A stretch of 64,000 bases of DNA from positions 54,716 through 118,715 of the forward strand of contig JAKQSI010000034.1 in NCBI GenBank assembly GCA_029570205.1, read 5' to 3'. The position numbers and the translations under genes are program-made. Numbering within the stretch: the first letter of the stretch is position 1; every line of letters starts with the position of its first letter. Source of the DNA: Candidatus Omnitrophota bacterium (lineage in GTDB: Bacteria; Hinthialibacterota; Hinthialibacteria; Hinthialibacterales; JAKPRU01). The notes beneath the pieces are model-generated. The model was not told the origin of the DNA. It ran no database searches and was given only the letters and a program-made list of their open reading frames with translations. Below, in pieces: positions 1 to 64,000 of this stretch.

Positions 1-577
1 GCCACAACATCACAGCCGCCCACAATGCCAGAATCAAGTACCCCGCCAAATGGTTGGGATTACCGAACCGGCCGAGCGTGCGACCCGCCTCCAGCGTTTG
101 AATCAGATCGTGTTGCATCACGGGATCGCAGGACAATTCGTTCCGCAGGGATTCGAGAAGATCCGCATAGCCGGCGGACTGGTGCGATACCGCCTCCATG
201 GACAAAAGAACGGCTCCGGTAATCGCTCCAATAATCAACATTCGCCGACAACGTTCATCAGCAGTGAGCGCCGCCGTAAGGACATACAGCATTGCGCCCA
301 GCAGAAGACGCACGAATTTCTCCTGGGACTGATACGGATAGATGGAGTGAAATACATAAATCAGCGCGGTCACAAGTACGGCACAAAGCGGATAAAACAA
401 CGGGAGACTCGAAAGTCGCCGCCAGGAAATCCCCGGAGAGATGCAAATCAGCAAAAACAAAAGGGGAATCAGGGAACCGTAAAAAAACCGGGAGGCCGGA
501 TGCGACATCTGCGGATAAAGCGGTAATGCCGCCAGAGAGAAGGCAAACAGATATGAGACGAACCTTCGATCGATCAT
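1..577 (-). CDS. O-antigen ligase/polymerase-like membrane protein (partial)
   Basis: The reading frame runs off the left edge, so only the first 192 residues are visible. The protein is strongly hydrophobic with several predicted membrane helices (about residues 7-22, 32-50, 58-78, 88-105 and 112-128). Near residue 171 it carries GRFGNPNHLAGYL, the Asn-containing signature seen in Wzy/WaaL-type O-antigen ligases and polymerases, where GxFGNPNxxAGYL precedes a membrane helix. These enzymes transfer or polymerise lipid-linked glycans on the periplasmic face of the inner membrane. I chose the ATG at 577; an upstream in-frame TTG pair with a GGAG about 11 bases ahead is an alternative that adds only a few residues. 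It is the third gene of a minus-strand cluster with two other membrane-associated genes. Family assignment rests on one motif plus topology. Confidence 0.6.
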   Translation of the reverse strand, partial: MIDRRFVSYLFAFSLAALPLYPQMSHPASRFFYGSLIPLLFLLICISPGISWRRLSSLPLFYPLCAVLVTALIYVFHSIYPYQSQEKFVRLLLGAMLYVLTAALTADERCRRMLIIGAITGAVLLSMEAVSHQSAGYADLLESLRNELSCDPVMQHDLIQTLEAGRTLGRFGNPNHLAGYLILALWAAVMLW

Positions 578-638
578 TTCAAGCAACAATTTGTTTCGGT
601 TCTCCGATTGTAGTCATTCCATCGTAGAGATTGAACCG

Positions 639-1781
639 TCATGCGGATATTCGTATTTTGGAAGGGTTCTCTTGATCGGTTTTCCATTCGTAAAGAAGAA
701 ACAATAGAACGGCGGTAATGGAAAGGACCAACGGCCAAAGCGCGAGGGGCGATTGGAGATACAGCGCCGCAACAACCGCCGAAACCCAATAACGTGAGAA
801 AGACAATCGGTTCTCAAACAATTGCAGCCCCCGACAGACCAGCGGCAGGATGACCGGAAAAGCGTAAAAAAGCAGTCGGTGGACATCGACTGCGACCGTC
901 ATGGGTAATAAAACAAAAACGAGATGGACCGCAATTATTAGAAGATCCCGCAGGCCCAACCCCATTATCCCCAGAACCGCCCAGGGTAGCAGCTGACCGA
1001 ACAACCATCGCAGAATCTCTTGATCGAGAAGAATGGCGAAGCCGCGCTCCCGATAAAACCGAACGGTCTCCCGTATGTTGTCGGCCATGATGGAGGAATG
1101 AGTGTAGCCGATTCCGACATCGACAATCCGGGGCCAGCAGAATTCGATCAGGAATGACGCAATTACGGCGGGGGCTATGCAGGCCACAAACAGAAGTAGC
1201 CGCTTGACTCGAAAGGGATATTCTACAAATGCAACCGCCGCAACGGGAATCAGAAAAAGAGTCTGCTCGCGGTTTACAGTCCCCAGAAACAATGCGGCTC
1301 CAGTTAATGCGTCGAGCCGGTGCCTCAGTCCGAAAAAGAACAGGACGTACGCCAGGAATGCCAGGGGATCGACAAACCAATAATTAGCGAAACAGAACTT
1401 CAGAGTCTGCGAACAGTAGAACAGGATTAAACCGATTCCGCTCAGACGTTGGGATACTCCCCAACTTCTCAGCAGGAAAAACAAGGCCGCGCCGCACAAA
1501 TATAAAGCGCCTGTCGTAACGATTCGAAAACCCGTGTCGATGTCGAACGGGAGAAGAAACACGAGAAATGGAGTAAATAATCGTCTGCCGTACGGATAGA
1601 TTTTTAACGTGAGCGGAGAAAAAGCCATTTCCCGGTACACCGAGACAGGACACCGGTCGGAGGGCGGGACCAGTCTCCACAGAACGACCATGCACATTGC
1701 CGCAAGGCCCAACGCGAGGAGGAAATCGGACCGGCCGAATACCGGCAATCGCTTCCGGTCAGTGGAAATCTTTGCGGACAA
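639..1781 (-). CDS. Polytopic membrane protein, possible GT-C-type glycosyltransferase
   Basis: A 380-residue integral membrane protein with roughly ten hydrophobic segments and short loops. After the first helix there is a periplasmic-type loop with acidic and aromatic residues (YREMAFSPLTLKIYPYGRR), and further on NREQTLFLIP, a layout typical of dolichyl/polyprenyl-phosphate-sugar-dependent GT-C mannosyltransferase-like proteins. No family-defining catalytic motif could be fixed by eye, so function is inference only. Its start overlaps the end of the upstream gene by 23 bases, indicating co-transcription and probable translational coupling. The neighbouring O-antigen-ligase-like gene suggests a role in surface polysaccharide assembly. 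Conserved hypothetical membrane protein is the safe reading. Confidence 0.7.
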   Translation of the reverse strand: MSAKISTDRKRLPVFGRSDFLLALGLAAMCMVVLWRLVPPSDRCPVSVYREMAFSPLTLKIYPYGRRLFTPFLVFLLPFDIDTGFRIVTTGALYLCGAALFFLLRSWGVSQRLSGIGLILFYCSQTLKFCFANYWFVDPLAFLAYVLFFFGLRHRLDALTGAALFLGTVNREQTLFLIPVAAVAFVEYPFRVKRLLLFVACIAPAVIASFLIEFCWPRIVDVGIGYTHSSIMADNIRETVRFYRERGFAILLDQEILRWLFGQLLPWAVLGIMGLGLRDLLIIAVHLVFVLLPMTVAVDVHRLLFYAFPVILPLVCRGLQLFENRLSFSRYWVSAVVAALYLQSPLALWPLVLSITAVLLFLLYEWKTDQENPSKIRISA

Positions 1782-2394
1782 AATAGGCGCTCCGGGTGTA
1801 ATCGTAAAAATAAACGGAATGAATCAATAGAAAACCGGGGCGGTCCGCCGGCATCATCACGGCAAAGGCATCATAGTCGCCCAGGCGTTTCCCCGAATCT
1901 TTCAGATTAATGATTGACGGAAGTATAAGGCGTACGCCAAGTTCGGTCTGGGGATACAGCTCCTGTCGATATCCGCTGAAGAAACCGATTTCTTTCTGCT
2001 CGTTCAGACAACAGAAACCCACCCGGGACGCTGGGGAACCCGTGTACGCGAGCAAGAAAATGATTCCTACCATTTCCGGTTCCTCGGGCAATCCCAATGC
2101 CTTACGGTCCACAGCAATCCATTGCCGGACACCATTCCGGGATTCGATACTCAACATGGGAGTTCCATCGGATGCCTCAACCGATGGGATTCCATCCTGA
2201 TAGCCGCTACAAAAGACTGCGGATGGATTCTGTTCGATAAAAGGAATCGGTTGGAAGGATCCGAGAAGCCTGGGCCGCGCCCAATATCCGAGAACAAACA
2301 GCACACATAACCAAAGTCCAAGTGCACCGATTGAACAATACGATAGTCGAGTTATCCAAATCCGAACGACCTGTGGAACGGATGGCTGGTTCAC
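1759..2394 (-). CDS. Hypothetical membrane-anchored protein
   Basis: I place the start at a GTG (2394) because GAGG stands eight bases ahead; an open frame extends to 2553 but without a better ribosome site. The resulting protein of about 211 residues has one N-terminal membrane helix (SIGALGLWLCVLFVLGYW) and then a soluble, presumably periplasmic beta-rich domain that I do not recognise. The end of the gene overlaps the next membrane gene by 23 bases, so the two are likely translated together. First gene of the minus-strand membrane cluster at the left edge; a polysaccharide-related accessory role is only guilt by association. Confidence 0.6.
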   Translation of the reverse strand: MNQPSVPQVVRIWITRLSYCSIGALGLWLCVLFVLGYWARPRLLGSFQPIPFIEQNPSAVFCSGYQDGIPSVEASDGTPMLSIESRNGVRQWIAVDRKALGLPEEPEMVGIIFLLAYTGSPASRVGFCCLNEQKEIGFFSGYRQELYPQTELGVRLILPSIINLKDSGKRLGDYDAFAVMMPADRPGFLLIHSVYFYDYTRSAYFVRKDFH

Positions 2395-2556
2395 GGAGGC
2401 TGCCTCGAGAACGGTGATGTGTATTCCACCTTGGAACTTTCCCATGTTTACGATACATGATACAAGCCTGCATGTTGAAGCCTCCAACGTGGAGGAAACC
2501 ATATCCGACAGACGGTCCTTTCGATAGGATGGCCCTATGCAGGCCTTTCCCAAACA

Positions 2557-2585
2557 TTGAGCACGCTCATCGTCTCTGCTATCCT
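2557..2585 (+). promoter_or_regulatory. Putative sigma70-type promoter of the toxin-antitoxin pair
   Basis: TTGAGC and TATCCT are separated by 17 bases and lie 26 bases upstream of the antitoxin start. The antitoxin itself has a very strong Shine-Dalgarno (AGGAGGAG) just ahead of its ATG. Seen in sequence; not tested. Confidence 0.45.
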
Positions 2586-2611
2586 ATGTCCCTGGAATCA
2601 GGAGGAGAGTT

Positions 2612-2800
2612 ATGTCGAATCTGCTGGAAAAGAACGAGGCACACAGGTTGATCGACCGGATGCCGCCAAACGCGACGTGGGATGATCTCATGCGGGAAAT
2701 CTATGTCCGCGAGGCAATCGAGCGGGGGCTTGCAGACAGTGAGGCCGGACGAACAATAGATGTCAAGGACGTCCGGGCAAAATACGGCGTGCCCGAATGA
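2612..2800 (+). CDS. Antitoxin of a type II toxin-antitoxin module
   Basis: A 62-residue acidic protein with the pattern of small antitoxins paired with RelE/ParE toxins: LPxxATWDD-like segment (MPPNATWDDLMREIYV), then a helix with IERGLADSEAGRTI, the part expected to wrap the toxin. Its last codons overlap the toxin start by four bases (ATGA), the classic coupled arrangement. A promoter-like pair sits just upstream and the ribosome site is strong, as expected for an antitoxin that must be made in excess. Antitoxins of this kind usually repress their own promoter. The family call comes from pattern recognition and gene order. Confidence 0.8.
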   Translation: MSNLLEKNEAHRLIDRMPPNATWDDLMREIYVREAIERGLADSEAGRTIDVKDVRAKYGVPE

Positions 2801-3096
2801 GAGTCCACTGGACCAATACGGCTCCGGAACACCTGGAAGCAATCCATGATTACATTGCGCGAGATTCCACAACGTATGCCAGGCAATTGGTTCATCGCCT
2901 GACCCGTAAGTCCCAACAGATTGTGAATTTTCCATTCTCCGGACGCAAGGTTCCGAAATACGACTCGGACCGGACTCGCGAAGTGATCGAGTTCCCGTAT
3001 CGAATCATTTATTTCATCAAGTCAGACCGGATCGATGTTCTTGCCGTGATCCACGGAGCAAGGGATATTCTTCAAACGCCGGAAGAATGTGACTGA
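2797..3096 (+). CDS. RelE/ParE-family toxin
   Basis: A 99-residue basic protein with the RelE/ParE plan: N-terminal WTNTAPEHLEAIHDYIA helix segment, central FPFSGRKVPKYD loop, then REVIEFPYRIIYFIKSDRIDVLAVIHGARD, the beta strands that carry the Tyr-Arg-Ile-Ile-Tyr and His-x-x-Arg signature. RelE members cleave ribosome-bound mRNA while ParE members poison gyrase; the sequence alone does not decide, though the segment order is ParE-like. All expected landmarks are present and the frame is intact, so the module may be active, in contrast with the degraded module near 18.8 kb. Coupled to the antitoxin by a four-base overlap. Confidence 0.88.
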   Translation: MRVHWTNTAPEHLEAIHDYIARDSTTYARQLVHRLTRKSQQIVNFPFSGRKVPKYDSDRTREVIEFPYRIIYFIKSDRIDVLAVIHGARDILQTPEECD

Positions 3097-3146
3097 GCCT
3101 TGGAAGTCGGCGCTTATCCTGCTTGTTCGGCAACCAGAACTGTGCC

Positions 3147-4586
3147 ATGCAACCAAATAACAACCACATCGTCCTTATCAGGCCGCCCACGGGTGCGCCA
3201 CGGCTTTCGTTTTTGTCCCTTCAGCCGCCGATCAACCTGGCTTATCTCGCCGCGGCGGTCCGTCCGGCCAATTTCCAGGTGGAAATCTGGGACTACGGGA
3301 TGGATCCTTTCAGCCGGGATGATCTGGAAATGCGCGCGCAGCGGTTCCGTCCCGGCCTTGTGGGAATCTCCTGTCTCACACCGACCATTCCGTTCGGTTA
3401 TGAAATCGCTACGGCGGTTAAGGAGATCTCACCGGATACCAAGGTTGTTATGGGCGGTTCGCATTCCAGCGCGCTTCCGCAGCAGACCCTGGAGGAATGC
3501 CCGGCGCTGGATGCGGTCGTTGTGGGAGAAGGAGAGCAAACGTTTCTGGAATGCGCGGAACGGGTGCGCTCCGGCAATTCCCTCGTGGGCTGCGCGGGGT
3601 TGGCACACAGACAGGGGGGCAGCCTCATCGTAGAGCCGCCTCGACCGTTGGTTTCCTCGCTGGATGAGTTGTCGTTTCCGGCGCGGGAATTGCTGGATCA
3701 CGAAAGGTATTCAAAGGTACAGCATTCTCGCGGTATTTCGGAACAATTCGGCCCGCAGACGGAGATCTTCACCTCCAGAGGATGTCCGGGCCGGTGCATT
3801 TTCTGTGCGGTAAATGTCAACTACGGCTCTCGCGTGCGGTTTCGGAGCGTAGAGAATGTCTTGGCGGAGGTGGAAGAATGCCAACGGTGTTTCGGTATTC
3901 GGCATTTCATTATCCAGGATGATACGTTCAATCTTCGGGAAAGCCGTGTCGCAGACCTCATGCGCGGATTTCGTAAACTGGGGGTCCCGTCGTTCTCGTG
4001 TGATGCGCGAGTGGATACGGTCAGCCGCGAAATGCTGGCGGAAATGGCGCGATCCGGTTGCCGAAAAATCTCGTTTGGGGTGGAATCCGGCAGTCCGCGC
4101 ATTCTTGCGCTGAATGGGAAAGGAATCTTGCGGGATCAGGTTGTGCGGGCGTTCGCATGGGCACGCGAGGTCGGCATCGAACTGCTGGAAGCAACATTCA
4201 TGATCGGGAGTCATCCCGATGAGACGGAGGAGGATCTGCGTCAGACGCAGGATTTGATCCGCGAGATCCGACCGGACATCCTGTTCTGCTCCGTGGCGGT
4301 TCCGTATCCGGGAACGGAATTGCGCAATCTCCTGCAGCAGGCCGATTGTTACCCTTCCGAGGAACATTGGGAACATTTCGCGATGTTCACAAACACCCCG
4401 GTCTGGCGGACTTTTCATTTCTCCCCGGAGGAGCTGGTGCGCGCGCGAGACAGAGCGCTTCGGTCCTATTATCTCACGCCACGATACCTTTTGGGTCGGT
4501 TGGGAAAATTGCGTAGCGGAACAGAAGCGAAATACTGGATTCGCGCGGGGATGGATTATCTTCGAGCGACATTCCGGGGCCGTTAA
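3147..4586 (+). CDS. B12-binding-domain radical SAM protein
   Basis: About 479 residues. The N-terminal half (IVLIRPPTG, then NLAYLAAAVR, VGISCLTPT and VVMGGSHSSALP) is a cobalamin-binding-type Rossmann domain; the middle contains the iron-sulfur motif CPGRCIFC (C-x3-C-x2-C) followed by the SAM barrel with DDTFN and ESGSPRIL segments. Such proteins carry out radical chemistry, often methylation or ring rearrangement, in the cytoplasm; the substrate cannot be told. The DxHxxG cobalamin-ligand motif was not obvious. I use the ATG at 3147; a TTG at 3123 would add eight residues and neither has a clear ribosome site. The last four bases overlap the end of the convergent cyclase gene. Confidence 0.85.
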   Translation: MQPNNNHIVLIRPPTGAPRLSFLSLQPPINLAYLAAAVRPANFQVEIWDYGMDPFSRDDLEMRAQRFRPGLVGISCLTPTIPFGYEIATAVKEISPDTKVVMGGSHSSALPQQTLEECPALDAVVVGEGEQTFLECAERVRSGNSLVGCAGLAHRQGGSLIVEPPRPLVSSLDELSFPARELLDHERYSKVQHSRGISEQFGPQTEIFTSRGCPGRCIFCAVNVNYGSRVRFRSVENVLAEVEECQRCFGIRHFIIQDDTFNLRESRVADLMRGFRKLGVPSFSCDARVDTVSREMLAEMARSGCRKISFGVESGSPRILALNGKGILRDQVVRAFAWAREVGIELLEATFMIGSHPDETEEDLRQTQDLIREIRPDILFCSVAVPYPGTELRNLLQQADCYPSEEHWEHFAMFTNTPVWRTFHFSPEELVRARDRALRSYYLTPRYLLGRLGKLRSGTEAKYWIRAGMDYLRATFRGR

Positions 4587-5944
4587 GCAGGATCTTGTTT
4601 TGTCTCCTGCCCCATCTTTGTCAGGCGCATCAGCCCGCGCTCGATTTTCCGCTGGTCGGCGTTCTCCCGCAGTTGTCGTTCCGTTCGGTGCCAGATGACC
4701 TTGTAAACATCTTGGGGTTCTTCAACCCCTTTCATCTTGAAGGTATCCACAAATCGCATGTCATACCGATCCTCTTCTTCGAGAATCTCGTATAAGGCTT
4801 TCGAGAGGTAAATGTCATCGGCTTGCGCTACCCCTTGAACGCCCTTTCCGATGCCCAAGTCCACTGTTTGCACAATTTCTTTGCGCTGGCGAACCACATC
4901 ACCGATGTGAACACCGATTGCGGCCCGGACATGCTTCTTCGCATCCAGGACGCTGTTTCGGCGAAACAGAAGCGCCTGTATCTCAATGGCGGCATCAACG
5001 GCACGATCCGGCTGTTTTCCGGGGAAACAGGCCATTACCTGATCGCCCTCTCCGGATTCCAGGTAGGTCGCACCATGTTTTAGCAGAACCGGCTCGACGA
5101 TATTGCGATAATCCTTAATCAGTTCGTTCCCCATGCGGTCGCCAAGCGTCCAGAACTTCTTACTGGACTCGCTGACATCAATATAGAAGATAGCGTGCCG
5201 TTCCCTGTATCCCTCCACGGTCCCACCGGATGGCGCTTCATGCTCCACCTCGACGATCACGTCCGCCCAGTTGAACAAATACAGATCCTGAGGAACCGGG
5301 ATGTTTTTCACCTGCGCAGTTCGAGCAAACAGGATGGGATATCGTTCGTTTTTGCACAGGGCATTGTAGATTGGTTTGGACAGGAAGATCTGTCCCGGTT
5401 TCGCCTCTGTCTGAACCCGTTTGGCGAGATTGCAGGCGTTGGATTGTTGCAGCTCCCCCCGATCATAAACCACATCGCCGAAATGGATTCCGATGGACGG
5501 AATGAGATGTTTGGCACCTTCATGGGGTGGGTCCCACGCCATCAGAATGTGCTGAACCTCCAACGCGGCCTCTGCGGCCTCTTCCGGTTTTTCGAAACAC
5601 ACTACAACCTGTGACCCTTCCGAGTTGGAGATATAGGTCGCATCATGCCGCTGCAAAACAGGGCGAATGACCTGCTGAAACTCTCGCAAAACCAGCACAG
5701 GAGTTTCCTCATTAATCAGCCACAATTCCTTGGATGACTCGGAAACATCAATGAACATAATCGCCCACTTGCGGACGAATTTTTCACGATAGATCTGCTC
5801 GGACCGCCTTCCGGCCTCCAATGCCGCATACAGTTTCGCGGTCATTGGATCCTCAGGTTGTTTCTCGCCGGGTTTTCTCAGATTGCGTTCGTCTAAGACA
5901 GGTTGTTTTTTCTTGTGGATGGAGAGATTTCGTTCGTCCAACAT
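4583..5944 (-). CDS. Tandem class III nucleotidyl cyclase-like protein
   Basis: 453 residues with two class III cyclase-like domains (about 58-225 and 248-425) that start with nearly identical motifs, FIDVSESSKELW and YIDVSESSKKFW. In domain 1 the first metal Asp (D66) is present but the second is Ser (S111), while the transition-state Asn and Arg are kept (N172, R176). In domain 2 both metal aspartates are kept (D256, D301), while Asn and Arg positions are Gly (G364, G368). The set is therefore complementary, as in heterodimeric animal cyclases, which would give one composite active site. The purine-specifying Lys is absent in both, so the substrate, or activity at all, is uncertain. The N-terminus has a short tandem repeat (LDERNL...KQP twice). 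No membrane helix, so cytosolic. Confidence 0.82.
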   Translation of the reverse strand: MLDERNLSIHKKKQPVLDERNLRKPGEKQPEDPMTAKLYAALEAGRRSEQIYREKFVRKWAIMFIDVSESSKELWLINEETPVLVLREFQQVIRPVLQRHDATYISNSEGSQVVVCFEKPEEAAEAALEVQHILMAWDPPHEGAKHLIPSIGIHFGDVVYDRGELQQSNACNLAKRVQTEAKPGQIFLSKPIYNALCKNERYPILFARTAQVKNIPVPQDLYLFNWADVIVEVEHEAPSGGTVEGYRERHAIFYIDVSESSKKFWTLGDRMGNELIKDYRNIVEPVLLKHGATYLESGEGDQVMACFPGKQPDRAVDAAIEIQALLFRRNSVLDAKKHVRAAIGVHIGDVVRQRKEIVQTVDLGIGKGVQGVAQADDIYLSKALYEILEEEDRYDMRFVDTFKMKGVEEPQDVYKVIWHRTERQLRENADQRKIERGLMRLTKMGQETKQDPA

Positions 5945-6034
5945 GATAACCGCGCCTCATTCGCGGGAATAAACGATCTTTTGGTGTTTGTAAATAATTT
6001 TGACACCGGCTCCCGCGAAATACAAGCCTGAGAG

Positions 6035-7090
6035 TCAACCGCGGATGGAAACCCCGGCCGCAGGATGCTGTTCACCGGGAGCGGCGGCTGCCACCCCCTG
6101 CGGTTCGTACAGCAGGCAGCGCACCTGCCGCCCATCTTCAAGGGTCCGCAGTTCCGGCTCGATTTGCGAACAGCGCTCCATGCGCTGTTCGCAGCGCGGA
6201 TGAAAACGGCAGCCGGGTGGGTAGCGCAACGGGCTGGGAACCGCTCCCTCGATTACATGCAACGGTTCCCCGGGTTGCGCATCCAGCCGTGGGATAGAGC
6301 GGAGCAATCCGCGCGTGTATGGGTGCAGAGGGTCGGCAAAGATCGGATGCACCGGCGCTTCCTCAACAATCTTCCCCGCATACATTACCGCCACCCGATC
6401 GGCAACCTCGGCGATCACTCCCAAGTCGTGCGTGATCAGGATGATCCCCGCATCCATTCGTTTCTTGAGGTCCTCCATCAGGGCCAGAATCTGCGCCTGC
6501 ACAGTAACATCGAGGGCTGTGGTCGGTTCATCGGCAATCAGCAGGTCGGGACTGCACGCAAGCGCCATGGCGATCATCACCCGCTGGCGCATTCCGCCCG
6601 ACAGTTGGTGCGGATATTCATTCGCCCGCCGGCGGGGTTCCGGGATGCGCACCTTTTCCATCATCTCGACCGCAGCCTCAAACGCCTCCTGGCGACTCAT
6701 TTTCCGGTGTATCCGAAACACCTCGGCAATCTGGTCTCCCACAGTGAACACCGGATTGAGAGCGGTCATGGGTTCCTGAAAAATCAGGGAGATGGCATTT
6801 CCGCGAATTTTGCGCATCTCGCGTTCGGAAAGAGTGAGAAGATCATTCCCCCGAAAGAAAATTTGTCCGTTCACAATCCGCCCGGGTGGAGACGGTATCA
6901 GACGCAGAATGGAAAGTGCGGTGACACTTTTCCCGCAGCCCGATTCCCCCACCAATCCCAGGGTCTCGCCGCGCCGGACGCCGAATGTGACTCCATCTAC
7001 CGCTCGGCAGACCCCATCGCCGGTATAGAAATACGTGTGCAAATCCCGAACATCCAGGAGGAATCTGGTTGTCTTTTCCGGTTCGTTCAT
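6035..7090 (-). CDS. Dipeptide/oligopeptide ABC transporter ATP-binding protein (DppD/OppD type)
   Basis: 351 residues from the ATG at 7090, chosen because GGAG stands five bases ahead; the open frame continues upstream but without a ribosome site. Walker A is GESGCGKS, the Q-loop region [10 protein letters not shown], the ABC signature LSGGMRQR, Walker B LLIADEP, and the switch His in ITHDLG. The C-terminal part ([10 protein letters not shown], then [14 protein letters not shown]) is the oligopeptide/dipeptide C-terminal extension, whose cysteines often bind an iron-sulfur cluster in this family. It energises peptide or nickel import at the inner membrane. No permease, binding protein or partner ATPase is in the window, so it is either an orphan or separated from its operon. 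Confidence 0.9.
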
Positions 7091-7300
7091 CTTCACTCCA
7101 AGGCGCGGCAAAAGAACCGCCGGCAAGAAGCCTGAGAACAGCAGTATCCTGAGCAACATCGAGGGGGTCAAGGCGTGCGGGTCCTTGACGCCTGGAAATC
7201 GGTCGCGCCGTGCCGGTGGAGAAGGAGCCAATCGCCTGCCCGGGGAATTCCGTCAGGATGTCTCAAAGATATTGAATTTACACTCAAGGATTGGGGACGA

Positions 7301-7380
7301 TAAAAACGTGAGGCCGTTCACCCCCTCCCTCTGTGTCTTCCGCCGATGTGCGGGAACACCATGCGCCCTTACGCCTCACG
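7301..7380 (-). terminator. Possible long-range terminator of pheST
   Basis: On the minus strand CGTGAGGC (inside the last codons of pheT) can pair perfectly with GCCTCACG about 58 bases further on, followed directly by TTTTTA. The loop is long, which weakens the call, but the U-tract and eight perfect pairs sit where a pheST terminator would be expected. Confidence 0.35.
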
Positions 7381-9762
7381 AATCCGCAAATCGTTTTCCG
7401 ACAGGAATGCCAGAAACCGGTCGTTGAAAGCGGCGATTTCCTCTCCGGTCAGTGTCCCATCAGGTTTGTATAGCGAGAATCGGAATGTGTAACTTCGCAC
7501 ATCCGCCATTTCGCCGGTTCCTTCATAGGCGCATACGTAATCTCGACGAAGAATCATCGGATGGGAGAATCGGTTTAAAATATCCTCTAATTCTCCGAAC
7601 GGCCGCTCTTTCGGGAGAAGAATCGAGTAATCTTTTTCGCTGATCGGAAACCGTGGCGGTTCCTGGAACACGGTTTCCACTTTCGGCAGATCGAGAATTG
7701 CCTGCAAGTCGATTTCAAAACAGGCCAATACCATCCCGCGCGGAAAACATGATAATACATCCGCGCTGGGAATACCGACAGAGCCGATGATTCTGTCGCC
7801 GACCTGAATCGACAAGCTGGTCGGCTCATCGAACCAGGGAATCGACTCATCGGATTGGAAGGCTTTCCAGCGGGGTGGCTCAACGCGCGCCGTTTCCAGG
7901 ATAGCCTCCACAATCCCCTTGGCACGGTTAAAGCAGGCTTGGGCGGGGCGCACGGATTTCCGGGCACACAATACACCGGCGAGCATCGGGGTCTCGATGC
8001 GGGAATCTCCTTGCGCAATGTACTTTTTCCCGATTTCAAAAATGTCGACATGATCCGTATGCCGCAGGTTCTGCCGCACCGCGCGCAGCAGGTTCGGCAG
8101 AAGGTGTGTCCGCATACAGGTGTTATTATCGGTACATGGATTCTTGAGGGTCAGGCCGTGGGTGGGTGTGTAGCCCAGTTCCGCAAGCCAATCGTTATCG
8201 AACCATCCATACGTGTAGATTTCCGACATTCCGAAGGTCTGGCTCAGCATAATGCAGAGACGGCGTTCCATTCGCCGCTTTTCGTTGAATGTCCCCTTCT
8301 CCATTTGGATCATGGGCATAGCCGGCTCGATGTTATCGAATCCGAAAATCCGCGCGACCTCTTCGACAATATCCGCCGGAATGGAGATGTCCCGCTCGCT
8401 GCGGTAAAGAGGCACGGTTACCAGAACATCCTCGCCCGATTTTTCCACACCAAATCCCAGGGACCGCAGAATCTCTTCTGCGCGTCCGGGCGGCAGCGGG
8501 CGACCGATCAGACGGTCCACACTGCCGGACTTGAGACGAATTGTGCGGTCTTTGCTGTCCAGTTCCGGAGCCGAGTCGAACAGACAGGAGACCACTTCGG
8601 CTTTCGGGAAAGCGGTCCGGAGAAGAGCCAGGAATCGCTGAACCCCCACTTGTGTGTTGTGATGAGGCTGTCCGCGTCCGAATCGCTGGGCGGCATCGGT
8701 GCGAAGCCCCAGGCGCAGCGAGGTTCTCCGGATCGTGCTTGGATCGAAATTCGCGCTCTCCAGAAAGACGCGGCGGGTTTGTGCAGTGATTTCTGTTTCC
8801 GCGCCACCCATCACCCCGGCAATCGCGATCGGTTTCGTTCCGTCCAGGATCATCAGATCTCCGGGGATCATAGGGCGGGCAACGTTGTCCAGGGTAATGA
8901 ATGCCCCCGCTTCTTTCATCGTGTCGATCCGCACGTTTTTGACGGTGTCCCAATCGAACGCATGAAGCGGTTGGGCCAGTTCGGCCATGACAAAGTTTGT
9001 CAGATCGACCGCCAGATTGATCGGTCGCATCCCAATCTGCAGAAGAACAATCTGAATGGATAATGGAGCCGGAACGGGAGGCAGATTCTCAATCCCGATA
9101 GCGCAATAGCGCGGGCAACGCTGTGTGTCGAGCACTTTTACATCCAAGGCAGGCAAGCCGCTGAAGCGAGCGGTATCGACCAGATCCAGCGGTTTCAGGG
9201 GGACACTGTAAATAGCGGCTAACTCCCGCGCCAGGCCATAATGCCCCCAGAGATCGGGCCGGTGGGTTAATGACTTGTTGTCTACCTCGATCAGCCAGTC
9301 CAGCGGTGCGCAGTATTTTTCCAAAGGATCGCCGGGCCGGGCATCCTCGCCCAAATCGAAGATGAAATCGTCGTATCCGCCAAGACCGATCTCAGCCGGA
9401 GAAACCAGCATTCCCTCGCTTTTCTCACCGGCCATTATGGTTGTTTGGAGAACGGTTCCATTGGCGGTTTTTGCGCCGGGGAGGGCAAACAGGGACAGCA
9501 TTCCCTCGCGGATATTGGGAGCGCCGCAAACGGTTTGAAAGATTTTCGCTCCCGTATCCACCTCAACGATTCTCAAGTGATCCGAGTCCGGCATGGGACC
9601 GGATCGCAGGATGCGGGCCACCACCACGTTCTCCACGCATCGCCGGACCTGCTCGACACCTTCCACCTCACAGGTGGCCATGGTCAACCGCAGGGCGATT
9701 TCCCGGGGCGACTGCTCCGGGATGGAGACATATTCTCGAAGCCAATTCAACGAATAATACAC
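7369..9762 (-). CDS. pheT: Phenylalanine-tRNA ligase beta subunit
   Basis: 797 residues, the normal length for bacterial PheT. In order: N-terminal start MYYSLNWLREYV, an EMAP/OB-type tRNA-binding domain (about 40-150), the B3/B4 editing domain (about 205-375; GVMGGAETEIT), the B5 domain (about 405-475), the catalytic-like core, and a C-terminal FDX-ACB anticodon-binding domain (about 700-797; PRFPISEKDYSILL). With PheS it forms the cytosolic alpha2beta2 enzyme that charges tRNA-Phe and hydrolyses mischarged Tyr-tRNA-Phe. It lies 28 bases downstream of pheS in the usual order and is certainly co-transcribed. Intact and ordinary. Confidence 0.97.
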   Translation of the reverse strand: MYYSLNWLREYVSIPEQSPREIALRLTMATCEVEGVEQVRRCVENVVVARILRSGPMPDSDHLRIVEVDTGAKIFQTVCGAPNIREGMLSLFALPGAKTANGTVLQTTIMAGEKSEGMLVSPAEIGLGGYDDFIFDLGEDARPGDPLEKYCAPLDWLIEVDNKSLTHRPDLWGHYGLARELAAIYSVPLKPLDLVDTARFSGLPALDVKVLDTQRCPRYCAIGIENLPPVPAPLSIQIVLLQIGMRPINLAVDLTNFVMAELAQPLHAFDWDTVKNVRIDTMKEAGAFITLDNVARPMIPGDLMILDGTKPIAIAGVMGGAETEITAQTRRVFLESANFDPSTIRRTSLRLGLRTDAAQRFGRGQPHHNTQVGVQRFLALLRTAFPKAEVVSCLFDSAPELDSKDRTIRLKSGSVDRLIGRPLPPGRAEEILRSLGFGVEKSGEDVLVTVPLYRSERDISIPADIVEEVARIFGFDNIEPAMPMIQMEKGTFNEKRRMERRLCIMLSQTFGMSEIYTYGWFDNDWLAELGYTPTHGLTLKNPCTDNNTCMRTHLLPNLLRAVRQNLRHTDHVDIFEIGKKYIAQGDSRIETPMLAGVLCARKSVRPAQACFNRAKGIVEAILETARVEPPRWKAFQSDESIPWFDEPTSLSIQVGDRIIGSVGIPSADVLSCFPRGMVLACFEIDLQAILDLPKVETVFQEPPRFPISEKDYSILLPKERPFGELEDILNRFSHPMILRRDYVCAYEGTGEMADVRSYTFRFSLYKPDGTLTGEEIAAFNDRFLAFLSENDLRIREA

Positions 9763-9790
9763 GGGTTCCTGTTCCTCCTGATTCCTTCTT

Positions 9791-10819
9791 TCACAGGCTC
9801 GGTGGGAATTGTTTCATCACACGCAAGTCGCCGGAGTTCAACACACGAATATCGGAAATGCCGTACCGCATCATTACCAGGCGGGTGAGTCCGAGACCGA
9901 ACGCGAAACCGGTCCACTCATCGGGGTCGATTCCGCCGAACCGAAGCACGTTTGGGTGTATCATTCCACAGGGTAACAGTTCCACCCAGCCGGAATGCTT
10001 GCAGGTCGAGCAACCGGGGCCGCCGCAGATCAGGCACTGAACATCTAATTCGAATCCCGGCTCGACGAACGGAAAATAGCCGGGCCGAAGCCGAACGGTG
10101 ATATCCCGCCCGAATACACGCGACAGGAGGCCTTTCATTACGCCGATCAAATTCGCTACGGTCACGTTTCGATCTACCATCAACCCTTCCAATTGATGGA
10201 ATGTATTCTCATGGCTTGCGTCGATCGTTTCGTATCGGAAACACCTTCCGGGGAAAATAAAACGGAACGGGGGCTTGACCTGCTCCATCATGCGAACCTG
10301 GCAGGCGGAGGTGTGGGTGCGAAGGATCATGCCGTTATGGAGCCAGAAAGTGTCCTGCATTTCGCGCGCGGGGTGATCCTCCGGGATGTTCAGGGCAACG
10401 AAGTTGTAATAATCCGTCTCGATCTCAAATCCCTCTGCGACCCGGAATCCGAGAGATTCAAAGATATCTTCGATGAACGACTGAACGATGGTCAGCGGGT
10501 GGAGCGATCCCCGCGCGGGTCGGTCCCCGGGAAGCGTGATATCTACCTCGCGGATTTGGGACCGGCGCTCGGTTCGCTCCAGATCCGCCGCGCGTTTCTC
10601 GATAGCCTCTTCCATCGCGACTTTGGTGTCATTGAACGAAACGCCGAACTCTTTGCGCTCTTCCGGGGAAGCGGTTTGAAAGGAGAATCTTTTGCGGCTT
10701 TCCGCCAGGAGACCTTTCCGACTCAGGAAACGAGTCCGTACCGCCTCCAGGTCCTGAAGGTTTCGAACTTGTGCCAGAGAAGTATGAAACTCAGTCAGCA
10801 AACGGTCGAATCGATCCAT
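9791..10819 (-). CDS. pheS: Phenylalanine-tRNA ligase alpha subunit
   Basis: 342 residues. An N-terminal coiled coil (about 1-90) that contacts tRNA is followed by the class II catalytic core: HPLTIVQSFIEDIF, the motif 2 region (FRYETIDASHENTFHQLEG) and motif 3 (GFAFGLGLTRLVMMRYG). A C-x2-C-x4-C-x2-C cluster near residue 260 (CLICGGPGCSTC) is seen in many PheS proteins. It activates phenylalanine with ATP and transfers it to tRNA-Phe as the catalytic subunit. First gene of pheST. I looked for a T-box or an attenuator in the 167 bases shared with the divergent kinase gene and saw none, unlike thrS in this same window. Confidence 0.97.
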   Translation of the reverse strand: MDRFDRLLTEFHTSLAQVRNLQDLEAVRTRFLSRKGLLAESRKRFSFQTASPEERKEFGVSFNDTKVAMEEAIEKRAADLERTERRSQIREVDITLPGDRPARGSLHPLTIVQSFIEDIFESLGFRVAEGFEIETDYYNFVALNIPEDHPAREMQDTFWLHNGMILRTHTSACQVRMMEQVKPPFRFIFPGRCFRYETIDASHENTFHQLEGLMVDRNVTVANLIGVMKGLLSRVFGRDITVRLRPGYFPFVEPGFELDVQCLICGGPGCSTCKHSGWVELLPCGMIHPNVLRFGGIDPDEWTGFAFGLGLTRLVMMRYGISDIRVLNSGDLRVMKQFPPSL

Positions 10820-10986
10820 AACGCTGTCCTTCCCGATATACCGTGGGTACTCTTGGAGAGAAAAGATTATCTTGCGGGGAAAAGGCCGATTTCCTCAAGG
10901 GACCCGTACCTTTCCGCATAATGGGACTTTGCCATCCCGGCCAAATGACGGAAGATACACACAGGATGAATTGAAAGGAAGTTAAG

Positions 10987-11397
10987 ATGAATCAGCAGGG
11001 GGTCTTTCCCGCTGTCACCGAAATCCTGCCGGACATCGCGGAATTGGTAACCGCTGCTGCCCGATCCTGCGGGATGATCGATGCCCACGTGGCGCAATTG
11101 GAGCTGGCGGTGGATGAGGCCTGTACAAATATCATCCAGTACGCGTATGCGGGCCGCGATGGGGGGAAAATAGAAATCCTGTGCGAAGACGATCGGGAAG
11201 ATTTTCTTGTTGCCATCCGGGATAATGGGGTTCCATTTGACCAGACACAACCAACCGAGCCGGACCTGGATTCGCCCATCGAGGAGCGTCAGATCGGCGG
11301 TCTCGGACGGTTTTTTATGCGAAAATGTGTCGATGATCTGACCTATCTGCGGGAAAACGACCACAATGTGCTGATCTTACGCAAGAGAATCCGGTGA
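10987..11397 (+). CDS. RsbW-like anti-sigma factor / serine kinase (HATPase)
   Basis: 136 residues of a GHKL-type ATPase domain: ELAVDEACTNIIQYAY is the N-box, IRDNGVPFDQ the G1 box (D-x-G), and GGLGRFFMRKCVDDLTY the G2/lid region. Stand-alone proteins of this kind (RsbW/SpoIIAB type) bind a sigma factor or phosphorylate a STAS anti-anti-sigma partner on Ser in partner-switching circuits. No sigma factor or STAS gene is adjacent; a single-domain STAS protein lies at 39.4 kb and could be a partner, but that is inference. It has a clear ribosome site (GGAAG) and is transcribed divergently from pheS, ending at a shared hairpin. Confidence 0.85.
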   Translation: MNQQGVFPAVTEILPDIAELVTAAARSCGMIDAHVAQLELAVDEACTNIIQYAYAGRDGGKIEILCEDDREDFLVAIRDNGVPFDQTQPTEPDLDSPIEERQIGGLGRFFMRKCVDDLTYLRENDHNVLILRKRIR

Positions 11398-11419
11398 CTG
11401 CGATTGATCTTCCATTAAA

Positions 11420-11451
11420 GAAACCGGGTAGCCTTCAAGCCACCCGGTTTC
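11420..11451. terminator. Hairpin between convergent genes
   Basis: GAAACCGGGT and ACCCGGTTTC form ten perfect pairs, extended inside by a GC step after one mismatch, with a loop of about six bases. It sits exactly between the ends of the RsbW-like gene (plus) and the beta-propeller gene (minus), so it probably ends both transcripts. The U-tract is weak on both strands. Confidence 0.65.
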
Positions 11452-11491
11452 TCGTTGGGTAAGTATCGAATTCATCTTTAGAGATTTCATG

Positions 11492-12943
11492 TCAATCCGG
11501 CAGGCCATCTCGGTTTGAGTCCGGGAAATCCATCACAAAGATCTGTTTCCAGGGGTTTCCGTTCTTGTCGGGCATTGTCCGGCCGAACGCAATCAGGTTG
11601 CCTTTGCGAGACCAGACAAAATCGAACGCCTCCGGCTCTCCCGCCTCGGTCAGCGGAATCGCTTTTCCGAAACCATCGCCGGGAACCGCATTGACTACAA
11701 TCAGTTGGCCCTTCTTATTCACGGTCAGGAAGCTGTTTCCCGACGGATGCCATCGAGCAGAAAGCGTCACTCCATCCGGCTCAAAGGTAGCCTGATGAGG
11801 CTCGCCGCCCAGGGGAGAGATCAGGAAAACCTGTGGGATACCGCTCTCATCGGCCATGATGAAAGAAAGTTGGGAGCCATCCGGGGAGGAGCGAACAACC
11901 CCTTGCGCACCCGGAATCTTCTTCTCTGTGCTGAAAGTCAGTCGGCGCTGCACGGTTCCGGCGGGCGGCTGAGGAAACGAATCTTCCGTTCCTTCAAGCG
12001 GCCCCCAGGCTCCCGGTTTCGTCAGGTCGGCGGGAATATCCACAATAAATACCTCTTCTACTTCCCGGCCGTTCTTGTCCTTTACCCTGCCGAGAAACGC
12101 GCGGGCTAACTGCCGTTTCCCATCGGCCCGCTGATACCCATGCGTGCCGACCCAGCTGTCGCCGGCGGCCTGGTTGATTTCATCGCTTCCGGGTTTCGGA
12201 TCGGGTGTCACGCGGACAACCAGCACGCTCCATCCTTCGCCGTCGTGGTTCTCACCTTTCGGGTCCCTGTCCGTTTTCACCGGCTTGCCAAGCTGGGTTA
12301 CACCGATGGTTCGGAGGTCTTTGCCGAGGGCGTGCATGATTTGATCGTTGTACGTATAGCCGACCCATTTCCCGGTCGCGTCCGGTTCATGCCGGTGGGT
12401 TCCACCGCGCAGCGCGCCCGGAGTAAACGGGGGAGTCACATCCCGCGCATCCATGATCCATGTTTTGCCGGAACCGTCTCCCGCCGCCACACGCCCGAAT
12501 CGTCGGTGCTTCTCGTATTTCAAGCCCAGGGAGGTCAGTTTACCACAGATAAACATCCCCTCATCGGCCACCGGCGAATAGCTGACTGCACCCATTCCCG
12601 GCCCGAAATCCTGCCTGGGATTTTCCGCCTCGTAGAGGACCGTGATTTTGCCGGTCTCAATGTCCACTTTCTCAATGGTCCGGCCGTTGGCGATGTTGCC
12701 GTCCGGGGGACGGGTGTCAAAGCAGAGAAAGCGGTCGTCCGGAGAAAAATTGTCGTTGTTGTCCAGGCAATGATTTTTGGAATCGAAAGTCAGCTGGCGG
12801 ACGGTTCCCCCTGTGGCACAAACCGTGGCAGCAACTCCGATTCCCAGGGATAGGGTCAAGCAGGCGACTCCGCTCATAATCAATAAAACACTCCTTGGTT
12901 TTGAGTTATGGTCTCGAATGTCGAGTATCGCAAATCTTTTCAC
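11492..12943 (-). CDS. Exported beta-propeller protein (DUF3748/PD40-like)
   Basis: About 483 residues. A hydrophobic segment (LIMSGVACLTLSLGIGVAAT) acts as signal peptide. The GTG at 12943 has GGAGG four bases ahead; a TTG/ATG at 12883/12877 preceded by AAGGAG would give a more compact signal peptide and is a serious alternative. The mature part holds WD40-like repeats of the TolB/PD40 style: QLTFDSKNHC, FSPDDRFLCFDTRP, SSPDGSQLSFIM, WHPSGNSFLTV, WSRKGNLIAFGR. The beginning (NGRTIEKVDIETGKI) resembles DUF3748 proteins such as E. coli YidR. Location is periplasmic or outer face; the ligand is unknown. Convergent with the RsbW-like gene. Confidence 0.75.
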   Translation of the reverse strand: MKRFAILDIRDHNSKPRSVLLIMSGVACLTLSLGIGVAATVCATGGTVRQLTFDSKNHCLDNNDNFSPDDRFLCFDTRPPDGNIANGRTIEKVDIETGKITVLYEAENPRQDFGPGMGAVSYSPVADEGMFICGKLTSLGLKYEKHRRFGRVAAGDGSGKTWIMDARDVTPPFTPGALRGGTHRHEPDATGKWVGYTYNDQIMHALGKDLRTIGVTQLGKPVKTDRDPKGENHDGEGWSVLVVRVTPDPKPGSDEINQAAGDSWVGTHGYQRADGKRQLARAFLGRVKDKNGREVEEVFIVDIPADLTKPGAWGPLEGTEDSFPQPPAGTVQRRLTFSTEKKIPGAQGVVRSSPDGSQLSFIMADESGIPQVFLISPLGGEPHQATFEPDGVTLSARWHPSGNSFLTVNKKGQLIVVNAVPGDGFGKAIPLTEAGEPEAFDFVWSRKGNLIAFGRTMPDKNGNPWKQIFVMDFPDSNRDGLPD

Positions 12944-13407
12944 AGAGCCTCCGAAAACCGGGAACCTGTGCAGCTCTTTTCCTCCTCTTCCTCCGGGAGC
13001 GCAAGCGTGAAGATAAGGGCGGTGTCAACCTGTCCGCTTCTTCCATCTGAAATGTGCGTTGACGCGGGGATTTCCGCAGCAGGCATGAGATATGAAACCA
13101 GAGTCTCATGGTTTTTTCCAGGCTAAGCAGCGGACGAACGGCATACCGGACCGTGTGGAACATGGCTCTTCCCGCCACAGGCAGCAACTGTCTTGTTCCG
13201 CAGAGCGGGAAGGGGGCTATGACTACACGGTCTGTGAGCGAGAGGAAAAAGGGGGATGCGGGATTCTGGATCAGAGGATATCATACGGCCCTTTGCGGGG
13301 TGGGATGGAATGCTATCTTTTGCGGAAACGATATCCCGGAAAGCGTTCTTTCAGGTGATTGTGCGAGGAGAGAGGTCGGTTGTGATTGCCGGACGACTCC
13401 GCCGAGT
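12944..13407. other. Divergent intergenic region
   Basis: 464 bases between a minus-strand exported protein and the plus-strand membrane operon. An open frame continues upstream of the membrane gene, but its translation (many Cys, Arg and Ser) does not look like protein. The only structure I support is the terminator-like hairpin at 13084-13117. Confidence 0.5.
13084..13117 (+). terminator. Leader terminator or attenuator hairpin
   Basis: CATGAGA and TCTCATG pair perfectly across 13 bases and are followed by GTTTTTT on the plus strand. No plus-strand gene ends nearby; the nearest downstream gene starts about 290 bases further on, so it would end a leader or small RNA. An alternative inner stem AAACCA/TGGTTT overlaps it. 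Confidence 0.4.
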
Positions 13408-14073
13408 ATGTTCCTGTGCGCGATGCAGGACAGTTTCAGGCCGCGAACTTTGCATCTTCTGCGTGTGACGTGGTTTCATTTTTACGATGACTTGGGCAGG
13501 AATCTCCTGGTGAATTTCCTTGCAGTGACGGCTTTTTTTGTGCCGTTGCCGATTCTGGGGATTCCGGTGTCTATCTGCGCGATTTGTGCGTATGCGAACA
13601 GCCTGGTTCGGTTCGAAGACCCCCCGGCGAGCCGGTTCATTACGGAATATCGGCGGTATTTCCGGCGGGGATTGGGATATGGCTGGTCTTACCTGGCGGT
13701 GTGTGTGCCGCTCGGATTCAGTTTCGGTTTTTATCTTCATCACAACAAAGAATGGGGGCTGTGGGGATACCTGCTTGCGGGGATCTGTTTCTGGTCGCTG
13801 GTGTTCTATCTTGCGATGGGATTTTATTTTTTCCCCCTGCTGGTCCATCAACGGGAGGGATTCCTCCTCATGATGAAACGGTCGGCGCTCGCGGTTTTGC
13901 TCGGACCGGGGTATGTTTGGATCGGAATGAGTGTCTGGTTATTGTGGGTGGCGATATGTTGTATTTTTCCACCGTTGTTGCTTATTGTTCCGGTCATCTG
14001 GGCGGCGATCACGGCGAATGCGGCGCTTTTGCTGCTGTTGAATGAATATCGCGATGAGGTTCCCGACGTATGA
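13408..14073 (+). CDS. Polytopic membrane protein (YesL/DUF624-like topology)
   Basis: From the ATG at 13408 the product has about 221 residues; a second in-frame ATG at 13423 is equally possible and neither has a clear ribosome site. Five to six membrane helices are visible (LLVNFLAVTAFFVPLPILGI, YLLAGICFWSLVFYLAMGFYF, VWIGMSVWLLWVAICCIF, LLLIVPVIWAAITANAALL) with an early LLRVTWFHFYDDLGRN segment. The layout resembles YesL/DUF624 membrane proteins, whose role is unknown. The last four bases overlap the start of the BatA-like gene (ATGA), so the two are co-translated. Function cannot be assigned. Confidence 0.7.
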   Translation: MFLCAMQDSFRPRTLHLLRVTWFHFYDDLGRNLLVNFLAVTAFFVPLPILGIPVSICAICAYANSLVRFEDPPASRFITEYRRYFRRGLGYGWSYLAVCVPLGFSFGFYLHHNKEWGLWGYLLAGICFWSLVFYLAMGFYFFPLLVHQREGFLLMMKRSALAVLLGPGYVWIGMSVWLLWVAICCIFPPLLLIVPVIWAAITANAALLLLLNEYRDEVPDV

Positions 14074-15959
14074 TTGTTTTTGCATCTCCGGCTTTCTTGT
14101 GGGGCCTTGCAGCATCCATTCTGCCGTGGATTCTCCGTCGGCGTCTGCCGAGAGAGATTCCGAGAGTCCCGTTTGCATTTATCTCTTTTTTGCGTGAGGT
14201 GGAGGCGCAGGAGTTTATCAGTCCGCGGTTGCAGGAATGGCTGCTGTTGCTGTTGCGGATACTGATCGTGGTCGGGCTGGTGATGGCGGCGGCGGACCCG
14301 GTGTGGGTTTCCAGCGGGTGGGGAGAAACGCGGGAACAACTGCGGGTGATGTTGGATACTCGTTCGGGAGAGGAAGCAGTTCTTTTGTTGGATCAATCGG
14401 CGAGTATGCGGTATACGGGGGGGGAGATTTCATCATGGCAGGCGGCGGTCGATCAGGCCCGGCGGGTTCTTCAGTCGGATTTCGGGCGCTCCTGGGCGTT
14501 AGGGTTCTGGAGCGACACAAATGGCGGCTCCATTTCTCTGCGGGATCGTCTGCATCGCGGTAATGTGTCGGACCTGGCGCGAATTCTGGATGAATCGAGT
14601 CCTGTCGAAGGACCGTCGCATTTTCGTGCTTTATTGGAGGAGATTTCGCGGGATCCGGGACTGTCGCCGGTGGTCTTGATTACGGACCATCAGGCTTCAG
14701 GGTGGAGAGACCTGCTTGATACGCCGCCGAGCGGGGAGTTCGGAGCGCCGCCGCTCTGGGTGATCACGGTAGGAGAACGTCCGACACAGGCTGTCTGGGT
14801 AGAGATCGCCTCCATGTCGAGCGTTCCCTGGGCGGCAGGATTTGATGAGGAAATCCAGGTAACGATACACCAGTGGGGCGATGTGAAATTCGGGAATCCG
14901 GTTCTCCGGCTGATTTTGGATGATGCGGAACCGGTTGAGCTTGCGGAGGTTCCGTGTCCGTTGGATGGCACACCGATGGAGGGGGTTGTGAAAGATGTTT
15001 CATTGCGGATGAATGTCCGGTTAGGCGGAGCGGTCGGCGAGAGGGATGTCATTCGGGTTGCGCTGGAGTTGGTGGGGGATCAGGGGGGTTCTCCGCTGAG
15101 TTGGATTACCGGTGAGATTCCGGTACTTTCCGGCAGAAAAGTGTATTTCATCGGGGATACCGCCGCGGTGGAGGCGGTGCGTGGATGCCTGGAAACGGAT
15201 GGGGTGGCGCGTGCATTTGATCCCGTCTCGGCACCGGGTGTGGATGGGATTCCGACGGATGGATTGCTGGTGACGGCGCTTTCGGCGGTGCAGGCGCAAA
15301 TCCCGCAATGCGCGGCGTGGGTTCGGCAGGGGGGCAACTGTCTGTTATTGCTGGATGCGAATCCGGAGCAGGTCGGCGCAGATTTGCTTCTTAAATGGCA
15401 GTCTCTCGATGGGAATGCCGTTCAACAGGATGCCGCGTTCGAGACGGGCGGCCGGTTGGGGGAGATTCTATCCGATTGGCCGGAGGGCGCCTGGCGGGAA
15501 TGGCAATCCCCGGTGGGGGGGTATTCTCCATCGGCGAATGCGATTGCATTTTTTGGCGCGCGGGAGGGACCCCGGACGGATCGGCTCGGCACAATAGACC
15601 AGGGGCTGGGAAAAATAATTTACATAAATATCGGGCAGGGAACCGGGGCAAGAGTTTTGCGCAGCCCGATCTTTCCTTCGGTTGTGCTGGAGTCCATGAA
15701 ATTTCTGGCGAAGCGGCAGGACTCCGAATCATGGTTGCGCGCCGGGCCAAATCCGGAAGGAGACCTTCGCCCACTCACTGATGAGGAACGACAGAAACTG
15801 GAGCAGACGGGGTTTGTTCGATTTTTCTCGGCGGAGGAGCTGGAACAGCCGGGGTCCGTTTTGGCCGCCCCGGTACCGCTTCGTTCGCAGGTTCTGGGGA
15901 TTGTTATTTTGCTGGGGCTGATCGAGCTCTGGCTGGCGAATCGTGGTGTTTCTTCGTGA
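14070..15959 (+). CDS. BatA/VWA-type membrane protein
   Basis: 629 residues. The N-terminus (IVFASPAFLWGLAASILPWILRR, then LQEWLLLLLRILIVVGLVMAAADPVW) is the double-helix BatA N-terminal domain of aerotolerance-type proteins. A von Willebrand A-like domain follows (about 105-220), with VLLLDQSASM, a near-MIDAS motif in which the usual DxSxS reads DQSAS, and VVLITDHQASGW. The C-terminal part resembles the glutamine-amidotransferase-like fold seen in these proteins and ends in a final membrane helix (VLGIVILLGLIELWLA). Such proteins are often encoded with MoxR ATPases and DUF58 proteins, which may lie outside the window or be absent. Coupled by a four-base overlap to the preceding membrane gene. 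Confidence 0.82.
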   Translation: MIVFASPAFLWGLAASILPWILRRRLPREIPRVPFAFISFLREVEAQEFISPRLQEWLLLLLRILIVVGLVMAAADPVWVSSGWGETREQLRVMLDTRSGEEAVLLLDQSASMRYTGGEISSWQAAVDQARRVLQSDFGRSWALGFWSDTNGGSISLRDRLHRGNVSDLARILDESSPVEGPSHFRALLEEISRDPGLSPVVLITDHQASGWRDLLDTPPSGEFGAPPLWVITVGERPTQAVWVEIASMSSVPWAAGFDEEIQVTIHQWGDVKFGNPVLRLILDDAEPVELAEVPCPLDGTPMEGVVKDVSLRMNVRLGGAVGERDVIRVALELVGDQGGSPLSWITGEIPVLSGRKVYFIGDTAAVEAVRGCLETDGVARAFDPVSAPGVDGIPTDGLLVTALSAVQAQIPQCAAWVRQGGNCLLLLDANPEQVGADLLLKWQSLDGNAVQQDAAFETGGRLGEILSDWPEGAWREWQSPVGGYSPSANAIAFFGAREGPRTDRLGTIDQGLGKIIYINIGQGTGARVLRSPIFPSVVLESMKFLAKRQDSESWLRAGPNPEGDLRPLTDEERQKLEQTGFVRFFSAEELEQPGSVLAAPVPLRSQVLGIVILLGLIELWLANRGVSS

Positions 15960-16108
15960 AGATCCTCTTGCGCCGGAAGTCGGGTGATGATAGAAATGAG
16001 GAGGATTCAGGTGAGGGCAGGAATCGCCCCACTTCGTATCTCCCCCGCTCTTTGGGGAGAAGTTCTTTGGGCACATTTGAGATTACCAGGACAGTTTTTA
16101 CGGGTCGG

Positions 16109-17620
16109 ATGATGAAAACAATCTGGGTACCTATCCTTGGGGCGTTTTTGCACTTCACAATATTCAGTGGGTATGCGCAACAGGAATATCCTGCGCCGCA
16201 GCTGGTGAGACCTGCGAACGGGGCGCAAGTGTATCTTTCTCAGATTCGGTCGGACGGGCTTCATTGGGAATCAGTGCCCGGTGCAGTTAAGTACGAAATC
16301 GAAATCCTCGGTCCCTCCAGTTTTAACCAGGGTTTTCCGTACACGACCAGCACGACTACCCCGAATTTTGTATTCGGGCAGAACGGGGCGCTGGATACGA
16401 CATTCACGGGAACCTATTACTGGCGAGTGAAGAGCGTATTCGGTTCGGAGGAGGATTCTATCGAAAGCGAGTTCTCCGAAATGTGGTCTTTTCTTGTGAC
16501 GGTTTCACCGACCCCGACCAAGACTCCCTGTCTGATCCCTACCCCGGATCTGGATATCAACAACGACAACGCGGTGGATTACAAGGATTTGTTCTTTCTT
16601 AGTCAGCAATGGACCCCCGGGGGACGGAACTTGTTATCCTATGCGCCGTATTTTCGGATTCGGAATATAACGCCGACACCGACACCTACGCCGATTCTTT
16701 CCGCTCCGCAATCGCTTCAAGTTCTGGTGAACGGTCAGGTTATTCCCTCCACGCAGGCGATACCCGGCAATCAGATAGGCTCGGTCCTGCTTCGGTGGGC
16801 GCCGGTGACCGGAGGGATATCTGTTGTTTATGAGGTCTCTGTAACGGCTCCTCAGCCGCAGGCATCCGTATTCTATCCCAACTTGTCGCAGAGTGAGATT
16901 CGCCCATACGCGGGATACCAGGGGTTGTATCCGGGGACATACACGTGGAGTGTCCAGGCTGTCGATAGTCTGGGTAATCGTTCGCCTGTTTCCGTTTCTA
17001 CCTTCAAGGTTTCTGTCGGGGAACCCCCCAGCGAAGTGGTGACTCCCTACAATGAACCGGATTATGATTTGAACGCCGACGGTATTTTTAGCGGATTGGA
17101 TTTGTTTTCCTTTATGGGAAGCTGGTACCTAATGAAGGACGATGAGAGATTTCAGGTACAAGCCGATTACGACAAAAACGAGGTGGTAATGCAGGAAGAT
17201 GCGGTGTTCTTGTCCGACTATCTTTCACGGTCCCAGTTGCCGCCGACGCAGTTTACGACAATTGATTTATACAATCCGCCACAGGGCGGCAATCCGGCGG
17301 CTTACAACCGGACAGTTAACGCGGAATCTACCATGGCGATGAAGGTATTTGAATTGGCGTATTGTGAGATCCATTTCGAGCCGGTCGAAGGGGCGATCGA
17401 TTATGAAGTGACTGTGATGGGATGGACGAACGCGAATAATTGGCCGATCGGGACCCGTTTTCGCACCGGCGGTCAGCTGTCGATTACATTCCGACTTCGT
17501 GAATCGGTTCGGTTTGTTCCGACTGTTCCGGGGGCTTACAAGATCACCGTGCGGGCTATCGATCCGCTGGGTACACCTGGAATACGCAGTTCGAGCCTGA
17601 ATGTCGCACTCAGCTACTAA
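16109..17620 (+). CDS. Exported protein with dockerin-type repeats and fibronectin-like modules
   Basis: I start at the ATG pair 16109/16112, which gives a clean signal peptide (MMKTIWVPILGAFLHFTIFSGYA, then QQ); the open frame reaches back to 15956 but that part reads like a dispersed repeat. The mature protein has a beta-sandwich module (about 25-130), a PTPTKTP linker, a dockerin-like calcium motif DLDINNDNAVDYKDLFFLSQ, a second TPTPTPTP linker, a fibronectin III-like module, a second calcium motif DYDLNADGIFSGLDLFSF, and a C-terminal beta domain. The Asp/Asn spacing (DxNxDxxxxxxDL) fits EF-hand type calcium loops. Likely a surface or secreted protein; the partner is unknown. The gene ends 20 bases inside waaF. 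Confidence 0.75.
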   Translation: MMKTIWVPILGAFLHFTIFSGYAQQEYPAPQLVRPANGAQVYLSQIRSDGLHWESVPGAVKYEIEILGPSSFNQGFPYTTSTTTPNFVFGQNGALDTTFTGTYYWRVKSVFGSEEDSIESEFSEMWSFLVTVSPTPTKTPCLIPTPDLDINNDNAVDYKDLFFLSQQWTPGGRNLLSYAPYFRIRNITPTPTPTPILSAPQSLQVLVNGQVIPSTQAIPGNQIGSVLLRWAPVTGGISVVYEVSVTAPQPQASVFYPNLSQSEIRPYAGYQGLYPGTYTWSVQAVDSLGNRSPVSVSTFKVSVGEPPSEVVTPYNEPDYDLNADGIFSGLDLFSFMGSWYLMKDDERFQVQADYDKNEVVMQEDAVFLSDYLSRSQLPPTQFTTIDLYNPPQGGNPAAYNRTVNAESTMAMKVFELAYCEIHFEPVEGAIDYEVTVMGWTNANNWPIGTRFRTGGQLSITFRLRESVRFVPTVPGAYKITVRAIDPLGTPGIRSSSLNVALSY

Positions 17621-18668
17621 TGATTCGGAATCCGCAGCGGAGGTCCGGCGTATTCTTGTTCGCTCGACCAACTGGGTGGGGGATACGGTTCTTATCACAC
17701 CCTCTATTCATGCCTTACGGTGTGCCTATCCAAGAGCGCAGATTGCAGTGTTAGCCGTTCGTGCAGTCGCCGACCTTCTCAAGTATCATCCCGATGTCGA
17801 TGAAATCCTGGTTTATGAGCGGACTGGTCGTCACCAGGGTTACCGTGGAATGCTGGTAATGGCCGGGGAACTCAACCGGGAGAAGTTTACACACGCCTTT
17901 GTGATGCCGAACTCGTTTTCCTCCGCACTGATGATACGATTGGCGGCTATTCCACATCGGATCGGGTATGGGATTCGAGGTCGTGAGTGGTTGCTGACGG
18001 ATTCTCGCCCGTTGCCCAGGGAGCTCCTCGGGCATCATCAGATCTACTATTACCTGGGAATTCTCCGGAGCGGGGAACGGGCTTATGCGGTTCCAGAACC
18101 TCGGATTGTGGTAACGGAAGAGGAATCCGGGTGGGCGGCGGAACGCTTGCAGCGGGACGGGATTCGACCGGAGGACCGTCCGTGCGGGCTTGTGCCCGGT
18201 GCGACGTATGGAACGGCAAAACAATGGCCGCCGGATCGGTTTATTGAAATCGGCAAGCGGCTTGTCGGTGTGGGTAAACAAGTAGTTCTTTTCGGGAACG
18301 AGAAGGAGCGGGAACTGACATTTGAAGTGAGCGAAGCCATCGGAGAGGGTTGCCTGGATATGGGAGGGCGCACGAATATGCGTCAGTTTATGGCGTTGCT
18401 CTCCAGGTGTGGTGTGGTGATTTGTAATGATTCGGGTGCGATGCATGTCGCCGCTGCGCTGGGATGCCGCATCGTGGTTCCAATCGGCTCTACAGACCCG
18501 TATACGACACGACCCTGGGGACAGGGACATGTGCTGATCCGTCACGCAATGCCCTGCTCGCCGTGCCTGGAACGCCATTGTCCGCTTGGGCATCATCTTT
18601 GTATGGAGCGTATTCGTGTTGAGGAAGTCTGGGCCGGTGTAAGGCGGGCGTTGGCGGGATCATCCTGA
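17601..18668 (+). CDS. waaF: Lipopolysaccharide heptosyltransferase II
   Basis: 355 residues of GT-B family 9: RILVRSTNWVGDTVLITPSIHAL at the start (acceptor-side loop), GLVPGATYGTAKQWPPDRF at the domain junction, VVICNDSGAMHVAAALG (nucleotide-sugar binding) and a C-terminal CSPCLERHCPLGHHLCM segment diagnostic of heptosyltransferase II. It transfers L-glycero-D-manno-heptose from ADP-heptose to the LPS inner core at the cytoplasmic face. Its presence implies an LPS-bearing outer membrane. The start overlaps the previous gene by 20 bases. The gene symbol follows the family; acceptor specificity is not proven. Confidence 0.9.
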   Translation: MSHSATNDSESAAEVRRILVRSTNWVGDTVLITPSIHALRCAYPRAQIAVLAVRAVADLLKYHPDVDEILVYERTGRHQGYRGMLVMAGELNREKFTHAFVMPNSFSSALMIRLAAIPHRIGYGIRGREWLLTDSRPLPRELLGHHQIYYYLGILRSGERAYAVPEPRIVVTEEESGWAAERLQRDGIRPEDRPCGLVPGATYGTAKQWPPDRFIEIGKRLVGVGKQVVLFGNEKERELTFEVSEAIGEGCLDMGGRTNMRQFMALLSRCGVVICNDSGAMHVAAALGCRIVVPIGSTDPYTTRPWGQGHVLIRHAMPCSPCLERHCPLGHHLCMERIRVEEVWAGVRRALAGSS

Positions 18669-18680
18669 GCCTGTCAGTAG

Positions 18681-18842
18681 CAGGCAGATGGCTTGCCTGA
18701 CGAACTGCTCCAGCATTCCGATCAAGGCGACTCGCTGTGGGCTGAAGAGGCTGAACGGCGTTTGGATGAGTTGGAACAGGGACGGGCCACGGAGCTCCCT
18801 GCCGAGGAGGTCCTTCGGCGGGCCAGGGCTGCCGTCTCGTGA
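18681..18842 (+). pseudogene. N-terminally truncated antitoxin relic
   Basis: Downstream of an in-frame TAG, a frame with no ATG reads LPDELLQHSDQG, then SLWAEEAERRLDELEQG, then LPAEEVLRRARAAVS. This is the C-terminal two thirds of an addiction-module antitoxin, whose usual ending is WAEEIERRxxExxxGxxxxxPAEEV. The conserved first 25 or so residues are missing, apparently lost at the junction with waaF. The stop overlaps the start of the toxin remnant (GTGA), as in an intact module. Confidence 0.65.
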
Positions 18843-19151
18843 AACCGATTGCAGTCCGTAGTGAGGTGGACGAGAAGATCATCGAGGCTGCGCGGTTCTA
18901 TGAGAGTCGATCTGAGGGATTGGGGTTTGAGTTCTTGGAAGAGGTCGAACGATCTCTTGACCAGATCGTCGCTATGCCTGAGGCATGGCAGAAGATTGGA
19001 GATCGGGTGCGCCGCAAACCGATGTGGCGATTCCCTTTCAATGTCATCTATGCGGTTTATGCGGATGGTGGCATTGGCCCATCAGAAACGACGCCCGTTT
19101 TATTGGCGAAAACGTCTGGGGGACCCAGGGGAAGATGCGACCTCAGCATGA
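18839..19151 (+). pseudogene. Frameshifted RelE/ParE-type toxin
   Basis: The frame from the GTG at 18839 begins like a ParE toxin (VRSEVDEKIIEAARFYE, LGFEFLEEVERSLDQI, RRKPMWRFPFNVIYAVYADG) and then becomes unrelated. One frame over, the expected ending appears: MVALAHQKRRPFYWRKRLGD, stopping at 19151. The switch lies at about 19062-19080, so a small indel has split the gene. If the first frame is translated it makes a 139-residue protein with an aberrant tail lacking the last beta strand and basic helix. Together with the truncated antitoxin this is a dead module, contrasting with the intact pair at 2.6 kb. Confidence 0.75.
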
Positions 19152-19340
19152 ATCGGATGCAACCCTATTCCCTCGGCCCATCCGCTCCGTGCGGCATACA
19201 CCGTAAATCCCACCTATTCGTCCCCCGGCGTTCCCCATCCGTCCCATTCCAAACTTGATTCCCACCGGCCAAAGCCCTGCAATTTCAGGCAGGCAGGACC
19301 TAATATACCTTGTCCAATACTCCAACAGGAGGATTTTACG

Positions 19341-20798
19341 ATGAAGATCGGAATAGTCACATTTACGGATGGTCGAAAACGGGTCGCCGATGCGACCAAG
19401 GCAGATTGCCTCCATTTCCAGAAACGGATTGCGGATTGGCTGAAAGGCGAAGGGCATGAGGTGGTCGAGTTTGAGGATGTCATTTGGAACTACGATACGG
19501 CCCGGAAAGGAGCCGGTCTGATTATCGGGAGCGATTGCGACATCGCGGTGTTCAATTTCTGTGTGTGGTCATTTCCCGATTTGACCGCGCAGGCGGCGAT
19601 GCTGATCGAGTGCCCGATCCTGTTTGTCGGGAGTATCAACCCATCCCAGCCCGGCTGGGTGGCGTTTTTTGCTTCCGCCGGTGCGCTTCACGAGATCGGG
19701 CTTCCCTACGGCCGTGTGCTGGGCGATGTTGCGGATCCGAAGGTGCAGGAGAAAATCAGAAGATTCCTGAAGGAACACGAACCGGATGCGTGTGTGCGGG
19801 GCGAAGATGTTGCCCATCAGCTGTCGGGGATGCGGTACGGCCATTTTGACGGACCTGCGATGGGGATGTATACCGGGCATGTGGACGCCAGCCAGTGGAT
19901 GGCCCAGTTCGGGATTCACGTCTATCACCGGGGCCAACTGCACCTGTGGCAGATGGCGAAACAGATCGACCCCAGTCGTGTCCAGGCGGGACTTGACTGG
20001 CTCGAGAAGTATTGCGGGGAAATCCAATACAACAACACAAACCTCACGCCCGGCCTGGATGGAACATTGGCTCGGCAAGTGCGCATGTACCTGGCGATGA
20101 AAGATTTTTGTAAAGAGGAAGGGATCGATTTCTGCGGTCTGAGCGGCCAGCTCGATATGACCGAATGGCCCGACCTTTGCGTCGCAGATTTGCAGGAAGC
20201 GCTCTTGAACGACATTGCCGACTGGGAAGAGGAAAAGAAGAAGGTGATTGTTTGCGCGACGGAGTGCGACAGCAACGCCGCACTGACCATGCAGATTCTT
20301 CACCTTCTGTGTGGGAAACCGGTTCTGTTTGCCGACCTGCGTCACTACCATGCGGACCGGGACCTGTTCGACCTGGTCAATTCCGGTCAACATGCGCCCT
20401 GGCTGGCCGAACGGAGCGATGATTTCCGCGAGAATTGGAAGAAAATCCGCCTGATGCCGGCAACGGAGTTTTTCTACCGTGGGGGGGGCGCCTCCGTGCA
20501 GTTCTATGCGAAACCGGCGGAGTCGGTCACTTTTGCGCGGATTGTCCGTATCCGGGGTGAGTTTGTGATGCACATTTTCCCCGGCAGTTTCGAGGCGCTT
20601 TCCTACGAAGAAGAGGAAGCTTTGGGCAAGGAAACGGCATACACCTGGCCTCATGCGTTTGCGCGGTTCCACTGCGACTTTGAGGCGTTCTGCGAGAACT
20701 TCTCCGCGAACCACATTCATGCCGCCATCGGCAATTATGTGCCGGAGCTGATCGCCGTCTGCCACGCGCTCGATATCGAGCCGGTTGTGATTCGGTAA
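19341..20798 (+). CDS. L-fucose/L-arabinose isomerase-family protein
   Basis: 485 residues with a strong ribosome site (AGGAGG). The sequence has the three-part plan of the fucose isomerase fold: an N-terminal Rossmann-like part (CDIAVFNFCVWSFPDLTAQAA, CPILFVGSINPSQPGW), a central part (CGLSGQLDMTEWPDLCVADLQEALLND) and a C-terminal barrel (MHIFPGSFEAL, HAFARFHCDFEAFCENFSANHIHAAIGNYV). ANHIHAAIG with its His resembles the metal-site segment of fucose isomerases. The likely reaction is an aldose-ketose isomerisation of a deoxy-sugar, though many members are uncharacterised. It stands alone between a dead toxin module and a perfect 14-base hairpin. Substrate not known. Confidence 0.8.
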   Translation: MKIGIVTFTDGRKRVADATKADCLHFQKRIADWLKGEGHEVVEFEDVIWNYDTARKGAGLIIGSDCDIAVFNFCVWSFPDLTAQAAMLIECPILFVGSINPSQPGWVAFFASAGALHEIGLPYGRVLGDVADPKVQEKIRRFLKEHEPDACVRGEDVAHQLSGMRYGHFDGPAMGMYTGHVDASQWMAQFGIHVYHRGQLHLWQMAKQIDPSRVQAGLDWLEKYCGEIQYNNTNLTPGLDGTLARQVRMYLAMKDFCKEEGIDFCGLSGQLDMTEWPDLCVADLQEALLNDIADWEEEKKKVIVCATECDSNAALTMQILHLLCGKPVLFADLRHYHADRDLFDLVNSGQHAPWLAERSDDFRENWKKIRLMPATEFFYRGGGASVQFYAKPAESVTFARIVRIRGEFVMHIFPGSFEALSYEEEEALGKETAYTWPHAFARFHCDFEAFCENFSANHIHAAIGNYVPELIAVCHALDIEPVVIR

Positions 20799-20810
20799 GA
20801 GAGATTGAAT

Positions 20811-20844
20811 CGGGGGTGGGTTCGGAAGGGCGAACCCACCCCCG
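20811..20844 (+). terminator. Perfect 14-bp hairpin after the isomerase gene
   Basis: CGGGGGTGGGTTCG and CGAACCCACCCCCG are exact reverse complements separated by GAAGGG. It begins 12 bases after the isomerase stop. There is no U-tract, so it is either a transcript-stabilising or pausing hairpin, a factor-dependent terminator, or a repeat element. Confidence 0.6.
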
Positions 20845-20847
20845 AGC

Positions 20848-20961
20848 TTTGCTGGTGCTAATGGACAAGGAGAACGCACAGAAGAGGTAAAGCGAATTCT
20901 TCGAGACGCGATTTGTCTGATCATACAGGATCGGCTTGAGGATTTTCGCTCTGTGAGATGA
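20848..20961 (+). pseudogene. HicB-like antitoxin relic (C-terminal half)
   Basis: A frame without a start reads FAGANGQGERTEEV, then KRILRDAICLIIQDRLEDF, then a stop at 20959-20961. The PGxNGQGxTxEExxxxLxxAIxLILEDR pattern belongs to the central and C-terminal part of HicB-type antitoxins. The N-terminal half is missing; the remnant abuts the perfect hairpin at 20811-20844. Confidence 0.5.
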
Positions 20962-21018
20962 TTGGCAAGGTGGGGGAGGGGGGAAATACTATCCGGGGTG
21001 AAGAAAGCCGAGTGGCGA

Positions 21019-21132
21019 ATGAAAGCGGAATACACGGTAATCATCCAAGAGGCACCCGAGGGCGGGGCCAGGGTTGATGTCTCAAATGGTCTGTATAATT
21101 ATTGTCCAGGCGAGCGTGGAGAGCTCGCTTGA
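21019..21132 (+). pseudogene. HicB-like antitoxin relic (N-terminal part)
   Basis: A 37-codon frame begins MKAEYTVIIQEAPEGG, which matches the first beta hairpin of HicB antitoxins (MKxxYTVIIExxxEGG), and then degenerates to a stop. With the C-terminal relic at 20848 lying upstream of it, the two halves are in the wrong order, pointing to two separate remnants or a rearrangement. No HicA toxin is visible. Confidence 0.45.
21077..21099 (+). promoter_or_regulatory. Possible promoter of the HerA-NurA-methylase cassette
   Basis: A perfect TATAAT at 21094-21099 lies about 74 bases ahead of the first gene, with a poor -35 (GGGTTG at a 17-base spacing). It is the only good -10 element I see between the relics and the cassette. 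Confidence 0.35.
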
Positions 21133-21172
21133 ACCGAATCATGACCACGTTTTGACATAGGGGGACATATCA

Positions 21173-23284
21173 ATGCCAGATGTCATTTCACAAATTGGGA
21201 CGCAGCTTCCAAAACCGACCCTCCCACAACCGGTTCATGATGCCGGTGAGTCTCTACGAAGACTGATCGAAGCCGACGCCTATGTTGGAGAGGTTGTGTC
21301 GCTGGGTTACAGCGAAGCCATCCTTCAGATTCACGATTTCCACCGGCGACAGGTCGGCGGAATTCCCGCGTTGTGCTTTTTGCTTGCCTCACGCGTGAAT
21401 CCAGAAATGACCCCCGATCCAAGGGAGGAAGATACGTCAGTTATCTTACTTCGGGTGATGGACCATGCCGATCTTCCAAACGCCGAAGACGCGAGGCGTG
21501 TCCGTGTTGAGAATGCCCAGCGCGTCAGCGGCGAGTTGGCCGTGAATTGGGATGACCGCACTGTGATGGATGCGACCACGCATAATCTCCTAAGCTATGC
21601 AGGGGTGCGATGCCGCGTAATCGGGACATACTACATGGCTGATCTCGGGACTGACTCTAATCCGAATTGGCAACTGTGCTTTGGATCGGATATCAGCAAT
21701 TATTATCCGAACCGTGGCCTGAAAGTGTTCAAGCCTCGCGGAGAAATCTTGGCGGGTATTGTCAACTTTCGGGACCCGATTATCTTTCCGGAGATCCAAG
21801 TCCCCATGGTCCGAATTGGTCACGTCCGCTATGCGTCAACCAACAGGCGGTTTCAGAATGTAGCCAGCGTGCCCGTGTCGGTCACTCCAACGGACTTGCT
21901 GGGGCAGAAGACCGCCTTGTTCGGCATGACTCGCACAGGTAAATCCAACACCACGAAAATTGTCCTGAAGGCAATATTCGCGTTGCGCTGGGCAGCCACC
22001 GATGCCCGGAGAATCGGTCAACTTGTGTTCGATCCGAACGGTGAGTATGCAAATGAGAACACACAAGACTCGGACACCGGGACTGACAACCCGAACGCGA
22101 TCAAGAATGTTTGGAAATGTGCGCCTTCCGATCTTGCGGACCATTTTCGAGAGGATGTTGTTACCTACGGGATTACAAAGCACCCAAACGACCCGGATCG
22201 AATCCTGATGCTACTAAACTTTTACCAGGATCAAAACCTTCAGACTGGCAAGGAAATCATCAACGCTGCACTGGCAGGGCGCACGTCAATGTATATTCAA
22301 AACTTCTGTGACGTGAGTTTTCTGCTACCACCAGATGCGGATGAGGGGGAGAAGGTACGTTTTAAGCGACGCGTTTTGTTCTACCGAGCGTTGTTGCACG
22401 AATCGGGTTTTGGAAAGCCATCACAAGAGGCTCGCTTGAAAGGCTTGTTTAGCAATGAACTTCGCAAGGCGCTCATGTCTGGAAAAGGCAAAGATCCACT
22501 GAAATATAACATCTGTGCATCAATCCTTGAGAAAGAAACCGCATCTTGGGCGGAAGTTGCCCAAGCTGGCAAGATCCTCCAGGAATTCATGTACGATGGG
22601 ACATCTGGTTACCAAGATTTCGAAAGGGAATATGTGAAAAAAAGCACTTCGGGTTTTTGGGCTGACGATGCATTCAAGAAGATTCTTGGGATCTGGTCCT
22701 ATCCAAATGGGCCAAAGCTCCTTGGGGCGGTAAAAGAGCAACATACGGATCAGACTAGAACAGATTATGCGGATGACATTTGCGAACACCTGAGGCAGGG
22801 GCGACTGGTAATCGTTGACCAGTCGAGCGGTGACGCTGAGATTAACAAGGCCGCGGCTGATCGTGTGATTCAAAAAATCTTTGATCGCAACAAAGATCTG
22901 TTCCGGCAAGGTCAAGTACCTCCACATATCCTCGCCTATGTTGAGGAAGCACATAACATCTTGCCGCCATCGAAGGAAGACGACTTGAGGGACATTTGGG
23001 TGCGCACAGCTAAGGAAGGCGCGAAGTACAACATTGGACTTGTATACGCGACGCAGGAAGTTTCCTCAATACAGAAGAACATACTTCGGAATACGGCAAA
23101 TTGGTTCATTGGTCATTTGAACAACACGGATGAGACCCGTGAACTTAGGAAGTTTTACGACTTCGCCGATTTCGAGAATAGCATTCTGCGGGCACAAGAC
23201 CGCGGTTTCATTCGGATGAAGACCCTCTCCAATCCGTATGTCGTGCCAATCCAAGTAGAGCGCTTCAGCATACAAGGGGATTGA
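21173..23284 (+). CDS. HerA-type hexameric ATPase/translocase
   Basis: 703 residues with a good ribosome site (GGGGG six bases ahead). After an N-terminal region with a HAS-barrel-like beta part come Walker [13 protein letters not shown] (about 250-261), the HerA-typical VFDPNGEY, Walker [14 protein letters not shown] (about 586-598), then [10 protein letters not shown] and the arginine-containing C-terminal segment ([22 protein letters not shown]). HerA proteins form hexameric rings that pump DNA and work with the NurA nuclease in end resection; in bacteria, relatives with nuclease partners are found in antiphage systems. Here the stop lies just before the NurA-type start, so the two are co-translated. 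The region is visibly richer in A and T than its flanks, suggesting acquisition. Confidence 0.88.
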
Positions 23285-23289
23285 ACACT

Positions 23290-24639
23290 ATGCCTTACGA
23301 GGGAGAATACGCGCACTACCAACCTCTGAAGCGCATCGTCGAATCTGAACGCGTACAGCAACTGCTCCGGCGGTCTCGCGTGCTCGGTCCGACTGTGCTG
23401 ACGCAGGAGGCAATGCCCAAAACTCCACCGGCAGCCGACTCCCCACTTCCGTCTCTTGTGTTGGCAATCGATGGAAGTTATGCCGAGGTTGATGTTCGCA
23501 ATGGTTATCCTGGAGCAAAGGTCGGCTACTGTTCTGTGGCTTCTGTCGTCTTGAATCTTGCTGAATTGGAGCATTTGGATATAGACAGGCCAGTCAATCC
23601 GGTTGATTTCCGCCGGACGGAAGCTCCATCATCCGATGCCAGTGCGCTACCTGGATGTAACGTTATTACCCGCGATCATTCATCGGCCAAGGACTCGTTC
23701 CGTGAAGCGTTATTCGATCTCCTGCATGACGCGATTGTTGATGAGGAGGACAACACGCGGCTGCTTGCGACTTATCAAGCCCTTCTCGCATACAAGCCGA
23801 CAGAGAAGATTGAATGTCCATACGCGCATCTCGGCTGCGATCATCAGGTGCCCATCACTTCAGATGTGAGCACATGTCCTTGCGAGCGCCGGAAGCCGTT
23901 GTTCCCCACCGACGCGCTTCGTATTCATGAGAGATTCAACGACGATTCAGGCACAAATGGAGAGGCTTTCGGATACGTACTGAGTGTCTGGGAACGCCTG
24001 CTTCTCATTCACTTGTTACGTTGTTTTGAGCAGCGGAACTGGCTTGATCGGCTGAATGCCGTGGCCTTTTTTCTCGATGGGCCATTGGCGATATTTGGCC
24101 CGCCAGCCTGGTTGAGTGCGGCGGTCAGTCGCGAGCTTCAACGCTTGAATGCAATTGTCCAGGAAAAGACCGGCAACGATATTGTTATCGTTGGCATTGA
24201 GAAATCGGGAAATTTCGTGGCTCATTTCGAGGAAATTGACAGTCGGGAGGACGGAGGGCAGCACTTCCAGCCTGGCTCATTTTTCTTGCCAACGGATGCC
24301 TACATTAAGAAACGGATAATCTTTTCGGATAGCACGAAACGCTACGGCGCGGACACGTATTTTGGGCGGAAGTTCTTCTATAAGACGAAGAGCGGCGCTC
24401 GGATTGTGGCGAACATCCCTTTTCTGACACCTGAACAGGATTCGCTCGCGAGCGATGATCCAGCGCCGTATCCACGTCTAGGCACCGTCTGCGCGCTGCT
24501 CGACAAGTTGGTGACCTGTCGCTTTCCGAACGCGTTGGCCCCGATTGTGAGTGCACACGCACAAGCATCTATCCCTTTGCATTTGGGGCAGAAGGTCCTC
24601 CGGCAGCTGGCCCAGGTTCTTATGCGTGAAAGAGGATGA
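23290..24639 (+). CDS. NurA-type nuclease
   Basis: About 449 residues from the ATG at 23290 (AGGGGA nine bases ahead, overlapping the HerA stop codon region; a TTG at 23281 would overlap it). Landmarks of the NurA fold are visible: LVLAIDGSYAEV with the first metal Asp near residue 58, AFFLDGPLAIFG with the second Asp, and VGIEKSGNFVAHF with the conserved Lys. Between them is an unusual Cys/His cluster (CPYAHLGCDH, then CPCERR, about residues 176-200) followed by LFPTDALRIHE, which may bind zinc. NurA has 5'-3' exonuclease and endonuclease activity controlled by HerA. The cassette order HerA-NurA-methylase with overlapping ends implies one functional unit. Confidence 0.8.
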   Translation: MPYEGEYAHYQPLKRIVESERVQQLLRRSRVLGPTVLTQEAMPKTPPAADSPLPSLVLAIDGSYAEVDVRNGYPGAKVGYCSVASVVLNLAELEHLDIDRPVNPVDFRRTEAPSSDASALPGCNVITRDHSSAKDSFREALFDLLHDAIVDEEDNTRLLATYQALLAYKPTEKIECPYAHLGCDHQVPITSDVSTCPCERRKPLFPTDALRIHERFNDDSGTNGEAFGYVLSVWERLLLIHLLRCFEQRNWLDRLNAVAFFLDGPLAIFGPPAWLSAAVSRELQRLNAIVQEKTGNDIVIVGIEKSGNFVAHFEEIDSREDGGQHFQPGSFFLPTDAYIKKRIIFSDSTKRYGADTYFGRKFFYKTKSGARIVANIPFLTPEQDSLASDDPAPYPRLGTVCALLDKLVTCRFPNALAPIVSAHAQASIPLHLGQKVLRQLAQVLMRERG

Positions 24640-25742
24640 TGATGCCTGATTCTCAGATAGGTTGCTACGGAACTGCTGCAAGCCGTTGGGCTGGGGTTGG
24701 CCCCTACTATGCGATGTTTCCGGTGAGTTTCGCGAATGAGGCGGTGAAGGAATACACAAAACCCGGTGATTGGGTTTTCGATCCGTTTGCTGGACGAGGT
24801 ACATCGCTTTTTGCTGCAGCTTCGCAAGGCCGCTTCGGTTTGGGGATTGAGATCAACCCTGTGGGTTGGGTTTACGGAAAGGCAAAGATCGAAACAGCTG
24901 AGCGCAAGGATGTCGAGGAACGAATCCGTTGGCTGGGCCAAAGGTCCGTGAACTATCGCGCTGATGCAAAGAGATTGCCCGAATTCTTCCACGCGTGCTT
25001 CTGTCCTAAAGTTGAGGAATTTCTTTTGGCTGCGCGGGAGTCGCTTGACTGGCGGCGCAAGAGAGCCGATTGGACAACGATGGCGTTACTCATGATTGAC
25101 CTGCACGGAAAACGGGACAGTGCATTGTCGAATCAGATGCGTCAGACGAAAGCAATGTCGCCTCAGTATGCGGTCGATTGGTGGAAGGAACGAAGTCTTG
25201 AGCCACCGGAGCGTGATCCTGTCGATTTCATGCTTAAAAAAGTTTCGTGGCGATATGCGATGGGGTGCTTGGGCTCAGGTTCAGGACACATTTACTTGGG
25301 AGATTGTCAATCCATTCTTGATCGCTGGAGAAATCGCCCCCCGAAAACAAAGGCAAGTCTCCTTCTCACTTCTCCTCCATATTACGGAGTGACGAATTAT
25401 TTCTATGACCAATGGCTGAGGCTATGGTTGCTCGGTGGCCCGGATAAGCCTTGTAGCCCAGGAGAACCCTGCAAACGCAAGTTTGAAAACAAGAAATACT
25501 ACATTGATATGTTGCGTCATGTGTTTGAAATGTCGGGATCAGTCCTGAGAGACGATGCCGTCGTGCTCATTCGAACCGACGCTCGACAGTTCACCAGAGA
25601 GGCGACAATTGAATCTCTTGAATTTGCTTTCCCGCAGAAAAAGTTGCGTAGTGAGAAATATTCACTGCCAGATTTCACCCAGACTACCTTGTTTGATCCA
25701 GGCTCAGAACCGAAAGGCGAGATTGATTTGGTAATGTGGTGA
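24636..25742 (+). CDS. DNA methyltransferase (amino-group N4-cytosine/N6-adenine type)
   Basis: 368 residues. The SAM-binding motif I, FDPFAGRGTSLFAA, is near residue 47 and the catalytic motif IV, LLTSPPYYGVTNY, near residue 242. The TSPPY form is typical of beta-class N4/N6 enzymes, but in those it precedes motif I; here the order is reversed (alpha-like), so the protein is permuted relative to the usual type. The start is one of three consecutive ATGs overlapping the NurA stop; the third (24642) has the best spacing from GAGG. No target-recognition domain is obvious beyond the insert between the motifs. As partner of HerA-NurA it could mark self DNA so that the nuclease attacks unmodified DNA; this role is inference. 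Confidence 0.85.
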   Translation: MMMPDSQIGCYGTAASRWAGVGPYYAMFPVSFANEAVKEYTKPGDWVFDPFAGRGTSLFAAASQGRFGLGIEINPVGWVYGKAKIETAERKDVEERIRWLGQRSVNYRADAKRLPEFFHACFCPKVEEFLLAARESLDWRRKRADWTTMALLMIDLHGKRDSALSNQMRQTKAMSPQYAVDWWKERSLEPPERDPVDFMLKKVSWRYAMGCLGSGSGHIYLGDCQSILDRWRNRPPKTKASLLLTSPPYYGVTNYFYDQWLRLWLLGGPDKPCSPGEPCKRKFENKKYYIDMLRHVFEMSGSVLRDDAVVLIRTDARQFTREATIESLEFAFPQKKLRSEKYSLPDFTQTTLFDPGSEPKGEIDLVMW

Positions 25743-25790
25743 ACGCTCTCGATACCTGATTTTTTTTGTCAACGGCCGAAGAGGACCGAA

Positions 25791-26006
25791 ATGAACGAGC
25801 ACAGATTTCCACCAAGCTGGGACGAAAAGCGAGTATGCGAGGTGCTTGCCCAACACGATTCACAGACGCGCGATGAGGCCGTTGCCGAGGACCAGGTCGG
25901 ATGCCGCAAAGACGGCTGCACATTTCGCTATGTCCGGGTAAGTGGCTTTCCTCTCCACTGGATGTCCCTTCAATCAAGGCAGATGTGTCCACACAAGAGA
26001 TTGTGA
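25791..26006 (+). CDS. Small hypothetical protein, possible frameshifted antitoxin
   Basis: 71 residues, 48 bases after the methylase gene. The first half (MNEHRFPPSWDEKRVCEVL, then SQTRDEAVAED) resembles small acidic proteins that often accompany toxins, where RFPPGWDExRVxxVLxHYExQTExEAVAED is typical. The second half (rich in Cys and Arg) does not match. One frame over, the DNA at about 25940-26008 reads SPLDVPSIKADVSTQEIVK, which looks more protein-like, so a frameshift is possible. It may be a decayed antitoxin or an accessory protein of the cassette. Family recollection only; weakly supported. Confidence 0.4.
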   Translation: MNEHRFPPSWDEKRVCEVLAQHDSQTRDEAVAEDQVGCRKDGCTFRYVRVSGFPLHWMSLQSRQMCPHKRL

Positions 26007-26119
26007 AGTAAGCGTCCGGTGATATTCGGGTATCATGGAAGACGGATCGTGGGAGAAAGAAAAGGGGCGCGTGTTTTGCACCGCTCTACGTTTCGAATCT
26101 TTGTATCAGGCCAACCGGT

Positions 26120-26920
26120 CTATTTGGAATCGGTCTCGATTCTCTTCTCCAGGGCCTCGACACGTTTCCAGAGGTCAGGGAGCGAGTGAAACGAGTTGCG
26201 GCGTTGGCGGTATTCCTCGTAGCCACATCCGGGGTATCCATACACCAGTGCGCCCTCGGGAACTTCCTTGGTGATTCCCGCACAGGGAGCCAGGTGGGCG
26301 CCGGCCCCGACCACAAGATGGCCCACCATTCCCACCCCGTGACCCACAAACACATCGGACCCGATCCGGTTGCTTCCGCAAATCCCGACATGAGACTGAA
26401 TCACAGTGCGTTCCCCAATCGTGACGTTGTGGGCGACCTGCACAAGGCTTCCGATCACAGCCCCATTGTGGATGACTGTCTTGCCGAGAGTGGCACGATC
26501 CACGGTGGTGTTGGAACCGATCCGCACATCATCCCCGATCACCACATAACCGATCTGGGGAATCTTGCAGCGGTCTCCGTTGGTGTCCTTGGCATACCCG
26601 AATCCGTCGCTGCCAATGACGACACCGGCTTCCAGGACGGCCCGTTTGCCGATCTGAGTTCTTTCGCGAATGACACAATTTTGATAAATGATCGTGTTTT
26701 CCCCAATCATGCAATCTTCACCGATATAACACCCGCTGAAGATCCGGACGCCATCTTCAATGACAACGCCATCCGCGATAACAACATTTGCGTGAATTTG
26801 AACACCCCTGCCGAGGCTCACGTTTTTTGCCAGCACCGCGGCAGGGTGAATAGAAATGTCCCGATTCGAACTCTGCGATGAAACCTCTGCGACAGCCAAG
26901 TTTCCCTCTCGTCTTTTCAT
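26120..26920 (-). CDS. lpxD: LpxD-like UDP-3-O-acylglucosamine N-acyltransferase, short form
   Basis: 266 residues made almost entirely of left-handed beta-helix hexapeptide repeats (VSLGRGVQIHANVVIADG, YIGEDCMIGENTII and so on). The LpxD core is clear: GSDGFGYAKDTNGDRCKIPQIG, VVIGDDVRIGSNTTVDRATLG, LVQVAHNVTIGERTVI with the catalytic-type His in HNV, and GHLVVG. A typical LpxD has about 340 residues with an N-terminal uridine-binding domain of about 100 residues; this protein lacks it and starts directly with repeats. LpxD adds the second acyl chain in lipid A synthesis. Because of the missing domain this could be a divergent acyltransferase on another sugar nucleotide. A structured RNA with a terminator lies upstream. 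Confidence 0.75.
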   Translation of the reverse strand: MKRREGNLAVAEVSSQSSNRDISIHPAAVLAKNVSLGRGVQIHANVVIADGVVIEDGVRIFSGCYIGEDCMIGENTIIYQNCVIRERTQIGKRAVLEAGVVIGSDGFGYAKDTNGDRCKIPQIGYVVIGDDVRIGSNTTVDRATLGKTVIHNGAVIGSLVQVAHNVTIGERTVIQSHVGICGSNRIGSDVFVGHGVGMVGHLVVGAGAHLAPCAGITKEVPEGALVYGYPGCGYEEYRQRRNSFHSLPDLWKRVEALEKRIETDSK

Positions 26921-27076
26921 TGCTTACATCCCCCGTCTGGGTTCGCCTGGCTGAGTTTCCGCACAGGCCGGTATGTCCCCTCATAACCTCTCAACATCAC
27001 CGCCTGCGAACGCAGGGAAGATGAATACTCATAAGACAGATAAGACACCTCCCGACTCCGCTGCATTTTCTCACAA

Positions 27077-27306
27077 GACAAAAAAAAGCAGTAGGAATCT
27101 GGTACAAACCTCTTCGCCGAAGCAGCGACTGTAAACCAGAACCTACTGATTCATGAAAGCGCTATACGCAAATTCTAACACGCAATTTGCATTCCAGCTT
27201 TCATCTGCTTCGGCAGCCTCGCTCTCTCTCCGCCCCAACGGACTTCAGAAGCCTCCCAAAGGCGTTCAATCTGAAGGAAATAAGGTCGATCCACTTTGGA
27301 AAGACC
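27077..27306 (-). ncRNA. Candidate structured RNA ending in an intrinsic terminator, upstream of lpxD
   Basis: Read on the minus strand. Hairpin A pairs 27303-27306 with 27284-27287 (inner CCA/TGG). Hairpin B pairs CTTCAGA with TCTGAAG (27270-27276 with 27243-27249; inner GCCT/AGGC). Helix C is ten perfect pairs (27205-27214 with 27116-27125), continued on the 5' side by helix D, eight perfect pairs (27197-27204 with 27153-27160), capped by helix E, seven pairs (27184-27190 with 27168-27174). Helix F, 7 plus 6 pairs (27142-27148 and 27135-27140 with 27089-27095 and 27098-27103), is followed by C and eight U (27080-27087). Helices C and F interlock as a pseudoknot. I do not recognise a known RNA class; it could be a small RNA or a lpxD leader attenuator. 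Confidence 0.5.
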
Positions 27307-27379
27307 GAAACGAGAATAACACAAGAAATCCGGCGAAAAAACCCCAGGGTGCGGTATTTGTACCCAACTTTTTCAATTT

Positions 27380-27397
27380 TGTGGTATCTTTACCACA
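27380..27397. repeat. Inverted repeat upstream of the structured RNA
   Basis: TGTGGTA and TACCACA are exact reverse complements separated by TCTT, about 30 bases beyond the end of murQ. No U-tract follows on either strand. It could be an operator or part of the murQ 3' end. Confidence 0.35.
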
Positions 27398-27427
27398 CTT
27401 GGAGACAAGGGTCTCATTCGGCCAGAT

Positions 27428-28351
27428 TTACGGATTTTTGGTCTTTTCAAGCGCTTGATAGACCATTTCATCGGCCTGTTCGAGGAGTTTTTTGGCATCT
27501 TCGCGATTTTTTTTGCACAAATACATCACGAGCGCTGTTTTGACGTGCATGTTGGCTTGAGTCAATAAATCTCCCGCCTGTTCGTACGTCAGATCGGTGA
27601 GGAGGGTGAGGATACGATGAGCGCGGTCACGCAGTTTGTTGCAGGTGGCGGTCAGGTCGACCATGAGGTTTTGATAGACCTTGCCGATGCGGATCATGGA
27701 AGTGGTTGTAATCATATTTAACACGAGTTTTGTTGCTGTTCCCGCTTTCATCCGGGTGGAGCCGGTGATGACCTCAGGGCCGACGAGCAGTTCGATGATG
27801 ACATCCGCCGGTCTGTTTTCCTGGGGAACGGGAGTGCAGGAGAGGAAGACGGTTCGTGCCCCCAGTTGTCGGGCCTCGTGCAAAGCGCCAAGGACGAAGG
27901 GGGTGACACTGGATGAGGCGATCCCCATGACAACATCCTTGGGGCCGACCTGTTTCTCGCGGATGGCGGCCGCCCCGTTTTCGGGATGATCCTCGGCGCC
28001 CTCGATGGCCCTGTGGAGGGCAGTATACCCGCCGGCAATGATTCCCTGGACCATTTCCGGGGATGTTCCAAACGTCGGGGGGCATTCTGCCGCATCCAGC
28101 ACCCCCAACCGTCCGCTGGTTCCCGCTCCCACATAGATCAGCCTGCCACCCTTTCGGAAAGCCTGCTCCACCAGTTCGACTGCCTGCTCGACTTGCGGGA
28201 GGGCCTCTCCGACGGCATCGACTGCGTTCCGATCCTCCTGGTGGATGAGTTCCAGGATTTCGCGAACGGATTTTCGGTCGATCTCCAGGGTATTCGGGTT
28301 GCGTTGTTCGGTCAGAAGGCCCGCCATTTTGCGGGAATAGGCCGTGGTCAT
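27428..28351 (-). CDS. murQ: N-acetylmuramic acid 6-phosphate etherase
   Basis: 307 residues, the normal size for MurQ. The SIS domain is clear: RKGGRLIYVGAGTSGRLGVLDAAECPPTFG, EGAEDHPENG with the catalytic Glu/Asp region, VMGIASSSVTPFVLGALHEA, and GSTRMKAGTATKLVLNMITT. It cleaves the lactyl ether of MurNAc-6-phosphate to give GlcNAc-6-phosphate and lactate during peptidoglycan recycling in the cytoplasm. It is the last gene of a tightly packed minus-strand operon and overlaps rng by four bases (ATGA), an unusual functional neighbour. Intact. Confidence 0.96.
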   Translation of the reverse strand: MTTAYSRKMAGLLTEQRNPNTLEIDRKSVREILELIHQEDRNAVDAVGEALPQVEQAVELVEQAFRKGGRLIYVGAGTSGRLGVLDAAECPPTFGTSPEMVQGIIAGGYTALHRAIEGAEDHPENGAAAIREKQVGPKDVVMGIASSSVTPFVLGALHEARQLGARTVFLSCTPVPQENRPADVIIELLVGPEVITGSTRMKAGTATKLVLNMITTTSMIRIGKVYQNLMVDLTATCNKLRDRAHRILTLLTDLTYEQAGDLLTQANMHVKTALVMYLCKKNREDAKKLLEQADEMVYQALEKTKNP

Positions 28352-29865
28352 AGAACGTGGTCCTCTACGATCTGTTCGAAGTGGAGTTCCCGGTCAGCCA
28401 TGATTTCGATGCGGACCCCGTATCGTTTCTCCAAGCGTCCGATCTGTTCCTGAAAGCGTTCCTCGATTTGTTCGGCGACACGGGGATGGACCCGCAATTT
28501 CACAGGACCGTCGCACCCTGCCCGGCAAATCTCTTCAACAGTACGCAACGCCTTGATGGTCATGGATTCCGTGGAAAGGATGTACCCTTCCCGTTTGCAG
28601 TAGGGGCAGGGTTGGGTGATGGCTTTGTTCAGGCTTTTCCGGACCCGTTTGCGGGTCATCTGGAGCAGGCCCAGTTCGGTGAGTTCAAAGATATTCGCGC
28701 GGGAATGGTCTCGCCGCAGGCATTCGGTCAGGCGTTGGGTGACCTGTTCGCGATTGCCGGGAATGCGCATGTCGATAAAGTCGATGATGATAATCCCGCC
28801 GATGTCCCGAAGACGTATCTGTCGGGCGATTTCCGCGGCGGCCTCCATATTGGTCCGGTAGACCGTTTCCTCCAGGTTGCGTTTGCCGACATAGCGTCCC
28901 GTGTTGACATCAATGGTGGTAAGGGCCTCCGTTTCGTCGATCACGATATGTCCGCCGCAGGGGAGCCAAATCCGCCGGGATCGAAGGGCGCTAATTTCGG
29001 CCTCGATGCCCGCCGAGATGAACAGCGGTTCCTCATCGTTATACAGGGTGATGTGCGGCACGTACTCCGGAGCGAACTCCTGCACATATCGGAGGATTTC
29101 ATCGAACACTTCCTCCCCCTCGACGACCATTTCGATGAAATCGTCATCCAGGTAGTCGCGGACCAGGCGGGCCAGGAGGCCGGGACTGCTGTAGATCAGC
29201 ATCGGAGCATGACTATGCTCGTTGCGTTGATCGATTTCATTCCAGCGGTTGACCAGGGATTCGATATCCGTTCGGAGTTCCGTTTCGGACAATCCGCGCG
29301 CGGCGGTTCGGACAATCAGCCCCATACCGGCGGGGCCGATTTGTTCGGCGTAATGACGGAGCCGTTCGCGTTCTTCTTCCGCTTCGATTTTCCGGGAGAC
29401 GCCGACATGAGCGGAGTTCGGCAGGAGTACGGTATATCTTCCGGCCAGGGAGATATTGGTCGTGACTCGGCATCCTTTTGCGCCGATGGGTTCCTTGTAA
29501 AGCTGGACGAGGATTTCCTGGCCTTCTTTCAACAGGTCCGAAATGGTCGCAGGCGGGAGAGCCGGTTCTTCGGATTCCTCATCCTCCCCCATGATTTCCG
29601 GGTCGTCGAAAAGGTCACCGAAATCTTTGCGGGCGGGATACAAATCATTGACATAAAGAAAGGCGTTGCGCGGCAGCCCGATATCCACAAAAGCCGCCTC
29701 GATCCCCGGAACGATCGTGGTGACTCGGCCTTTGTAGATATTGCCCTGGTTGCGCTCCTGGGTTTTGCGTTCAAAAAAGTACTCAGCCAGTTTGGAGTTT
29801 TCAAAGATTGCAACTCGCGTTTCGTAATCGTCACAGGATACGAAGATTCGGCGTTCCGCTTTCAT
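28348..29865 (-). CDS. rng: Ribonuclease G (RNase E/G family)
   Basis: About 505 residues from the ATG at 29865, which overlaps the upstream stop (ATGA) and has GAGG eight bases ahead; an upstream in-frame start at 29901 is less likely. An S1 domain lies near residues 35-120 (GNIYKGRVTTIVPGIEAAFVDIG). Catalytic aspartates are in TIDVNTGRYVG and IIIDFIDM, and the zinc-link motif is CPYCKREG. RNase G endonucleolytically processes 16S rRNA 5' ends and degrades mRNA. It is shorter than RNase E and lacks the degradosome scaffold. Gene order radical SAM/DUF2344 then rng is common in many phyla. Confidence 0.95.
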   Translation of the reverse strand: MKAERRIFVSCDDYETRVAIFENSKLAEYFFERKTQERNQGNIYKGRVTTIVPGIEAAFVDIGLPRNAFLYVNDLYPARKDFGDLFDDPEIMGEDEESEEPALPPATISDLLKEGQEILVQLYKEPIGAKGCRVTTNISLAGRYTVLLPNSAHVGVSRKIEAEEERERLRHYAEQIGPAGMGLIVRTAARGLSETELRTDIESLVNRWNEIDQRNEHSHAPMLIYSSPGLLARLVRDYLDDDFIEMVVEGEEVFDEILRYVQEFAPEYVPHITLYNDEEPLFISAGIEAEISALRSRRIWLPCGGHIVIDETEALTTIDVNTGRYVGKRNLEETVYRTNMEAAAEIARQIRLRDIGGIIIIDFIDMRIPGNREQVTQRLTECLRRDHSRANIFELTELGLLQMTRKRVRKSLNKAITQPCPYCKREGYILSTESMTIKALRTVEEICRAGCDGPVKLRVHPRVAEQIEERFQEQIGRLEKRYGVRIEIMADRELHFEQIVEDHVL

Positions 29866-32348
29866 GCAAGTGACCTCAACGCCGCGATGATCGGCGTCCA
29901 ACGATCTCCATCTTTGCGAAGCTGATCGAGTCGTTCAATCCAGGAGGAGTGTGGAACCGCGCCTTGTTCCTGAAGATCGCTCAGGATTTTCCGGATTTGA
30001 GGCGGTTTCCCCTCGGAATGGACGACGATCAGGCGAACGGAGTTTTCTTCCCGGAGCCAGGAAGCGATGTGGAATTTCTGTTGTGTTTCCACGGATGGCT
30101 CCGTCAACTCGCCTCCCGCATCCTCCAAGCATATCCGTAACTCATCGGCGCGAATGATTGAACCGATTTTCGGCTCGTTCTTTTCGACCGGAACCGCGGC
30201 GATCCACTCAATACCTGCCGGGGAATGGGTGTTGAGATCTCCGCACAGTTTATCTTCCCGGCAGGGATAAATGGTGCTGATTTCGAGGTATTCGCCCCAG
30301 CTTTCCATTCCGACCGGCAAGGCCCCGGCGAAGGTGATTTTCGGGTGCGGGTGGAATCCATGTGAGAAGGCTAACGCAACACCCGCCCGCCGGAAAATGG
30401 CGTTCATGGTTTCCAGGAGATCGTGGTGGGACAGCCACGTTCCCGGGCCGTGTTTTGCGTATTTCAGCCGGTAGCGAAAGGTTCCTTCTTGCCGAGTGGG
30501 GGCCGGTTCCCGGGGAGGCGGTTGGTGAGCGGACGAGCGGATGGTGCGCACAGAGTCTCCGTCGCACACACCGCACACCCGGCAGCCATCCTGTCCGCAG
30601 TGATCGCTGGGCCGGTCCTCAAAGGTTCGCTGATATTCCTGCCAAAGATATTCCGGTCGGACCCCGATGTCAATCACGGACCAGGGGAGAAGGTCCTCGC
30701 GCCGGTAGGTCTTTTCGGCCAGGCTTTCCGGGTTCAATGCCATCTGTCGGAAAGCGTTCTGCCAGAGGTCCCAATGGAAACATTCGAACCATTCATCAAA
30801 CCGGCATCCGGCGCGGAAAGCCAGTTCAATTACACCCGCGAGACGGATATCCCCACGAGCCAGAATGGCCTCCAAAAGGCTTGGTTCGAGATTGTGAGTA
30901 GAGAGTTTAATTCCATTCTGTCGAAGGTCCGAACGCAGAATGCGGAGACGGTCCTTGCACACGGCTGCGGAAATCTGTCCGCACCATTGGTAAGGCGTAT
31001 GCGGTTTTGGGCAGAATGTCCCGATGGAGACATGGATGGTCCCCCGCCGCCAACCCTGCTCCCGGAGCATTCCACGGATTTTTCCGACAAGACGTCCGAT
31101 TCCGGCGATATCCTTCTCCGTTTCCGTGGGCAGGCCGATCATAAAGTAGAGTTTGAGGCTTTCCCAGTGCTTGCCCATGGCCTGGCGAATGGTGTCGAGA
31201 ATCGTGACGTCCGGGATGGCCTTGTTGACGGCGCGTCGGAGGCGTTCGGTTCCCGCTTCCGGCGCAAAGGTCAGTCCGCCGCCTCGCACCCGTTCCAGAT
31301 TGCGGGGGATTTCTTCGGCGAATCCATCCAGCCGCAGCGAGGGAAGGGAAATGGAAACCTGCCGATTTTCGCAATGATCCATGAGGGACGAGACGAGGTC
31401 CTGAATGCGGCTGTAATCTCCGGTCGAAAGCGAAAGAAGAGAGACCTCATCGTAGCCGGTGGAGTTTATGGCCCGCATGGCGTCCTCGATCAGTCGGGTT
31501 ACGGAACGTTCCCGGAGAGGGCGGTTGACAAAACCTGCCTGGCAGAATCGGCAACCCCGTGCGCATCCACGCATGATCTCCAGGGCAACCCGACGCTGAA
31601 CGATTCGAGCATTGGGGACCGGCTGATTAACGGGATACGGCTGACTGTCAAAGTTGATCAGGCGCTTGCGGACAGTGGAGCGCACGGCGGGGTACAGCGG
31701 GGGGCCGAAACAGAGTTCGCCGAGGCGGTTATGGATTAGGCTGTAAAGAGAGGGGACAAAGACACCCTCCAGTTTGGACAATTCCAGGAGAGTTTCGAGG
31801 CGCGAGCGGCAGCGTTCTTTTGACTCCAGGACAGAATCGGCGAGGTCCAGGACAGCCTCCTCGGCTTCTCCGATGACAAAAGCATCGACAAACGGGGACA
31901 TGGGCGCGGGATTGAACGCGCACGGCCCCCCCGCGATCACCAGGGGATGCGTCTCGTCGCGATCCCGACTGCACAGGGGAAGTGCGGCCAGGTCGAGCAG
32001 GAGGAGGGCATTTGTATAGGTCAACTCGTGCTGGAATGATATCCCGAGAATATCTGCCTGGGAGACCGGCAGGCCGGATTCCAGTGTGGTCAGCGTCTCG
32101 TTGCGCCGCCGCATCTGGGCTTCCCTGTCGGACCATGGTGCGAACGTTCGCTCACACCAGATGTCTTCCCGGCGGTTGATCACATCGTACAGGACATGCA
32201 GGCCGAGATAAGACATGCCGATTTCATACACATCCGGATAAGCGAGAACGAAGCGCAGGCGCGCGGCTGTTTTGTTGAGGACGGCATTCCACTCCCCACC
32301 GGCATACCGAACCGGTTTGAGAATCTCCAAAAGGTGTCTATTTTTCAT
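29862..32348 (-). CDS. Radical SAM protein fused to DUF2344 domain (TIGR03960/TIGR03936 type)
   Basis: 828 residues. N-terminal cobalamin-binding-like domain (LAYPDVYEIGMSYLGLHVLYDVIN), then the radical SAM core with CARGCRFCQAG (C-x3-C-x2-C) and the LSLSTGDYSRI and TFAPEAGTERLRR segments, and from about residue 630 a DUF2344 domain (FRYRLKYAKHGPGTWLSHHDL, FSHGFHPHPKITFAGALPVGMES). A Cys pair (CGQDGCRVCGVC) sits between the two. Fusions of this kind are widespread next to rng and ribosomal protein genes; the substrate is not established, with an RNA or ribosome modification often supposed. Start ATG at 32348. Coupled to rng by a four-base overlap. Confidence 0.9.
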   Translation of the reverse strand: MKNRHLLEILKPVRYAGGEWNAVLNKTAARLRFVLAYPDVYEIGMSYLGLHVLYDVINRREDIWCERTFAPWSDREAQMRRRNETLTTLESGLPVSQADILGISFQHELTYTNALLLLDLAALPLCSRDRDETHPLVIAGGPCAFNPAPMSPFVDAFVIGEAEEAVLDLADSVLESKERCRSRLETLLELSKLEGVFVPSLYSLIHNRLGELCFGPPLYPAVRSTVRKRLINFDSQPYPVNQPVPNARIVQRRVALEIMRGCARGCRFCQAGFVNRPLRERSVTRLIEDAMRAINSTGYDEVSLLSLSTGDYSRIQDLVSSLMDHCENRQVSISLPSLRLDGFAEEIPRNLERVRGGGLTFAPEAGTERLRRAVNKAIPDVTILDTIRQAMGKHWESLKLYFMIGLPTETEKDIAGIGRLVGKIRGMLREQGWRRGTIHVSIGTFCPKPHTPYQWCGQISAAVCKDRLRILRSDLRQNGIKLSTHNLEPSLLEAILARGDIRLAGVIELAFRAGCRFDEWFECFHWDLWQNAFRQMALNPESLAEKTYRREDLLPWSVIDIGVRPEYLWQEYQRTFEDRPSDHCGQDGCRVCGVCDGDSVRTIRSSAHQPPPREPAPTRQEGTFRYRLKYAKHGPGTWLSHHDLLETMNAIFRRAGVALAFSHGFHPHPKITFAGALPVGMESWGEYLEISTIYPCREDKLCGDLNTHSPAGIEWIAAVPVEKNEPKIGSIIRADELRICLEDAGGELTEPSVETQQKFHIASWLREENSVRLIVVHSEGKPPQIRKILSDLQEQGAVPHSSWIERLDQLRKDGDRWTPIIAALRSLA

Positions 32349-32628
32349 TCAATGCTCCAGGGATTCTGTTGAGATCATTACTGTATCGCCGCAATCAATG
32401 CGGATACCAGTGGTTTTGTGCGTTCCCGGCTCAACTTCCGTTGCGCCCTGCCGATGCGGATATGGGATTCAATCTATCCTCCCCCAGGCGGAAGAGACAA
32501 AAACCTGCCATTGCGTGATACCGGTCTTATCGCTCAAGCGCCTGTTTCTTGACAAGCGCCATCGGAACCGAAACAATCGGATAAAGGCCGCCGGCGGTGG
32601 TCTGTCGGATCATTCTGAGGTTACGGTC

Positions 32629-33840
32629 ATGCAGCGAGACTATAGCCCGTTTACACCGGGGATTCCTGTTCCGGTGGAGTTTTTTGTTGGGCGTCAAGCC
32701 GAGATCACCCATCTGCGTGACAAGATCATCCGGGCCTCCAAAGGCCAATTGCAGATCGCCTTTCTGTCCGGGGAACGGGGGATCGGAAAAAGTTCCCTGG
32801 CCTCGTTTGCTCGGCATCTTATGGAGCGGAAGAACCAGATTCCTGGATTGCATACTTTTCTGGGCGGTGTGACGACTCTGACGGAGATGGTCCGTCGTGT
32901 TTTCGATCGCCTCTTGAAAGACAGTCTTGATAAGACTTGGCATGAGAGGGTCAAAGATTTTTTTGGAGACCACATTCGAGAGGTCGGGCTTTTCGGGGTC
33001 AGTCTGGAATTCGGCGCGGGACCTTCGGAACTGACACGCATGGTTCATGATTTTGCCCCAGCATTGCGCAGCCTTTCAAAAAGGCTGCATGACAGGAAGA
33101 AAGGGCTTCTGATTATTCTGAACGACATCAACGGGTTGGCGGCCTCGGAGGATTTTGCGAATTGGCTGAAAAGCCTGGTGGATGAAATTGCGATATCGAG
33201 CGCGCCGCTGCCGTTATGTCTGGTGCTTGTCGGGTTGGAGGAAAGGCGGCAATCTCTCATCACACTTCAGCCTTCCCTGGCGCGGGTTTTCGGTCTGATT
33301 TCCATTGAACCGTGGTCGAATGAGGAAACGCGCGAATTCTACTTGAATTCCTTTTCTAAAGTCGGAATTACGGTTGAAGACGACGCCTTAGAGCTTCTTA
33401 TCAGGTACACGGGCGGATTGCCTGCCATGGCCCATGAAATCGGGGATGCCGTATTCAAAAAAATCTCGACTGATTGCCTGGATAGAGTCGGTACATTTAT
33501 GGGAATTTCGGATGCTGTGAGCATTGTCGGCAGAAAGTATGTGGAACCGCAGGTATTTCAATTTATTCGGAGCGAGCGATATCGATCGATTCTACGAAAA
33601 GTAGTTGAAAGTACTAATATGGAGAAGTTGATATTTCAACGACAAGAACTCCTCAGTTTACTAAGTCAAAGTGAAAAAAGAGTCTTTGGCAATTTCATCA
33701 GGAAGATGAAACAAATGGGCGTGATCACAGACGTTCCTGAAATGGGTCGGGGTTGTTACAGGTTTTGTAATCGACTCTATTTTTCCTATTTCAGATTGGA
33801 GGCAGATGCAGAGAAGAAACGTCATGTCGCGGAAAAGTGA
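32629..33840 (+). CDS. AAA-type ATPase with C-terminal winged-helix-like region
   Basis: About 403 residues from the ATG at 32629 (GAGG eight bases ahead; the frame is open further upstream but without protein character). The start FTPGIPVPVEFFVGRQAEI is typical of Orc1/STAND-like ATPases, followed by Walker A LSGERGIGKSSLA, Walker B region GLLIILNDINGLA, and a sensor-type segment LPLCLVLVGLEERR. The last 120 residues look helical with a winged-helix-like part (LLSQSEKRVFGNFIRKMKQMGVI). Such ATPases act as DNA-associated switches. The helicase-associated protein follows about 220 bases downstream and may be a functional partner. Confidence 0.8.
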   Translation: MQRDYSPFTPGIPVPVEFFVGRQAEITHLRDKIIRASKGQLQIAFLSGERGIGKSSLASFARHLMERKNQIPGLHTFLGGVTTLTEMVRRVFDRLLKDSLDKTWHERVKDFFGDHIREVGLFGVSLEFGAGPSELTRMVHDFAPALRSLSKRLHDRKKGLLIILNDINGLAASEDFANWLKSLVDEIAISSAPLPLCLVLVGLEERRQSLITLQPSLARVFGLISIEPWSNEETREFYLNSFSKVGITVEDDALELLIRYTGGLPAMAHEIGDAVFKKISTDCLDRVGTFMGISDAVSIVGRKYVEPQVFQFIRSERYRSILRKVVESTNMEKLIFQRQELLSLLSQSEKRVFGNFIRKMKQMGVITDVPEMGRGCYRFCNRLYFSYFRLEADAEKKRHVAEK

Positions 33841-34033
33841 GATTGTGAAATCCATTGGAGTGGCATGGATTTTTCTGTTTGTGTCAACGGCGGCGTCTCG
33901 GCTCTCCGCCGAGAAAGCGGACCGGGAGTCGGCGGGGCGGAAGGGGCCGGCGGAATCCGAACGGATCGAGGAACCCGACCGCGCCGGGCGTTGCCGTTAT
34001 ACCGCCCAAACAGGTCTGACTATCGGACCATGA
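33824..34033 (+). CDS. Small hypothetical protein, possibly broken
   Basis: About 69 residues starting inside the end of the ATPase gene. The beginning (KSIGVAWIFLFVSTAASRLSA) looks like a signal peptide, followed by a charged stretch. Another frame is open across the same DNA and ends at 34053, so a frameshift is possible. Function unknown; it may be a remnant or not a gene at all. Confidence 0.3.
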   Translation: MSRKSEIVKSIGVAWIFLFVSTAASRLSAEKADRESAGRKGPAESERIEEPDRAGRCRYTAQTGLTIGP

Positions 34034-34059
34034 TCTATTTTCCCGGACAATAGAGTGGA

Positions 34060-36030
34060 ATGAAGTTAGTCGATATACTCATACAGTACCCGTATGACTA
34101 CCTCCAAGAGATGCTGAAACGTCAGGTCGGCGATCTCCCAAAGGTCCTCAGCCACGAGGCCCTGATTCTGACCCTCTGCAAACGATTGTCGGCTCCCGCA
34201 TATATGAAAGAGTTTCTGGAGACATCGACCGCCGATGAGCGTGCCCTTTTGTATCGTCTGATTCGTCGAGGAGGCATCCCCGTCCTGAACGCGCCGCGGG
34301 GAGGCATGAGTTCAGGCAAGGATACTGAGGAAGCCCCGTTTCGGAGTTTGCGGGTACGAGGCATTCTCCATAAGTACGTTGATCCGACTGGGTTTTTCAG
34401 AGATGTGTATGTTGTATCCGAGGAAATGTTGACGGCATTCTCGACTCTTCTGATACAGAACATACTTGCAACCTGTACGGTTCCGGTTCCCGCCCCGCAC
34501 ACCGAGGTGCCGCCGGGACACAGTTATCTGGCCGGGGATCTTCTCATGTTGTTCTATGCGGGATCGCCGGATGGAATACCCCAAACCTTCGAGGGATATC
34601 CGCACCTTCGATTTCAGCGCCAACTGGCCAAGTATATGCGACCGCTTGACTTGGCAGATGATGTCCTGCTGCCATACGACTGTGTGTACAATGAACCTTT
34701 GCTGCCCCGCATAGCCTGTATGTTTGAAGTGGGCAGCCAAGGCGGTTTTCTGGCCGGCGATCGCAGGATTTGGAGTATTCCGCAAGAGTCTTTCAAGGCC
34801 ATCGAGGAATCCCATCATCTCCTGTTCTCACTCTGCATGAATGTCACGACTCTCTGGGACAACCCGCAAGCGCTCCTTCGCCAATTTATCGCCGATTTGA
34901 TCCGTGCGCTTCCGGACGGGACGGCCTTGGACCCGCAGAAATTCCTGGACTGGACCGACCCGTATTCCGGGGAGTACTCGATCCATCTTTGGGAGGACTG
35001 CAAGGATGTTGTCGGGCTATATCTGTGGAAATTGGCGTATTGCGGTGTTTTTCAGGTACTGCGGGATAAGGATCAGCATCCCTTGTTGGTTCGAACGGCA
35101 CTTGGGACCGCTCTTCTGAACGGCAAGGAGATTCCACAAGCGGAGAAGAACGGTTTCCTTGTTGTTCAGCCCAACCAGGAAATCCTGGGGGATCTGTCCC
35201 GGTTTGCAGAGGTGGGCAACGATCTGGCCCCCTTTGTGGAAGTTGTGAGTGCGGAACGGACCATGCTGCTGCGCTTTACCCGTTCCCAGGTCCAAAAAGC
35301 CATCCACGCCGGTTGTTCGCTGGACAAATGCCGCGAAGCATTGCAGAAGGCAGTTACCCAGCCTGTCCCGGAAGTTGTCTTGGCCAACCTGGAGGAATGG
35401 CAGCGCAGCTATCATTGTTTCTCGCTCCAAACGGCCGTGTTGATTCAAGCCGACGACGAGGAACAGGCCGGGAGTATTCGAGACGGGCTGTTGCGGGAGT
35501 TCCCCCTTGTAGCCGTTACTCCCACCCTGTTCTCTGCTCCTTTGGAGGATCTGCCCGAAATCCGTCGGATACTCAAACGCATGAAACTCAATTTAGTCGA
35601 TTACACGATGAAAGACAGGGGGTACGAAAAGGAGTCTCGACGGAAGAGACATACTCCGAAACAGATGGATGCGCCCGAGTTCCATTCCCTCGGCGCGGAT
35701 GAAAATATCGAGTCCGACTTGAAGGAAGAAATGAATGAATTCAAGATATGCGTAACCATGGACGAATCGAAAGAGAAGAAGATTGTTTCGGGGAGGTCCG
35801 CGTCGCTTAGCCAAATACGAGCGGTTGTCACACAGGCCATCACATCCGGGATACCCGTGCAATTTACCTTGCAGAATGAAACTTCCGGCCAGGTAGATGA
35901 GTATGTTACGGAACCGATTTGCTGGGTTGATCCGGATCGACTCGTCTTCAAGATCCGACAGAAAGGTAGAGAGTACACGGTTTACTTAAAGGATATTCTG
36001 AGCATCAAGCCGGTTTGGTCCCAGCAGTGA
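34060..36030 (+). CDS. Helicase-associated-domain protein with WYL-like C-terminus
   Basis: 656 residues without Walker motifs. The N-terminal 300 residues are helical. The middle (FLVVQPNQEILGDLSRFAEV, then RTMLLRFTRSQVQKAIHAG, then CREALQKAV...LANLEEWQRSY) is the XPB/Ssl2-like helicase-associated domain (Helicase_C_3 family) found in motor-less bacterial proteins. The last 85 residues (AITSGIPVQFTLQ, VTEPICWVDPDRLVFKI, YTVYLKDILSIKPV) have the rhythm of a WYL ligand-binding domain. The combination suggests a DNA- or nucleic-acid-responsive regulator. Downstream of, and on the same strand as, the AAA ATPase. The role is unknown; the domain calls rest on pattern recognition. Confidence 0.7.
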   Translation: MKLVDILIQYPYDYLQEMLKRQVGDLPKVLSHEALILTLCKRLSAPAYMKEFLETSTADERALLYRLIRRGGIPVLNAPRGGMSSGKDTEEAPFRSLRVRGILHKYVDPTGFFRDVYVVSEEMLTAFSTLLIQNILATCTVPVPAPHTEVPPGHSYLAGDLLMLFYAGSPDGIPQTFEGYPHLRFQRQLAKYMRPLDLADDVLLPYDCVYNEPLLPRIACMFEVGSQGGFLAGDRRIWSIPQESFKAIEESHHLLFSLCMNVTTLWDNPQALLRQFIADLIRALPDGTALDPQKFLDWTDPYSGEYSIHLWEDCKDVVGLYLWKLAYCGVFQVLRDKDQHPLLVRTALGTALLNGKEIPQAEKNGFLVVQPNQEILGDLSRFAEVGNDLAPFVEVVSAERTMLLRFTRSQVQKAIHAGCSLDKCREALQKAVTQPVPEVVLANLEEWQRSYHCFSLQTAVLIQADDEEQAGSIRDGLLREFPLVAVTPTLFSAPLEDLPEIRRILKRMKLNLVDYTMKDRGYEKESRRKRHTPKQMDAPEFHSLGADENIESDLKEEMNEFKICVTMDESKEKKIVSGRSASLSQIRAVVTQAITSGIPVQFTLQNETSGQVDEYVTEPICWVDPDRLVFKIRQKGREYTVYLKDILSIKPVWSQQ

Positions 36031-36063
36031 GAATGTTCCGCTACCCACAATGTCTTTCCGAGA

Positions 36064-37863
36064 TTACTCGACATAATACGGCTGAAGCTGGACATAGTTG
36101 TACATGAGTTCCTGACCGATTTCGCCGCCCGGATTGTTCGGGAAAGCCCAGTCGGAAACGACAAGGCGGGCGGTTTCTCCGGTAGCTTTGAACATGACAC
36201 GATGGTGATTGAACCAGGCCGGTCCGTTCTCGAACGGGAGTTGGGGGTGCGACGAGGAACCGGACACAGGGATGCTGTAATAGCGGCCTTGCGGAATCGT
36301 TTCGGCGTCGTCAACGACTAACGAAACGGCGTGCTGTTTCTTCTCCGAGCGGCCGTGAATGATGTCCTGGTAATCTGCCGTGATGAGTTGCACTGTGTAG
36401 ACATTTCCGGGAACAAGTTGTTTGATTTGCTGGGAAATGATATTGGGGCGTTCGGCTTGCCGTTTGGTCCACAAATAGGTATTTCCCGCGGGTTCATCGG
36501 GATAACTTCCGCGATGCCAGTAGCGGTTTTGGATTTGTGCGTATCGTTCGAGATATCCGGCTTTGATGCTGTCGGCGGAGGCCGGTTCCGGTTGCCATCC
36601 TTCGAGTTCATGGAAGAAGTCGGGATTTTGGATGTGCGGAAGCATGTAGGTCCATCCGTAACGGCTTGACAGCCGTTCTGTCTCGCCTTCGATGCAGTAA
36701 TGACGGTACAGAGCGCTTTCCCACCGCAATAATTCTTCACTGGCCGCGCCGGAGTACCACCAATGGATGCCGAACAGTCCGTCGAATAGAGGATGTGTAG
36801 CGAGGTACTGCATCTGCCTATCCATCCAGACTTTGTAGTTGACCTCCGGCTGTACATCCAGGTCGGGGCCGGTGGCGAAAATACCCAGCACAAGGACAAT
36901 ATGTTTTTCGCAACCGGGAAAAGCGGCGCGCCATTGTGCCATCTCTTTTCCGAGCAACCCGTCCATGAATGTTTCGGCTTCCTCCAGGGTCGGCATTTCA
37001 TGGTGGTAGCGTTCCCAAGCCATATAAAATCCGGCATCGAAAACCGTGCGGACGAGTTGACGGGTTTCCGGTCGGCTGTACATGCCCGGCCCGCCGCAGT
37101 AGGCATAAAACGCCCGACCGGTTCCCCGCACTTTCTCGCCGAGGAGGCGCATTCCCTCAATCCACGCGGGATAAAGCGGGTGCTGGCGGCCCTGGAACTC
37201 ATCGGCGATCAGTCCGGAAAGGCGCGGATCCTGGAATCCGGGATTTTTGTACCAGTACTTGAATGCCGCCGTTCCGGTAAGATCTTTGTCGTGAGGGAGA
37301 CTGCCATAGGAGATGAACTTTCGTCCGCTGCCGGTCCATTCATCAATGGCCTCTCCGGATTTTTCGGGAAATCCCACAACGGTATTGACACTGGACAGCA
37401 CGTGTTTTTTCAGCCAGGACCAGCTGAACTCACCCAGTTCGGGAAAACGCGGTTCCTGGGGAAATCGCACATAGTGGGTCTCCGGCATAGTTCGAACAAT
37501 AAAGGATTTTATTTTCGGTTTGCCCTTGCTCCGGACAGTGAGGCGATGCTCGCCTTCGGGGAGCAGTCGCATTGTCTCCGTGGGCCCAGCGGATTGACCA
37601 TCGCTTTTGAGGATGGCTTTTTCCTGGAGAAGGATGTCCATGGGGATATCACTGTCGCCGGCATTGAGCGCCATATAAATCCATCCGGTTCTTGGATTGG
37701 TGAATCTGATTTCGTCCCCGTTTTCGGGTGTGAACGATTCCATGCGAAGAAGTTCGGTTACGAGATTATTCAGCCGTTTTGCCGGGTCCGCATCGGAGAA
37801 AGGCGCAATCAGAACGAGGACGGGGAACATCAGGATGAAACGGGTTGCTTTAAGTGTGTGCAT
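36064..37863 (-). CDS. Exported hypothetical protein, glycan-related by context
   Basis: 599 residues with a signal peptide (MHTLKATRFILMFPVLVLIAPFSDA). A beta-rich region resembling a PEGA-like or surface-layer module is at about 45-125; the central part (SGLIADEFQGRQHPLYPAW, IHWWYSGAASEELLRWE) looks like a TIM-barrel-type hydrolase fold with conserved acidic and Trp residues; the C-terminal 150 residues look like a carbohydrate-binding beta-sandwich. I do not recognise the family. It lies 101 bases downstream of the sialidase on the same strand and may act on the same glycans. Confidence 0.7.
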   Translation of the reverse strand: MHTLKATRFILMFPVLVLIAPFSDADPAKRLNNLVTELLRMESFTPENGDEIRFTNPRTGWIYMALNAGDSDIPMDILLQEKAILKSDGQSAGPTETMRLLPEGEHRLTVRSKGKPKIKSFIVRTMPETHYVRFPQEPRFPELGEFSWSWLKKHVLSSVNTVVGFPEKSGEAIDEWTGSGRKFISYGSLPHDKDLTGTAAFKYWYKNPGFQDPRLSGLIADEFQGRQHPLYPAWIEGMRLLGEKVRGTGRAFYAYCGGPGMYSRPETRQLVRTVFDAGFYMAWERYHHEMPTLEEAETFMDGLLGKEMAQWRAAFPGCEKHIVLVLGIFATGPDLDVQPEVNYKVWMDRQMQYLATHPLFDGLFGIHWWYSGAASEELLRWESALYRHYCIEGETERLSSRYGWTYMLPHIQNPDFFHELEGWQPEPASADSIKAGYLERYAQIQNRYWHRGSYPDEPAGNTYLWTKRQAERPNIISQQIKQLVPGNVYTVQLITADYQDIIHGRSEKKQHAVSLVVDDAETIPQGRYYSIPVSGSSSHPQLPFENGPAWFNHHRVMFKATGETARLVVSDWAFPNNPGGEIGQELMYNYVQLQPYYVE

Positions 37864-37964
37864 GAAAAGGACTCCTTATTGATTTGCGAATGTAAGAGGG
37901 GCGAAGCCGCACGCGTTTCCACCGGACTCGGGGAAATTGTTTGTGGCCCGTTGAGACAGTCTTC

Positions 37965-39086
37965 TCACAGTCGATCCTTGTCGTCTGTAAGCCATTCCAG
38001 GGTAAAGAATGCAAGGGCGATCATTTCGCGTGGGCCGCTCTCGCCGCATTCGAACAGGCAGCCGATTTTGCCGTCGGAGGTGACCACCAGGTCCGAATAG
38101 GCGGCGGGTCCGGGCCAGAGTGTTTTCGCCACGGGCCAGGTTTCACATTCATCATAACTCAATCGAACGGTCAGATTCTCCCGGCGAAGGCTTGCGGGAT
38201 TCGAGAACAGAATGCGGTTTTTCCCGTGTGTTTTTTCCGTGCTCAATCGCAGGACGCTTGCCTGGCAGACCGGCTCGACCAGCGTCTCATCCTCTCCGAG
38301 GGGGGACCAGTGCAAACCTCGGTCGTGACTGATCGACCAGGCCCTTCGATTGGTCCCGCGACAGTTGCGCATGTTCAGATACAGCGCACCATCCGCCAGT
38401 TCGACCCCGGTGGATTCATCTGTCCAGCCTTCCTGGATACCGCCGATTTGCCAGGTCGCGCCGCCGTCATCGCTGAAAATGATATGGGAGTGCATATCCT
38501 TGTCATCGTTGCCGGTCCCGTGATTACACGGCGCAACCAGCCGTCCGTCGGTCAGTTGGATTCCATGACACGGCCCGGTTGCATACCAGCGCCAACCGGG
38601 TTTGCGGACCTGGTCGCTGATCTCGACCGGCGCGGACCAGGTTATTCCGTCATCGGAACTCTTTGTAACCCACACCGAGCGCGGCGGCGCGGTTCCGTTG
38701 AGAATGTGATCGCTGTTTGCCGTTCCCAGGTTTTTGCAAAAGAGAAGGATGATGTTTCCGCTGTGCCTGTCCACAATGGGGCACGAATTTCCGCAGGTAT
38801 TGCCGTCATCGTCCACAATCACCTGCATGGTTTCCCAGGAGTTCCCATTATCCACGCTTCGGCGCATGAGAAGGTCGATATCGCCCGAATCGCTTTCACT
38901 GCCTTTTCGTCCTTCGCAGAACGCGAGCAGAGTCCCCTTTTCGGTAACGGCCAACGCGGGGATGCGGCAGGTATGATATTTATCTTTGCCGGATTCGAAT
39001 AATTTGATTAAGCGGACGGCGGGTTCGGCCGTTATACTTGCAGAGATTGCCGGGATCATTAAAAGCAGGAAACACAATTGTCGCAC
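37965..39086 (-). CDS. Exported sialidase (neuraminidase)
   Basis: I start at GTG 39086 because GGAGG is eight bases ahead and a compact signal peptide results (RQLCFLLLMIPAISASITA); an ATG at 39101 lies upstream and the frame is open to 39278 through purine-tract translation. 373 residues of a six-bladed propeller: the Arg-Ile-Pro motif (CRIPALAV), a catalytic-type acidic segment (GDIDLLMRRS), and at least four Asp boxes (SVDNGNSWE, SSDDGITWS, SDDGGATWQ, SHDRGLHWS). A degenerate one (SYDECETWP) is last. It removes terminal sialic acids from glycans. Periplasmic or secreted. No sialic acid catabolic genes are adjacent. Confidence 0.9.
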   Translation of the reverse strand: MRQLCFLLLMIPAISASITAEPAVRLIKLFESGKDKYHTCRIPALAVTEKGTLLAFCEGRKGSESDSGDIDLLMRRSVDNGNSWETMQVIVDDDGNTCGNSCPIVDRHSGNIILLFCKNLGTANSDHILNGTAPPRSVWVTKSSDDGITWSAPVEISDQVRKPGWRWYATGPCHGIQLTDGRLVAPCNHGTGNDDKDMHSHIIFSDDGGATWQIGGIQEGWTDESTGVELADGALYLNMRNCRGTNRRAWSISHDRGLHWSPLGEDETLVEPVCQASVLRLSTEKTHGKNRILFSNPASLRRENLTVRLSYDECETWPVAKTLWPGPAAYSDLVVTSDGKIGCLFECGESGPREMIALAFFTLEWLTDDKDRL

Positions 39087-39134
39087 AACAAGGACCTCCA
39101 TTGGTGTCGGGGATTTTTTGAGGATTGTAGCACG

Positions 39135-39285
39135 TTGGAGGTTGAAGAAGAGGAGGGTGGTGAGAATAAAGAATGAAAAAGTAAAAAGGGGAAAAGGGAT
39201 TTGGAGAAAAGAAAAGGGATAGAAGGGATGGAAAGAATGGAAGGGGCGGAAGGGGGTAATCGGGAAAAGGGATGTCAAATGATTT
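39135..39285 (+). repeat. Purine-rich low-complexity tract
   Basis: About 150 bases upstream of the sialidase are almost free of cytosine on the plus strand, built from A/G runs with units such as GGGATAGAAGGGATGGAAAG. Only three C are seen from about 39140 to 39280. The tract lies in the 5' region of the sialidase gene. Confidence 0.75.
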
Positions 39286-39397
39286 GAACCGGAGTAAAAG
39301 GGGACAAGATGCTTGTCATTCCCGGCTGGGGTGATGTAGAATTAAGATGTTCCGGTTGGGAGGCCAGGATTTTGCGGCAGTGTCCCGGAGGAAAACC

Positions 39398-39733
39398 ATG
39401 CAGATTGAGAAGGTCGAAAAAGGAAACACCGTGGTTTTGAGACTGACCGGTCGTGTGGGATTCGAGGATGTATCCACGTTGCAGACGACTCTGAATCGCC
39501 TGATCGCCAAAGGCACCACGCGATTCCTGATTGATTGTCAGGGGATGGACAGCCTGGACAGCTCCGCTCTCGCCACTTTCCTGAGCACCTACAAGCGAAT
39601 CAAGAACGGCAGGATCGCCTTTGTGCATCTGTCTCCGCATGTGGATCATGTGTTCCGTGAGACGCATCTGGACGAGGTATTTCCGATTTATTCCTCGGCA
39701 GAGGATGCCATGGCAACGCTTGGCGGCGCCTGA
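39398..39733 (+). CDS. STAS-domain anti-anti-sigma factor
   Basis: 111 residues from the ATG at 39398 (GGAGG six bases ahead; the open frame extends to 39347). The single STAS domain has VVLRLTGRVGFEDVSTLQTTL, then FLIDCQGMDSLDSSALATFLS, whose DSSALA serine is the site phosphorylated in SpoIIAA/RsbV proteins, and a C-terminal helix. It would release a sigma factor from an RsbW-like kinase when unphosphorylated. The RsbW-like protein at 11 kb is a possible partner, though the genes are 28 kb apart. Cytosolic. Confidence 0.88.
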   Translation: MQIEKVEKGNTVVLRLTGRVGFEDVSTLQTTLNRLIAKGTTRFLIDCQGMDSLDSSALATFLSTYKRIKNGRIAFVHLSPHVDHVFRETHLDEVFPIYSSAEDAMATLGGA

Positions 39734-39810
39734 TTGAAAGGCTGTGAGGCTCCTTTCTTGATGAACTCTTCCGCAAAGGGATTCTGTTCTTTAGAATACG
39801 CAGCACAAAA

Positions 39811-40091
39811 TGCGGTGACGGAGACGAGTACGGTTGGTTGGACCGACAGAGAAGAAAGGCCGTGGCTGAGAGCCTTTCCCGGAACCCGCCCGCCGGAAAA
39901 CCTCTCCCGAGCAGCGCACCGAACCCGGAGAGATCGGCAGTAGGCTGCGACGGTAATGTCCGGCCGTATAACAGGACAGGGCATAGCGATGCCCACTGAG
40001 CGGGTCGGTGGTGTGAACCCCGGCCAATGAAGGTGGAACCACGGAGGCTCCGGCTTTCGTCCTTCAGGCGGACCGGGGCGTTTTTATTTTT
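39811..40091 (+). promoter_or_regulatory. T-box riboswitch, threonine-type, upstream of thrS
   Basis: All landmarks of a T-box leader are visible. GTGACGGAGACGAGTA gives the Stem I entry and AGTA of the specifier loop (39827-39830); ACAGAGA and GGCTGAGAG give the AG bulge and distal loop; CGGT (39831) pairs with ACCG (39918), after which AACCC contains an ACC codon (39923-39925) as specifier for Thr. The T-box itself is AATGAAGGTGGAACCACGG (40026-40044). The terminator pairs GCTCCGG with CCGGGGC and is followed by TTTTTATTTTT (40081-40091). Uncharged tRNA-Thr would bind and favour read-through into thrS. Confidence 0.88.
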
Positions 40092-40146
40092 AAGCCCGAA
40101 CGGAATTGACAACCGTTCAGGGGGTTTCAGAAAGGAGATTACGGCT

Positions 40147-41907
40147 ATGCCGAATGCCCAGCAAAACCAGAAGGATCGGGATGAACTCTGGAAACTGCGC
40201 CATTCCGCCGCGCATATCATGGCGCAGGCGGTTCAACGTGTCTTTCCGGAGGCGAAGTTCGCCATCGGGCCTCCGGTCGAGGATCCTCCGGGATTCTACT
40301 ACGACATGGAACTGCCTCGATCCCTCACCACGGACGATCTTGCGGAAATCGAAGCGCGAATGCAGGAGATTGTCCGGGAGAACCATCCTTTTGTTCACGA
40401 GGAATGGGACAGGGAGAAGGCGCTCGACTTCTTCAGGAAGCGCGGCCAGACCTATAAATTGCGTTTGATCGAGGAGAAAGCCGAAGAAAGCGCCGGGGAT
40501 ACAGTGCATGTTTTCCACAGCGGCGAGTTTACCGATCTGTGCAAGGGGCCACATGTCGCCTCAACGGGGGAGTGCCCGTATTTCAAGTTACTCTCGGTTT
40601 CTGCCGCGTACTGGAAAGGCGATGCCAAGAACGAACAACTCCAGCGTCTTTACGGAACTGCATGGAAGACGAAAGAAGAGCTGGACTCCTACCTGCGCCA
40701 GCGTGAGGAAGCACAAAAACGCGATCACCGCAAACTGGGTAAGGAGCTTCTTCTGTTCGAGCAGCATCCGGTTGCGCCCGGCGCGTTCTTCTGGCTGCAG
40801 AAAGGAACCGTTCTCTATAACATTCTCTCGGAAAAATCCAGGCAATTCCATCGACGCCAGGGCTACGTGGAAGTTCGGACACCGCTGGTTTATGAAAAAA
40901 CGCTGTGGGAGATATCCGGGCACTGGGAGTACTACCAGGAGGATATGTTCACTTTCGAGCAGGGCGGACAGATATTCGGGCTGAAACCGATGAATTGCCC
41001 CGGGCACATGCTGATGTACAAGAGCGCGAAACGCAGCTACCGCGATTTGCCGTATCGGTATGCAGACCAGGGAGTTTTGCACCGCAATGAGCTCGCGGGG
41101 GTGCTGGGCGGATTGACCCGGACGCGCCAGTTCTGCCAGGATGACGCCCATATTTTCCTTGCCGAAGCGCAGATTGAAGATGAGATCGGGCGAATCCTTC
41201 AGATGGTCCATCGGATTTATACACCATTTGACTTGCCCTATTGGGCGAAACTCTCCACTCGCAATCCCGAAAAAGCGATGGGCGAACCGGCCTTGTGGGA
41301 TCGCGCGGAGAAAGCGCTCGAGAGCGCGATGAAAGCGCACGGCATGTCGTACGATATCCAACCCAACGAGGCGGCGTTCTACGGCCCGAAGATCGACTTC
41401 CAGGTTCGGGATGCCATCGGAAGAACCTGGCAGCTGGCGACGGTCCAACTCGATTTCAATCTTCCCGAACGATTCGATTTGACGTATGTTGACGCGGACA
41501 ATTCCGAGAAACGTCCCGTGGTCATCCACCGGGCCATTTTCGGCAGTTTTGAGCGATTCATCGGTATTCTGATCGAGCATTACGAAGGCAAGTTTCCGGT
41601 ATGGCTCTCGCCGGTGCAGGTCAAGGTTCTGACTGTAAGTACACCATCGGTGGAGTACGGGCGGAAAGTGTTCGAATGTCTCGACCTGGCCGGGATTCGG
41701 GCTGAAGCGGACTTGGGAGATGAGAAAATCGGTGCCAAAATCCGAGCGGCCCGTCTCGAACGAGTGCCGTATATGCTGGTGATCGGTCAGAAAGAACAGG
41801 AATCGGAGACGGTCTCTGTTCGCGGGCGCGAGACAGGCGACGAAGGTCCACAGCCATTGCAAGTTTTTATTGACCGGATTCTGAAAGAGGGGAAAATGGA
41901 GTTTTAG
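40147..41907 (+). CDS. thrS: Threonine-tRNA ligase lacking the TGS domain
   Basis: 586 residues from the ATG at 40147 (AGGAG nine bases ahead). It starts directly with the editing domain (HSAAHIMAQAVQRVFPEAKF, FTDLCKGPHV) and lacks the N-terminal TGS domain of about 60 residues found in most bacterial enzymes. The class II core is intact: MNCPGHMLMY (zinc Cys), GVLHRNELAGVLGGLTRTRQF (motif 2), QDDAHIF (zinc His) and IHRAIFGSFERFIGIL (motif 3). The anticodon-binding domain covers the last 100 residues. It charges tRNA-Thr and edits Ser. Control is by the T-box in its leader. Confidence 0.96.
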   Translation: MPNAQQNQKDRDELWKLRHSAAHIMAQAVQRVFPEAKFAIGPPVEDPPGFYYDMELPRSLTTDDLAEIEARMQEIVRENHPFVHEEWDREKALDFFRKRGQTYKLRLIEEKAEESAGDTVHVFHSGEFTDLCKGPHVASTGECPYFKLLSVSAAYWKGDAKNEQLQRLYGTAWKTKEELDSYLRQREEAQKRDHRKLGKELLLFEQHPVAPGAFFWLQKGTVLYNILSEKSRQFHRRQGYVEVRTPLVYEKTLWEISGHWEYYQEDMFTFEQGGQIFGLKPMNCPGHMLMYKSAKRSYRDLPYRYADQGVLHRNELAGVLGGLTRTRQFCQDDAHIFLAEAQIEDEIGRILQMVHRIYTPFDLPYWAKLSTRNPEKAMGEPALWDRAEKALESAMKAHGMSYDIQPNEAAFYGPKIDFQVRDAIGRTWQLATVQLDFNLPERFDLTYVDADNSEKRPVVIHRAIFGSFERFIGILIEHYEGKFPVWLSPVQVKVLTVSTPSVEYGRKVFECLDLAGIRAEADLGDEKIGAKIRAARLERVPYMLVIGQKEQESETVSVRGRETGDEGPQPLQVFIDRILKEGKMEF

Positions 41908-41992
41908 GCAGAGGCGGGTAGTGCGGAACGGGATGAGACAAATGGGGCCGATAGGACCAATGAGAAGCCAATTCATGAACTTCCCTCTTACC

Positions 41993-42024
41993 CCCTCTCC
42001 CACCGGGAGACGGTCAGGGTGAGG
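41993..42024 (+). repeat. Dispersed palindromic repeat, copy 1
   Basis: CCCTCTCCCACCGGGAGA followed by GGTGAGG. TCTCCC pairs with GGGAGA. A closely related copy in the same orientation lies at 53092-53124, and a degenerate relative may lie at about 16010-16060. Found after thrS. Confidence 0.7.
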
Positions 42025-42038
42025 AAAATCCCGGGTGG

Positions 42039-42086
42039 CACCGGCATTCTGCCGGTGATGCCGTAGCATGGGCATCTCGCCCACGG
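42039..42086 (+). repeat. Twin hairpins in the 5' region of the oxidoreductase gene
   Basis: CACCGGCA/TGCCGGTG (42039-42057, loop TTC) and TGGGC/GCCCA (42069-42083, loop ATCTC) stand side by side. Neither is followed by a U-tract. They resemble dispersed hairpin repeats rather than a terminator. Confidence 0.6.
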
Positions 42087-42148
42087 CTATTTTGAGAGAC
42101 AGGTTCTGAAAAAATATACTCAGCATCTTCGGACAGGAGGAACAGGAC

Positions 42149-43489
42149 ATGCCGCGAAAGAGAACGTGTGGACGAAGAGATTTTATGAAGACCGCCGGAA
42201 AGTCGGCCCTGCTTTTGGGGCTGGCTCCGATGATTGTGTCCAACCGAGTTCTGGCGCAGAACAAGGATTCGGCCCTGGATACGATTGTTGTGGGAGTTGT
42301 TGGACTGGGGTGGAGAGGAATGGACCTGCTGCACGATGCGTTCCGGTGCAAGGAACTGCAGGTAGCGGCCGTAGCGGATGTGGATCGATCATTCCTGCTG
42401 AGAGGGATGAAGGAATGCGACGATTTTTACGGGATCGAACGAAAGGAAATACAGGGAGAGGGCGGCAGCGCTCGTCTTGCACCCAAGGTTCCCAAACAGG
42501 TAGACGGGTATGAGGATTACCGCCGGATTCTGGACCGAAGCGATATTGACGCGATGATTATTGCCGTGCCGGATCACTGGCATGGGCTGATAGCGGTGCA
42601 ATCCTGCGAAGCGGGCAAGGATGTCTATTGCGAGAAACCGCTGAGCCTGGTGATCGAGCAGGGGCGAAGAATGGTCCGGGCGGCCCGCACCAACAACCGT
42701 GTCTTTCAGGTGGGCAGTCAGCAGCGGTCCAACGACAAGTTTCGTCTGGCCTGCGAGGCGGTCCGCAGCGGACGAATCGGGAAGATATTGAAGGTCGATG
42801 TTTGCATTGAGGGATCGCCCCAGCGGACAGCCGTTCCCGATGAACCCGTTCCTCCGGGATTGGACTGGGATTTCTGGCTGGGACCGGCCCCTTATGTTCC
42901 GTACAATCCCGAACGCGCGCGAGTAAACTTCCGGTGGTTCTTTGATTATTCCGGTGGAATGGTTACCGATTGGGGCGCTCATCACCTTGACATCGCCCAA
43001 TGGGGACTGGGTACGGATCTCACCGGCCCGCGATTCGTTGAGGGCACGGGCGAAACCTCTGCCGGTTTCTACGAGACCCTGACCTCGTGGGATGTCACGT
43101 TCACTTATGCGAACGGAATCCCCGTCCATTTTTACAATGGCAAGCACGGCATTACATTTTTCGGAGAGAAAGGTCAGATTTTTGTAAAGCGGGGCGAGAT
43201 CAAAGCGACCCCCGAAGAGGCTATTGCGGAACCGATTCGATCCGATGAAGTGCGGCTGTATAAGAGCGAGGATCACATGCAAAACTGGGTGGATTGCATC
43301 AAATCCCGTCAGCTGCCGATTACCGATGTGGAAATCGGGCATCGGTCGGTAACGTTATGTCACCTGGCGAATATCGTCTGCAAACTGAAGCGGAAATTGG
43401 AATGGGATCCGGACAAGGAAATGTTTGTGCATGATCGAGAGGCCAATCAGTTTCTTGCGCGGCCGATGCGTGAGCCGTGGCATTTCTGA
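42149..43489 (+). CDS. Tat-exported Gfo/Idh/MocA-family oxidoreductase
   Basis: 446 residues. The N-terminus CGRRDFMKTAGKSALLLGLAPM is a twin-arginine signal (RRDFMK) with a hydrophobic stretch. The Rossmann domain follows with VGVVGLGWRGMDLL and AVADVD, then DAMIIAVPDHWH and the family EKP motif (YCEKPLSLVIEQGRRMV). FSYSGGMVTDWGAHHLDIAQ-like segment FDYSGGMVTDWGAHHLDIA supplies active-site residues. Such Tat-exported enzymes are typical of PVC and related bacteria and oxidise or rearrange sugars, with NAD(P) folded in before export. Ribosome site AGGAGG. It ends 48 bases ahead of a good terminator. Confidence 0.92.
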   Translation: MPRKRTCGRRDFMKTAGKSALLLGLAPMIVSNRVLAQNKDSALDTIVVGVVGLGWRGMDLLHDAFRCKELQVAAVADVDRSFLLRGMKECDDFYGIERKEIQGEGGSARLAPKVPKQVDGYEDYRRILDRSDIDAMIIAVPDHWHGLIAVQSCEAGKDVYCEKPLSLVIEQGRRMVRAARTNNRVFQVGSQQRSNDKFRLACEAVRSGRIGKILKVDVCIEGSPQRTAVPDEPVPPGLDWDFWLGPAPYVPYNPERARVNFRWFFDYSGGMVTDWGAHHLDIAQWGLGTDLTGPRFVEGTGETSAGFYETLTSWDVTFTYANGIPVHFYNGKHGITFFGEKGQIFVKRGEIKATPEEAIAEPIRSDEVRLYKSEDHMQNWVDCIKSRQLPITDVEIGHRSVTLCHLANIVCKLKRKLEWDPDKEMFVHDREANQFLARPMREPWHF

Positions 43490-43536
43490 ACGGCTGGCCG
43501 GAGAGGTTGTGCTGTTTTTGTTGGAGAATCCGTGGA

Positions 43537-43576
43537 GGGGCCGGTTCCTGAGTTTGTCGGAAGACCGGCCCCTTTT
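43537..43576 (+). terminator. Intrinsic terminator of the oxidoreductase gene
   Basis: GGGGCCGGT and ACCGGCCCC form nine perfect pairs around an 18-base loop, followed by TTTT. It lies 48 bases after the stop. Confidence 0.75.
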
Positions 43577-43623
43577 CATAGTATCAGGGCGGATTTGACC
43601 GGATACCCGGAAAGGCTGGTCTG

Positions 43624-45501
43624 GTGGACTCATTATATTGGCAACCGCTTCTTTCGCGACCTGCTGAGGGACGTCATGCTTTTGTGCGTGCGCTGGTGAG
43701 TCGTTATCCGGGACTGATCGATTCGCTGACCGAAGCGATGGCGTACCTGGACCGGATTGAGGTTGCGGGGGATTCGCAAAGCGGCTATTGGGTTCGTGTG
43801 GTAGAGGAGGAAGACGAGCGGATGCTGCTGCCGACGGATCGCCTGGAGGATCGTCGTGCGGCGCAAGTGGGCGCTTTGAGAAAAGGGGTGACCGGGGGTG
43901 CCCGCCTGGTAGTTCTGGCCGGAGTCGGGATCGGGGATATATGTCGCGAGATTCTGCGCCTGGGGGGAGAATATCCGAATGTGGGATTTCTGATTGTTGA
44001 GCCGGAGTTGGTGCGTGTTCTGATTGCGGCCACTCTGTTCGACCTGGTTCCGCTGGCGCAGTCCGAGAATATCTTGTGGGCGCTGGGTCGGAATGCGGTG
44101 GATGAGATGGTGTCCATCTGCCGCAAGAACTACCTGTATCTTGTTCCGCCGGACAAATGGGCGTACATGCTGGGTGTGATTCCTCATGATGCGCAGGAAG
44201 CCGGGCAGTACAGCGCGCTGGTATCTTCCCTGTCGCAGATGCTTGAGCCGGATCAGGATGCGTTTGAGCGGGCCGTGGAGCAGTTCATCAATCGCCGGTT
44301 CCAGTCGCGTGGACTGGTCTGGTCGTATCATTCCCCCAAAGCTTACATTCACTTGCCGTTATTGAGAGCCTTGTTGAGGGGATTTGAAGAGAGAGGCTGG
44401 CGAACCTGCTGCGAGCTGGTCAAAGAGGATTTTGCTGCCGGCCTTCGCCTTGCGGCCTCTATGATTCGATCGGTTCCCGATCTCTACTTATTTCTGAACG
44501 GCCCGTCCTCTGCTTTCCTGAGAGAAGCGGGAATTTCCCCCAGTGCGGAACGGGATATCGCGCGATTTCGGGTGATTTGGATTGTGGACGATCTGACCGC
44601 GTCGGGCACGGAGGACCTGCATACAGGGTATTCGCACTGGGACCATGTTTTTTGTGCGGACCGGACATACATGCAGGCGATGCAGGGATGCGGCGCGAGA
44701 CGGGTGGCGTTTTTGCCTGCGGCGGCAGCGGTGATGCGGAAAGGTTCTCCCCGGAAAGACTGGAGCGCCCCCATTTCATACGTGGGCAGTATCCAGAATA
44801 TGGGTCCGTATCTCCGCCGGTTGTCTGATCGGTCGCGGACATGTCTGCATCGTATTGCACAGCGGAAGGACCAGGAGCGGCGTATCTCATTCCAGCAAAT
44901 CGTGCAGGACGAGGCTCCTCCACAGTCCATTGTGGAAGAGTTGCGTCAGATTGCCGATGAGTACCACGCGACTACGCCGAAGGGATTTGAGAATCCCGAC
45001 CGCATCCTGGATTTCTTTCTTTATGTGACGGCGACCTTCTTGCAGCGGAAACGTATTGTTGAATGCCTGCTTCCTCATGGTTTGAAAATCTTCGGTCCCG
45101 AGAGTTGGCTGGAAACCCTGGCCCCCGAATATCGAAACCGTTTCCAAGGCCCGGTTCCATTTGAACAGGTGGCGGATGTGTACGCCTCCGCCGACTTGTC
45201 GTTGAATATCCACAGTTACCAATGCCCGACCTGTTTGAATTCGCGTGATTTCGATGTGATTATGGCCGGGGGATGCCTGTTGGCGGATTGGGTGGAGGAT
45301 TTCGGCCATGGATTCTTTGAGGAGGAAAAAGAGGTTGCACTCTTCCGGTCCTACGCCGAACTGCCGGACTTGGTAAAGGCACTGTCTTCTACGCCCGACC
45401 AGCGGGATGCGATGAAAGTGGCCGCACGGGATCGATTGTTACGCGAACACACCTATGCGCACCGGGCGGGGGTGATTTGTGAGACATTGGGGATCGGGTG
45501 A
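43624..45501 (+). CDS. CgeB-like glycosyltransferase family protein
   Basis: 625 residues from a GTG (43624). The N-terminal 220 residues form a Rossmann-like domain (LVVLAGVGIGDICREILRLG, VGFLIVEPELVRVLIA) resembling motility-accessory/flagellin glycosylation proteins. From about 250 it looks like a CgeB/DUF3880-type GT-B glycosyltransferase: DLYLFLNGPSSAF, VIWIVDD, DHVFCADRTYMQAMQ, SYVGSIQN, and a C-terminal GT domain (IHSYQCPTCLNSRDFDVIMAGGCLLAD, DVYASADLSLNIH). Its product is likely a surface glycan or glycoprotein. It stands alone between a terminator and a debris region. Confidence 0.75.
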   Translation: MDSLYWQPLLSRPAEGRHAFVRALVSRYPGLIDSLTEAMAYLDRIEVAGDSQSGYWVRVVEEEDERMLLPTDRLEDRRAAQVGALRKGVTGGARLVVLAGVGIGDICREILRLGGEYPNVGFLIVEPELVRVLIAATLFDLVPLAQSENILWALGRNAVDEMVSICRKNYLYLVPPDKWAYMLGVIPHDAQEAGQYSALVSSLSQMLEPDQDAFERAVEQFINRRFQSRGLVWSYHSPKAYIHLPLLRALLRGFEERGWRTCCELVKEDFAAGLRLAASMIRSVPDLYLFLNGPSSAFLREAGISPSAERDIARFRVIWIVDDLTASGTEDLHTGYSHWDHVFCADRTYMQAMQGCGARRVAFLPAAAAVMRKGSPRKDWSAPISYVGSIQNMGPYLRRLSDRSRTCLHRIAQRKDQERRISFQQIVQDEAPPQSIVEELRQIADEYHATTPKGFENPDRILDFFLYVTATFLQRKRIVECLLPHGLKIFGPESWLETLAPEYRNRFQGPVPFEQVADVYASADLSLNIHSYQCPTCLNSRDFDVIMAGGCLLADWVEDFGHGFFEEEKEVALFRSYAELPDLVKALSSTPDQRDAMKVAARDRLLREHTYAHRAGVICETLGIG

Positions 45502-45629
45502 CGTGGATCTGTGATCCGCCCCGTGTTCCGAAAATAAATCCTGTTGACAGTGAATTTCTTTCCCCTGTTTCACGTATAGATAGCAATGGCAAGGCCTTAA
45601 TCGGGCAGGGTTTAAAAGGAGCAAAGCTC

Positions 45630-45848
45630 ATGCGAAGAACGTCTGTCGTATTCAGTTCAATCGTCGTAATTCTCCTGGGTCTCTGTGTGTCTGCCTGCAT
45701 ATCCTCCTATAAGTTCAGTCATACGGAAGAAAAGGACTTTCAAGTTCCTGCAGCCGGAATCGCAACCGTTGACGCCCAAGCCACTAACCCGCATTTCTCA
45801 CAAGCCTGTCAGAAGAGGGGTGAGACCCGTTGCATATCGCGAGAATAA
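45630..45848 (+). CDS. Truncated lipoprotein
   Basis: 72 residues with a strong ribosome site (GGAG eight bases ahead). A lipoprotein signal is clear (SVVFSSIVVILLGLCVSAC, lipobox VSAC). The mature start KDFQVPAAGIATVDAQATN looks like the opening of DUF4097-type beta-helix proteins (FxVPAGGxVxVDNxNG), but the frame then breaks into unrelated sequence and stops. The next DNA holds an IS1380-type fragment, so the gene was probably cut by a mobile element or deletion. Probably no longer functional. Confidence 0.55.
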   Translation: MRRTSVVFSSIVVILLGLCVSACISSYKFSHTEEKDFQVPAAGIATVDAQATNPHFSQACQKRGETRCISRE

Positions 45849-46607
45849 TCGCGGCGAGTGGTTTCTTGAAGAGATGAGACCATGCAAGTCAGGATAAACA
45901 GAGAAACCCGCACCCCAAAAGGGCCGGATGGGGCTTCCGGGAGAGAGCAACAGACAGACCTCGGCTCCGAGGAGTCGTTCAAAGACACAGTAGGAAAGGG
46001 AAGGATACTCCCGCTACGGCGAAAACAGGGGATGGCTTTCAGATTCGCATACGCTGCAGCAAAGAGAGCCTGCAACACCGGATCGCTTCGCAACGCCTCA
46101 TGATCGTCCAGATCCTCATCCCCCAACCCGATCGCGTACACCCATCGAATAGTGTTCCTGTACACGCTGTTTTCATAAGGTCAACTTCCTGGCATACAAT
46201 AAGTTCTTATCGCCACTCTATTTATGCCATAAAAGGTGGCTTTAAAAATGGCTACCGTGAGAAATCCGGGTCAAGATGCCGGGTGGTCTTGAATTCCTTC
46301 AGGGTGATCCTTTGTAATCGGTTTCGCATGGGATTCTTCTTGCACGGGCCGGATTCAGGATTTTTCCGACGAGGAGATTCGCCGCCAGCCGAAGAATTTC
46401 TGTGCATTGTATTGCGAAAATCCCATTCTTTCCCCTCTTCCCCTGAAAAAGTGCCAGGGTAGGAACGAGATACCGCCACTTGCCGATCAATCGCTTTGAC
46501 AGGTTCAAGAATCGGCCCACCGCAAATTCCTTCGGCACGAGGAGCGAAAAGGGGTTACGACTTCGCCGTGCGGGGATAAGCGATATAATCTTATCAGATC
46601 ATTCCAA
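45849..46607. other. Debris region between lipoprotein fragment and histidine kinase
   Basis: Apart from an IS1380-type fragment on the minus strand I see no convincing gene. Several open frames exist here but their composition is not protein-like. The region probably records an insertion followed by decay. Confidence 0.5.
46034..46165 (-). pseudogene. IS1380-type transposase fragment
   Basis: The minus-strand frame reads VYAIGLGDEDLDDHEALRSD, then PVLQALFA, matching the conserved QRxYxIALGYEDLNDHDxLRxDPxLQ block of IS1380-family (DDE group 1) transposases. Only about 40 residues survive; both the N-terminal part and the catalytic domain are absent. No inverted repeats were found. Confidence 0.6.
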
Positions 46608-47825
46608 GTGCGGGGCAGAGAATTGCCGAAATCTGAAATCCATCCGGACTCCGTCATGGACGGTCCGTCGAACTTTCCAGTGCCGCTGGACCCCGTTGCA
46701 CGCTTCGTGTTTGACGAATCGTCGGATGCTATCCTGTGCGTCGACCTGCAGGATCGAATTATTTATTGGAATCGGGGTGCGGAAGAACTCTTCGGATACA
46801 CGGAGGAAGAAGTTTTGGGTCACAATTTCTCACTCCTGGTTCCAGGTCCAGCCGAGCGGGAGGAACTGAAAGAAATCGCGACTCGAACGAAGTTTGGTCT
46901 GGTTCGCCGATATGAAACGCAGCGGATTACCAAGGACGGGCGACGCCTGACCATCCAGTTGACCCGCACCATCCTGCAAGGCCCGGACGGAAATCCCATC
47001 GGCTTTGCGGCCCTGGTCCGCGATGTCACACCCATCAAGGAACTCACTGCCCAAGTTGCCAAAATGGAACGCCTGAGCGCCATGACGAAAATCACCGCCA
47101 GCGTCGCTCATGAAATTCGAACCCCCTTGAGCGTGCTAGGTCTGACATCGGACATGCTGCATGATGCCGTCAAAAGAATCCTCGCCTCACCCGACAGAGA
47201 CACAATCCGGCAAGAAGCATCCAAAATCCGCACACTCGTTAATGACACTCGGAAAGAAATCATCCGATTGAACGAAATTGTCGACCATTACCTGTTTCTG
47301 GCGCGGATTCGTGTGCCGCAGCGCACAGAGATGGATTTAAACGAGTTCATCAAGGAAATCGCCTCGGATCTGCGCCGAAAAGTCAGCGGCAGGCCGGTTG
47401 AATTTCTGTACCATCCCTCTCCATTGTCCTGTTCTGTGAATTTGGATACCGCCCAGATTCGTCATCTCTTCTATAACCTTCTGTCCAATGCTCTGGATGC
47501 CATGCCCACCGGGGGAACAATCACGCTGGAAACGCAATACTGCGACGGGCAAATCGAAATTCGCTTTTCCGACACCGGAACCGGGATTGCCCCGGAACTT
47601 GCGGAAGTTATCTTTGAGCCGTTCGAGACCTCAAAACCCACAGGCTCCGGTCTGGGGCTGTATATTGTTAGAGAATTGGTTTCGGCCCATGGAGGCGAGG
47701 TTCAAATTGAGAGTGTCCCCGGCCAGGGAACCACGGTTATCGTTGTTATTCCCGCAAGCGGATTTTACGGAACAGAAAAAAACTCTTCGGGGGAGAATTT
47801 CACAGGACCGGAGAACAATGGCTGA
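46608..47825 (+). CDS. PAS-domain sensor histidine kinase
   Basis: 405 residues from a GTG (46608; an ATG at 46656 is possible). One PAS domain (about 30-150; ILCVDLQDRIIYWNRGAEELFGY), then the dimerisation/phosphoacceptor region SVAHEIRTPLSVLG with the His, and a HATPase domain with NLLSNALDAM, DTGTGIAPE and GSGLGLYIVREL. No membrane helix, so it is a cytosolic sensor. The ligand of the PAS domain is unknown. It overlaps the response regulator gene by eight bases and forms a two-component pair of the NtrB/NtrC style. Confidence 0.92.
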   Translation: MRGRELPKSEIHPDSVMDGPSNFPVPLDPVARFVFDESSDAILCVDLQDRIIYWNRGAEELFGYTEEEVLGHNFSLLVPGPAEREELKEIATRTKFGLVRRYETQRITKDGRRLTIQLTRTILQGPDGNPIGFAALVRDVTPIKELTAQVAKMERLSAMTKITASVAHEIRTPLSVLGLTSDMLHDAVKRILASPDRDTIRQEASKIRTLVNDTRKEIIRLNEIVDHYLFLARIRVPQRTEMDLNEFIKEIASDLRRKVSGRPVEFLYHPSPLSCSVNLDTAQIRHLFYNLLSNALDAMPTGGTITLETQYCDGQIEIRFSDTGTGIAPELAEVIFEPFETSKPTGSGLGLYIVRELVSAHGGEVQIESVPGQGTTVIVVIPASGFYGTEKNSSGENFTGPENNG

Positions 47826-49239
47826 GCGTTGCATTTTAATTGTCGATGATGACGAGACGATGGTTTCGACCATCGCCCGCGTCGTATCCCAGGATGGGCA
47901 TCGCGCTGTCACCGCACTGTCGGGCCATGAGGGGCTTCGGAAAGTGGGGGATTGCGCCCCCGATCTGGTCATTACGGATCTCGTAATGCCCGGAATGGAT
48001 GGAATCTCGTTCGTAAGAAGTCTGAAGGCGATCGACCCGGCCCTGCCGGTCATTATGATTACAGGGCACGGTTCCATTGACAGCGCCGTGGAGGCCATGC
48101 GGGAAGGCGCTTTCCACTATCTGACGAAACCGATCAGCATGAGAGACCTGCTCCTCTATGTCTCCAAGGCCCTGGAGAGCCGGGAAGCGCTCGCAGAGAA
48201 CCGTTATTTACGGGAACAGCTGGAAAAACGATATCGACACGAAACGATCATCGGCCGCAGTCGAGCGATGCGTGAAGTGATGGACCATGTGGAGCAGGTG
48301 GCGCCCAGTACGGCGACCGTCCTCATTACGGGCGATACAGGAACAGGCAAGGAATTGGTCGCCGAGGCCATTCACTTCCTCAGCCCCCGGGCCGGGAGAC
48401 CCCTGATAAAGGTGAACTGCGGGGCGCTGCCGGACACGCTGGTGGAATCGGAACTGTTCGGGCATGTACGGGGAGCATTTACAGGCGCACATCGCGACCG
48501 GCAGGGACGGTTCGAGGCGGCGGACACGGGAACCATTTTTCTGGATGAAATCGGGGCGATGAGCCCCGCAGCTCAGGTTCGTTTGCTTCGTGTACTTCAG
48601 GAGGGAGAATTCGAGCGGGTCGGCGGAACCGCTCCCGTCAAGGTCAATGTCCGTGTTGTTGCGGCCACCAATCAACCGCTTGAAAAAGCGGTCGAGGAAC
48701 GCACGTTCCGGGAGGATCTCTTTTACCGAATCAAGGTGTTTCATATCCATCTGCCCACATTGCAGGAACGGCGCGAGGATATCACCCTGCTGGCGCACCA
48801 TTTTATGAACAAGTACGCCAAACGCAATAAGAAACATCTGGTCGGGTTCGGAGAAAAAGCAATGCAGATTCTGGAATCCCATTCCTGGCCGGGAAACGTG
48901 CGGGAACTGGAAAACGCTATTGAGTACGCCGTGGTGGTGGCGCGAGGGGACCGCATCACGGTCTCGGACCTCCCGCGCGATCTGCGGCCCGTCCGGGAAC
49001 CGGATGACCGGATTGTCCTGCCGGTCGGCATTTCCGCCGGCGAGGCGGAAGGAATCTTGATCCGCCGGACGCTGGATATGACACGGGGGGACAAAGAATC
49101 CGCCGCCGCCATGCTGGGATTCAGCCTCCGCACTCTCTATCGAAAGATCAGGGAACACAACATCCCGCTGGATCGGGGGGATAAAAGCTATATCGCCCCG
49201 CCCCTGCCCCCTGATCCCCTGTTGCCGGACACACTCTGA
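47818..49239 (+). CDS. Sigma54-dependent response regulator (NtrC type)
   Basis: 473 residues from the ATG at 47818 (GGAG ahead, overlapping the kinase). Receiver domain with acidic pocket IVDDDE and phosphoacceptor D54 in VITDLVMPGMDG; AAA+ domain with Walker A GDTGTGKE, the sigma54-contact loop GAFTGAH, Walker B IFLDEIG and the R-finger region; then a Fis-type helix-turn-helix (GDKESAAAMLGFSLRTLYRKI). It activates sigma54 promoters when phosphorylated by the adjacent kinase. Targets unknown; I did not find a convincing GG-N10-GC type promoter in the window. Confidence 0.94.
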   Translation: MAERCILIVDDDETMVSTIARVVSQDGHRAVTALSGHEGLRKVGDCAPDLVITDLVMPGMDGISFVRSLKAIDPALPVIMITGHGSIDSAVEAMREGAFHYLTKPISMRDLLLYVSKALESREALAENRYLREQLEKRYRHETIIGRSRAMREVMDHVEQVAPSTATVLITGDTGTGKELVAEAIHFLSPRAGRPLIKVNCGALPDTLVESELFGHVRGAFTGAHRDRQGRFEAADTGTIFLDEIGAMSPAAQVRLLRVLQEGEFERVGGTAPVKVNVRVVAATNQPLEKAVEERTFREDLFYRIKVFHIHLPTLQERREDITLLAHHFMNKYAKRNKKHLVGFGEKAMQILESHSWPGNVRELENAIEYAVVVARGDRITVSDLPRDLRPVREPDDRIVLPVGISAGEAEGILIRRTLDMTRGDKESAAAMLGFSLRTLYRKIREHNIPLDRGDKSYIAPPLPPDPLLPDTL

Positions 49240-49265
49240 CATCCCTCCTGAAGATGGAACAAGTC

Positions 49266-49293
49266 TTTGGACCGGACAGGTCTTTGCTATACT
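49266..49293 (+). promoter_or_regulatory. Possible promoter of the etf operon
   Basis: TTTGGA and TATACT are 16 bases apart (or TTGGAC at 15), about 40 bases ahead of etfB. Spacing is slightly short. Confidence 0.35.
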
Positions 49294-49330
49294 CACCGTC
49301 TGTTGTTTAACAAAGGCAGGCATAAACATT

Positions 49331-50239
49331 GTGAGTTTGAATCTGATTGTACTCGCCAAACAGGTGCCGGATACGAAAAATGTAACCGGCGAAACCATGA
49401 AAGAAGACGGCACGGTCAACCGGCAGGCCCTTCCCGCCATTTTCAACCCGGATGATTTGTGCGCTCTGGAACTGGCCCTCAGCGTTCGGGACCTTTATGG
49501 GGGCACAGTGACTATTATGAGCATGGGACCTCCCCGCGCGATGGAGATCCTTCGGGATGCCCTGTGTCGCGGAGCCGACCGGGCCATTCTCCTCAGCGAT
49601 AAACTATTCGCCGCCGCCGATACACTGGCGACGTCTTATACACTCGCCAAGGCCATCAGAAAACTGGGCATGCCGGATATCGTCTTCTGCGGACGGCAGG
49701 CCATCGACGGCGACACCGCCCAGGTCGGCCCGCAACTCGCGGAAAAACTTCATGTCCCACAGGCCACGTATGTCAAGGAAGCGCGCCTGGAAGACGGACA
49801 TTTGCGCGTAACAAAGGATGTCGAGAACGGCTACGAAATTCTTCGAATTCCCATGCCTGCGCTCTTGACCGTCACAGCGGGCATTCAGCCCCGCCCCCCG
49901 GCGGTCAAACGCCTCCTGAAATACAAACGTGTGAAAACAATTTTTGACTTGCAATCGGAATTGAAAGAAAAATACCCCGATCTTTCTAAAGAAGAATTGG
50001 ACAGAAAGGTTGAGGAAGAGACCCGTGCGTTAGCCGAACGGGACCTGCTCATCCCCGTGTGGACAGCGGAGGACATCGGCGCAAACCCGGAGCGGATCGG
50101 TCTCAAAGGTTCCCCGACTCGTGTCAAAAAGGTGGAGGGTGTTATCCTGCGCGGTGGAGAAAGCAAGATCATTCCTGCAACCGAGGCGGGGATTGCCTCC
50201 CTGGTTCAGGAACTGAAAGCGGGTCATATCCTCAGCTGA
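49331..50239 (+). CDS. etfB: Electron transfer flavoprotein beta subunit
   Basis: 302 residues from a GTG. The ETF beta pattern is clear: IVLAKQVPDTKN, FNPDDLCALELALSVRD, GPPRAMEILRDALCRGADRAILLSD, and FCGRQAIDGDTAQVGPQLAEKL with the AMP/FAD-binding loop, ending with KAVKRL-like PPAVKRLLKYKRV. A C-terminal extension of some 60 residues is present. With EtfA it carries electrons from acyl-CoA dehydrogenases. First gene of a three-gene operon ending with its acyl-CoA dehydrogenase. Confidence 0.95.
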   Translation: MSLNLIVLAKQVPDTKNVTGETMKEDGTVNRQALPAIFNPDDLCALELALSVRDLYGGTVTIMSMGPPRAMEILRDALCRGADRAILLSDKLFAAADTLATSYTLAKAIRKLGMPDIVFCGRQAIDGDTAQVGPQLAEKLHVPQATYVKEARLEDGHLRVTKDVENGYEILRIPMPALLTVTAGIQPRPPAVKRLLKYKRVKTIFDLQSELKEKYPDLSKEELDRKVEEETRALAERDLLIPVWTAEDIGANPERIGLKGSPTRVKKVEGVILRGGESKIIPATEAGIASLVQELKAGHILS

Positions 50240-50252
50240 GTTTGAAAGAATT

Positions 50253-51266
50253 ATGGCGGAAAACGAAGTCTGGATTTTTGCGGAACAGGAAGACGGCGTT
50301 CTGAACAGCGTTGCGCTCGAACTGACCGGCAAAGCGCGTCAACTCGCGGATGAACTCCGTACGAAAGTGGGCGCGGTGCTGCTCGGTTACCATTGCGAAG
50401 CGCTCGCGAAAGAGTTAGCCGCTCACGGCGCGGATACCATCTACCTCGCCGATCATCCGGCGCTCCGGTATTACCGGACGCTGCCTTATGCAAGGGTAAT
50501 TTGCGATCTGGTCCGGGAACACAGGCCGCAAATTGTGATTTACGGAGCAACGGTAGTCGGACGGGACCTTGCGCCCCGAATTGCTTCCGAACTGTGGACC
50601 GGTCTCACCGCCGATTGTACCGATCTCCAGATCGGCGATTACGACGATCCGTTCACCTCGCGGCATCATGATCAAATCCTTTACCAGATTCGTCCCGCGT
50701 TCGGCGGGAATGTCATTGCTACCATTGTCGGCCCAAACCACCGTCCCCAAATGGCTACCGTGCGGGAAGGTGTGATGAAATTGACTCCGGCGGACAATCA
50801 CCGTCCGTTTCAGACGATTCCCGTAACTCCGAGAATTACCGATGCCGAGGAAGTAGTCGAGATCATCGAACGGCATCGTACAGAGCGTGAGGTCGATCTC
50901 CGCAAGGCCCAGATTATCGTATCGGGCGGAGCCGGAGTGGGCAGCAAGGAAGGATTCGATCTGCTGAGAGAACTGGCGAATGTACTTGGCGGCGCGGTGG
51001 GTGCCAGCCGTGCGGCGGTGGATGCCGGTTACATTTCTAAAGCTCACCAGGTAGGCCAGACCGGCACGACCGTGAGACCGAGGCTGTATATCGCCTGCGG
51101 AATCAGCGGCGCCGTACAGCATCGGGCCGGAATGCAGGAATCCTCAAAAATTATCGCGATCAACACCAACCCGGATGCCCCCATCTTGAGCATGGCTCAT
51201 TACGCGATCATCGGCGACCTCAACCAGGTCATTCCCATGATGATTCGGGCGTACCGGGGACACTGA
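50253..51266 (+). CDS. etfA: Electron transfer flavoprotein alpha subunit
   Basis: 337 residues. N-terminal ETF domain (VWIFAEQEDGVLNSVALELTG, VIYGATVVGRDLAPRIAS) and C-terminal FAD domain with VSGGAGVGSKEGFDLLRELA, GASRAAVDAGY, QVGQTGTTVRPRLYIACGISGAVQH and INTNPDAPI. It binds FAD and accepts electrons from the dehydrogenase encoded next. It lies 13 bases after etfB. Complete and ordinary. Confidence 0.96.
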   Translation: MAENEVWIFAEQEDGVLNSVALELTGKARQLADELRTKVGAVLLGYHCEALAKELAAHGADTIYLADHPALRYYRTLPYARVICDLVREHRPQIVIYGATVVGRDLAPRIASELWTGLTADCTDLQIGDYDDPFTSRHHDQILYQIRPAFGGNVIATIVGPNHRPQMATVREGVMKLTPADNHRPFQTIPVTPRITDAEEVVEIIERHRTEREVDLRKAQIIVSGGAGVGSKEGFDLLRELANVLGGAVGASRAAVDAGYISKAHQVGQTGTTVRPRLYIACGISGAVQHRAGMQESSKIIAINTNPDAPILSMAHYAIIGDLNQVIPMMIRAYRGH

Positions 51267-51299
51267 CAGACTGTTTTTCAGCAACAGGAATTCATTGTT

Positions 51300-53021
51300 A
51301 TGGCGAATTTTTTCAAAGACAATCCCGATATCGATTTTCACCTGACTTATGGCGACTGGGACGAAGTGATTCGGCTGAAAGAAGCCGATTTCTCCGATGC
51401 GGGTATCTACCCCGATGCGCCGTTCGATACGCAGGATGCCATCGACGGCTACCGGCATGTATTGGATCTTGTCGGAGAAATCGCGGGCGAACAAATCGCT
51501 CCCCGGTCAACCGATGTAGACGAAGAAGGCTCTGTGCTGGAGGGCGGCAAAGTTCGCTATGCGGCAGGGATTCAGGCCGCAATCCGCGAACTCTCTCAGG
51601 CCGACCTGATGGGGATTACTCTCCCTCGTCGGTACGGCGGTCTCAACATGCCGACGTTTGTCTACAACCTGGCAATTGAGATGATTTCCCAGGGCGACGC
51701 CAGTTTGATGACTATTTTCGGCTTGCAGGATATTGCGGAAACAATTTACGAATTTGCATCGGACGAAATTAAAGACCATTACTTGCCGAAGTTCTGTACC
51801 GGCGAGGTTACCGGAGCCATGGTGTTGACCGAGCCGGATGCCGGGTCCGATTTGCAGGCGGTGACCCTTCGCGCGCACGAAGACGCGGAGCACGGCTGTT
51901 GGCGATTGAACGGGGTTAAACGGTTTATCAGTAACGGTTGCGGGCATGTTCTGCTGGTCCTGGCCCGCAGCGAACCGGGAAGCGCGGGCGCTCGAGGATT
52001 GAGCCTGTTCGTCTGCGAACAAGGCCCCACCGTCAAAATCCGGCGACTGGAAAAAAAACTGGGCATTCGCGGGTCCCCGACCTGTGAAATCCAATTCATA
52101 AACACCCCCGCCCAATTGATCGGACAACGAAAACGCGGGTTGACTCAATATGTCATGGCGCTGATGAACGGCGCTCGAATCGGTATCGCCGGACAAGCCG
52201 TGGGAATTGCCCAAGCGGCCTGCAATGCCGCAAAGAGTTTCGCCGATGCCCGGGAACAGTTCGGCAAAAAAATCAGGGATATTCCGCCCGTTCGGAATAT
52301 GCTTGCCGAAATGAACACCCAGATCGAGGCGGCCCGCGCCCTCAATATGCGCACGGCGGTTGAGGTAGATCTGGACCGTTACCTGGGCGACCAACTCGAA
52401 TCCGGAAAGATTACCGAGCGGGAACGTCTCAATGAACTGAAGACGCGACACACCCACGCCAAACGGTGCGCCGCCATGCTCACTCCCATGTCGAAACTGT
52501 TCGCTACAGAAATGTGCCAATATGTGACGACTACGGCTATCCAGGTACACGGCGGAAGCGGCTACATGAAAGACTACCCGGTCGAACGCTACTTCCGGGA
52601 TGCGCGCATTACAAATATCTACGAAGGAACCAGTGAACTCCAGGTGGTGGCGGCCATCCTGGGGGTCACAAGCGGAACCTTGATGAAGTTCCTTTCCGAT
52701 TTGGATAGGCCCGTGGATGGCCAGGTCGATCCGGATCTCCTGGACGCACTCCGGGAACATGTAAGAAAAATGGAAAAGACCATCGGGGAATACAATCAAC
52801 AGGATGAGGCATTCCGGCAGCTTTATGCGCGTGACCTGGTCGATACCGCCATGGAGATCATTGTCTCTTACCTGTTCCTGAATGCATCCCGTTACACCGA
52901 TCACAAAAAAGTCATCGCGCGGCGATATATTACACAAGTTCTTCCGAAAATTCGGATGCGACTCGAACGCATCGCCATCGGGGAACGATCCACACTCGAT
53001 CTGTTCGAGCAGGTCATTTGA
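51300..53021 (+). CDS. Acyl-CoA dehydrogenase, long form
   Basis: 573 residues, longer than the usual 380 because of N- and C-terminal extensions, as in the DmdC/AcdA-like subfamily. Landmarks: GAMVLTEPDAGSDLQAV (flavin-binding), RFISNGCGHVLLVLAR, then VHGGSGYMKDYPVERYFRDA and ITNIYEGTSELQ, in which the Glu of YEGT is the catalytic base position in related enzymes. It oxidises an acyl-CoA and hands electrons to the EtfAB pair encoded upstream. Substrate chain length unknown. Ends the operon; a dispersed palindromic repeat lies 70 bases downstream. Confidence 0.94.
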   Translation: MANFFKDNPDIDFHLTYGDWDEVIRLKEADFSDAGIYPDAPFDTQDAIDGYRHVLDLVGEIAGEQIAPRSTDVDEEGSVLEGGKVRYAAGIQAAIRELSQADLMGITLPRRYGGLNMPTFVYNLAIEMISQGDASLMTIFGLQDIAETIYEFASDEIKDHYLPKFCTGEVTGAMVLTEPDAGSDLQAVTLRAHEDAEHGCWRLNGVKRFISNGCGHVLLVLARSEPGSAGARGLSLFVCEQGPTVKIRRLEKKLGIRGSPTCEIQFINTPAQLIGQRKRGLTQYVMALMNGARIGIAGQAVGIAQAACNAAKSFADAREQFGKKIRDIPPVRNMLAEMNTQIEAARALNMRTAVEVDLDRYLGDQLESGKITERERLNELKTRHTHAKRCAAMLTPMSKLFATEMCQYVTTTAIQVHGGSGYMKDYPVERYFRDARITNIYEGTSELQVVAAILGVTSGTLMKFLSDLDRPVDGQVDPDLLDALREHVRKMEKTIGEYNQQDEAFRQLYARDLVDTAMEIIVSYLFLNASRYTDHKKVIARRYITQVLPKIRMRLERIAIGERSTLDLFEQVI

Positions 53022-53091
53022 CGTTACCAATCACAGCCCGGAATAACGGATGTCGGGGCAATTCACCAATTGCCTCTGCACCTACTCTTCT

Positions 53092-53124
53092 CCCTCTCCC
53101 TCCGGGAGAGGATTGCGGTGAGGG
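53092..53124 (+). repeat. Dispersed palindromic repeat, copy 2
   Basis: CCCTCTCCCTCCGGGAGAG followed by GGTGAGGG; TCTCCC/GGGAGA pair around a three-base loop. Nearly identical to 41993-42024 in order and orientation. Confidence 0.7.
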
Positions 53125-53191
53125 ATTCTTTTGCATAGCCTGTGTTCTTCAATCCCCCGCTCCATTCTCTTATTCATCCTTCTGTCTCCGT

Positions 53192-55453
53192 CTATTTCAA
53201 CTCCGGCCTCGGCGGCCCGTCATACGGCGTGGCGCCGAGCCGGACATTTCTTCTCTCTACCGTCAGCAAAGCCGGATCGGCCACAGTCGGTGCAGTAATC
53301 ATCCCGTAATACCGTGCCATCCAGTACGCGTGAATCCACCCGGACGGATCCTCTACGCAACGTCCGCCGGTTCCTCCATCCAACGCCAGCGTCGATTCTG
53401 CCCAACGCAGCGGGCCGCGTTCACGCGGGGAAATCGCCTTCACACCACCGGAATATGCAACATAGCCTTTCGGGGTAAACAAGTCATCCCGATTGGAGTT
53501 CCGGTACGTATATTCGATCAAATCCAGCGGCCATTCTCGCAAGTGTTGAACGGCCTGTTTCAGCTCACAGTCGTTTCCGGTAACGACCCCGTAGATCATA
53601 TTGAACCACGGATTCTGTTCAAGGCGCTCTACTTCCCAGCTGCGTTCGAGACTTCGACGGTAAATCGAGAGCAGAATCGGATCCGTTTCATAGTGCAGAA
53701 TCGGGAAATAGACATAAAAAGCCAGCTCATCATCCGAATGGAAAATAAAGTCCGGCGGAAAAACTAACTTCTGCCGAATCACTTCCTTGGGGTATTCCAG
53801 TTTCTGTAACTCCTCGTAGGCTTTCAGGAACTTTTCATTTCCGGTCATCGCGTAGGCGGTACATATAAAGGAAAGCACTTCCAGACCGTTCAATCCGCGT
53901 GCATAAAATCCGATCGGCCTCTGGAGATACTCCGGGTCCCATCGGCCCCAACGGGTCGGTTTTCCATCCAGGTCCATCAGAACCCAACCGTTGTCGATGA
54001 TGTGGGAGGCAATCCGCGCAAGATGTTCTTCGGCGCGCTCCTTTTCTTTTCCTTCAGCGGCGACATCATGGAAAACGGACACGGAATAGAAATGCGCGTC
54101 AATCTCGTCGCTGGAGGTATCGCTTTTCCACTCCCACACACCGTCCGGCGTGTCATGCCATTCCGCCGGGAATCCGCCGGAACCGTGTTGTGCCTGGTGC
54201 CCTTTTTCCCCTTTCGCCCAGACCGCGCGGGCCGGGTAACCGTCAATCGGAGTGATTTCCTCCAGCCATTTCATCGCATGAAATGAGTTGATAGCCTCTT
54301 TTCTGGCGTCTTCATCCCCGGTGACTGCATACTTGAAAGACATCGCCGCAAGATAATGCGCGGTCCATCCGCCGTCATTGTCGCTGATCTCTCTCACCCA
54401 GCCGCCTTTATCTTCTTCGTAAAGTAATTTATGTACGAATCCGAGCCGCTTCATTCCCCACTCGTCCAGATGGCGTTCATAGAACGCGGCCTTTTTCTGA
54501 AGCGTGTAGGGTACATATTCGATGATCCCCAGTCCGCCGTCCGTTGCGATATACACGTGATTCCCGCTGCACGCGATTGCACGGACCGAATTGTTCGGTA
54601 GCCAACGGTCCGCTGCGAAGTAGTGAAACTCTCCCGTTTCGGTCATTCGGATGGCTCCCCGCGATGTGCCGATCCACAGGTCCTTGTCGGATACGCTCAG
54701 GCAGGTTGTGTCTTCCACACATAAACCATCTTTACCCCGAATTTGGGTCATTGCCATTCCGCGGAGGACGGCCAACCCCCGCGCAGTGGCCACAAAGAGG
54801 CGGCTTCCCAATGCGCGCAGGTCGCGTGTTTCCGGACACGGCAGATCCCCCCAGTCGATGACCTCCTCGAATTCGTACTTCCCTCCGTCGAAAATCCCCA
54901 GGCGACCGACCCCCAGCACATAAATCGCTCCGCCGTATGATTCAACGGACTGAATAGCCATCGGACAATTCTCGGCGTTCTCCAAAGGAACCAACTTGTC
55001 GCCTTCAACCCGATAAAGCGCTCCTTCCCCGGCCACAATCACTCCGCCGGAATGCACACAGAGATCTCGATATCCTCCCTCGCCGACCCGTTTCCAACCG
55101 CGCGAATCAAGGCGATAAAACCCCTGATCCGTAATCGCCCAAAGGTCATTCGCCAACACCCTCAGCCGACGGACCGGCTCACGCAGTTCCGCGATCGGCG
55201 AGAGCGATTCCTCTTCAAGCACCCTCAGACCATCCTCGCATCCGGCGTACACACGGTTTTGATACGCCGCTACCGCCAGAACCGGACTATCCGTTTCGAC
55301 TTTCTTTCCCACTTCCTGGAGAAAAACCTCATCCGCAACCGGCTCCCAGAGTCGGCTCTGATTGCGCGTCGATCCGATCTCCGCCGATTGGGCCGCATTC
55401 CATACCAGACCGACAAGGAGTATTGCCCACGCAGAAACGTCTTTCCGAAACAT
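53192..55453 (-). CDS. Exported propeller protein with alpha/alpha-toroid-like domain
   Basis: 753 residues with a signal peptide (AWAILLVGLVWNAAQSA). Residues about 45-320 contain short propeller repeats of the sensor/regulator type (AVAAYQNRVYAGCEDGLRVL, LSVSDKDLWIGTSRGAIRMT, IACSGNHVYIATDGGLGII). From about 330 to 720 the sequence is rich in Trp, His and Asp with helical repeats (KRLGFVHKLLYEEDKGGWVREISDNDGGW, TAHYLAAMSFKYAVTGDE), as in six-hairpin glycosidases or glycan lyase toroids. No catalytic residue could be fixed. Periplasmic or secreted, probably glycan-binding or -degrading. Divergent from the 55.7 kb gene cluster. Confidence 0.72.
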   Translation of the reverse strand: MFRKDVSAWAILLVGLVWNAAQSAEIGSTRNQSRLWEPVADEVFLQEVGKKVETDSPVLAVAAYQNRVYAGCEDGLRVLEEESLSPIAELREPVRRLRVLANDLWAITDQGFYRLDSRGWKRVGEGGYRDLCVHSGGVIVAGEGALYRVEGDKLVPLENAENCPMAIQSVESYGGAIYVLGVGRLGIFDGGKYEFEEVIDWGDLPCPETRDLRALGSRLFVATARGLAVLRGMAMTQIRGKDGLCVEDTTCLSVSDKDLWIGTSRGAIRMTETGEFHYFAADRWLPNNSVRAIACSGNHVYIATDGGLGIIEYVPYTLQKKAAFYERHLDEWGMKRLGFVHKLLYEEDKGGWVREISDNDGGWTAHYLAAMSFKYAVTGDEDARKEAINSFHAMKWLEEITPIDGYPARAVWAKGEKGHQAQHGSGGFPAEWHDTPDGVWEWKSDTSSDEIDAHFYSVSVFHDVAAEGKEKERAEEHLARIASHIIDNGWVLMDLDGKPTRWGRWDPEYLQRPIGFYARGLNGLEVLSFICTAYAMTGNEKFLKAYEELQKLEYPKEVIRQKLVFPPDFIFHSDDELAFYVYFPILHYETDPILLSIYRRSLERSWEVERLEQNPWFNMIYGVVTGNDCELKQAVQHLREWPLDLIEYTYRNSNRDDLFTPKGYVAYSGGVKAISPRERGPLRWAESTLALDGGTGGRCVEDPSGWIHAYWMARYYGMITAPTVADPALLTVERRNVRLGATPYDGPPRPELK

Positions 55454-55569
55454 TTCAAAGACCTCCGTTGGCTGCGATGAATCTCGATTGAGAAGTCAAT
55501 CCATCTGATTTATGAAAGCCTAGTGTAACTCACCTTCCGCCCGCCGTACAGCATCGACACAAGGCTTGC

Positions 55570-55598
55570 TTGCCGATCGTTTCACGACGCAATAGAAT
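55570..55598 (+). promoter_or_regulatory. Putative sigma70 promoter of the exported-protein cluster
   Basis: TTGCCG and TAGAAT are exactly 17 bases apart, 84 bases ahead of the beta-propeller start. Confidence 0.5.
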
Positions 55599-55681
55599 AC
55601 CCGTGTCGTTGCTTCATCCTGGCGGACCGCCCGCCGGCACTTTCTGGTTCCCACGAAGACGTTAAGAAACGAGTGGCGCCG

Positions 55682-56542
55682 ATGGTAATCCTCAAAAAAA
55701 CACGAGCGGACTTTTTCGGAAGCGCCATTTTTCTCCTGGTTTTTCCGTTCCTCGCAATGGCGTTTGACCTGAGTGGGCTGAAAGGAGAGGTAGTCTTTTC
55801 GAGCAATCGGTCAGGCTCGTGGTGTATATGGATGATGCAGGCAAACGGCTCCGAGGTTCGGCAGATTACAAAGACGGAAGCGGACACAATGGACGTCGAT
55901 CCGCGTTTCAGCCCGAATGCCGAGTGGATTCTGTTCAGTTCCACACGAGGCGGAAAAACCGGAATCTGGAAAATGCGCAGCGATGGTTCTCAACCGGAAC
56001 GGATCTGCAACGGAGATCAGGCTGAATGGTCGCCGGATGGAACCAGGATCGCTTTTCGACGTGACGAGAAAATATGGATTCGTGACCTGTCTCAGAATAC
56101 GGAAAAGGCAATCAGCCCGGCGGATTGGCCACACTGTTCCGGGCCTTCCTGGAGTCCCGATGGTACACGAATCGCCTTCGCGTGTCGTTGGGATGCCGGT
56201 AACACCTTGTTTTCTGTCGATGCCCAGGGCGGAGAACCTGTAAAACTCTACGATAACAATGGAGCGTGCGAACCGCATTGGTCCCCGGACGGGACACGTC
56301 TTGTATACGAAACCGAGACCCATCTGTACACAATCCGGCCGGATGGGACCGCCAATCGACCTCTCACGTACTACGGCGGCGTCCAGCGCTACGGACGATG
56401 GAGTCCCAACGGCGACTACATTATCTATTGCCAGGGCGTGACGGAGAACGGGCCATGGGAAATCTATATAGTGCCCTCGAAGGGCGGAACACCGGTGCAA
56501 CTGACATCCGGCCGCTCCGACCTGAATCCGGATTGGAAATAA
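55682..56542 (+). CDS. TolB-like exported beta-propeller protein
   Basis: About 286 residues from the ATG at 55682 (a GTG at 55673 is also open). A signal peptide (FFGSAIFLLVFPFLAMA) precedes six PD40/TolB-type blades: VVFSSNRSGSWCIWMMQANGS, FSPNAEWILFSS, WSPDGTRIAFRRD, WSPDGTRIAFACRWD, WSPDGTRLVYET, WSPNGDYIIYC. TolB proper is about 430 residues with an N-terminal domain; this protein has only the propeller, so it is probably not the Tol-Pal component. Role unknown; first gene of the plus-strand exported cluster. Confidence 0.82.
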   Translation: MVILKKTRADFFGSAIFLLVFPFLAMAFDLSGLKGEVVFSSNRSGSWCIWMMQANGSEVRQITKTEADTMDVDPRFSPNAEWILFSSTRGGKTGIWKMRSDGSQPERICNGDQAEWSPDGTRIAFRRDEKIWIRDLSQNTEKAISPADWPHCSGPSWSPDGTRIAFACRWDAGNTLFSVDAQGGEPVKLYDNNGACEPHWSPDGTRLVYETETHLYTIRPDGTANRPLTYYGGVQRYGRWSPNGDYIIYCQGVTENGPWEIYIVPSKGGTPVQLTSGRSDLNPDWK

Positions 56543-56570
56543 TTCCATTACCACCAGCGAGTGTTGTCCT

Positions 56571-58238
56571 ATGCTTTCCAGATATGTCTGTCCACTTCGC
56601 AGCATGATTTTATTAGCCGTTATCCTGACGAGTTTTCCTGACTCAGCGAAGGCGGCAACAGTAAACGAGTTGATTGCTGAGAAGGGTGCCATTTTCCCTT
56701 ACATTCTGGATACTGTCACCCCGATTCCCGAATCTCCCTCCCCCGATATTTTGATAAATAAAGACGGATGGTTCCTTGTCCCAGAAGACACTACGGAATA
56801 TTCATTTCGGGGAGATACGATTATTCTGAATGATCGGATTCTGATATGGATCAGAAAGAACGGCTCCGAATCGGATATCTATTCCCTTCTCGAAAGCGGC
56901 CCGGCATTTCGTGCCTGCGTCACGCCGACCCCCGCCACAGGTTCCCCCGCCGTGATAGACAGTATCCGAATCGTTGAGAACAACCCCGGTGCGGTAGAAA
57001 TCGCGATTGATTTTGTTGCAGAACAGCATACGAACACCCTCGCCCTTCGCCTCATTCCGGCAAGTTCGATTGTCGAACTGATCGGAATGGAGAATGCGAA
57101 TAGTATTTCGATCCGCAATAACTGGGAATATGTGGTGGTCCCGAATTGTTTTGCGGATGATATGGTATTCGGCGGCAGTCCAGTGGAGACGAATTCAGTC
57201 TTTTTGCCCTCGGAACAATTTCTGTTAGCGATGGCTGACGGTGGGGACTCGATTCTGATGACGGTGTGGGATTCGCCCGGACAGATCGCGAAAGCTGTAT
57301 TTTCCGGTCAACCGCCGCGATCCCTTCCGGAGGCTCTTGAACTGGGTATAAAAGCATCCGCAAAGATATGGCTAGCCTTCCTGGAGACTCCCGGAATCTG
57401 GTCGGCACGTTCCTCGCCTCACGAGAATTCGAAACAAGACTCCGCACGCTTCTCTCCTCCTTTTTCCGCCAAGTGGCGCGTCAATCTACTGAAGGATGGT
57501 GGCTTTGCGACTTCCTGTACTAACGAATCGGGCGTTTGTTCCAGGTCAACACGCGGATCAGTTTTGCTCTATCCGATCGACCGGACAAAAGACACACCAA
57601 TTACGCAGTTTTGCCCTGTTGACATTCTGCGGAATACACTCGGCGTTGGACCGTGTCAATATGTCCTGGATTCCGAACAAATTGCTGTGGAGGATTACCC
57701 GACTCCTGACCGTGTTGCCGACTGGATCGAAAGCCTGGTTGCAAAGAATCGTCAATCTCGATACGCGGAACAAATCCGCGACAAATGTACGGATATGCTT
57801 GCATTATTGTCGGAAACCCGCTCGCGGGCCGACACATATCGTCGATCCGCCCGGGAAATCGCCGCAATCTGTAAGACAGCAGAACAACAGAACCCTGATA
57901 CGGCGCAGTTAGTTCAGAGAATCCGAATGACTATGGAAACGATGGAATCCGACATCGCGCGGCGGACAGCGGATTCCGCCGGCCGGGAATCCATGGAAAC
58001 ACTGTGTGCCCGGATCTCCACGCTGATCGCTAAACCGGACGGCGGAGCTGAAATTAGCGCAGTCTGCTTGAAAATCCGATCTATCGGTGCTGTTGACGAC
58101 TACACTTTATCCAAATGCCGTATATCTGTTCGGTGGGTCGATTGCCTGTGCCGTATGGGGATGGAACAGACGCCGGATCACTCAGAGATTTATCGGGAGA
58201 TTCAGAAAATGCTGCATCAATTCCGTGTGAATGAATAG
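56571..58238 (+). CDS. Exported hypothetical protein, paralogue of the next gene
   Basis: 555 residues with a signal peptide (SMILLAVILTSFPDSAKAA). The N-terminal 330 residues look like beta-sandwich modules, the C-terminal 170 are helical and coiled-coil-like. Shared with the following gene are SEQFLLAMADGGDSILMTVW (against SENFLVDLSGDGNSILMCVW), FCPVDILRNTLGVGPCQYVLD (against YTVVDIVRNTLGVGPCEYILD) and FADDMVFGG (against FADDIVVNP). The family is not one I recognise. Tandem duplication is evident; both probably bind or process the same cell-surface polymer. Confidence 0.7.
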   Translation: MLSRYVCPLRSMILLAVILTSFPDSAKAATVNELIAEKGAIFPYILDTVTPIPESPSPDILINKDGWFLVPEDTTEYSFRGDTIILNDRILIWIRKNGSESDIYSLLESGPAFRACVTPTPATGSPAVIDSIRIVENNPGAVEIAIDFVAEQHTNTLALRLIPASSIVELIGMENANSISIRNNWEYVVVPNCFADDMVFGGSPVETNSVFLPSEQFLLAMADGGDSILMTVWDSPGQIAKAVFSGQPPRSLPEALELGIKASAKIWLAFLETPGIWSARSSPHENSKQDSARFSPPFSAKWRVNLLKDGGFATSCTNESGVCSRSTRGSVLLYPIDRTKDTPITQFCPVDILRNTLGVGPCQYVLDSEQIAVEDYPTPDRVADWIESLVAKNRQSRYAEQIRDKCTDMLALLSETRSRADTYRRSAREIAAICKTAEQQNPDTAQLVQRIRMTMETMESDIARRTADSAGRESMETLCARISTLIAKPDGGAEISAVCLKIRSIGAVDDYTLSKCRISVRWVDCLCRMGMEQTPDHSEIYREIQKMLHQFRVNE

Positions 58239-58287
58239 CGGAGATGTATCAGTCCGTTTAACACAGGCCAAGGAGGCTGCCTACAGA

Positions 58288-60132
58288 ATGCGCAATAGAA
58301 TGTATTGTTCGCTTGTTGTGATAGTCTGCATCCCCGTTCGGACCTCCGTGGTATATAGCGCTGAATCTATTGAGCCGTTTACTTACCTGATGGACACGGG
58401 CGTGTGTGTCGCCCTGCCGGGAGGCCCGGAGATCACTTCGCTTGTCCCCTCTTGGGCAATTATTCCCGAGGAGACAATCGAGCATGAGTTCGCGGGCGAT
58501 GTCGCATTAATAAACGATAAAATCGGTGTACTGGTTCATGCGGACGGGAAGGTGATTCAGCTTTATTCACGATCCGGTAATGTGTTCATGGATCGAGCTA
58601 CGCTTTCCTTTGCGGAGATTGCTGGGTCCTCCGATAGTCTGAAAGTACAGATTGTGGAGAATTCAAGGAACCGAATAGAGTTGGGCCTGATCTCTCAAGA
58701 AGAGAAGTGGGCTGTTCCTATATTCTCTTTGGATATCGAAGTAGGGCGACCATACCTGCATATTCGTAACGGGCACCGTACGCTGACGTCACATCTTCAT
58801 CATGACGCACAATATGCTCTCCTGCCGGATTTTTTCGCGGATGATATTGTAGTCAACCCAAGATGTGTGGCCCCCGACAAGGCGGCGCTTCCCAGCGAGA
58901 ATTTCCTCGTGGATCTATCGGGAGACGGAAATTCAATTCTAATGTGTGTCTGGAAAGACAGCCAAGAGGATATAATGGTTCACTTTGCGGAAGCCGGTGA
59001 ACGCCGACAGATTACACAGGCTGATTTGGACTGTCCGGAGGAAGGCGAATTCTGGATTGCGCTCCTGGAACACTCCGGAATCTGGCATAGACGGGACATT
59101 ACCCAGGACGATGCGGGGAAGGTAATTCCTCTTGAGTGGAACGTTCCCTTTCCGGCGCAGTGGCGCGTGGATTGGCAATGCGCAAACGGATTGACCGACA
59201 GTTGGGAAATGGTAACCGAGAGTCCGGACGGATCGTTCAAGAAACACCGGTGGCTTGGTACGGCGGAGGTGGTTGGAACGGGAGACTGGATGGATCGCGG
59301 AACCCGGCGGCGGTGGACAACGGTACTGGGTTGGTTCTGGTATCCCTGCTGGGTTGACCTTACCGGGAAAGGCTACTTGCAGCCCCCGGCACGAAAAGTA
59401 ATCCGGTTTGACGGTCCGGCGTTAATTTATCCGATCAATCGGATTCAGGAAACGCCATTGGACTGTTATACAGTAGTAGACATTGTGCGTAATACCCTCG
59501 GAGTGGGGCCGTGCGAATATATTCTTGATGTGGAGGGACAGGCACAGAACTTTCACGGTATAGCGACCTGTACTGCACGAGACATATTGAATGAGATTTA
59601 TGCCGAGAAACGTCAGCGGGAATGCCGGGAAGAGATCGATCAGGCTCTAGATGATGTCCTTGCGTTTATGAAACATATTCGCCGCCGAATCGAGGAGTAT
59701 GTGCAATTTGCGCGCGAGACGAAATCCTTTGTCGAAGAACAGAAAAGAAATTATCCGAACTGTGAGTCTCAACTCGGCGAAATTGCCGCACTGATCGGAG
59801 CGGTTGAAGGGAACTATGAACGACGCAAAGCGAGAATCGGGACGCCGGAATATGCCGAAGACCTTGTGCGGCGATTTCGTACGGAGGTGAGGGATTACGA
59901 GGGGGATGATGCCCTCGCAAAGTGCAAGGAGATCACGAACGCGATTGTTCAGGTGGGAGATAATCAGGATGAGTTAGTCGGCGAATCGCGAATGGCCGTC
60001 AAATTGCTGCGCCAGAAGATTGGGTTGATGGCCGTTTTGCATCCGGAAATCGGCGACCTCGCGGCGGAGATTCGCAATCGTACTCAGGCTATTCTTCGTA
60101 ATCCGGCGAGCTATGAAGCCCCCCGGCACTAA
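58288..60132 (+). CDS. Exported hypothetical protein, tandem paralogue
   Basis: About 614 residues from the ATG at 58288 (AGGAGG eleven bases ahead; the open frame begins at 58231, overlapping the previous gene). Signal peptide MYCSLVVIVCIPVRTSVVYS. Same architecture as the previous gene: beta modules with FADDIVVN, SENFLVDLSGDGNSILMCVW, then WRVDWQCANGLTDSWEM and a Trp-rich region (TVLGWFWYPCWVDLTGKGY), and a helical C-terminus (about 430-600). Not recognised. The two copies differ mainly in a Trp-rich insert of some 60 residues that is shorter or absent in the first gene. Confidence 0.7.
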   Translation: MRNRMYCSLVVIVCIPVRTSVVYSAESIEPFTYLMDTGVCVALPGGPEITSLVPSWAIIPEETIEHEFAGDVALINDKIGVLVHADGKVIQLYSRSGNVFMDRATLSFAEIAGSSDSLKVQIVENSRNRIELGLISQEEKWAVPIFSLDIEVGRPYLHIRNGHRTLTSHLHHDAQYALLPDFFADDIVVNPRCVAPDKAALPSENFLVDLSGDGNSILMCVWKDSQEDIMVHFAEAGERRQITQADLDCPEEGEFWIALLEHSGIWHRRDITQDDAGKVIPLEWNVPFPAQWRVDWQCANGLTDSWEMVTESPDGSFKKHRWLGTAEVVGTGDWMDRGTRRRWTTVLGWFWYPCWVDLTGKGYLQPPARKVIRFDGPALIYPINRIQETPLDCYTVVDIVRNTLGVGPCEYILDVEGQAQNFHGIATCTARDILNEIYAEKRQRECREEIDQALDDVLAFMKHIRRRIEEYVQFARETKSFVEEQKRNYPNCESQLGEIAALIGAVEGNYERRKARIGTPEYAEDLVRRFRTEVRDYEGDDALAKCKEITNAIVQVGDNQDELVGESRMAVKLLRQKIGLMAVLHPEIGDLAAEIRNRTQAILRNPASYEAPRH

Positions 60133-60159
60133 CTACATTGCGATACGAAAGGAATATCA

Positions 60160-60999
60160 ATGCCACGAACCCTTCATTACATTATCCCGTTGTGCATGTC
60201 CATGCTGTTTCTGGCCTGTGGCGCTTCAAAGGAGGCGCAGAAACCCGCCGAGATCGTTACAGGCACGGGTATCGCTATGATCGAAATCCCCGCCGGAGAG
60301 TACTATATGGGAGACCCGAAGATGAGGGATGACGAGGGTCCGACGCGGAGAATCACCGTCCATGCGTTTTACATGGACAAGTATGAAGTAACGCAGCGTT
60401 CCTATGAAGAACTGACGGGCAATAACCCTTCAAAATGGAAAGAGCCGGATCGTCCGGTCGAAAGGGTGAGCTGGGCCGCAGCGATTCAGTACTGCAATGT
60501 CCGCTCGCTGAGGGAAGGATTTCAATCCTGCTATACCCTTGATCCTCCGACTTGCGATTTTGCTGCAAACGGCTACCGCCTTCCGACGGAGGCCGAATGG
60601 GAATATGCGTGTCGCGCAGGGAGCGTCGAGGATTATTCCTTTGGTGACGATGCTCAGAAGCTTCCCCTGTATGCATGGTTCAAGGACAACTCGAACGAAA
60701 CAACACACCCGGTGGGCCAAAAACTCCCGAACCCGTGGGGGTTATTCGACATGCACGGGAATGTGTGGGAATGGTGCAACGACTATTACATTGAGCGCTA
60801 CCTGCCGATGGACAGCCCAATCGATCCGGAGGGTCCGACCGCAGGCGAGAAACGTGTATTGCGCGGCGGCGGGTGGAACAGCCCGGCGGAGGATTGTCGT
60901 TCGGCCTCCCGTCATGCAGAATCTCCGGCATTGGCGGACGTGTGTTTCGGCTATGAGGCTTACGGTTTCCGGTGTGTCCGAAAAGCGGAAGTGAAGTAA
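60160..60999 (+). CDS. SUMF1/FGE-type lipoprotein
   Basis: 279 residues. Lipoprotein signal with lipobox LFLAC. The formylglycine-generating-enzyme-like (FGE-sulfatase) domain: MIEIPAGEYYMGDPKM, FYMDKYEVTQRSYEEL, YRLPTEAEWEYACRAGS, WGLFDMHGNVWEWCNDYY, RVLRGGGWNSPAEDCRSASR, GFRCVRKA. True FGE activates sulfatases through an active-site Cys pair; whether the needed cysteines are in place is not clear here and many SUMF1-type lipoproteins in such bacteria are probably binding proteins. No sulfatase gene is in the window. Located in the exported cluster between the paralogues and the heparinase-like lyase. Confidence 0.88.
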   Translation: MPRTLHYIIPLCMSMLFLACGASKEAQKPAEIVTGTGIAMIEIPAGEYYMGDPKMRDDEGPTRRITVHAFYMDKYEVTQRSYEELTGNNPSKWKEPDRPVERVSWAAAIQYCNVRSLREGFQSCYTLDPPTCDFAANGYRLPTEAEWEYACRAGSVEDYSFGDDAQKLPLYAWFKDNSNETTHPVGQKLPNPWGLFDMHGNVWEWCNDYYIERYLPMDSPIDPEGPTAGEKRVLRGGGWNSPAEDCRSASRHAESPALADVCFGYEAYGFRCVRKAEVK

Positions 61000-61035
61000 T
61001 GTTCTTGTCTGATTAGAGCGTTGGTACGGCATGAA

Positions 61036-63900
61036 ATGCGAAATGCCCCGGCTTCATACATTCTTATTCCCATGATTCTTGCCGGTATTCCAATGCACAC
61101 CATGGGATCTCCAGCTCACCCATGCCTGTTCTTCTTGCAGAACGATCTACCTGCGATTCGCGCAAGAGCGGCTCGTACTGATCGGCCGGAATACCACCTG
61201 ATTGCAGATCGGATCATCCTGTCCGCTTCCGAATTGCTGAGTAGAGATATTCCCATCTACTCGACGCCCGGAGATTGGCCTCACCGCTATACCTGTGACG
61301 GGATCGGAGACGGTAATGACGATTACACGGACGGGTGCGGCGGATTCTTACTGTTTCAGGAAACACGTCCCGAGAGCCATATTTGCCCGCGATGCGGAAA
61401 ACTGTACCAGGGATCGCCATACAACGAGGCGTGGATCAGCCTTTACAATGATCAGGTCGCCACACACCTGCGTAATCTGGGGATGGCTTATTTGCTGACG
61501 GATGAGATCAGGTATGCAGAAAAGGCTGCCGAGATGTTCCGTCGGTATGCGCGGTTGTATCCCGCTCTGCCGTTGCACGACATCTACGGCGGACAACGAC
61601 ATACCGCGGCCCGGCTGTACGCACAAACATTGGATGAGGCTATTTGGGTATTGGAGATGCTGTGGGGGCTTGATGCGGTGTATGACTCGCCCGCATTTTC
61701 AGAAGAGGATCGACAAGTAGTCGAGTCGAATCTTCTTTGTCCGATTCTGGCAACACTCAGTCGAACGGACATCGGTTTCGGCAATTACCAGGCCTGGGTA
61801 ACTTCTGCCATCGGCGCTCTCGGTTACTTCGTTGGCGATGAGAATGCAATTCGGCAGGCCCTGGCTGGGCCGCTCGGCTATAACGAGACTCTTGAACATG
61901 GCTACGGCGAGGATGGTTTCAGCCTGGAAGGCTCGGTTGGTTATCACTATTACGGGCTGACCGGGCTGCTCTATCTTGGAAAAATCGCCGCGACAAACGG
62001 GGATACGCTGTGGAATGAGCGAATTCGACAGGTGTTATTCGCTCCGCTTTATTACATGGAACCGGATGGCTCGTTTCCCACTATGAACGATGCAGGCCCT
62101 GCGCACCTCGGTTCGTATATCCGCCTGTTCGAGGTTGCCAACACCCTGTCGGCGGATCCGCTTATCGACCGGATTCTGACACTGTACTACAACGACCTGG
62201 GATATTCCCGAAGTCATTATTCCGCGCTTTTTTCCGGCGCGGATTTCGATCCGTCCACAGGTGTCATTGATTTGGGGGATGTTTCATCGCCGTCCGGTAT
62301 TGCGGTGTTGCGGGGCGATGGTGAGGAAATGCCGTTGATGGTAATGATGGACCATGATGTCCATGGAGGCCGGCATGGGCATTACGATAAGCTGAATATC
62401 ATCCTGTATGGGCAGGGAAGGGAGCTGATCCCGGACTTGGGAACAGGCTCCTATGTCTCCAACCTGCTGGATGGCTGGCTCCGGAGAACGGTTGCACACA
62501 ATACGGTAGTCACAGGCGAGTTGGGGCAGGACTCAGGTAATGAAGCGATCAGCCCCCTCTCGTTTTCGCGAATGGAATTCTCTTCTGTTCAGGTGGTTTC
62601 CTCAAAGGCCGATGCGGGAGTGTATCCCGGCGAAGCGCAGGTGGAGCGAACAATTATTAAAGTAGAGGATGATTATCTGTTGATAATGGATCGGATCGAG
62701 AACGCCGTGCCGCCCGTTGATATTGTGTGGCATTCGCTCGGGCAATTCGAATGTCCGGCAGAATTCCCGGTCCACGAATCCGATTATTTGCAGAGGTGGA
62801 GTTGTTCGGGTAGCGGCTACCAATACCTTGTTCCGCCGTCTCTATATTCCGGACGGACAGCGGAGGATGTGTTGGAGATTCCGCTCCTGTCTTCGTTGTC
62901 ACAGATTGTCTGGCGCTTACCGCTTTCGCTTTCGGACAATATGGAGGACCTGACGCTATGGGACGGTGAATGCAGTCTCTCCGAGCGCCATACGCAGGGA
63001 GCCTCTTCTATCCGTTTCCTGGCAGTTCCTGACTGGACCGTTTCTATCGGGAAGGACATCTCTCATTTCGATATGGATCTTTCCTCGCTTGACATGCTTG
63101 GGTTCGACTATTTTCTTGACGGGGGGCAGGGGAATGAGTTCTGGGTAGTCATTCAGCATTTGCCGCAGTACAACCGAGCGGCCTGGAAGATCAACGATCT
63201 TTCGTCGGGGGTGTGGCATCATGCAGAAATTGACCTTGGTCGTCCCGATCTGATTCTGGGCGGGGCAGATCGACGGACACGGGTAGATTTCCTGGTCTCG
63301 GCGGCGGGAAACCCCGAAGATTCCTTTTTTGTGTACCTGGACAATCTTGTAGCCGAATCGGATGGAGTGCCGGAAGCCGCTCTGATGACGGGGCTGGCTG
63401 CGACCGTCATGGCGGATCCATTTGCGTCATTACTTCTTACGGATGGCCCGGGTGTTCGCTCGGATGAACGTCATGGGGTTCTCCTGGTGCGGGGGAGCGA
63501 TCCTGATGTTGCGGTTTTCACTATGCTGGAGGCATACCAACGATCTCCGAGGTGGATTTTCTCTACCGATTCCGACGAAATCATTTCCGCACGGTCAGGG
63601 GACACGGAGGATGTAGTTCAGATTGAGCCGGACCGGCGTTCGTACTTTCATGGGAGGACTATAGGCGGCGCACCGAGCCGGATTGTGTTGTTCAATGGTC
63701 AATCCGCCGAACTCGGGCCTGTGGCGGTGTCTTCTCCCGTGCCGTTCGATTTAGAATTGCAGGTCTCGTATTTCCTTTGGGGCGGTTATAGTATTTCATA
63801 TCGAACCGGTTCATTGGGGGATCGATTCTACTTGCGGTTAAAAGATGGTGGTCCCCATGATATACTAATCCAAACCATATATAGTAGGCATGTGGCTTGA
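61036..63900 (+). CDS. Heparinase II/III-family polysaccharide lyase
   Basis: About 954 residues from the ATG at 61036 (TTG at 61021 also open). Signal peptide SYILIPMILAGIPMHTMG. The N-terminal part is an alpha/alpha toroid with a zinc-like HICPRCGKLYQG segment and VATHLRNLGMAYLL, TLDEAIWVLEMLWGLDAVYD. The heparinase II/III beta-sandwich domain contains MMDHDVHGGRHGHYDKLNIILYG and GRELIPDLGTGSYVS, the His and Tyr-rich stretch with the catalytic-type residues, followed by RRTVAHNTVV. The C-terminus adds carbohydrate-binding-like modules. It would cleave uronate-containing polysaccharides such as heparin or alginate. Ends directly beside an IS630-type element. Confidence 0.85.
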   Translation: MRNAPASYILIPMILAGIPMHTMGSPAHPCLFFLQNDLPAIRARAARTDRPEYHLIADRIILSASELLSRDIPIYSTPGDWPHRYTCDGIGDGNDDYTDGCGGFLLFQETRPESHICPRCGKLYQGSPYNEAWISLYNDQVATHLRNLGMAYLLTDEIRYAEKAAEMFRRYARLYPALPLHDIYGGQRHTAARLYAQTLDEAIWVLEMLWGLDAVYDSPAFSEEDRQVVESNLLCPILATLSRTDIGFGNYQAWVTSAIGALGYFVGDENAIRQALAGPLGYNETLEHGYGEDGFSLEGSVGYHYYGLTGLLYLGKIAATNGDTLWNERIRQVLFAPLYYMEPDGSFPTMNDAGPAHLGSYIRLFEVANTLSADPLIDRILTLYYNDLGYSRSHYSALFSGADFDPSTGVIDLGDVSSPSGIAVLRGDGEEMPLMVMMDHDVHGGRHGHYDKLNIILYGQGRELIPDLGTGSYVSNLLDGWLRRTVAHNTVVTGELGQDSGNEAISPLSFSRMEFSSVQVVSSKADAGVYPGEAQVERTIIKVEDDYLLIMDRIENAVPPVDIVWHSLGQFECPAEFPVHESDYLQRWSCSGSGYQYLVPPSLYSGRTAEDVLEIPLLSSLSQIVWRLPLSLSDNMEDLTLWDGECSLSERHTQGASSIRFLAVPDWTVSIGKDISHFDMDLSSLDMLGFDYFLDGGQGNEFWVVIQHLPQYNRAAWKINDLSSGVWHHAEIDLGRPDLILGGADRRTRVDFLVSAAGNPEDSFFVYLDNLVAESDGVPEAALMTGLAATVMADPFASLLLTDGPGVRSDERHGVLLVRGSDPDVAVFTMLEAYQRSPRWIFSTDSDEIISARSGDTEDVVQIEPDRRSYFHGRTIGGAPSRIVLFNGQSAELGPVAVSSPVPFDLELQVSYFLWGGYSISYRTGSLGDRFYLRLKDGGPHDILIQTIYSRHVA

Positions 63901-63924
63901 CTAACGAATGGATTCGGGTAGAAT
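63897..63924 (+). promoter_or_regulatory. Putative promoter of the IS630-type transposase
   Basis: TTGACT and TAGAAT are 16 bases apart and lie nine bases ahead of the transposase start. Confidence 0.45.
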
Positions 63925-63932
63925 GTGTAATT

Positions 63933-64000
63933 ATGACAAAATCGGATGCACGTTCGCTGAGTCAAGAGAGTCAAGAGGACCTTCGGATGCGGGTGGTGCG
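63933..64000 (+). mobile_element. IS630-type transposase, first codons only
   Basis: From the ATG at 63933 the frame reads MTKSDARSLSQESQEDLRMR and continues past the window. IS630-family transposases begin with such a KxDxRxLSxExQExLRxRxV stretch leading into the N-terminal helix-turn-helix. The rest of the gene and both inverted repeats are outside or not identified. The element sits immediately behind the heparinase-like gene. Confidence 0.6.

What the first reader, a model, noticed from the sequence alone, without database searches (positions are those of the whole stretch)
21173..25742. Three-gene HerA-NurA-DNA methyltransferase cassette: candidate defence system
The sequence shows a HerA ATPase (Walker [11 protein letters not shown], Walker B YVEEAH), a NurA-type nuclease (IDGS and LDGP metal motifs) and an amino-methyltransferase (FAGRGTS, TSPPY) in one direction with overlapping ends. 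HerA-NurA is a known resection pair, and bacterial HerA with nuclease partners is known in antiphage systems (e.g. HerA-DUF4297). A methylase as third subunit suggests self/non-self marking, a restriction-like logic using a DNA pump. It is AT-rich relative to flanks and bordered by toxin-antitoxin relics, as defence islands are. I cannot confirm whether this exact trio is described.
Basis: partly seen in the sequence, partly recalled or inferred. Interest (0 to 1): 0.8.

Follow-up and report, generated by a model that had tools for sequence, protein, structure and literature searches.

The report
HerA-NurA-methylase restriction-like gene cassette
Three neighbouring bacterial genes, a DNA pump, a DNA-chewing nuclease and a DNA-methylating enzyme, travel together as a unit across bacteria and archaea and most likely form a so far unnamed immune system that destroys DNA lacking the cell's own chemical mark.

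Summary
HerA-like ATPase (21173-23284), NurA-like nuclease (real start probably ATG 23290, to 24639) and PF01555 DNA methyltransferase (24636-25742) sit end to end on the + strand, in a 5.3-kb AT-richer insert whose empty site survives in a congeneric genome. A HerA-guided scan of about 85,000 species genomes found 350 relatives. Of the best 80 loci, 74 carry NurA and the same methylase; the other six are cut off by contig ends. Catalytic residues are essentially invariant, and the proteins co-vary (r 0.82-0.88). Using the methylase as bait in 395 Bacteroidota genomes gave NurA next door in 8 of 8. A sister HerA-NurA clade, often on prophages, instead carries an unrelated D12 or beta-type methylase directly upstream. 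Best solved-structure matches are TdpA and TdpB of the phosphorothioate-based Tdp antiphage system. Best reading: a restriction-modification-like defence in which a HerA-NurA translocating nuclease degrades DNA lacking the cassette's methyl mark; Tdp-like, with base methylation instead of phosphorothioation. Function is inferred, not shown. PADLOC and NCBIfam have no model for the trio and I found no name for it in open-access papers. The nearest described operon, Thermus ICETh1 (NurA-TdtA-methylase), serves DNA donation.

The parts
20804..26142 (.). Accessory insert between a fucose-isomerase-like gene and a hexapeptide-repeat acyltransferase-like gene; a congeneric genome has about 90 bp here
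   Evidence: congener G001:C72 aligns to window 20625-20803 and 26143-26500 with only about 90 bp between; GC 0.515 against 0.56 in the flanks
20818..20843 (+). Inverted-repeat (terminator-like) sequence after the fucose isomerase; homology to congener G002 ends here and other DNA follows in G002
21173..23284 (+). HerA-like hexameric DNA translocase ATPase (703 aa)
   Evidence: PF01935 2.2e-10; best solved relative TdpA 7e-22 by profile, 1.9e-19 by single sequence
21923..21952 (+). HerA Walker [11 protein letters not shown] (residues 251-260)
   Evidence: G251, G256, K257, S258 and N259 invariant in 77 relatives
22937..22957 (+). HerA Walker B YVEEAHN (residues 589-595)
   Evidence: E591, E592, A593 and H594 invariant in 77 relatives
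23290..24639 (+). NurA-like nuclease, probable true start ATG 23290 (ORF can be opened at TTG 23281)
   Evidence: PF09376 2e-10; AlphaFold model pLDDT 83 matches TdpB of TdpAB best, Z 18.8 over 307 residues; start
23470..23472 (+). NurA motif I aspartate (D64 in 23281 numbering, IDGS)
   Evidence: D in 75 of 75
24076..24078 (+). NurA second acidic motif (D266, LDGPLA)
   Evidence: D in 71, E in 4 of 75
24636..25742 (+). SAM-dependent DNA amino-methyltransferase, alpha-type motif order (I before IV), predicted N4-cytosine or N6-adenine methylase (368 aa)
   Evidence: PF01555 6e-14; model pLDDT 87.5, Foldseek top hit E. coli Dam
24780..24803 (+). Methylase motif I DPFAGRGT (SAM binding)
   Evidence: D49, F51 and G53 invariant in 73 relatives
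25368..25382 (+). Methylase catalytic motif IV TSPPY
   Evidence: all five residues invariant in 73 relatives

Best explanation
A restriction-modification-like defence cassette built on a DNA pump. The methylase marks host DNA at its target (inferred). A HerA hexamer with a NurA dimer threads dsDNA, probably from an end, and NurA degrades it (inferred from solved HerA-NurA and TdpAB complexes). DNA carrying the methyl mark is spared, either because the mark stalls or inhibits the translocase, as I recall for phosphorothioate in TdpAB, or because the methylase blocks loading (inferred). The three genes form one co-transferred, co-evolving unit (shown by comparative genomics).
For: Fixed trio in 74 of 80 related loci, the remaining 6 truncated by contig ends. 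Most gaps run from -11 to +15 bp, with pairwise-identity correlations of 0.82-0.88. Methylase bait: NurA adjacent in 8 of 8 genomes. HerA bait in the same 395 genomes: all 7 HerAs above 560 bits lie in genomes with the methylase. Sister HerA-NurA clade carries a non-homologous methylase directly upstream: D12 in 3 of 6 Bacteroidota genomes and 6 of 6 new viral contigs, beta-type PF01555 in two more genomes, and type I HsdM nearby in the sixth. Repeated replacement of the modification enzyme suggests the modification is needed. Solved-structure kin: HerA to TdpA 7e-22 against 1e-10 for HerAs; NurA model to TdpB Z 18.8 against 12.9 or less for NurAs. Carried by a Vibrio temperate phage beside the integrase, other prophages, haloarchaeal, Deferribacter and cyanobacterial plasmids. 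Rare and patchy (1 of 98 relatives, about 2% of Bacteroidota), single copy in 29 of 29 genomes, empty site in a congener, tree mixing 25 phyla. Decay looks R-M-like: two loci lost nuclease or pump but kept the methylase, none the reverse.
Against: No experiment. HerA-NurA normally acts on DNA ends, and how base methylation would protect from an end-loading exonuclease is not obvious; it needs translocase sensing or a site-dependent loading step. The methylase lacks an obviously hypervariable recognition region, unlike most R-M enzymes. Cyanobacterial plasmid relatives have HerA-NurA with no adjacent methylase. The Thermus ICETh1 operon with a similar gene set works in DNA donation and its methylase was nearly dispensable (PMC5365140, PMC7767461). 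Enrichment of defence genes in the flanks is suggestive only, because the scan tool counts families and not genes.
Confidence: 0.7

Rival explanations
1. A DNA-donation (transjugation-like) module such as the Thermus ICETh1 operon: HerA-like pump exports DNA, NurA trims, the methylase is accessory.
For: ICETh1 carries NurA-TdtA(HerA-like)-PF01555 methylase in one operon; pump and nuclease are needed for donation.
Against: No integrase, relaxase or type IIG enzyme is a conserved part of the cassette: neighbours are not shared, with the best recurrent one in 6 loci. Present in phages, archaea and many lineages not known to be competent. In ICETh1 the methylase was nearly dispensable, whereas here it is never missing from an intact locus of this clade.
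Confidence: 0.07
2. A selfish R-M-like addiction module: same biochemistry, but maintained by killing cells that lose the methylase and not chiefly by phage exclusion.
For: Frequent transfer between phyla and carriage on plasmids and phages; decay retains the methylase. True of many R-M systems.
Against: Not exclusive with defence. HerA-NurA needs ends, so killing of cells with an intact circular chromosome is not assured.
Confidence: 0.12
3. A DNA end-resection and repair module in which methylation only tunes activity, as for archaeal HerA-NurA.
For: HerA-NurA resection pairs are known in archaea and Deinococcus; fold and motifs match.
Against: Patchy, single-copy, horizontally moved, inserted at an empty site; closer to TdpA/TdpB than to repair HerA-NurA; fixed to a methylase that repair pairs are not known to carry.
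Confidence: 0.05
4. A modification-activated system: the methylase marks or binds invading DNA (for example at replication ends), and HerA-NurA is recruited to methylated DNA or to the methylase itself.
For: The methylase is tightly linked and conserved throughout, without a hypervariable recognition domain, which would fit a constant partner-recognition role.
Against: Replacement by unrelated methylases of other families is easier to explain by the mark than by a protein-protein role; a self-methylating enzyme would also mark the host.
Confidence: 0.06

Closest known systems
Tdp system (TdpA-TdpB-TdpC, Thermus; An et al. 2025 Nat Chem Biol 21:1160, PDB 8wet/8wfd/8y1k)
   Same: HerA-like hexamer plus NurA-like dimer as restriction machine and a third gene for DNA modification; both proteins are the best solved-structure matches here. 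Modification logic recalled from the paper, which is not held; title cited via PMC13251355.
   Different: Modification enzyme is a base methyltransferase, not a phosphorothioation enzyme. No TdpC/PAPS-reductase-like gene nearby; the only one in the genome is a weak hit on another contig. HerA is about 120 aa longer (703 against 586) and NurA about 90 aa longer (449 against 358).
Thermus thermophilus ICETh1 DNA-secretion operon (TthHB27I-NurA-TdtA-methylase)
   Same: NurA-like nuclease, HerA-like ATPase and PF01555 methylase in one operon on a mobile element (PMC5365140, PMC7767461).
   Different: Gene order differs, a type IIG enzyme and an integrase are present, its role is DNA donation, and the methylase is nearly dispensable. 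Sequences were not compared because I had no HB27 sequence.
Archaeal and Deinococcus HerA-NurA end-resection complex
   Same: Pump-nuclease pair with the same folds and catalytic motifs.
   Different: No methylase partner; closer structural kin is TdpB (Z 18.8 against 12.9 or less).
HerA-DUF4297 and Sir2-HerA antiphage systems
   Same: HerA-family hexamer coupled to an antiphage effector (PADLOC HerA models match weakly; PMC11291478).
   Different: Effector is DUF4297 or Sir2, not NurA; no methylase; NCBIfam antiphage-HerA scores are far below cut-off (44 against 800 bits).
HerA/FtsK capture systems, DndFGH and BREX-related capture
   Same: HerA/FtsK pump delivers invader DNA to a nuclease (PMC10853773, PMC12839542).
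   Different: Different nucleases and partners; NurA is not mentioned in those texts.
Type II restriction-modification
   Same: Nuclease plus cognate methylase as one transferable unit.
   Different: Nuclease is a NurA paired with an ATP-driven pump, not a site-specific endonuclease.

Membership tests
Tdp (TdpABC) | TdpA-like HerA/FtsK hexamer | tested here: met
   Best PDB match of profile and of single sequence is TdpA, 7e-22 and 1.9e-19, ten orders ahead of other HerAs
Tdp (TdpABC) | TdpB-like NurA-fold nuclease | tested here: met
   AlphaFold model against TdpB 8wfd_G Z 18.8, 307 aligned; next NurA Z 12.9
Tdp (TdpABC) | TdpC phosphorothioation gene in the operon | tested here: not met
   Third gene is a PF01555 methylase; the only PAPS_reduct hit in the genome is weak and on contig C20
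Tdp (TdpABC) | Restriction blocked by the cognate DNA modification | not testable with these tools
   Needs biochemistry
ICETh1-type DNA secretion operon | HerA-like ATPase, NurA and PF01555 methylase in one operon | tested here: met
   order differs (NurA-TdtA-methylase in Thermus)
ICETh1-type DNA secretion operon | Type IIG enzyme and integrase/att element around the operon | tested here: not met
   None in the 5.3-kb insert; integrases in only 2 of 145 neighbour proteins of one batch
ICETh1-type DNA secretion operon | Sequence homology to TTC1878-1880 | not tested
   No HB27 sequence was at hand
HerA-DUF4297 / Sir2-HerA antiphage | DUF4297 or Sir2 effector next to HerA | tested here: not met
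   Neighbour is NurA
HerA-DUF4297 / Sir2-HerA antiphage | NCBIfam HerA_antiphage equivalog score | tested here: not met
   44 bits against cut-off 800; second model 26 against 850
PADLOC-listed defence system | All components match models of one system | tested here: not met
   HerA hits generic, NurA no hit, methylase hits generic type II
Type II R-M | Site-specific endonuclease cognate to the methylase | tested here: not met
   The nuclease gene is NurA; no REase gene seen in the insert
HerA-NurA end-resection pair | HerA and NurA folds and motifs | tested here: met
HerA-NurA end-resection pair | Linkage to rad50-mre11 (archaeal repair operons) | tested here: not met
   The insert holds only the trio and a small ORF fragment
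HerA-NurA end-resection pair | Function in DNA repair | not testable with these tools
   Needs a deletion strain; patchy mobile distribution argues against a housekeeping role

The most novel reading that the evidence does not exclude
HerA-NurA pumps are the core of a general class of translocating-nuclease restriction systems whose self-mark is interchangeable: an alpha-order TSPPY methylase downstream (this cassette, about 25 phyla), a D12 Dam-like or beta-type methylase upstream (sister clade, often on prophages), or phosphorothioation (Tdp). The pump reads the mark while threading DNA. This methylase-coupled class appears to be unnamed.
Probability: 0.5. Interest if true: 0.85.

Novelty: new variant of a known kind. 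Interest (0 to 1): 0.72.

Why it matters
If true, it adds an unnamed R-M-like defence present in hundreds of species genomes and in archaea. It would explain why HerA-NurA recurs outside repair, and make testable how a DNA pump tells self from non-self by a base mark as opposed to a backbone mark. The parallel pairing of the same pump-nuclease with unrelated methylases gives a natural swap experiment. It also supplies a search signature (HerA-NurA next to any DNA modification gene) that PADLOC lacks.

Tried and rejected
Not a known PADLOC/NCBIfam system. A conserved fourth gene was sought by clustering 383 flanking proteins: none; the most recurrent (6 loci) is a PIN-like gene just upstream. 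Defence-island enrichment: flanks (290 proteins) against a control (142 proteins from mostly the same genomes) gave 122 + 165 against 66 PADLOC families, and R-M genes only in the flanks' top rows, but the tool reports families and not genes, so I use it only as a hint. Phosphorothioation partner sought genome-wide: absent near the cassette. Sister clade in 398 Pseudomonadota genomes: only the seeded genome hit. Sequence search of NurA against the PDB found nothing, so fold comparison was needed. Direct comparison with TdtA was not made (no HB27 sequence at hand). Paper searches for the trio and for TdpABC gave no open-access description of either; Iyer et al. 2004 is not held, so an early mention there cannot be excluded. 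A congener's NurA (G001, 30% identity) is a different, partial match and not this cassette. Phylum counts may be inflated by mis-binned MAG contigs (warns of this; near-identical copies in L054/L056/L057).
Full report
OBSERVATION. The three genes are present as described: HerA-like 21173-23284, NurA-like 23281(TTG)/23290(ATG)-24639, methylase 24636-25742, all on the + strand. Pfam supports each above its gathering score. The 23290 ATG is the likelier NurA start, because that column is Met or Val in every relative. The cassette is AT-richer than its surroundings: 0.515 GC against 0.56, in the lowest 1% of equal windows.

A MOBILE INSERT. In the congeneric genome G001 the flanking genes, a fucose-isomerase-like gene and a hexapeptide-repeat gene, are separated by only about 90 bp, whereas in the window 5.3 kb intervene. 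A second congener (G002) keeps the left flank to base 20842 and then carries other DNA. No other genome among 98 relatives carries this NurA; the one other match, in G001, is a different protein.

THE TRIO IS A UNIT. A genome-contig scan with a HerA alignment found 350 relatives; the best 80 were kept, at 47-80% identity. All three genes occur in 74 of them: 73 by profile, and L036, whose methylase start is split by Ns at the contig end. The other six contigs end inside or just after HerA or NurA. HerA-NurA gaps are -107 to +15 bp in 70 of 74 tandem cases counted (window and one plasmid locus included), and NurA-methylase gaps -148 to +17 in 73 of 74. Pairwise identities of the three proteins correlate at 0.82-0.88. 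Core Walker A and B residues, NurA D64/H315 and methylase motif IV TSPPY are invariant, NurA D266 nearly so. Each of 29 genomes examined has a single copy. The HerA tree mixes 25 phyla with 36 label changes, which implies frequent transfer, although mis-binned MAG contigs may add some.

INDEPENDENT BAIT TESTS. With the methylase profile as bait in 395 Bacteroidota genomes, 8 genomes scored above 320 bits and all 8 have NurA (or a remnant of it) next to it; weaker methylases (under 180 bits) do not. With HerA as bait in the same set, all seven HerAs above 560 bits are in methylase-positive genomes. Two loci show decay: in L145 NurA is cut and fused to the methylase, and in L143 HerA is missing and NurA is truncated; both keep the methylase. 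Loss of the methylase with an intact pump and nuclease was never seen in this clade. Numbers are small, but this is the order expected if the methylase protects the cell.

THE SISTER CLADE SWAPS THE METHYLASE. Six Bacteroidota genomes carry HerAs of 235-520 bits with NurA. Three have a D12-class adenine methylase directly upstream (L138, L140, L142), two a beta-order PF01555 methylase (L139, L141), and one lies beside type I HsdM (L137). A viral-contig scan with this clade added six new contigs, all with a D12 methylase directly upstream of HerA; NurA follows in five and the sixth contig stretch ends inside HerA (L160, L161, L163-L166). Several lie among integrase-, repressor- or phage-structure-like genes, judged by eye. 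A Vibrio temperate phage carries integrase-HerA(split)-NurA plus a D12 methylase on the opposite strand, with genes its depositors labelled Shedu-like and Gabija-like elsewhere. A haloarchaeal plasmid has the window's exact order. A Deferribacter megaplasmid has methylase-HerA-NurA with HerA broken by IS200/IS605. Cyanobacterial plasmids have HerA-NurA without an adjacent methylase. Pairing of one pump-nuclease with unrelated methylases argues that the DNA mark is what matters.

STRUCTURAL KIN. The HerA profile's best solved relative is TdpA (7e-22) against about 1e-10 for archaeal and antiphage HerAs (single sequence 1.9e-19). NurA has no sequence match in the PDB, but its model (pLDDT 83) matches TdpB of the TdpAB complex at Z 18.8 over 307 residues, against 12.9 for Sulfolobus NurA and about 8 to 12 for others. 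The methylase model (pLDDT 87.5) is a Rossmann-type methylase with a helical insert between motifs I and IV; Foldseek ranks E. coli Dam first, while the second aligner ranks tRNA/rRNA methylases first, so the fold says methylase but not the exact kind. TSPPY suggests N4-cytosine, but this is an inference from motif lore. TdpABC is, from my own knowledge of An et al. 2025 (not held; reference seen), a phosphorothioate-based antiphage system whose pump-nuclease spares marked DNA. No phosphorothioation gene is near the cassette.

MECHANISM. Shown: the trio's presence, conservation, co-transfer, active-site conservation and structural kinship. Inferred: the methylase marks the host; HerA loads on dsDNA (probably at ends such as injected linear phage DNA, breaks or replication ends), pumps it to NurA and degrades it; the mark prevents or stops this. 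The weak point is how base methylation protects against an end-loading nuclease. Sensing by the pump, as recalled for TdpA, is the likeliest answer, and a conserved recognition region would mean a common motif across hosts.

KNOWN OR NEW. PADLOC and NCBIfam contain no matching system. Papers on HerA-FtsK capture systems and BREX-related capture do not mention NurA. The Thermus ICETh1 operon (PMC5365140, PMC7767461) is the one described operon I found with these three gene types, and is a DNA-donation machine with a nearly dispensable methylase. I therefore rate the cassette a new variant of a known kind: modification-coupled HerA-NurA restriction, Tdp-like in working, not a Tdp member because the phosphorothioation gene was tested and absent.

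Noticed in passing
L160, L161, L163, L164, L165, L166 (IMG/VR contigs); L138, L140, L142: A second cassette type, D12 adenine methylase directly upstream of HerA, then NurA, mostly on phage/prophage contigs; apparently also unnamed.
   Followed up: partly
L139:3962-11431, L141:3997-11466: Beta-type methylase-HerA-NurA followed by a large AAA (SMC-like) ATPase and an HNH-like protein; a longer variant shared by two genomes.
   Followed up: partly
L145:7139-8539 and L143:7057-9104: Natural wrecks: NurA deleted and fused in frame to the methylase (L145); HerA lost and NurA truncated (L143); methylase intact in both.
   Followed up: partly
Upstream of HerA in L025, L080, L081, L082, L085, L086: Recurrent PIN-like-domain gene (about 340-440 aa) starting the operon, a possible optional toxin or effector.
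   Followed up: partly
G002:C877 (L155:1-607): The same fucose-isomerase-linked site holds different DNA in a second congener, so it may be an integration hotspot.
   Followed up: no
L008:11184-14982: HerA of the Deferribacter megaplasmid is interrupted by an IS200/IS605 element with TnpB; flanks are full of repeat proteins, one annotated as ankyrin.
   Followed up: no
window 18693-19258: ParE/RelE-type toxin-antitoxin relic upstream of the fucose isomerase gene, outside the insert; identified by eye, no Pfam match.
   Followed up: partly
window 25791-26006: 71-codon ORF fragment after the methylase, resembling the start of small antitoxin-like proteins; likely a remnant.
   Followed up: no
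window 32272-33840: STAND-like AAA_16 ATPase about 6.5 kb downstream with weak hits to defence ATPases (PDC-S72, SngB; E about 0.01).
   Followed up: no
L126, L127, L135: HerA hits in the Bacteroidota search reported with one in-frame TAA (G178, G232, G183); it may mark the ORF end or a broken gene, not resolved.
   Followed up: no
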